Shown piece after piece: positions 1 to 21,265 of a stretch of DNA of 21,265 bases. The translations under genes were made by a program, and so were the position numbers. The stretch is from a virus. The first letter of the stretch is position 1, and each line of letters begins with the position of its first letter. The DNA lies in IMG/VR virus record IMGVR_UViG_3300021347_000048, positions 1-21,265 of that record; one strand, written 5' to 3'. The notes under the pieces are model-generated. The model saw nothing but the letters and a program-made list of their open reading frames with translations. It was not told where the DNA came from and did no database searches.

Positions 1-1
1 G

Positions 2-262
2 ATCGGAGCGTCTGGGGAGGATTTAATGAAAGTGACGCGGCTTATTCCGGATGTTACATCATTGGAAAGCGCAGACGTTTACTTTACCACTAGACTATAT
101 CCTACTGCACCGGCAACTACGCATGGGCCTTTTGATTTATCCAATCCGACCTCAGTTAGATTTCAGGGGAGGCAGGTTCGCATGAAAATAGAAGGCCAAG
201 AAACAACCAACTGGAGAGCTGGAGCTATGCGCTTAGAAGTCAGCCCCGGAGCGAAAAGATGA
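2..262 (+). CDS. C-terminal part of a large tail or DNA-stabilisation protein (5' partial)
   Basis: The reading frame is open from base 2, so the true start probably lies upstream of the window. An ATG at 26 with GGGAGG before it is possible but would leave only 78 residues. The visible end (motif TSVRFQGRQVRMKIEG, then NWRAGAMRLEV and a Gly/Arg-rich last few residues) resembles, from memory, the conserved C-terminus of large podovirus tail or packaged-DNA-stabilisation proteins, where a beta-rich domain is followed by a short RxxRL-type end. It would act in the virion at the head-tail junction or tail. The stop codon overlaps the next start (ATGA), which suggests translational coupling to the C1q-like protein. 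The family assignment rests on motif resemblance only; the partial status is my inference from the missing upstream stop. Confidence 0.6.
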   Translation: MGASGEDLMKVTRLIPDVTSLESADVYFTTRLYPTAPATTHGPFDLSNPTSVRFQGRQVRMKIEGQETTNWRAGAMRLEVSPGAKR

Positions 263-918
263 GTCTAGCTGAAAGGCCGCCACCCGCAGGAGGCTTGGAT
301 GTCCGGCGGTGGGCAGACAGACTGAATGATTACTTGGTGCGAACTAAGTCGAAACTGGTTTTCTATGTTGCCGGGGACTCCCCTGTCGATGACGGGATAA
401 TTCTATGGGATAGGGAAGGATACCCGGTTATCTCTAAAGACAACCAGTGGCGGCAAATTGTACTAGCTGACGGTTACGGAGAAATAGCCTGCACTACTAG
501 CCAAGTAGCTACCTCTGCCGATACTGCGTATCAGATACCGTTTAACTCTACCAGCACTAATGGTGGCATCTCTGTTAACGCATCTGACAACACTCGAATA
601 GACTTTGTTGAGGCAGGGGTTTACAGCATTACTGGGCACATACAGATAAAGAGTAGCAGTGCGGCCAGCAAGACAGTGTATTACTGGCTATCTGTAAATG
701 GCACCAGCGTAGGCCACTCTGAGCGCCTGACAGTGCATAACAATAATGCCTTTGCCATTCTTGCAGTAACAGACCAGATAGAACTGAACGCAGGCGATTA
801 CATACAGTTTAACTACGCGGTAGATGACGTTAGCCTTTGGCTCGATGCCTCCGCCGCAACCGCTTTCGCTCCGGCGTCTGAGGCGGCTAGAATCAGTATC
901 ACGCGATCACGCCAATAA
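259..918 (+). CDS. C1q/TNF-like fibre or head-decoration protein
   Basis: 219 residues. The N-terminal ~75 residues (RRWADRLNDYLVRTKSKLVF, then IILWDREGYPVIS and WRQIVLADG) look like an attachment domain of the kind found at the start of small marine-phage fibre or appendage proteins. Residues ~78-218 are Ser/Thr/Asn-rich beta-type sequence with FVEAGVYSITGHIQI, LTVHNNNAFAILAV and LNAGDYIQF, the pattern of a C1q/TNF jelly-roll that normally trimerises. A likely role is an adsorption appendage or a decoration on head or tail. The gene begins inside the stop of the upstream tail gene. It could instead be a capsid fibre; position next to a tail gene makes a tail appendage slightly more likely. 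Confidence 0.6.
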   Translation: MSLAERPPPAGGLDVRRWADRLNDYLVRTKSKLVFYVAGDSPVDDGIILWDREGYPVISKDNQWRQIVLADGYGEIACTTSQVATSADTAYQIPFNSTSTNGGISVNASDNTRIDFVEAGVYSITGHIQIKSSSAASKTVYYWLSVNGTSVGHSERLTVHNNNAFAILAVTDQIELNAGDYIQFNYAVDDVSLWLDASAATAFAPASEAARISITRSRQ

Positions 919-933
919 TGGTATAATCAGCCC
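912..933 (+). promoter_or_regulatory. Extended -10 promoter, TGGTATAATC type
   Basis: TATAAT at 922-927 is preceded by TGG, giving a perfect extended -10. No good -35 lies 16-18 bp upstream. The predicted start is near A934, giving a ~22-nt leader to the gene at 956. The 22 bases here match 19762-19783 almost exactly apart from one A/G difference and one inserted C. The core TGGTATAATC also occurs on the minus strand at 11853-11844. Confidence 0.6.
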
Positions 934-955
934 ATATAAGACACAGGATTAAATA

Positions 956-1327
956 ATGGCCGCAAGTATCAATGAAGAGCTAGAACGCTGTAAGGATTGG
1001 ATTGAGGCCGCCCTAGAGTATTCTGGAGGCACGCATGAGTGGAGCGACATTGTTGATGGCATTCACTCCCTGAGATACCAGTTTTGGCCTGCTGAAAGAG
1101 GCTGTGCAGTTACAGAAATTATTATGTTCCCAAAGAAAAAAATATTTCATGTATTTTTGGCCGGGGGCGAGATGGATCAGATTGTAGATATGAATGACTC
1201 AGCGGCGCAGTTTGCAAAAGCGCAGGGCTGTGACGGAATGTCGATAGCTGGCCGAAAAGGCTGGTCTAGGGTCCTAAAAAACGAAGGGTGGACTGAGTCG
1301 TTCACCACATTAGCTAAGGAGCTATAA
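956..1327 (+). CDS. Conserved-looking phage protein, possibly GNAT-like
   Basis: 123 residues, with AGGA about nine bases before the ATG. It has an N-terminal helix (EELERCKDWIEAAL), a central hydrophobic strand pair (VTEIIMF, IFHVFLAGG), and a C-terminal GRKGWSRVLKNEGW motif. That ending resembles the last part of acetyltransferase-fold proteins found in podovirus virion gene clusters, but I see no acetyl-CoA pyrophosphate loop that would prove a GNAT enzyme. The gene lies between the appendage gene and the Gln-rich virion proteins and is followed two bases later by the next start, so it belongs to the late structural operon. A structural or assembly role is inferred from context; the enzymatic alternative is weak. 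Confidence 0.65.
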   Translation: MAASINEELERCKDWIEAALEYSGGTHEWSDIVDGIHSLRYQFWPAERGCAVTEIIMFPKKKIFHVFLAGGEMDQIVDMNDSAAQFAKAQGCDGMSIAGRKGWSRVLKNEGWTESFTTLAKEL

Positions 1328-1328
1328 G

Positions 1329-1874
1329 ATGAGTGGCGGCAAAGGCGGAAGCCAAACAACACAAGCAGAAATCCCAGAGTGGGCAAGAGAGCCTACTGTC
1401 AGAAACCTAGCGCGTGCGGAAGCGGCTCAACAGATTGGCTATCAGCCATACATGGGTCCAGACCTTGCGGCGTTTAATCCAATGCAAGAAGCGGCTTTTC
1501 AGAGCCAGATTGATGCGGCTAACGCATTTGGTTTTGCTACCCCTTCCTCTCCTTTTCAGGGTATGCCTGAAGCGCAGGACTTCGGCGGCGGAATAATGGG
1601 CTACAGTGCCTTTCCTATTTTTGAGCAGGCTCAGCAAGAACTGGCTCAAAGAAATCCAGAACAGCAGGCGCGATATGATGCGCTGTTTGGTGGAACCGGG
1701 GCACAGTATATGCGCAATCCATTTGCGTCTAGCCAAACATCTAGCCAAGGCGGACCGTATATGTCTAACTTAGGGTCTTTAGAGCAAAACCTAAGACAGT
1801 ACCCTGTAACAGATTACAGAGGGATGGGGCCTGATCCGCAATTTCCACAATTTCCAGAAGAGGATGAACGATAA
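1329..1874 (+). CDS. Gln/Pro/Gly-rich virion-associated protein
   Basis: 181 residues, with AAGGAG seven bases upstream of the ATG, inside the end of the previous gene. The sequence is low-complexity: Gln-, Ala-, Pro- and Gly-rich with short helical stretches (PMQEAAFQSQIDAANAF, FEQAQQELAQRNPEQQARYDALF). No signal peptide, membrane segment or catalytic motif is visible. Its composition and position at the head of a run of Gln-rich genes suggest an internal virion or ejection-related protein. The stop and the next start overlap in TAATG. I do not recognise a named family. Confidence 0.65.
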   Translation: MSGGKGGSQTTQAEIPEWAREPTVRNLARAEAAQQIGYQPYMGPDLAAFNPMQEAAFQSQIDAANAFGFATPSSPFQGMPEAQDFGGGIMGYSAFPIFEQAQQELAQRNPEQQARYDALFGGTGAQYMRNPFASSQTSSQGGPYMSNLGSLEQNLRQYPVTDYRGMGPDPQFPQFPEEDER

Positions 1875-2641
1875 TGGGTATGGGAGGACAGACTAGAGCG
1901 CAAGACACGACTACTAACCCGCAGGCTGCAAACATGAACCAATTAGCCGCGCAGGCTGTGCAAGGCGGCATGGCAGGAACAGTTGCGGCTGGAGGGTATC
2001 AGCCAATGAATGTTCAAGCTGGGGCGGTTGGGGATACAGACCTGTCTAGCTACCAAAATCCATATACGCAACAAGTTGTAGATGCTAATGCCGCTGACAT
2101 AATGCGATCTGCGCAGATGGGGCTAAACACGCTTGGTGCGCAAGCACAGTCCGCTGGAGCATTTGGCGGTTCTAGGCACGGCGTTGCAATGGGCGAGCTT
2201 GGGAGGGGTGCTTTATCGAATATTGGGCAACAATCAGCCGCCCTACGGCAAGCTGGGTTCCAGCAGGCACAGCAAGCCGCTACAGGCGATATTAACCGGC
2301 AGATGCAGGCTGATCTTGCTAACCAGTCAATGGGGTTACAGGGTGCCAACCTGCAAATGCAGGGTGCGCAACAGCTCGCTAATTTAGGTAACCTTGGGTT
2401 TGGTATGGGACGACAGGTCCAGTCAGATCTTATGAATCAGGGTAATATACAGCAGTTGATGCAACAGCAGTTGATTGACGCGGCACGCCAGCAGTTTGCC
2501 GGGTACACCGGGGCGCCAGCCTCAACTATCGGGTATGTGTCGCAAGCTCTTGGCGCTTCACCGATTCCTCAGAGCCAGACAACGCAAAACAATCCGGGTC
2601 TGTTCGATTATCTGACTTTGGGAGCCAGCGTGTATGGATAG
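1874..2641 (+). CDS. Gln/Ala/Gly-rich internal virion (ejection) protein
   Basis: 255 residues. It contains NPYTQQVVDANAADIMR and AGAFGGSRHGVAMGELG, followed by long Gln-rich amphipathic helices (QQSAALRQAGFQQAQQAA; MQADLANQSMGLQGANLQMQ) and a Gly-containing C-terminus. This pattern is common in podovirus proteins that are packaged in the head and injected with DNA, comparable in character to P22 gp7 or T7 gp14, though I cannot claim homology. Start is fixed by the TAATG overlap with the upstream gene. The last eight bases overlap the following gene, so expression is probably coupled. Confidence 0.65.
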   Translation: MGMGGQTRAQDTTTNPQAANMNQLAAQAVQGGMAGTVAAGGYQPMNVQAGAVGDTDLSSYQNPYTQQVVDANAADIMRSAQMGLNTLGAQAQSAGAFGGSRHGVAMGELGRGALSNIGQQSAALRQAGFQQAQQAATGDINRQMQADLANQSMGLQGANLQMQGAQQLANLGNLGFGMGRQVQSDLMNQGNIQQLMQQQLIDAARQQFAGYTGAPASTIGYVSQALGASPIPQSQTTQNNPGLFDYLTLGASVYG

Positions 2642-2984
2642 CCTATACAATCCAGAGACAGATAAGGAAGCCATAATGCGCAAGATGATAGAGGATGCGC
2701 AAATGGTTGATTACGAAAGCAAGTCGAACATGACCGTTGACCCTTCAGCTGAAATAGCCGTTGGCGATATCGTGCAAGAAATTGCTAATCCCCCCGGCGC
2801 TGTATCTGATTTAGAAATTGACAAGCTCCTTGGTGCAACTAGCAGTTATAAAACGATAGACGCTCCAGCAATGGCGCCTTTGCAGAAGCAGTATGTCCCT
2901 ATGCAAGACAATGCGGTGCAGGCACTAAGCCCCACGGGCATAATGGAATTAATAGAAAAAGCCCGTCAAATGGGCCAAATGTGA
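2634..2984 (+). CDS. Small acidic hypothetical protein of the virion operon
   Basis: 116 residues, starting within the last codons of the Gln-rich protein (overlap ATGGATAG). It has Met-rich helices (EAIMRKMIEDAQMVDYESK) and a Pro-containing central part (APAMAPLQKQYVPMQDNAV), ending in an amphipathic helix. No catalytic or membrane features are visible. Tight packing between two candidate ejection proteins suggests a virion component or assembly factor. Family not recognised. Confidence 0.6.
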   Translation: MDSLYNPETDKEAIMRKMIEDAQMVDYESKSNMTVDPSAEIAVGDIVQEIANPPGAVSDLEIDKLLGATSSYKTIDAPAMAPLQKQYVPMQDNAVQALSPTGIMELIEKARQMGQM

Positions 2985-2994
2985 GGTTTACTCA

Positions 2995-4203
2995 ATGAGT
3001 GCTTTAAGAGATATGTCTGTTGTTGACGTTAAGGCAGAGCTTGAAAGAATGCAGAGGATGCGAGAATTGCAGTCTCCTAAGTCAGGCGGGCTTCTTGATG
3101 GCATTTTGGAGCCATCTCAGGGCGCCCCAATGATGCAACCCCCTATTCCCGCTCCCGCAATGCAACAGCCTCCTGCGCCAAAGCAGGGCTTTATGGATAG
3201 GGTCAAAGGATTCACTCAGGATCAGACAAAAATGGCTCGGCTGGCTTCTGCATTTAATCAGATGCGAATGAACCCCAGCGCCGCTATTGATCAGCGTGCT
3301 AGTGACCTGATGGCCATGCAAGCCGCAAGAAAACAATCTAATCAGACCGTAGAGATGCTGCGAAGATCTAATGATCCGACAGCCCGGCAAGTGGCGGATA
3401 TGATTGAGGCAAACCCAGCTAACGCAAGCGCTATTTATCAAGCATACGTTACATCACAGTTTAAAGCGCCAAAAGAAACTTACACGCAAATGACTGGCGC
3501 ACAAATAAACGAGCAGATGGGCGTTGACGCTTACGAGGAAAATGCAATATTCAATGTCGGCGGAGTCTCAGGCAAAGTATCTCAGGTTGGCGGTGGCGGT
3601 GTTGCGATTGATCTAGGTGGCGATCAGCAGCCGGAAGGTCTGGTGGCACTAGATAAGGCCTACGCAAAAGATCATCTGGACTGGACTAGAGGCGGTGGCT
3701 CAGATATGGCGGCTCAAGTAGCGCAAATTAATACCGTGCTACAGAATCTAGAGGAAGGCGCAGAGCTAACAGGCCCCGCCATTGGCTTGATTAATAATGT
3801 TGGATTGCTTGCGCTCGTTAACCCAGATGCTCAGGATGCCAAAGAGCAAGTTGAAGAAGTGGTGCAGAGAAACTTGAGGCTAGTGCTTGGCCCACAGTTT
3901 ACAGAGAAGGAAGGCGAGCGTTTGATTTCCCGCGCTTACAACCCAATGTTATCTCCAGAGAAAAATATTGCACGCTTGAGAAAGCTGTATCTTCAAATGG
4001 AGGTTTCGCGCAAACAGCGTGAGGCGATGGCTGACTACTTTGGCAAAAACTTTACTCTCCGTGGCTATGAAGGCCCACAGCCAAATATTGCTGACTTCTA
4101 CACCGCGCTGTCTGGTTTGAGTGTAGGTCAGGTCGTTAATGGGTACAAGTACCTTGGGGGTGACCGCATGGTTGAAAGCAACTGGCAAAAAGTAGGCCAA
4201 TAA
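2995..4203 (+). CDS. Putative internal virion protein
   Basis: 402 residues, with GAGG upstream of the ATG. Order: short N-terminal helix; Pro/Met/Gln-rich linker (~45-65); helical segment (~70-155, with RKQSNQTVEMLRRSNDPTAR); a Gly-rich stretch (~185-215); then a long helical domain (~235-345, with EKEGERLISRAYNPMLSPEK) and a C-terminal domain ending GYKYLGGDRMVESNWQKVG. The helix-rich architecture with flexible linkers and its place in the cluster fit a DNA-ejection or internal core protein. No enzymatic motif such as a transglycosylase Glu site is evident. Function is inferred from context. Confidence 0.6.
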   Translation: MSALRDMSVVDVKAELERMQRMRELQSPKSGGLLDGILEPSQGAPMMQPPIPAPAMQQPPAPKQGFMDRVKGFTQDQTKMARLASAFNQMRMNPSAAIDQRASDLMAMQAARKQSNQTVEMLRRSNDPTARQVADMIEANPANASAIYQAYVTSQFKAPKETYTQMTGAQINEQMGVDAYEENAIFNVGGVSGKVSQVGGGGVAIDLGGDQQPEGLVALDKAYAKDHLDWTRGGGSDMAAQVAQINTVLQNLEEGAELTGPAIGLINNVGLLALVNPDAQDAKEQVEEVVQRNLRLVLGPQFTEKEGERLISRAYNPMLSPEKNIARLRKLYLQMEVSRKQREAMADYFGKNFTLRGYEGPQPNIADFYTALSGLSVGQVVNGYKYLGGDRMVESNWQKVGQ

Positions 4204-4204
4204 T

Positions 4205-6379
4205 ATGACTGATCAAAAACCGTGGACAATCCAGAATCCGGATGAGAGGTTGCCTTGGACCATTCCCGATGATGATACAAGTGCCTCTGTTGGCCCTTCA
4301 GCGTATACAAATACAATTATGCAGTTACCCGATGGTAGCCGGATTGTGCAAGACGTTGATGCTGGTAGGGTAGCCATTATTGGCCCAGATGGTCGGGTTA
4401 ACGATGACCAAGAAATGGCGATGTCAGTCTTAAATGAGGCGATGAACAGAACCCGTCAAATAGGATTAGCTGAGCAGGCTCCATTTACTGCTGGCGTTGC
4501 CAAAACACTTGGCAGCATTCCATATGTTGGCGAGGGAATTGATGAGTTAGCTGGTCAGTTGGGCATTGCTGACCCACAGTATATAAGAGACTTAAAAAGA
4601 GGCGTAGAGGAAGGCTATCCAATCCCCTCGGCCGTTGCCAAGACCGCAGGAATAGGGACAGGTGTTGTGGGAGCAAGCAGGCTTCCTGTTATGCGCACAT
4701 CGTCTATTCCTGAAGCTGCAGTAAAGTATGGAGCAACTGGCGGATTATTTGGCGCTAGTGAGGGAGGTGTCTCGGGATATTTAGGCGGGACGGGCGGTCC
4801 TACAGACCCTAGCAGAATGCAGGGAGCTACAGAAGGGGCCAAGTGGGGGGCTATTTTTGGCGTGCCTTTGGGAATGGCTGGTGGCGCAAGTCAACAGTTT
4901 GTTAGTCAGCGTGGCGTTCAAGGATTGGGCAAGAAGATTGCTGATCAACTAGGCGTTAGCCCTGAAGCTGGAACTATTATTGCTCAAAGTTTAAATTTAA
5001 ATTCCACGTTAGATGAGGCCGTGAACAACATTAGACGCGCAGGCACAATGGGGATGATTGCTGATGCAGATATTGCGACAGCACGCCTTCTTGCCAGTGC
5101 CAGTAACTTAGGGTCTCCGCAAGCGGCTAGATCTGCTCAAGTTGTCCCTGAAAGATCTAAAGCGCAATCAGAAAACCTTGTTACATATATGGATGAGGCT
5201 TTGGGGGCGGCCCCGGTTGGAACGCAAACAGTTATGGGTCAGGCGTATCAACGCACTGCACCACAGCGCTCACGGGCGTATGACGAGGCATTCTCTACCC
5301 CAATAGACTACGCCTCACCGTCTGGCATTAGCTTAGAAAACACCCTTAACCGGGTAGGCGCAATTGAGCCCGCTTTGATGCGGCAAGCTATTCAAGAAGC
5401 AAACAAAGAAATGATGACTGCGGGAAAAAGAAACCTGCAAATCATGGCAGACATTGCAGATGACGGAACAGTTACGTTCCAAGAGATGCCTAACTTACTA
5501 CAGGTTGATGAGCTTAAAAAAGCACTACAGAGCATTGCCGCGCAACAAATAGATAACGTCGGAAGGCAAACACAGGCAGGCAGAAGATACTCTCTGCTTG
5601 CTACCGAGGTAAGGGATGCCGCAGTAAAGGCGGTGCCATCGTATGCTAATGCGTTACGGCTTGGTCAATCTACAATTAGGGAGGCGGACGCACTGGCACA
5701 AAGTGGAGCGCTTTTAAGAAGAGCCACTTCCGTAGAGGATGTGATAGGTTTGGTGAAAGGCGCTGATCAGCCTACCTCGGATGCTTTGCGCACAGCGTTG
5801 CGTTTAGAAATTGACAACATGATGGGTGAGGTTAGGACTAGCTTTTTACAGGGTGGTGATTCAGCTATCAAGCAGGCCAATAAAGTATTGACAGAGTTGT
5901 TTGCGCCAAACAATGTTAAAAAAATGAAGTTGATTTTAGGTGATGAAGGGTATGCGGCTTTGCGCCCTAAAATGGATGAAGTTGCCAGCGCATTGCAATT
6001 GCAAGGGCAGGTCAGAGAAGGCTCTCAGACGGCTGGTAGGCAACAGTTTGCGAAAAACGTAGAGGATGTAGCTAGGGGTGGGGTTGTTGAGACACTGAAG
6101 CGAGGCGAGGTTCCCGGAACTCTTAAAGGATTAATACAAGGCCTCACAGGCGCTACTGATGTCGCTTATGCTGACAAGCAAAATGAGCTGCTTGGGGAGA
6201 TTGTTCGCGCCCTTACAGAAAAGCGAGGAAAGGACGCAGAGGCCGCACTAATCTATATACAGGAAGCCCTACAGGGAGCGCCGATAACCGAAGCGAAGCA
6301 ATCGTTTATAGCCAATACTGCGAGAAGAGCTCTTGTTGGCGCTGGTAGAGAACAAGCACCCATAACCGGACAGGAATAA
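4205..6379 (+). CDS. Large putative ejection/internal core protein
   Basis: 724 residues, the largest complete protein here. The N-terminal ~70 residues contain repeated Pro-Trp-Thr-Ile (KPWTIQNPDERLPWTIPDD) and a PDGSRIVQDVDAG segment. Residues ~145-230 are Gly/Ala-rich and weakly hydrophobic (AGIGTGVVGAS, KYGATGGLFGASEGG, KWGAIFGVPLGMAGG), resembling glycine-zipper segments that insert into membranes. The rest (~235-720) is mainly helical, with many Ala, Gln and Arg residues. This matches the behaviour of podovirus proteins such as P22 gp16, which enter the host envelope during infection, but it is an analogy rather than demonstrated homology. It lies directly before the portal gene, three bases apart. 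Confidence 0.6.
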   Translation: MTDQKPWTIQNPDERLPWTIPDDDTSASVGPSAYTNTIMQLPDGSRIVQDVDAGRVAIIGPDGRVNDDQEMAMSVLNEAMNRTRQIGLAEQAPFTAGVAKTLGSIPYVGEGIDELAGQLGIADPQYIRDLKRGVEEGYPIPSAVAKTAGIGTGVVGASRLPVMRTSSIPEAAVKYGATGGLFGASEGGVSGYLGGTGGPTDPSRMQGATEGAKWGAIFGVPLGMAGGASQQFVSQRGVQGLGKKIADQLGVSPEAGTIIAQSLNLNSTLDEAVNNIRRAGTMGMIADADIATARLLASASNLGSPQAARSAQVVPERSKAQSENLVTYMDEALGAAPVGTQTVMGQAYQRTAPQRSRAYDEAFSTPIDYASPSGISLENTLNRVGAIEPALMRQAIQEANKEMMTAGKRNLQIMADIADDGTVTFQEMPNLLQVDELKKALQSIAAQQIDNVGRQTQAGRRYSLLATEVRDAAVKAVPSYANALRLGQSTIREADALAQSGALLRRATSVEDVIGLVKGADQPTSDALRTALRLEIDNMMGEVRTSFLQGGDSAIKQANKVLTELFAPNNVKKMKLILGDEGYAALRPKMDEVASALQLQGQVREGSQTAGRQQFAKNVEDVARGGVVETLKRGEVPGTLKGLIQGLTGATDVAYADKQNELLGEIVRALTEKRGKDAEAALIYIQEALQGAPITEAKQSFIANTARRALVGAGREQAPITGQE

Positions 6380-6382
6380 AAA

Positions 6383-8482
6383 ATGGAACTAAAACCATTA
6401 GACAGAGATGATATCGAAAACATTGCGAGGACAGCCGTTGAGGACTGTGTTGACTTTGTTGAGTCAGAGATTGCGTTTGACCGACTTAAAGCCCAAAGGT
6501 ACTACGAGGGCGGAGTTGATATAGGCGAAGAAGAAGGCCGTTCTAGCGTAGTTTCGACAAAGGTGCGCGATACTATCCGGGCGATCAAACCTAGCCTTAT
6601 ACGCTCATTCCTGCAGTCTGACAACGCTGTTGAGTATATCCCTATGGGTCCAGAGGATGTGCAGTTTGCAGAGCAGGCGACCAAGTACATTAATTACAAG
6701 TTTGAAGAGCTGAAGGGTTACAAGGTTCTGTACGATGCCTTTCACGATGCGCTGCTTAAAAAGAACGGCATTGTTAAGGCTTACTGGGACACTTCAGTTG
6801 ATGCTGAGACGTTTACTTTTAACAACCTAAACGACATGGAGTTTACAGCGATTGTTAACGATGATGGCGTAGAGGTCCTAGAGCACACTACGCGCATCGA
6901 GATGGAAATAGACCAGATGGGAATGCAGGTAGAGGCTCCTCGCCATGACCTCAAGATCATCAGAATGCAGGACATGGGAGAGCTTAAAATTGAGTCTGTC
7001 CCCCCTGAAGACTTTTTTATCGATTCACGCGCCACGTCTATCGAAGACGCTTTTTGCGTTGCTCACAGAACAGAGATGACTGTCAGCGAGCTGGTGGAGA
7101 TGGGCTTTGATTTTGAAGATGTATATGAGCTTGGCGGCGCTGATGATTCAGGTTCGTTTTCTGACATGGAGGAGTTTGAGCGGACAGGCTATCACGACAG
7201 CTACAACGACTCTAACGAGCAAGATCCTTCCATGCGGCTAGTTATGGTCACTGAAGCGTACATGAAGATTGACGTTGACGGAACGGGTGTTGCCCAGTTG
7301 CACAAGCTGGTTCTAGGCGGTGACAGCTATAAGCTTTTGAGCTTCGAGCTTACTGGCGTAGCACCGTTTGCTAACTTTCAGATTGACCCAGAGCCACACA
7401 CATTTTACGGAAACTCTATTGCTGACCTAATCGTTAACGACCAAGACAGTAGCACTGCGTTGCTTAGAGGGGTGCTAGATAACATTGCCCTTACTAACAA
7501 CCCGCGCACCGAGATTGTTGATGGGGTGGTAAACATTGACGATGTTCTCAACAATGAGATTGGCGGAATTGTCCGGGTTAAGCAGGGAGGCGCAATACAG
7601 CCTTTGACTGTGCCGTTTGTAGCGGGCCAGACATTGGGCGCTATACAGTATTACGATCAAGAGATTGATGCTAAGACAGGTGTAAGCAAAACAAGCTTAG
7701 GCCTTAATCCTGACGCCCTGCAAGCCAACACCGCAACCGCTGTTATGGCAAGTATGCAAGGCGGCGCCAGTCAGATAGAGATGATGGCAAGGAACATAGC
7801 AGAAGGCGGAATGACCCAACTGTTCAAGCTGATGCTAAAGCTGGTTATTGAAAACTGCGATGAGCAGACAATGATGCGCGTTGTAGGCGGAAACTATCAG
7901 CCGGTTGATCCTAGAGTCTGGAACAAAAAGATGGACGTCCGGGTTAACGTAGGTTTGGGCACAGGAAAAGAAGAGCAAAAGCAGGCCGCTTTGCAACAAG
8001 CTCTGCAGATTCAAATGCAGATATTCCAGTCCTACGGTATGGGCAACGGTGTTGTTGGCATGACGCAGATACGGAACACGTTGTCAGATATATTGGCAAT
8101 GAACGGTTTGCGAAACAGCGACAGGTATTTCTTGCCTATGGACCAGCAGACAGAAGCGGCTATGATGCAACAGCAACAGCAACAAGCGGCTCAACAGCAA
8201 CAGGCGTTAACGCAACCAGAGGCGTATGTACAGGCAGAGCAGATCAAGGCGCAGGCTAAGGCTACCTCTGACATGGCTAAGCTTCAGATAGACGCACAGA
8301 AGGCCATAGCGGCAGATGACCGGGAACGCGATCAAATGGATCAGGACCTGCTTGTAGACGCCGCAGAGATCTTGGGCAAGTACGGCACCGCAGTAGACAC
8401 CGCAAGAATTAAAGCGGAGCAGGCGGCTCCTAGATACCCAGACAGCACCCCCGTACAAGCTGTAACGGGCGGTAGATTTTGA
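6383..8482 (+). CDS. Portal protein, P22-like type
   Basis: 699 residues, close to the 725 of P22 portal. The dodecameric portal forms the DNA channel at one head vertex and is the packaging dock for the terminase. The N-terminus contains RLKAQRYYEGG, then SSVVSTKVRDTIRAIKPSLI and LKKNGIVKAYWDTS, typical of this portal class; the middle holds the wing/stem region (EPHTFYGNSIADLI, DALQANTATAVMASMQGG). The C-terminal ~130 residues are Gln-rich helix (polyglutamine around 595-615), matching the coiled barrel that extends into P22-type heads. AGGA lies upstream of the ATG. Its stop overlaps the TTG start of the next gene. The head-proximal genes that follow (scaffold, coat) support the call. Confidence 0.85.
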   Translation: MELKPLDRDDIENIARTAVEDCVDFVESEIAFDRLKAQRYYEGGVDIGEEEGRSSVVSTKVRDTIRAIKPSLIRSFLQSDNAVEYIPMGPEDVQFAEQATKYINYKFEELKGYKVLYDAFHDALLKKNGIVKAYWDTSVDAETFTFNNLNDMEFTAIVNDDGVEVLEHTTRIEMEIDQMGMQVEAPRHDLKIIRMQDMGELKIESVPPEDFFIDSRATSIEDAFCVAHRTEMTVSELVEMGFDFEDVYELGGADDSGSFSDMEEFERTGYHDSYNDSNEQDPSMRLVMVTEAYMKIDVDGTGVAQLHKLVLGGDSYKLLSFELTGVAPFANFQIDPEPHTFYGNSIADLIVNDQDSSTALLRGVLDNIALTNNPRTEIVDGVVNIDDVLNNEIGGIVRVKQGGAIQPLTVPFVAGQTLGAIQYYDQEIDAKTGVSKTSLGLNPDALQANTATAVMASMQGGASQIEMMARNIAEGGMTQLFKLMLKLVIENCDEQTMMRVVGGNYQPVDPRVWNKKMDVRVNVGLGTGKEEQKQAALQQALQIQMQIFQSYGMGNGVVGMTQIRNTLSDILAMNGLRNSDRYFLPMDQQTEAAMMQQQQQQAAQQQQALTQPEAYVQAEQIKAQAKATSDMAKLQIDAQKAIAADDRERDQMDQDLLVDAAEILGKYGTAVDTARIKAEQAAPRYPDSTPVQAVTGGRF
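8168..8203 (+). repeat. CAA/CAG run encoding polyglutamine in the portal
   Basis: A short CAACAG-type trinucleotide repeat encodes two Gln blocks separated by Ala-Ala in the portal C-terminal barrel. Such a tract can vary by slippage in whole codons without breaking the frame. Confidence 0.6.
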
Positions 8483-8712
8483 ACATAAAAGACAAGGCGG
8501 CAAGGTTTAGGAATTTAAGCAACGACGAAACCTTTAAGGAAGTCGTTCAAGAGATTAAGGATCAGCAATCAAGCGTGTTCCTTAACAGCCAGTCTCAGAT
8601 AGAGACTATTAAAGACGCGCATGATATAATCAAGGCGCTTAACTACATCGAGAATCACTTTAACACTGTGTTTACAGACGAGGCGATTTTCGATAAAAAG
8701 CAGAAGGATTAG
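8479..8712 (+). CDS. Small helical protein between portal and scaffold
   Basis: 77 residues from a TTG start at 8479-8481 that overlaps the portal stop. The sequence is mostly charged helix (FKEVVQEIKDQQ, QIETIKDAHDIIKALNYIE) ending in a Lys-rich tail, with no Cys and no membrane segment. The frame remains open from a start coupled to portal termination and stops four bases before the scaffold start, so it fits the operon well. I do not recognise a family. A head-assembly accessory role would be inferred from position alone. The unusual start codon suggests low, coupled translation. Confidence 0.65.
   Translation: MNIKDKAARFRNLSNDETFKEVVQEIKDQQSSVFLNSQSQIETIKDAHDIIKALNYIENHFNTVFTDEAIFDKKQKD
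8622..8630 (+). promoter_or_regulatory. Candidate internal extended -10 before scaffold and coat
   Basis: TGATATAAT followed by C (TATAAT at 8625-8630) resembles the TGGTATAATC sites elsewhere in the window. It lies in coding sequence ~87 bp upstream of the scaffold start and lacks a clear -35. It could boost scaffold and capsid transcription, but chance occurrence in AT-rich codons is quite possible. Confidence 0.25.
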
Positions 8713-8716
8713 TACC

Positions 8717-9757
8717 GTGGAAACGACTGAAACTTTAAACGACGGCTCTATTGAGGGAGCTATTGCATCACTGATTCAACCTGAAGAGGAATTGAAGCCA
8801 GAGCAGGAAGTAGCAGAAGAGGCTGAGCAGGAAGTAAGTGCTGAGCTGGACGATGATACCAACCCAAGCGAAGGTGAAGAAGAGAGTGAAGGTGAAGAAG
8901 AGGAGCAACCCGATTCAGACGATGAAGAGTCAGAATTGGATGAGGGCGAGGAAGAGCCCGATGAGGATGAGCAAGACACTGACAATGCTGAAGCAGAACA
9001 AGAGCAACAGACGTTCACCGTCAAAGTAGACGGCAAGAACGAGGTTGTAACCCTTGATGATTTGAAGCGCGGATACAGTGGTCAAAAGTACATCCAAAAG
9101 GGAATGCAGGAAGCCGCAGACGCTCGTAAAACAGCCGAATCGGTCTACTCAGCCCTATTGCATGAGCGACAGCAGATTGCACAGCTTTATGAACAGGCGC
9201 AAAAAGGTGAGATAGCTTCTGCACCTGTGGAGCCATCGAGAGAACTGTTTGAGACAGACCCTATTGGTTATATGGATGCTAAGCTGAAATATGACGAGCA
9301 GATGGTTGGATATCAAGACCAGATGCAAAAATTGGAGGCTGTATCTCAGCAACAATCTCAGGCGCAACAGGCGGCACAGAAGGCATACCTACAGCACGAA
9401 ATGGCTAACCTTCAAAAGGTTTTGCCTGAGTTCTCGGATGCTAAAAAAGCAGGTCAAATTAAAGACAGGCTAATGAACACTGGAGCAACTGTTTACGGCT
9501 ACGAGCCAGACGAGATATCCCAGATAGTGGATCATCGAGCAATTAGAGTTTTGCACGATGCGATGCTGTACCGGGAGTTGATGGATGGTAAGAAAGCCGC
9601 TGTAGAGAAGGCAAGCCCGGAAAGACGTAAGAGTCGAACGGTGAAGGCTGGATCTAAGAAGTCTAATAGCAATGCTACTGCGCGTAAGAAACAACGACAG
9701 AAACTATCCCGCACGGGCTCCGTATCGGACGCCTTAGCTTTAATGATTGAGGAATAA
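8717..9757 (+). CDS. Capsid scaffolding protein
   Basis: 346 residues from a GTG start, with AGAAGGA upstream. Residues ~15-95 are extremely acidic (SEGEEESEGEEEEQPDSDDE), ~100-130 contain FTVKVDGKNEVVTLDDLKRG, and ~130-230 form a long Gln/Ala/Glu coiled coil. The C-terminal ~50 residues are basic (RRKSRTVKAGSKKS, ARKKQRQKLSR). An acidic N-terminus, central coiled coil and basic C-terminus is the usual build of podovirus scaffolds, where the basic end binds coat protein. Its place between portal and coat gene supports this. It would line the procapsid and leave before or during packaging. No protease motif is visible. Confidence 0.8.
   Translation: METTETLNDGSIEGAIASLIQPEEELKPEQEVAEEAEQEVSAELDDDTNPSEGEEESEGEEEEQPDSDDEESELDEGEEEPDEDEQDTDNAEAEQEQQTFTVKVDGKNEVVTLDDLKRGYSGQKYIQKGMQEAADARKTAESVYSALLHERQQIAQLYEQAQKGEIASAPVEPSRELFETDPIGYMDAKLKYDEQMVGYQDQMQKLEAVSQQQSQAQQAAQKAYLQHEMANLQKVLPEFSDAKKAGQIKDRLMNTGATVYGYEPDEISQIVDHRAIRVLHDAMLYRELMDGKKAAVEKASPERRKSRTVKAGSKKSNSNATARKKQRQKLSRTGSVSDALALMIEE
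8867..8902 (+). repeat. 18-bp tandem duplication in scaffold acidic region
   Basis: Two adjacent 18-bp units differ at one base (AGC versus AGT, silent) and each encodes Ser-Glu-Gly-Glu-Glu-Glu. This is a recent in-frame expansion of the acidic segment. Confidence 0.85.
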
Positions 9758-9761
9758 TACA

Positions 9762-10709
9762 ATGGCACAACCAGCAAATACTTTTGATACCTATGACGCG
9801 AAAGGCATTCGCGAAGACCTGAGTGATATTATCTATAACATCACTCCTGATGACACTCCTTTCTACAGCGCTTGTAAGAAGGTTAAAGCAACTAACACTT
9901 TGCACGAGTGGCAGACTGACACCTTACGTTCTTCTGCGGTAAATGCTCACATTGAAGGCGATGACACTTCGGCGGATGCGGCAGTTGCTACCGTTCGTTT
10001 GGGTAACTACACTCAGATCTTCAAGAACGCTGTAACTATTGCTGACACTGAAGAGTCAGTAGATAAGGCAGGCCGTAAAAACGAGATTGCTTACCAGACG
10101 CTGAAGATTGCTCGTGAGCAGAAGCTTGACATCGAGAAGGCGCTGTTTGAGAACAATGCGCGAGAAGCTGGCAACAGCACTACTGCCCGTGAACTTGCTG
10201 GTGCAGGCGCTTGGGTTAAGACCAACCAAAGCATTGGCTCTGGTGGCGCGGCTCCTACTGGTGATGGTACTGACGCTCGTACAGACGGTACTCAGGCGGC
10301 ATTTACTCAGGCCAAGTTTGACACCGTTATGGAGTCTATCTGGACTAACGGCGGTACTCCTGACAAGGTTTACCTCTCTCCTTTCCAGATGAACATCGCC
10401 CTCGGCTTTACTGGTGGTGGTAACTCACGTCGCAACATCGACGCGGCAACCGAGACTGTTTACAACTCAGTTGACGTATATGTTACTCCTTGGGGTTCTG
10501 TAGAGTTTACTCCAAGCCGTGAGAACCGTTCACGCGATGTATACATCATGCAGTCTGATATGTGGTGTGTTGGCGTACTGCGCCCAACCAAGAATGTTGG
10601 TCTGGCTAAGACTGGCGATTCAACTAAGCGTCAGGTTCTTACTGAGCTTACCTTGGTTGCTAAGAACGAAGCCGCAAACGGTATTGTTGCCGACTTGTCT
10701 ACTTCGTAA
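9762..10709 (+). CDS. Major capsid protein (HK97-fold, DUF5309-like)
   Basis: 315 residues from the ATG at 9762, which has GAGGA seven to eight bases upstream; a TTG 15 bases earlier is unlikely. The N-terminus (YDAKGIREDLSDIIYNITPD, then DTPFYSACKKVKATNT and HEWQTDTLR) and the segment YTQIFKNAVTIADTEESV are characteristic of the coat proteins of many aquatic siphoviruses and podoviruses annotated as DUF5309. The protein builds the icosahedral shell. Codon use is strikingly biased: nearly all Arg codons are CGT or CGC, with one CGA and no AGA, AGG or CGG, whereas neighbours use AGA, AGG and CGG freely, as expected for the most abundant virion protein. It is followed by a strong terminator. 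Confidence 0.88.
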   Translation: MAQPANTFDTYDAKGIREDLSDIIYNITPDDTPFYSACKKVKATNTLHEWQTDTLRSSAVNAHIEGDDTSADAAVATVRLGNYTQIFKNAVTIADTEESVDKAGRKNEIAYQTLKIAREQKLDIEKALFENNAREAGNSTTARELAGAGAWVKTNQSIGSGGAAPTGDGTDARTDGTQAAFTQAKFDTVMESIWTNGGTPDKVYLSPFQMNIALGFTGGGNSRRNIDAATETVYNSVDVYVTPWGSVEFTPSRENRSRDVYIMQSDMWCVGVLRPTKNVGLAKTGDSTKRQVLTELTLVAKNEAANGIVADLSTS

Positions 10710-10730
10710 GTTGTAAAAATGTAGTAAACT

Positions 10731-10754
10731 AAGGGGGCTTCGGCCCCCTTTTTT
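10731..10754 (+). terminator. Strong intrinsic terminator after the capsid gene
   Basis: A perfect 8-bp stem (AAGGGGGC with GCCCCCTT) closes on a TTCG loop, making the exceptionally stable cUUCGg tetraloop, and is followed by T residues through 10754. It ends the capsid transcript. It lies directly against the next gene, whose Shine-Dalgarno begins three bases later, so downstream genes must be reached by readthrough or by an unseen promoter. Confidence 0.92.
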
Positions 10755-10766
10755 ATGGAGTATGAA

Positions 10767-11060
10767 ATGAAAAGAATGAAAGAAAACGTACACTTTGATA
10801 GTGACGGCGAAAAATTTACAATTGAGCGTAAGTACGATGTCAACCCGGCGCTTGAAGAATCACGCATCCTTAGAGACTCTGGAGCTGGCGTTACAGGCGA
10901 AAACAGGCTGGTAGGTAGGATTCCTATGTTTATGATCACAGAGTGGATGAAAGAGGCTGGTGTAAACGCTGATGACAATGAGGCGCGAAAAGAGATAATC
11001 CGCAAAAAGATGCTGTCTGGTGAGTTCGATAAATTTAGAGTCTGGAAAGGAACATTTTAA
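10767..11060 (+). CDS. Small post-capsid phage protein
   Basis: 97 residues. I choose the ATG at 10767 because GGAG sits six bases before it; the upstream ATG at 10755 has only the terminator before it. The protein has ENVHFDSDGEKFTIERKYD, then RLVGRIPMFMITEWMKEAG, and ends KMLSGEFDKFRVWKGTF. From memory, small proteins with this general pattern follow coat genes in several podoviruses, but I know no defined function. It overlaps the endolysin gene by one base (TAATG). A head-completion role or a regulatory role are both possible. Confidence 0.65.
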   Translation: MKRMKENVHFDSDGEKFTIERKYDVNPALEESRILRDSGAGVTGENRLVGRIPMFMITEWMKEAGVNADDNEARKEIIRKKMLSGEFDKFRVWKGTF

Positions 11061-11410
11061 TGAGTTACAAATATTTTAAGCGCTCAGATTTCGACTGCCA
11101 AGAAACCGGCGAGAATGAGATGAAGGATCGCTTTATAAAGAAGCTAGACCATCTTAGGGAGGTTTGCGGCTTTCCTTTTATTGTGACAAGCGGTTATAGG
11201 TCCCCTAACCACAGCCTAGAGCGACATAAGGCCAATGGTCCGGGAATGCACAGCAGTGGGCTGGCCGCAGATATAGCGGTCTCTGGCGGGCAGGAGAGAA
11301 TGGCAATCATAAAGCACGCCTGCGCAATGGGCTTTACCGGTGTAGGCGTTGCTAAAGGCTTCGTCCACGTCGATATTAGGGATAGTAGCCCGGTAGCTTG
11401 GTGCTATTAA
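11060..11410 (+). CDS. M15-family peptidase endolysin
   Basis: 116 residues, a single compact domain. It shows SGYRSPNHS at ~44-52, then H64 and D71 in GMHSSGLAADIAV, and H103-V-D105 near the C-terminus. H64, D71 and H103 fit the zinc ligands of M15 D-Ala-D-Ala/L-Ala-D-Glu peptidases, which cut peptide stems of peptidoglycan. The size is normal for stand-alone M15 phage lysins. There is no signal peptide or membrane segment, so it should need a holin to reach the periplasm; short putative membrane proteins lie just beyond it on the other strand. It is translationally coupled to the upstream gene and meets the minus-strand gene tail-to-tail at a shared TTAA. Confidence 0.85.
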   Translation: MSYKYFKRSDFDCQETGENEMKDRFIKKLDHLREVCGFPFIVTSGYRSPNHSLERHKANGPGMHSSGLAADIAVSGGQERMAIIKHACAMGFTGVGVAKGFVHVDIRDSSPVAWCY

Positions 11411-11562
11411 TATTTCTTTTTGACGGGCTTTTTTGCTGTCTTTTTGGCCTGCTTAAAAGCCTTATTTGTGGGAGCCCCTTTAGCGCCTTTTGCTCGCATA
11501 GACTCGCCTGACCCTGCTTTGATTCTCTTACGCTTTTTCTGGATGTTTTTGTATAGGGACAT
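11407..11562 (-). CDS. Small, highly basic protein
   Basis: 51 residues from the ATG at 11562, which has GGAGG five bases before it and overlaps the stop of the upstream gene (TAATG). A longer start at 11592 would run deep into that gene. It is dominated by Lys and Arg (NIQKKRKRIKAGSGE; AKKTAKKPVKKKY) with a Gly/Ala/Pro middle and has no hydrophobic core, suggesting an intrinsically disordered nucleic-acid-binding protein. It pairs with the equally basic upstream gene. Possible roles include DNA condensation or a virion or nucleoid factor; none is demonstrated. Confidence 0.65.
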   Translation of the reverse strand: MSLYKNIQKKRKRIKAGSGESMRAKGAKGAPTNKAFKQAKKTAKKPVKKKY

Positions 11563-11819
11563 TACTTCCTCCGGGACTTGGTTCCTGCGCACTTCCAGCG
11601 CTTTCTAGATAGATTGTTTGGGGTGTTTGGGTCATTTTGTTTTTTCTTTGACAGGCCCTTCTTGATGCCCATGCTACGAGCGCAGTAAGAATCACCCTTA
11701 GGCGTTCCGGGCTTTACTCTTGAGCCGCCGCCTTTTGCCTTGCCAGCCTGCCCGTAAGAAACTTTCTTTCCGCTTGCGGTAACCTTAACCCTTGCCTTGC
11801 CTTTTGCTGGCTTTGCCAT
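11562..11819 (-). CDS. Small basic Lys/Gly-rich phage protein
   Basis: 85 residues from the ATG at 11819; the frame stays open upstream to 11957, but the promoter and terminator at 11844-11879 lie in that extension, so the shorter start is right. It contains KVTASGKKVSYGQAGKAKGG, then KPGTPKGDSYCARS and NDPNTPNNLSRKRWKC, with two Cys residues and a strongly basic character. From memory, small proteins of this look occur in several aquatic phages without a known role. It has its own promoter, a ~19-nt leader with weak AGG, and is coupled to the 51-residue basic gene. A nucleic-acid-binding function is a guess from charge. Confidence 0.7.
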   Translation of the reverse strand: MAKPAKGKARVKVTASGKKVSYGQAGKAKGGGSRVKPGTPKGDSYCARSMGIKKGLSKKKQNDPNTPNNLSRKRWKCAGTKSRRK

Positions 11820-11843
11820 ACCTAGCACCTTTTGTTGATAGTC

Positions 11844-11853
11844 GATTATACCA
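11844..11853 (-). promoter_or_regulatory. Extended -10 promoter for the two basic genes
   Basis: On the minus strand TGGTATAATC reads from 11853 to 11844, the same ten bases as at 919-928 and 19769-19778. The predicted start is near 11838. Its TGG begins inside the T-run of the upstream terminator, so termination and new initiation are packed back to back. Confidence 0.6.
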
Positions 11854-11879
11854 AAAAAGGGCCCTATAAGGAGCCCTTT
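11853..11879 (-). terminator. Minus-strand intrinsic terminator
   Basis: AAAGGGC and GCCCTTT (11879-11856 on the minus strand) pair, extended by CCT/AGG across a bulged base to a 3-nt loop, followed by six T (11858-11853). It would end leftward transcription from the 25-residue ORF and perhaps the recombination operon. The stop of that ORF lies within the stem. Confidence 0.75.
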
Positions 11880-11941
11880 AAATCGTCTTTTGCTATTGCC
11901 GCCAAGCCCAACAACACCACCGCTATACCATACAAAATCAC
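11864..11941 (-). CDS. Putative 25-residue single-pass membrane peptide
   Basis: GTG start at 11941 with a strong GGAGG (11951-11947) and a 5-base spacer. Residues ~2-17 are a continuous hydrophobic helix (ILYGIAVVLLGLAAIA) followed by the polar tail KDDLKGSL; the stop falls inside the terminator hairpin. Ribosome site, hydrophobic core and terminator together argue for a real gene despite the length. It could be a miniature holin or antiholin, given the endolysin nearby on the other strand, or a host-membrane effector. No family is recognised. A longer GTG start at 11953 would overlap the ribosome site and is less likely. Confidence 0.5.
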   Translation of the reverse strand: MILYGIAVVLLGLAAIAKDDLKGSL

Positions 11942-12007
11942 AACAACCTCCACTCATTAATTGAGGCGCGATTGTACGTTTATAATGTCAGGTAAGATAA
12001 TGAATTA

Positions 12008-12100
12008 ATGTTATGTGCGGTATGCAATGAAAAGCCCGTTGCGACCACAGGTGGGCTAATCCTGCCACTAAGGCGCAAAGGGTGGTACGCCATGGTCTAG
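12008..12100 (+). CDS. Possible 30-residue plus-strand ORF with CxxC
   Basis: ATG TTA TGT GCG... encodes a peptide with C3-x2-C6 followed by NEKPVATTGGLILPLRRKGW and a short end. TATAAT at 11981-11986 predicts a transcript start near 11993, only ~15 bases upstream, but there is no usable ribosome-binding sequence and no good -35. The amino-acid pattern looks protein-like (Cys pair, basic RRKGWY), yet the same bases also contain a hairpin. It is the only plus-strand candidate in the 11820-12208 interval. Confidence 0.3.
   Translation: MLCAVCNEKPVATTGGLILPLRRKGWYAMV
12030..12057 (-). terminator. Weak minus-strand hairpin terminator
   Basis: On the minus strand AGCCC pairs with GGGCT across a ~15-base loop, followed by TTTTC. 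It would fall downstream of the 41-residue membrane ORF. The stem is short and the T-run only four, and it lies within the possible 30-residue plus-strand ORF, so confidence is low. Confidence 0.3.
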
Positions 12101-12111
12101 GGGGAAATAAG

Positions 12112-12237
12112 TTAAAAGATCATAACCTCAAGCGCTATAAAACCAAATAGCGCGAAATACACTACAGCGAAGTAAAGCCGCTTGATGGTTATTGTCTCAT
12201 TTAGCCAATCACTTACTGCATTTAATAATTTGTACAC
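12112..12237 (-). CDS. Putative 41-residue single-pass membrane protein
   Basis: GTG start at 12237 preceded by a perfect AGGAGG (12249-12244) with a 6-base spacer. The N-terminal ~20 residues are amphipathic (YKLLNAVSDWLNETITIKR), then residues 21-41 form one hydrophobic helix (LYFAVVYFALFGFIALEVMI) that runs to the C-terminus. The Lys-Arg just before the helix suggests the N-terminus stays in the cytoplasm. It overlaps the end of the upstream small gene by 29 bases in another frame, and so would be part of the recombination operon transcript. A holin or other small membrane effector is possible, supported only by topology and proximity to the endolysin. Confidence 0.5.
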   Translation of the reverse strand: MYKLLNAVSDWLNETITIKRLYFAVVYFALFGFIALEVMIF

Positions 12238-12409
12238 TTTCACCCTCCTCAAAAAAATAACCTGATCCAATCATAAACGCTTGGAACTCTTTTGCCAACT
12301 GATCCTTTGTGAGCGCGTCATCGAAGATGGAGACCTCCAATACAACATGGTCTCCAACTTGCGATTTAAACACCCACGTTGGTCTTGGGCTAGAACGGGA
12401 TCTCATCAT
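12209..12409 (-). CDS. Small hypothetical protein downstream of SSB
   Basis: 66 residues from the ATG at 12409, overlapping the end of the SSB gene by about 20 bases. An upstream in-frame ATG at 12442 would overlap further; a GTG 36 bases downstream is another option. After a basic N-terminus it reads WVFKSQVGDHVVLEVSIFDD, then QLAKEFQAFMIGSGYFFEEG, alternating strand and helix with no Cys and no membrane segment. Same operon as the recombination genes. I do not recognise it; the exact start is uncertain. Confidence 0.55.
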   Translation of the reverse strand: MMRSRSSPRPTWVFKSQVGDHVVLEVSIFDDALTKDQLAKEFQAFMIGSGYFFEEGESVQIIKCSK

Positions 12410-12770
12410 CACTAATCGCCTGCTGAGCTGGCTGTGCAACAACTTGAGCCTGAGCTGGTCTATCAGATTTTCCTAGCTGTACATTGTTAACAATACACAC
12501 AGGCTTTGACCTAGTGACGCCGTCTTTTTCCCACTGCTCCAAGACAAACTCGCCCTGCACAGTTACAGGCGTTCCTTTTTTAAGGTACGGGGCCAGCTTC
12601 TCAGCCCGCTCCTTAAACATCTTGCAAGTCACCCAGCTAGTTTTTTCATTGTCTCCCCAGCCCTGTTTAACAGGTACATTCACAGTTCCTATAGCAACAC
12701 CGCTTGGGGTATGGCGGATTTCCATATCTGCTCCGCAGTTGCCTGTGAATATCATAGTATTAATGCTCAT
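12390..12770 (-). CDS. ssb: Single-stranded DNA-binding protein
   Basis: 126 residues. Residues 1-~105 fit an SSB OB-fold: NTMIFTGNCGADMEIRHTPS, then GTVNVPVKQGW, WVTCKMFKERAEKLAPYLKK, and VTVQGEFVLEQW. A Gln/Ala/Pro linker leads to the acidic tip DDEIPF (121-126), the classic tail that docks partner proteins. It would coat single strands in replication and in annealing recombination. It overlaps the nuclease gene in ATGA and belongs to the leftward operon. It is shorter than E. coli SSB (178) mainly through a short linker. Confidence 0.92.
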   Translation of the reverse strand: MSINTMIFTGNCGADMEIRHTPSGVAIGTVNVPVKQGWGDNEKTSWVTCKMFKERAEKLAPYLKKGTPVTVQGEFVLEQWEKDGVTRSKPVCIVNNVQLGKSDRPAQAQVVAQPAQQAISDDEIPF

Positions 12771-13528
12771 TTTGTATCCTCTAATGGATTGTAGTTTTTA
12801 GATAACTGCCAGTATTTTAACAGCGCTTCAAACATCTCAAGATGACGCGAGTGAGATTCTTTGTCCCATAAATGGAACTTTACAACCGAGTGGTCGTCGC
12901 GATCAATAAAAATCGACAGCCTCTCGGGGTTTAAAAAATTCATTCCATTGGCGTAGGCAGATAGTTGCATACCGTGCTCATCATACACCAGAGAACTGAT
13001 TGTTTTTTCTGCGAGATTGTCTTTTGTCTTAAAGTCCACAAACACGCCCGCCGACGAACACAGATCAATTTTACCGCCATACCCAGACTTGCTACAAAAG
13101 CTTTCCTCAGCCTGCCAAGACTCGTCCGGAAACACAACATCAAGCACGGACCGCACAGCAAGGTACGCAGGACCCTCAAAACCGCCCTTAAAGCCCTTCT
13201 CAATCATTCCGTGGATTTCTGTACCCCGTTCTGCCGCCTCACGGCCAACGCGCTTAGACTCCCTTAAAACAGCCTTTAAATGGCTTCCCTCATCTTCGTA
13301 GTCCGAGCGCCTAATGTCTTTAGTAGCCTGAATAGCCTGCAATATTTTCCAGTGCGTTAAGGCGGGCTTATCCGCAATGCCCAGAATAGATGTTACCGAG
13401 GGGACCAGATCAAGCTTTCTGGCCTGCCTGAGTGTGGTTTTTTTGGTTTCCCCGGAATCATTCTCGTAGGTATATGCAGGTTCACCGGCTCTGGTGTACC
13501 AATGTCCAGCTTCAGCAGTGTATTTCAT
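12767..13528 (-). CDS. RecB-like PD-(D/E)XK exonuclease
   Basis: 253 residues from the ATG at 13528, which overlaps the Rad52-like stop (ATGA); a start 15 bases earlier would add five residues. It shows RGTEIHGMIE (~101-109), then GYGGKIDL with Asp ~155 and VFVDFKTK with Asp ~165 and Lys ~167, followed by QLSAYANGM. GxxD...DxK plus the trailing Gln helix is the active-site signature of RecB/Cas4-type nucleases. Beside a Rad52-like annealer and SSB it most likely resects double-strand ends to make the single strands that are then annealed, the role of lambda Exo or RecE. There is no Cys cluster for an Fe-S site, which argues against Cas4. Confidence 0.8.
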   Translation of the reverse strand: MKYTAEAGHWYTRAGEPAYTYENDSGETKKTTLRQARKLDLVPSVTSILGIADKPALTHWKILQAIQATKDIRRSDYEDEGSHLKAVLRESKRVGREAAERGTEIHGMIEKGFKGGFEGPAYLAVRSVLDVVFPDESWQAEESFCSKSGYGGKIDLCSSAGVFVDFKTKDNLAEKTISSLVYDEHGMQLSAYANGMNFLNPERLSIFIDRDDHSVVKFHLWDKESHSRHLEMFEALLKYWQLSKNYNPLEDTK

Positions 13529-13917
13529 TGTGGCACCGCCCATGCTGGTAGGGTGTTGATAGTAGTCCCTGCGGGCAAGTAGTAGAGGTAACGCCCTACA
13601 CCAAATAATACTGCGGCGCGTTTAAGAGCGTCTGAAATACCGCCCTTCTCTCCCTCAATCTTGGTGTCCCCGGCGCCATCACACTTTGTGATCCACTCTC
13701 CGTCAACACGGATAGACAGCCTGCAGATAACCCGGCCACTTAGATCTTCATAGTGACACTGCCAGTTTTCGATACCAACAACGTCATCAAGACGCTTCAT
13801 AACAGCACGCGCATCGATGTACGCCAACTGCTTACCGCCACCACCGGCTCTAAATTTAAGTACGTTAGTGGCGAAAGGAGCTTTAAGCTCCTCCCTAATT
13901 TCATCCCAATTTTTCAT
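13525..13917 (-). CDS. Rad52/Rad22-like single-strand annealing protein
   Basis: 130 residues. The signature of the Rad52 superfamily is plain: GGGGKQLAYIDARAVMKRLD (~25-44), then NWQCHYEDL, and KGGISDALKRAAVLFGVGRY (91-110). The protein should form oligomeric rings that bind single strands and pair complementary sequences. It is shorter than eukaryotic Rad52 but normal for phage versions, which consist of the annealing domain alone. It overlaps both neighbours in ATGA. Together with the nuclease and SSB it makes a complete annealing recombination cassette. Confidence 0.88.
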   Translation of the reverse strand: MKNWDEIREELKAPFATNVLKFRAGGGGKQLAYIDARAVMKRLDDVVGIENWQCHYEDLSGRVICRLSIRVDGEWITKCDGAGDTKIEGEKGGISDALKRAAVLFGVGRYLYYLPAGTTINTLPAWAVPQ

Positions 13918-14261
13918 AGTGTTAACCCTTTCTCTGATTTGTGCGTTGCAATTTGCTCTGCCGCGTACTGGTCGGCAAAGCCGTTGTAGTAATCGTCAGA
14001 CTGGTTTTTTAACACGCTGTGCCCGAGCAAGCAGTCGTATTCGCCCCTAGCGTAATCATCAAATTCATCTGAATTATTTGAATCAACCCACAAGGCGGTT
14101 TGCCAGCCTAAAAACCCATCAGGGCGGGCACGGGTAAAACGCTTTTTGGTAAGCGCTCTAACCTGTATGCAGGTCTCGCCTTTATCGTTTGTATTAAACA
14201 CGTTATCTATTATCCAACCGTGGCCGTCAACAAAAATGGTGTTGCCTTCTACTAATTTCAT
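13914..14261 (-). CDS. First gene of the leftward operon, function unknown
   Basis: 115 residues, ATG at 14261 with AAGGGGAA seven bases upstream. The N-terminal half is beta-like (GNTIFVDGHGWIIDNVFN, CIQVRALTKKRF) and the C-terminal half acidic and Tyr-rich (DEFDDYARGEYDCLLG, DDYYNGFADQYAAEQIA). No catalytic motif is visible. As the promoter-proximal gene of a recombination operon, it could be a nuclease inhibitor, in the position lambda Gam occupies relative to Exo and Beta, but this is positional inference only. ATGA overlap couples it to the Rad52-like gene. Confidence 0.65.
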   Translation of the reverse strand: MKLVEGNTIFVDGHGWIIDNVFNTNDKGETCIQVRALTKKRFTRARPDGFLGWQTALWVDSNNSDEFDDYARGEYDCLLGHSVLKNQSDDYYNGFADQYAAEQIATHKSEKGLTL

Positions 14262-14287
14262 AATGGTTCCCCTTAGTTAGTCCGCTC

Positions 14288-14315
14288 AGTATACACCCCT
14301 GACAACATATTGCAA
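14288..14315 (-). promoter_or_regulatory. Leftward promoter of the recombination operon
   Basis: On the minus strand, -35 TTGCAA (14315-14310), 16-bp spacer, -10 TATACT (14293-14288). The predicted start is near 14281, with a ~20-base leader ending in AAGGGGAACCATT before the ATG. The -35 is itself one of the three TTGCA operator sites. Confidence 0.6.
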
Positions 14316-14354
14316 GCGCCTAAAACTATTTGCATTAAAAACAAATATATTGCA
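14307..14354. promoter_or_regulatory. Three TTGCA operator-like sites, 20 bp apart
   Basis: TTGCA occurs at 14310-14314, 14330-14334 and 14350-14354, exactly 20 bp apart. The outer two are in an identical ATATTGCA context and the middle one is ATTTGCA. The outer sites double as the -35 boxes of the two divergent promoters. Two-turn spacing puts all sites on one DNA face, as for a cooperatively binding repressor; the adjacent Cro/XRE-type protein is the obvious candidate. Confidence 0.6.
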
Positions 14355-14378
14355 CCGCCAGATAAGATCCGTTACACT
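14350..14378 (+). promoter_or_regulatory. Rightward promoter of the regulator/replication operon
   Basis: -35 TTGCAC (14350-14355), 17-bp spacer, -10 TACACT (14373-14378). The predicted start is near 14385, 25 bases before the regulator ATG, whose ribosome site is GAGGT. The -35 overlaps the third TTGCA site. Confidence 0.55.
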
Positions 14379-14409
14379 CCGTAAATATTAAAACAACTGA
14401 GGTATCAAT

Positions 14410-14628
14410 ATGAAATACAGCACTAGAAAAGCAATAAGCGTCGCGCTGGCGTTGCATGGGGTAGATCAAATTGATCTTGCGCACACGACCGGGTTGAGCA
14501 GTCCAAGCCTTTCTAATCTCAAGGCTAAAAGTGGTAGCAACCCAACGGTTGGCACGCTTATTAAGATTGCGGATGCACTGGACATTAGGTTAAGTGAACT
14601 GATTTCTTATGGTGAGCTTCATGACTAA
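14410..14628 (+). CDS. Cro/XRE-type helix-turn-helix regulator
   Basis: 72 residues, almost all of it a Cro/C1-type HTH: KAISVALALHGVDQIDLAHT, then the turn TGLS (~27-30), recognition helix SSPSLSNLKAK (~30-40), and TVGTLIKIADALDIRLSELI. There is no extra dimerisation or cleavage domain, so it resembles Cro rather than a LexA-like repressor. It is transcribed from the divergent control region and likely binds the TTGCA sites to control both directions, including its own gene. The first helix of its neighbour's gene overlaps its stop by eight bases, giving one operon with the replication protein. Confidence 0.82.
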   Translation: MKYSTRKAISVALALHGVDQIDLAHTTGLSSPSLSNLKAKSGSNPTVGTLIKIADALDIRLSELISYGELHD

Positions 14629-15307
14629 GCCCGGATTTTACGCCATCGTCCCTGCTGACGTTAGGTACAACAAGTCTCTGCCGATGGGCGCTAGGATGTT
14701 GTATGGCGAGCTCACAGCGCTCTGCAATCAAGAGGGCTACTGCTGGGCAACTAACGCATACTTCAGCGAGCTGTATGAGGTGGGTGACAGGACCATCAGC
14801 TCTTGGGTTAGCAAGCTCAAGGAGGCTGGGCACATTGATGTTCAGATGATTCTCCGGGAGGGTAGCAAGCAGGTGCAGGCAAGGCACATTACAATTGCTT
14901 CTGCTAGACCTATAGAAGAAATTCTGCATACCCCTAGAAAAAATCTTCTAGAGGGGGTAGAAGAAAATTTCCATACCCCCACGAAAAAAACTTCTAAGGG
15001 AATAGTACAAGTTAATAATACAAATAATAATACAAGTAATAAGCGCTTTGCGCCGCCCACTGTGTTTGATGTGCAGGTGTATTGTAACGAGAAGCAATAC
15101 AGCATTGATGCTGAGCATTTTGTTAACTACTACGAGGCTAGAGGCTGGATGCTTAACAAGGTCAAAATGAAAAGCTGGAAAGCGGCTTTGGCTACTTGGG
15201 TAAAGCGAGATCAAAACAAAAAAGTACCTGCCAAGAATGCTGGATCAATCAAGAATAGGAATATTGCAGAATCACTAAGTGATAGGAGTTGGGCTTATGA
15301 AAGTTAG
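14621..15307 (+). CDS. Replication initiator with winged-helix N-terminus
   Basis: 228 residues from ATG 14621, chosen because GGTGAG lies five to ten bases before it; ATG 14609 is an alternative. Residues ~5-95 are a helix-turn-helix domain of phage replication proteins (GFYAIVPADVRYNKSLPMGA, LYGELTALCNQEGYCWATNA, DRTISSWVSKLKEAGHIDVQ). A repetitive linker (~95-145) follows, whose DNA forms an origin-like repeat array. The C-terminal part (FVNYYEARGWMLNKVKMKSW, ALATWVKR) matches the end domain seen in many phage replication/helicase-loading proteins. It should bind its own gene and recruit the host or phage helicase, like lambda O. No helicase gene is present in the window. Confidence 0.75.
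   Translation: MTKPGFYAIVPADVRYNKSLPMGARMLYGELTALCNQEGYCWATNAYFSELYEVGDRTISSWVSKLKEAGHIDVQMILREGSKQVQARHITIASARPIEEILHTPRKNLLEGVEENFHTPTKKTSKGIVQVNNTNNNTSNKRFAPPTVFDVQVYCNEKQYSIDAEHFVNYYEARGWMLNKVKMKSWKAALATWVKRDQNKKVPAKNAGSIKNRNIAESLSDRSWAYES
14913..15002 (+). repeat. Two 45-bp direct repeats with internal dyads
   Basis: Units 14913-14957 and 14958-15002 are adjacent. Both begin TAGAAGAAA and share CATACCCC, an A6-7 run, CTTCTA and a final G-run (roughly 70% identity). In the first, TACCC...CTAGAA and TTCTAG...GGGTA form a near-palindrome. The protein repeats as two 15-residue units with HTP at the same place. Confidence 0.8.
15006..15042 (+). repeat. Three tandem AT-rich 12-13-mers
   Basis: TACAAGTTAATAA (15006-15018), TACAAATAATAA (15019-15030) and TACAAGTAATAA (15031-15042) lie end to end with no gap. 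They are almost pure A/T and follow immediately after the 45-bp dyad repeats. Confidence 0.85.
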
Positions 15308-15351
15308 CAAATCAGGGCGCAACAATTTTAAATTAGTTAAGGAGAGTAGTT

Positions 15352-15690
15352 GTGGCATCTAAATATCATCCAACAAAAAGAGTTTTTAAGGGAAAGCATC
15401 CCTACTTCATAGATGGCGAAAGCTATTCAGTTAGGGAGTTGTCTAACTGGACTTTGCAGTATTGCCCAAAAGGCGGAGTGATTGCAGAAACCCTGAAGGG
15501 CCGCTTATATGGCAAAGACTATTGTGAGCCCAAGCATCTTCTATCTGTTGCAGAATATTACGAGCAGAGCGAAGACATAAAAAAATGGAAAGGGTATTGC
15601 AAAGAAGCAAGGTTGAGAGTGCTAAATCGACCAAGGCTCGAAGACAACGCTCAAAAATTATCACAAAAGTGGCTCAGTGCCACGCTTTAA
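15352..15690 (+). CDS. Hypothetical early protein
   Basis: 112 residues from a GTG start with AAGGAG seven bases upstream. It is basic, with KYHPTKRVFKGKHPYFIDGE, a segment like a small helical DNA-binding domain (YSVRELSNWTLQYCPKGGVI, then ETLKGRLYG), and C-terminal helices (DIKKWKGYCKEARLRVLNRP). The middle could be a helix-turn-helix but I cannot confirm it. It lies between the replication initiator and the NinG pair, in the same operon. No family recognised. Confidence 0.6.
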   Translation: MASKYHPTKRVFKGKHPYFIDGESYSVRELSNWTLQYCPKGGVIAETLKGRLYGKDYCEPKHLLSVAEYYEQSEDIKKWKGYCKEARLRVLNRPRLEDNAQKLSQKWLSATL

Positions 15691-15702
15691 CAGGGGAAGC
15701 GC

Positions 15703-16161
15703 ATGAATGGTCAAAAATGGCTTGTGAACAGTGATCGAACACTCGGCAACTTTATTGCTCACGTTACAAAGTTGCACGAGACTAGCGGTTGGGTTACCTA
15801 CGGTTGGCGCACAGGTAGGCAAAGAACCGCAACGCAAAACAACTCGATACATTTGTACTGCCGCATGGTTGCTGACGAGTTGAACGACAAAGGATTCCCG
15901 GCTTTTCTAGACAGCGCTATTTTGAAAGAGTCTATCGAGATAGATTGGACCCAGAGCATGGTGAAGGATTTGTGGCGGACAGTGCAGGGCAAGCTTTTCC
16001 CTGATACTGAGGGCAAAACATCTAAGCTTAGCAGGACTGAGGTAAGTCAGGTTTACGACGTGATAAACAGGGCGCTAATAGAAAAAACATCTGGCAGGGT
16101 CTGTGTTGTATTCCCGCACGTCCAAACCCCTATTGGCAAAAAAGGAAAGGCTAATGCCTAA
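15703..16161 (+). CDS. Phage protein paired with NinG
   Basis: 152 residues, with AGGGGAAG before the ATG. The core reads RTGRQRTATQNNSIHLYCRM, VADELNDKGFPAFLD, IEIDWTQSMVKDLWRTVQGK and VSQVYDVINRALIEKTSGRV. Proteins with this TxxQNNslHl...WT...vK...W pattern are found beside NinG in various phages and are generally unassigned; a distant NinB-like role is conceivable because NinB also carries a DQN motif, but I see no decisive match. It ends by overlapping the NinG start by eight bases, so the two are probably co-translated and may act together in recombination. Confidence 0.65.
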   Translation: MNGQKWLVNSDRTLGNFIAHVTKLHETSGWVTYGWRTGRQRTATQNNSIHLYCRMVADELNDKGFPAFLDSAILKESIEIDWTQSMVKDLWRTVQGKLFPDTEGKTSKLSRTEVSQVYDVINRALIEKTSGRVCVVFPHVQTPIGKKGKANA

Positions 16162-16558
16162 GACTTTGAGGGCGCAGTGCCTCGAGGCCATACAAAAACT
16201 GGCACGAATGAAGGGCGCTGATGACGATGGGTTCTGTACTTGCGTATCCTGCCGCAAGAAAGTCCACTGGAAGGAATGCGACGGGGGGCACTTTATACCT
16301 AAAGGGAGCTCCAGCTATTGGAGCTTAGAGGAGTGCAATGTGTGGCCACAGTGCAAGGGCTGTAACGGGTTTGGTATGCGCTACGGATCTGCCGAGAGTG
16401 AATACACGCTGTGGATGATTGACTACTTTGGGCGGGACTTTGTTGACCAGATGCACCGGGACAAGCGCAAGGTCAAAAAAATGTACGCGGCAGATTATCG
16501 AGATCTGTTAGCTTATTTCAAAGAGCAAATTAAAGAGCAAAAAGAGAGGCTAGGATGA
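16154..16558 (+). CDS. ninG: NinG/Rap-type recombination endonuclease
   Basis: 134 residues from the ATG at 16154, which sits behind GGAAAGG; an upstream in-frame ATG at 16103 lies inside the previous gene and lacks a ribosome site. The diagnostic block is C28-x-C30-x2-C33, VHWKECDGGHFIPKGSS (~37-53), then NVWPQCKGCN with C67-x2-C70, matching the NinG/Rap zinc-binding core. In lambda this protein is a structure-specific nuclease that cuts Holliday junctions and D-loops and stimulates recombination. With the Rad52-like operon it would resolve recombination intermediates. The C-terminus is a basic helix ending in EKQKERLG-like sequence. Confidence 0.88.
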   Translation: MPKTLRAQCLEAIQKLARMKGADDDGFCTCVSCRKKVHWKECDGGHFIPKGSSSYWSLEECNVWPQCKGCNGFGMRYGSAESEYTLWMIDYFGRDFVDQMHRDKRKVKKMYAADYRDLLAYFKEQIKEQKERLG

Positions 16559-16788
16559 ATACTGCAACTGAAACACTAATGTTATGCGAAAACCACGGGT
16601 TCGATGATTTATGGGCACGGACAGCCGGTATCTGTGATTCTGTAATTTTGCACGGCGCCAGTCCGGGTACGGCTCATGCTGAACTACAAGATATCTGGGA
16701 GATTGCTCAGGGCAGGGTAGCTGACAAAATGATACCGCCAGATGAGGATCAGTTGGTGTTGCTAAATCCCACCTTTTTGGTAGACTAA
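16555..16788 (+). CDS. Small acidic hypothetical protein
   Basis: 77 residues, starting in the NinG stop (ATGA). It has CENHGFDDLWARTAGICDSV and TAHAELQDIWEIAQGRVADK, likely two or three helices with a Cys-His pair near the N-terminus, and no membrane segment. Last gene of the operon, followed by two intrinsic terminators. Not recognised. Confidence 0.6.
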   Translation: MNTATETLMLCENHGFDDLWARTAGICDSVILHGASPGTAHAELQDIWEIAQGRVADKMIPPDEDQLVLLNPTFLVD

Positions 16789-16793
16789 CGGTG

Positions 16794-16826
16794 TTGTCGG
16801 AATCCTCCGGCAATATAACTTTTTTT
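16794..16826 (+). terminator. First of two tandem terminators
   Basis: TTGTCGGA pairs with TCCGGCAA (one G-T wobble) around a 4-base loop at 16794-16813. Seven T follow at 16820-16826 after a short gap. It closes the replication/NinG operon. Confidence 0.7.
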
Positions 16827-16856
16827 ATCGTTTTGAAACTGTTTTACTCCCTTTGG

Positions 16857-16881
16857 CCTCGCGTTCGCGGGGTCTTTTTTT
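16857..16881 (+). terminator. Second tandem terminator
   Basis: CCTCGC pairs with GCGGGG (one wobble) around GTTC at 16857-16872, then TC and seven T to 16881. A second hairpin so soon after the first shows strong insulation of the accessory region. The interval 16882-16949 holds two TGGTTATT copies (16910 and 16944) and no convincing gene. Confidence 0.75.
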
Positions 16882-16949
16882 GCCCCGGAAAAGTAACGGA
16901 GTGATTCCCTGGTTATTCCAAAAAGTTATAAGCATATGCAAAATGGTTA

Positions 16950-16978
16950 TTAGACAGTAACAGTTACTAATGTATAAT
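16950..16978 (+). promoter_or_regulatory. Promoter with a 13-bp palindrome in the spacer
   Basis: -35-like TTAGAC (16950-16955), 17-bp spacer, -10 TATAAT (16973-16978). The spacer begins with the perfect palindrome AGTAAC-A-GTTACT (16956-16968). Same layout as 17696-17724. Predicted start near 16985, giving a 39-base leader. A protein bound in the spacer should repress, or remodel the promoter. Confidence 0.65.
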
Positions 16979-17023
16979 GGCCCCATCAAGACGAGAAACA
17001 CTAACTAAACAAAGGGCAACAAA

Positions 17024-17278
17024 ATGCAAAATTACGAAGAACGTTTATGTGAAGCACTAGCTAAACTAGCAATTCAAGCTAAGACTTGTAAGGCGGCAGA
17101 TAAAGCTCATACAGATATATGTGTAGCGTATGAAAATGTTTGGAATTGTGAAGATGAAGAAGGAACTGAAGAATACGACTATTTTGTTTCCTGTTCTGTC
17201 ATGGGCTTTATTGATCAGGAAAACTTAAAAGACGAGCCATATTATCGCGATATAGCCGCAGTATTTAAAATTAGATAG
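17024..17278 (+). CDS. Small acidic accessory protein
   Basis: 84 residues with AAAGGGCAACAAA before the ATG. N-terminal helices (EERLCEALAKLAIQAKTCK, KAHTDICVAYENVW) carry basic residues, while the middle is strongly acidic (NCEDEEGTEEYDYF). By my hand count there are about 18 Asp/Glu against 9 Lys/Arg. Five Cys are present but not in a metal-site spacing. First gene behind a regulated promoter and two terminators, so probably expressed early. Not recognised; a host-takeover or inhibitor role would be speculation from position and charge. Confidence 0.6.
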   Translation: MQNYEERLCEALAKLAIQAKTCKAADKAHTDICVAYENVWNCEDEEGTEEYDYFVSCSVMGFIDQENLKDEPYYRDIAAVFKIR

Positions 17279-17288
17279 TAATCTAACC

Positions 17289-17304
17289 GCCCCCGCGAGG
17301 GGGC
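17289..17304 (+). other. GC-rich hairpin with GNRA loop, no T-run
   Basis: GCCCCC and GGGGGC pair perfectly around GCGA, forming a C(GCGA)G GNRA tetraloop. AATTAAAGG follows rather than T, so it is not a standard terminator. It lies between two genes of one transcript, ~18 bases before the next ATG, and could be a processing, stability or partial-termination element. Confidence 0.65.
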
Positions 17305-17322
17305 AATTAAAGGGGAAGTAAA

Positions 17323-17685
17323 ATGGAAAAAATATTTATGGGTTTCAACGCACGACTACCAGAGTATTGCAACACGGATGACCGCCTTGCAGCGCACTGC
17401 TTGATCTCTGAGCTGTTGGCCGCAGAGTGTACGGTGACTATCAATGACGGTGAGGATTATTGCCTTGAGCAGTCTGCAGACTTCATCGAGATCCTTGAGG
17501 CCATGTCGAGCACTGGTGAAGATATTGTCATTCCCTTCGACAAGGATGGCAACGAACTCGGATGGTTCTACCTGATCTACGCCAACGGTTCTGAGGGCAA
17601 CCCAATGATCTTGATTAGCGATCTGGTGGCCAACTCTTTCTGCGAAGGGATCTACAACAAGGTTTCTGAGCAACTTGCTGTTTAA
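17323..17685 (+). CDS. Acidic accessory protein, function unknown
   Basis: 120 residues with AAGGGGAAG seven bases upstream. It is markedly acidic (about 20 Asp/Glu against 5 Lys/Arg by hand count). Segments include CLISELLAAECTVTINDGED, CLEQSADFIEILEAM, and a beta-like stretch DKDGNELGWFYLIY. No membrane segment or catalytic motif. The high negative charge and small size are compatible with a DNA-mimic or inhibitor but are not evidence for it. Located just downstream of the GNRA hairpin, in the transcript begun at 16985. Confidence 0.65.
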   Translation: MEKIFMGFNARLPEYCNTDDRLAAHCLISELLAAECTVTINDGEDYCLEQSADFIEILEAMSSTGEDIVIPFDKDGNELGWFYLIYANGSEGNPMILISDLVANSFCEGIYNKVSEQLAV

Positions 17686-17695
17686 CCTAAAGGGG

Positions 17696-17724
17696 TTGCA
17701 TGGTAACTGTTACCGGGTTATCAT
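17696..17724 (+). promoter_or_regulatory. Second promoter with the shared palindrome
   Basis: -35 TTGCAT (17696-17701), 17-bp spacer, -10 TATCAT (17719-17724). The palindrome GGTAAC-T-GTTACC (17702-17714) begins right after the -35, as at 16956. The shared core is GTAAC-W-GTTAC. Predicted start near 17731, 30 bases before the ATG at 17761. Confidence 0.65.
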
Positions 17725-17760
17725 GTAGCCTCACTAACGAGATAGGTAAGGGGAACAAAA

Positions 17761-18239
17761 TGAAAAACACTACTTTTGATGAAATTATTGCATGGCACAT
17801 TCCTAGCGACTGGGATCACTGCCTAGCGTCTTTGCCTGAAGCGGTCTTAGACCATGCAGTGTATACTTGGCTCGCTACGCATAAAACGTGGCTCGATGAT
17901 TGCTTCCCGGAATGCGCTTATGAGCGCTCTCTGGAGTTGCTTAACGTTCTTTACCGAGACGGGACTGATCAGCAGTTTGCGGAGCTAATGATTCAGATCA
18001 GGCAGGACTATTCGGAGAAGCATCAGATAGCCGAGAGAGGTAATAAGGATGTATTTTATTTCAGCGAAGCTACAGGTGACTTTGAAAGTGATAGCCTTAT
18101 CGGTGCTTTTAATGGTGATCGCCATCTTTCTTTTGCTGAGTGTTACCGCAACGATCTGTACCTATGGCTTGAAGATCGCATTGAGGGTGTTATCCTCGAT
18201 GAGATGGGGCTGGAACACAACTACGGAGGAGACCTGTAA
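17761..18239 (+). CDS. Acidic accessory protein with many aromatics
   Basis: 159 residues from the ATG at 17761, behind AAGGGGAACAAA. The longer frame starting at 17700 lies on top of the -35 and palindrome, so it is rejected. The protein is rich in Trp, His and acidic residues (EIIAWHIPSDWDHCLASLPE; THKTWLDDCFPECAYERSLE), about 30 acidic to 11 basic by hand count, and appears all-helical. ELMIQIRQDYSEKHQIAE is a clear amphipathic helix. No known motif. It overlaps the HTH gene by one base (TAATG), indicating a small regulated operon. Confidence 0.65.
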
Positions 18240-18457
18240 TGACGCAATCACAACGAGTGCTGGATTACTTACAACAAGGGAAAAAGCTGACCTGCCTGAA
18301 CGCTTTTAATGAGCTTGGCATCACTCAGGTGGCCGCTAGGATTTTTGAACTGAAGCGAGATGGCGAGGTTATTCTTAGCTCAAGGATAAAAGTGAAAAAT
18401 AGGTACGGCGAAGACTGTATCGTCAGCGAGTATTTTATGGAGGTGCAAAATGGGTAA
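18239..18457 (+). CDS. Small helix-turn-helix protein
   Basis: 72 residues. SQRVLDYLQQGKKLTCLNAF, NELGITQVAARIFELKRDGE and the following wing fit the short winged HTH found in many phage accessory regions (HTH_39-type): a recognition helix centred on TQVAARIFEL. Likely DNA-binding and regulatory. Genes of this type often control neighbouring early operons, and it lies directly downstream of one of the palindrome promoters, so it is a candidate to bind GTAAC-W-GTTAC. Start fixed by TAATG overlap with the upstream gene. Confidence 0.72.
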   Translation: MTQSQRVLDYLQQGKKLTCLNAFNELGITQVAARIFELKRDGEVILSSRIKVKNRYGEDCIVSEYFMEVQNG

Positions 18458-18686
18458 GGGATCAGCTCCAAGACCAATGCCAGACAAAGAGGCTTTTGAT
18501 AAAAACTTTGACGTAGTGTTTAACAAAGCATCCGACAGCGGCCCGAAGCCAAAGGCTCAGATAATGCGAGAGATGCGAGAGCGCAGAAATAACGAGGGCA
18601 TGACCGAGCTTAACATCTGGGTAAACCCGCAACAAAAGCTGGCTATCGAAGCCATATTGCAAGCAGATACAGCCCCATTGCGCTAG
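18450..18686 (+). CDS. Small basic hypothetical protein
   Basis: 78 residues, overlapping the previous gene by eight bases. The N-terminus GKGSAPRPMPDKEAFDKNFD is a recurring opening in small phage proteins. A basic helix KAQIMREMRERRNNEGM is followed by TELNIWVNPQQKLAIEAILQ, a strand-then-helix order that could be a ribbon-helix-helix-like end. Function not recognised. Last gene of the accessory operon. Confidence 0.6.
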   Translation: MGKGSAPRPMPDKEAFDKNFDVVFNKASDSGPKPKAQIMREMRERRNNEGMTELNIWVNPQQKLAIEAILQADTAPLR

Positions 18687-18705
18687 TGATCAACTTGTGT
18701 ACAAT
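18678..18705 (+). promoter_or_regulatory. Promoter for the phosphoesterase/terminase unit
   Basis: -35 TTGCGC (18678-18683), 16-bp spacer, -10 TACAAT (18700-18705) preceded by TG. Predicted start near 18712, leaving a short leader with GGAGGG (18714-18719) nine bases before the ATG at 18729. The promoter overlaps the last codons of the previous gene. Confidence 0.5.
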
Positions 18706-18728
18706 ATAGCCACGGAGGGCTACCCCCT

Positions 18729-19565
18729 ATGTTCGATTACCTCAAAGATTTATTCAAACGCAGAAAAGGCAAGCCATTGCCTCGCCATATGGTTATCCCT
18801 GACACCCAAACAAAACCGGGTCAGTCTTGGGAACATCTCCGCTGGGCAGGACTGTATGCCGTCAAAACAAAACCAGATGTCATTGTCCACATTGGAGACC
18901 ATTGGGACTTTCCCTCGCTGTCTCAGCACGACGCTAAGGGCAGTAAGTCTTTCGAGGGGCGTAGGTATGTCGAGGACGTCAACGCCGGTATAAGCGCAAT
19001 GAGAGCCTTCCTAGACCCTATCAGGGAGGAGCAGGCCAAGCTTAAGAACGACAAGAAGAAGCAGTGGAACCCTCGGCTGGTGTTTACCATTGGCAACCAT
19101 GAGTACCGTATCGAGCGGGCTCTTGATGCTGACGTTAAGCTAGAGGGCCTGATGAGCTATGATGACTTGATGCTCAAGGAGATGGGCTGGGAGGTTTATG
19201 ACTTCCTGAAGCCTGTAGTGATTGATGGCGTTTGTTATGCCCACTACCATTGCTCAGGTGTGATGGGCCGCCCTGTGTCGAGCCCTGATTTAATGCTAAA
19301 GAAGCTCCATATGTCCACGGTGATGGGCCACGTTCAGGACCGAGCCATAGCGTTCAACAAGAGGGCTGATGGTAAGAGATTGACCGGGATATTCGCAGGG
19401 ATCTTTTACACGCATGCCGAGGATTACCTCAACTATCAGACTAACAATAGCTGGCGTGGTATCTGGATGCTCAACGAGGTGAAGGACGGTGAGTTTGATG
19501 AGATGCCGATTAGCCTAGACTACCTAGCTAGGACTTATATGGATGAAGATGAGGTATGCGACTAA
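18729..19565 (+). CDS. Calcineurin-like metallophosphoesterase
   Basis: 278 residues. The fold's metal motifs are in order: D25-x-Q27 in IPDTQTKPG, G56-D57-H58-x-D60, G122-N123-H124-E125, H172 and H174 in YAHYH, and G200-H201-x-Q203. These residues bind two metal ions and hydrolyse phosphoester bonds. It is a full-length single domain. Position directly upstream of the terminase genes is seen in other phage genomes, but the substrate is unknown; nucleic-acid 3'-phosphate or cyclic nucleotide signals are both possible. It would act in the cytoplasm. The stop overlaps the next start (TAATG). Confidence 0.85.
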   Translation: MFDYLKDLFKRRKGKPLPRHMVIPDTQTKPGQSWEHLRWAGLYAVKTKPDVIVHIGDHWDFPSLSQHDAKGSKSFEGRRYVEDVNAGISAMRAFLDPIREEQAKLKNDKKKQWNPRLVFTIGNHEYRIERALDADVKLEGLMSYDDLMLKEMGWEVYDFLKPVVIDGVCYAHYHCSGVMGRPVSSPDLMLKKLHMSTVMGHVQDRAIAFNKRADGKRLTGIFAGIFYTHAEDYLNYQTNNSWRGIWMLNEVKDGEFDEMPISLDYLARTYMDEDEVCD

Positions 19566-19768
19566 TGGACAACATCCGCTGGTTAAAAAAACAGGAAAAG
19601 CCAACGTCAGGCATGACCTTGACCAGAGTATTTTGTGATGATTGCGGGACCGGCCTAGAGTATTGGCTAAGTAAAGAGCAGGACACAGCATATGGACTTT
19701 GCCCTGCCTGCCACCTAGGGGCTCCAATTGAAGTTAGTTGGTCAGAGCAGATACAAGATGACCAATAG
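19565..19768 (+). CDS. Small zinc-ribbon protein
   Basis: 67 residues from the ATG at 19565 (TAATG overlap; GAGGT lies nine to ten bases upstream). An ATG at 19556 has its ribosome site too close. C24-x2-C27 and C46-x2-C49 make a zinc ribbon (VFCDDCGTGLEYW, then GLCPACHLGAP). The ends are charged and polar. It may bind nucleic acid or a protein partner; no further assignment is possible. The gene ends in CAA TAG, inside the repeated promoter motif that follows. Confidence 0.7.
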   Translation: MDNIRWLKKQEKPTSGMTLTRVFCDDCGTGLEYWLSKEQDTAYGLCPACHLGAPIEVSWSEQIQDDQ

Positions 19769-19783
19769 TGGTATAATCCAGCC
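19762..19783 (+). promoter_or_regulatory. Extended -10 promoter before the terminase genes
   Basis: TGGTATAATC (TATAAT at 19772-19777) in a 22-bp block nearly identical to 912-933. There is no clear -35. With standard spacing, the start falls on A19784, the first base of the next ATG, so the mRNA would be leaderless. Confidence 0.6.
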
Positions 19784-19963
19784 ATGAGCAAATTTATCAT
19801 TGGCAGTGACCTTAGCGACGCGGACCTAGAACTTGTGCAAGAACTAGCTCAGGCGCTCTATGATCGCGACCAGCTACTGCTTGATGATGTGATACACCTA
19901 TGTAGACAACGACTGGAAAGGGCCTGTAGATGTTTTCAGAGCCCTTGTATATGTGAAGAATGA
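19784..19963 (+). CDS. Small 59-residue protein before terminase
   Basis: 59 residues: MSKFIIGSDLSDADLELVQE, then a helical Leu/Asp-rich stretch (ALYDRDQLLLDDVIHLC), a basic RQRLERACR and a Cys-rich end CFQSPCICEE. The ATG has no ribosome-binding sequence and coincides with the predicted transcription start, pointing to leaderless translation. Its stop overlaps the terminase small subunit start (ATGA). The coupling argues that it is real and that its translation drives terS. Four Cys in its last ~17 residues could bind a metal, or pair in the virion. No family recognised. Confidence 0.65.
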   Translation: MSKFIIGSDLSDADLELVQELAQALYDRDQLLLDDVIHLCRQRLERACRCFQSPCICEE

Positions 19964-20382
19964 GACCAACAATATTTACTGATGAGCTTTCGAGCACCAT
20001 CTGCCGCAGACTAGCACTGGGTGAAAGCGCCCGACAGATCTGCCGTGATGACTCTATGCCTGTGATAAGTACGTTGATGAAGTGGGTAACAGACCCTGAC
20101 AAGAAAGAGTTTTCGGAACAGTACGCGAGGGCTAGAGACTTTCAGGCTGATTACTATTTTGATGAGATCGTAGATATCGCTGATGAGCTGGGCGATGAGT
20201 CTGACTCTAATCAAATCAACCGAGCAAAACTTAGGATAGATTCACGCAAGTGGAAGGTAGCTAGAATGTCACCGCGCAAGTATGGAGACAAACAGCAAAT
20301 TGATCACACGTCATCTGACGAGTCGTTCAAGCCTACCGTTATCAAACTTGTAGCTGAGCCCCTATCCGATGAGCCAAGCTGA
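19960..20382 (+). CDS. terS: Terminase small subunit, Sf6-like
   Basis: 140 residues. Residues ~8-45 form a helix-turn-helix (ELSSTICRRLALGESARQIC, then SMPVISTLMKWV) that would bind the packaging site. FSEQYARARDFQADYYFDEI and NRAKLRIDSRKWKVARMSPR follow and match the oligomerisation region of Sf6-type small terminases. It recognises phage DNA and activates the large subunit. The start overlaps the 59-residue gene, and the end overlaps terL by 14 bases. The packaging signal, if within terS as in related phages, would lie here. Confidence 0.85.
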   Translation: MRPTIFTDELSSTICRRLALGESARQICRDDSMPVISTLMKWVTDPDKKEFSEQYARARDFQADYYFDEIVDIADELGDESDSNQINRAKLRIDSRKWKVARMSPRKYGDKQQIDHTSSDESFKPTVIKLVAEPLSDEPS

Positions 20383-21265
20383 GATATCCCTGCCACCCAA
20401 GATCGTAGACCTTTTCAGTGGAGAGGCTCGGTACAGGTGCGCCTACGGTGGCCGAGGGTCCGCCAAGACTAGATCGTTTGCGTTGATGACTGCGGTCCGT
20501 GGTTACCAGTGGGGGATGGAAGGAAAGCAGGGCCAGATCCTATGTGCTCGAGAACACCTAAACTCTCTGGATGAATCCTCTCTGGAGGAGGTCAAGTCTG
20601 CCATACGCAGTGTTCCTTGGCTTGCCGCCTATTACGAGATGGGCGAGAAGTACATCAGGTCTAAGGACGGCAACATTAGCTATGTGTTTGCCGGGTTGCG
20701 CAGAAACCTAGATAGCATCAAATCCAAAGCTAGAATTATCCTGTGCTGGGTTGATGAGGCCGAGGGAGTATCTGATACCGCTTGGCAGAAGCTAATACCT
20801 ACCGTGCGGGAAGAGGACTCTGAGATCTGGGTCACATGGAACCCTGAGACAAAGCACTCTGCAACGCATAGGCGGTTTAGATTAAGCCCGCCAGAGTCCA
20901 TGCGAATATCTGAGATCAACTGGCGAGACAACCCATTCTTTCCGGAGGTTTTAGAGACTGAGCGGCTAGAGGATAAAAAGAACAGACCCGATCTTTATGA
21001 TCACATCTGGGAAGGTCAGATGCTGGTCCACGCTGACGGTGCGTATTATGCCGTAGAGATGCGTGAGGCCACGGCGCAGTCTAGAATTACCAATGTGCCA
21101 TACGACCGCTCTGTTGGCGTTGTAACGGCTTGGGATCTCGGGGTAGGTGATTCTACCTCTATATGGTTTGCGCAGTTTGTAGGGGCTGAGGTGCGCCTTA
21201 TAGACTATTATGAATGCAGTGGTGTAGGTCTGGACCATTATGCTCGCATATTGAACGAAAAGGGC
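20369..21265 (+). CDS. terL: Terminase large subunit, 3' partial
   Basis: 299 residues are visible before the window ends; the frame is still open. ATG at 20369 overlaps terS. Walker A is YGGRGSAKT (26-34); Walker B is IILCWVDEAE with D129-E130; the coupling motif region is WVTWNPET (154-161). The C-terminal nuclease domain has begun: AWDLGVGDST with D256 as a likely metal ligand. This motor translocates DNA into the prohead through the portal, and the nuclease cuts the concatemer. The sequence is closest in character to Sf6/P22-type enzymes, consistent with headful packaging, though that is inference. Confidence 0.92.
   Translation, partial: MSQAEISLPPKIVDLFSGEARYRCAYGGRGSAKTRSFALMTAVRGYQWGMEGKQGQILCAREHLNSLDESSLEEVKSAIRSVPWLAAYYEMGEKYIRSKDGNISYVFAGLRRNLDSIKSKARIILCWVDEAEGVSDTAWQKLIPTVREEDSEIWVTWNPETKHSATHRRFRLSPPESMRISEINWRDNPFFPEVLETERLEDKKNRPDLYDHIWEGQMLVHADGAYYAVEMREATAQSRITNVPYDRSVGVVTAWDLGVGDSTSIWFAQFVGAEVRLIDYYECSGVGLDHYARILNEKG

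Follow-up and report, generated by a model that had tools for sequence, protein, structure and literature searches.

A conserved 11-bp palindrome within late promoters of a marine podovirus-like phage family: a candidate repressor operator

Two putative late promoters of a marine phage carry the same short palindrome between their −35 and −10 elements, and comparison with relatives suggests that the two palindromes are, on balance, copies of one repressor operator that recurs in the sigma-70-type late promoters of a marine podovirus-like family. The window in which they were found, the whole 21,265-base sequence of an IMG/VR record, is a partial genome of such a phage, and the promoters are here called P1 and P2. 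That the 11-bp site shared with relatives is a regulatory switch is, judging from its sequence conservation, very probable. Binding of a protein to the site, its repressive effect and the activity of the promoters themselves are what we infer from that conservation and from the way in which the site is placed.

The exact palindrome GTAACNGTTAC is present in the window only at 16957-16967 (candidate operator O1, GTAAC-A-GTTAC) and at 17703-17713 (candidate operator O2, GTAAC-T-GTTAC), while Markov-shuffled windows held a mean of 0.008 copies and two copies in 0 of 1000 cases. Both assignments draw on this exact match together with the conservation described below. Each copy lies between a sigma-70-like −35 and −10, occupies 11 of the 16-17 spacer bases, and is separated from the −10 by 5 bp at P1 and P2 alike, which bears out an earlier sequence-only reading that had seen one palindrome at two promoters and at the same distance from −10. 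That reading had described the unit as 13 bp long (AGTAACAGTTACT at 16956-16968 and GGTAACTGTTACC at 17702-17714), with A or T at its centre. What relatives conserve is instead the 11-bp core GTAAC-N-GTTAC: the outer pair of the 13-mer is in them only R...Y, its base pairing not being kept, and the centre is A, C, G or T. The 17-bp spacers ascribed to both promoters hold for P2 (TTGCAT - 17 bp - TATCAT, 17696-17724, + strand), which has 8 of 12 consensus matches, is not among the promoters given by the scan that gave P1, and recurs before different genes in relatives. They do not hold for P1, where the best spacer is 16 bp. Its good −35 is TAGACA at 16951-16956, giving TAGACA - 16 bp - TATAAT (16951-16978, + strand) with 11 of 12 consensus matches and conservation in relatives, and a 17-bp version would need TTAGAC as −35, a match of 2 in 6. 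Nor does the palindrome start one base after the −35, as had been thought: with 17-bp boxes the 13-mer begins immediately after it. P1 has in addition an 8-bp palindrome of its own, GCATATGC at 16932-16939, some 11 bp upstream of the −35, kept in nearly all copies of P1 and absent at P2; one relative, L150, has CCATATGC there instead.

How widely is the site shared? Relatives were collected through protein homology, without use of the site, with genes 17760 and 17323 and with NinG and TerS alignments. In the set from the TerS search the site is present in 28 of the 28 IMG/VR contigs that hold the late module plus its upstream DNA (27 with gene 18239, and L299 with gene 18450 only), four more late-module contigs beginning too late to show the promoter region, and the NinG-based search agrees. 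The sequence-only reading had let its case depend on conservation in homologous intergenic regions; these were examined, the site proved to be conserved in them, and the proposal of a dedicated regulator for both promoters draws strong support from this. Across 15 dissimilar representative promoters, whose similarity to one another over 45 nt is below 90%, the ten core bases are invariant; in the same 15 the best-kept −35 or −10 base reaches at most 14 of 15 and the commonest centre base 6 (C 6, A 4, T 3, G 2). Because the site had been gathered as an exact match, the same contigs were checked for promoter-like copies with 1-2 core mismatches, and this yielded a single chance-like match, in the window. 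Genomes have 1-3 promoters with the site, and the spacer of P2 in L005 is 18 bp.

Part of the conservation is explained by shared descent, since on the terminase tree most carriers fall in one lineage (two label changes, with a single clade not rejected, AU p = 0.21), and the core could also be invariant because something other than a repressor constrains the promoter DNA. Related non-carriers of the site also exist. Four non-carriers have another palindrome, CCATT-N(1-2)-AATGG, directly against TATAAT (L291:5237, L295:4210, L243:10449 and L270:10702), in L291 and L295 upstream of terminase, and this palindrome may be the operator of another regulator. A further oddity is contig L174 (1-1500), in which the P1 promoter is reversed beside the Erf/exonuclease block, an arrangement that reflects an inversion in the genome or else an error of assembly.

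When all viral contigs were scanned for the site plus a −10 pattern, relatives missed by the earlier queries with genes 17760 and 17323 turned up (L053, L076, L082, L098, L100, L113, L128 and L129), though most of the at least 119 viral palindrome-plus-−10 matches are unrelated to the window phage and were taken as chance. In most of these distant relatives the early region is rearranged and the promoter comes after the SSB operon, not ninG. Where the contig covers it, the rearranged relatives keep the order promoter, accessory genes, 17760, 18239, 18450, phosphoesterase, terminase: the promoter moved together with the late module. L076 and L082 have a terminator-like hairpin just before the promoter, as at 16791-16874 of the window, and the rearranged relatives include TTGACG-16-TATAAT promoters. 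With the −35 added, the composite pattern matched 21 viral stretches, 20 of them in the family of the window phage, and in 257 Gb of bacterial genomes it gave 3 matches against a chance estimate from the pattern of about 3.7. These bacterial matches (L159-L161), at a chance-level number and with no phage context noted, were set aside.

Portal, major head protein and endolysin genes are encoded in the window. Its Erf/exonuclease/SSB block is oriented leftwards, and rightward run genes for a Cro-type protein, a replication initiator, NinB- and NinG-like proteins, small ORFs, a metallophosphoesterase and terminase. P1 and P2 are placed after upstream-operon terminators (two intrinsic-terminator-like hairpins on the + strand, 16791-16816 and 16855-16874, mark the end of the operon that precedes P1), and what they face is first a set of small genes that vary and, beyond these, the terminase and structural genes. 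Behind P1 are accessory ORFs of 84 aa (17024-17278) and 120 aa (17323-17685, phrog_22565). P2 is followed by a repeated 5′ leader with a ribosome-binding site, CCTCACTAACGAGATAGGTAAGGGGAACAAA (17725-17759), common to different cassettes, and then by a conserved late-module ORF of 159 aa (17760-18239), genes 18239 and 18450, the metallophosphoesterase (18729-19565, phrog_221) in the same co-directional block, and the small and large terminase subunits (19960-21265), late genes downstream of both promoters; all of these are on the + strand.

No + strand terminator-like site is predicted between 16875 and 19000, all genes from 17024 through terminase are co-directional, and in the near-complete carrier G012 (L229 plus L230) both promoters stand ahead of terminase and a long structural block. 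P1 and P2 are for these reasons regarded as late-operon promoters, which most likely drive the late operon plus its accessory cassettes. The earlier proposal of two accessory operons is only half right: each promoter does have accessory genes immediately behind it, but with no terminator predicted in that interval P1 and P2 look like promoters of the late operon into which accessory cassettes have been inserted. The genes directly behind P1 and P2 vary among phages and the promoter and leader (CCTCACTAACGAGATA...AAGGGG) are kept, so that the unit seems also to be a cassette joint; ORF 17024 is replaced by unrelated ORFs in relatives, and between the window and L005 the switch is at the start codon. 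A link of the site to gene 17323 was rejected, the gene being also present in unrelated phages without the site. The ribosome-binding site of gene 17323 is closely preceded by a GC-rich hairpin with no T-run, CCGCCCCCGCGAGGGGGC (17283-17305), which is possibly an mRNA processing or stability element, and L210 has a similar hairpin after its P1 leader. The accessory block of G012 contains a 283-aa protein (L229:530-1381) that is, by eye, antirestriction ArdC-like.

What would a palindrome so placed do? Host RNA polymerase with a sigma factor of the sigma-70 type would initiate transcription of the late operon, exchangeable accessory genes included, at these promoters, and a dimeric repressor on GTAAC-N-GTTAC would sit where sigma contacts the −35 and −10. 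Once bound it would compete with RNA polymerase, blocking or slowing initiation, and the promoters would be held down for part of infection or damped by feedback. That the palindrome fills the spacer of a near-consensus promoter favours a repressor operator, and the site is symmetrical, lies between −35 and −10 and is conserved at homologous promoters; for P2, with its weaker −35 and −10 (8 of 12), the case for a strong basal promoter is less easily made. MerR-type promoters require 19-20 bp spacers. The spacers here, with 16, 17 or 18 bp in place of 19-20 bp around a centred operator, argue against MerR-type activation, and repression over MerR, as the sequence-only reading had preferred, is the best inference from the position of the site and these lengths.

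Other forms of activation merit consideration, as late operons are commonly switched on and boxes of the P2 type (TTGCAT, TATCAT/TACCAT) are weak: a protein of phage or host at the site could recruit or remodel RNA polymerase and so switch the late promoters on. However, several promoter copies are near consensus unaided, P1 and the TTGACG-16-TATAAT promoters of relatives among them, spacers of 16-18 bp are unsuited to MerR-type spacer activation, and activators of other types usually have their sites over the −35 or farther upstream. We consider activation unlikely. P1 closely follows ninB/ninG and precedes terminase, as a lambdoid late promoter would, which evokes a different possibility, that of a Q-type antitermination site which loads an antiterminator onto RNA polymerase. 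To our knowledge, the lambdoid Q-binding element is not a short and perfect palindrome. One genome can have two or three copies of the site, the stretch downstream of P1 and P2 has no predicted + strand terminator as far as 19000, and there is no Q-like protein among the proteins searched (Pfam and PHROGs scans of the tested ORFs in 14410-19768 gave no match to a Q family, several small ORFs being without assignment), all of which makes antitermination a most improbable role.

If the site is a repressor operator, what reads it? No phage regulator with contact residues clearly matched to the site was found. The sequence-only reading had pointed to the 72-residue Cro/C1-type protein (14410-14628, + strand, PF13443), and no other clear HTH-domain regulator was found in the carrier genomes with good coverage, G012 among them. 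Yet its recognition helices vary among carriers of the identical site (SSPSLSNLK, SQAALSNLK, RPQQLSFMK, NPAHLSRLM, TQSQLSLSL), and the divergent promoter region of cro itself has TTGCAA-type elements rather than GTAACNGTTAC, no copy of the site within 2 mismatches being found between 14262 and 14409; Cro is very unlikely to be the reader. The TTGCAA/TTGCA-type elements at 14262-14409, between gene 13914 and cro, differ between clades and are likely the Cro operators. The second protein put forward in the same reading is the winged-helix HTH_39 product of gene 18239 (18239-18457, + strand, PF14090, 1.2e-11), a rival regulator candidate with a fairly conserved recognition helix. It is missing from carrier G012 and found in G022, which lacks the site, and was rejected as sole reader; that it reads the site at all is doubtful. 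Gene 15352 was also discarded, being absent from carrier G012 and having homologues in non-carriers such as L243. Its product, a putative small DNA-binding protein (15352-15690, + strand), has no PHROGs or Pfam match and is of a diverse family, encoded between rep and ninB in this and several other phages, whose members have a stretch resembling a helix-turn-helix and, C-terminally, an LS-KWLR-KL motif.

At the head of the ranking, as a tentative choice whose likelihood is short of even, is the 78-aa protein of gene 18450 (18450-18686, + strand), which has an invariant basic helix and the best co-occurrence with the operator. Its C-terminal part is present in 22 of 22 carrier contigs and in 0 of 21 non-carrier loci, a co-occurrence to which the terminase tree lends about two changes, one origin for all carriers not being rejected. 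The protein would act by feedback, for gene 18450 is inside the operon that its protein would control. Residues K33, K35, A36, M39, R40, M42, R43 and R46 of the basic helix, together with G50 and W57, are invariant over 15 homologues, and the G012/L299 lineage has stand-alone forms of 47-51 aa. AlphaFold gives helix-extended-helix (pTM 0.34), a prediction that ends after one helix and so differs from the strand-helix-helix (Arc-like) fold. Searches found no fold match in the PDB or structure library, no recognised DNA-binding fold or clear family, and no homologues among named phages; one homologue has a weak MazE-like match (PF11455, 0.0065). A bolder proposal, to which we give distinctly less credence, is that this protein and its stand-alone forms are a new class of tiny dimeric phage repressor reading GTAACNGTTAC. 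An invariant arginine-rich helix would in that case be followed by a strand and helix, the dimer would bind GTAACNGTTAC, and feedback would be exerted on late promoters doubling as docking points for interchangeable accessory genes.

Does the reader have to be phage-encoded? A host transcription factor could instead tie the late promoters to host state, and while that is itself an uncertain suggestion, a host protein is almost as likely as the gene 18450 protein. The site does not vary even though the recognisable phage HTH proteins have different recognition residues, and the existence of related non-carriers likewise counts for a host factor. Against it, the composite promoter is at chance level in bacterial genomes, and the co-occurrence of gene 18450 favours a phage factor.

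A repressor operator within a promoter, repeated at several promoters of a phage, is of a known kind; none of the sources searched had this sequence, this phage family or this invariance, and for the exact site only unrelated papers were found. Weak NCBIfam matches to BacA and UrfF led to no usable literature. As a concrete regulatory code for the late promoters of an uncultured marine phage family, one 11-bp site can be searched for in metagenomes, and distant relatives beyond the earlier protein queries have already been recovered with it. It also draws attention to the swapping of accessory genes behind an unchanged promoter-operator-leader unit and narrows the regulator search to a few short genes. 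Should gene 18450 encode the regulator, a new type of small DNA-binding protein would be at hand.

Among named phages the best portal match, 47% identical, is Octadecabacter Antarctic DB virus 2 (MW805364), which has a similar order of early block, then regulator-like genes, then terminase, but unlike the window phage its genome has no GTAACNGTTAC and no match to the 18239 family. At lambdoid pR′ the Q-binding element is between −35 and −10, after the nin genes and before the late genes. The P1 site shares that location, but is a perfect palindrome, has several copies per genome, and is without a downstream terminator or Q-like protein that could be found. Arc of P22 is a small ribbon-helix-helix protein that exerts feedback repression on the strong sigma-70 ant promoter of its own operon, with a 21-bp operator between −10 and −35. 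The candidate operator proposed here is similarly located and feedback is similarly proposed, though it is an 11-bp palindrome found at 1-3 promoters, and no protein was recognised as being of the ribbon-helix-helix type. The SAS/ESAS elements of Cluster K mycobacteriophages are conserved short elements, partly inverted repeats, ahead of some non-structural genes (PMC3203893), and the site of the window phage is likewise a conserved short element repeated ahead of phage genes. ESAS, imperfect inverted repeats of 17 bp, have variable spacers, are tied to translation starts and differ between subclusters (PMC3203893); the family of the window phage, in contrast, has one invariant 11-bp core at a fixed place inside the promoter.
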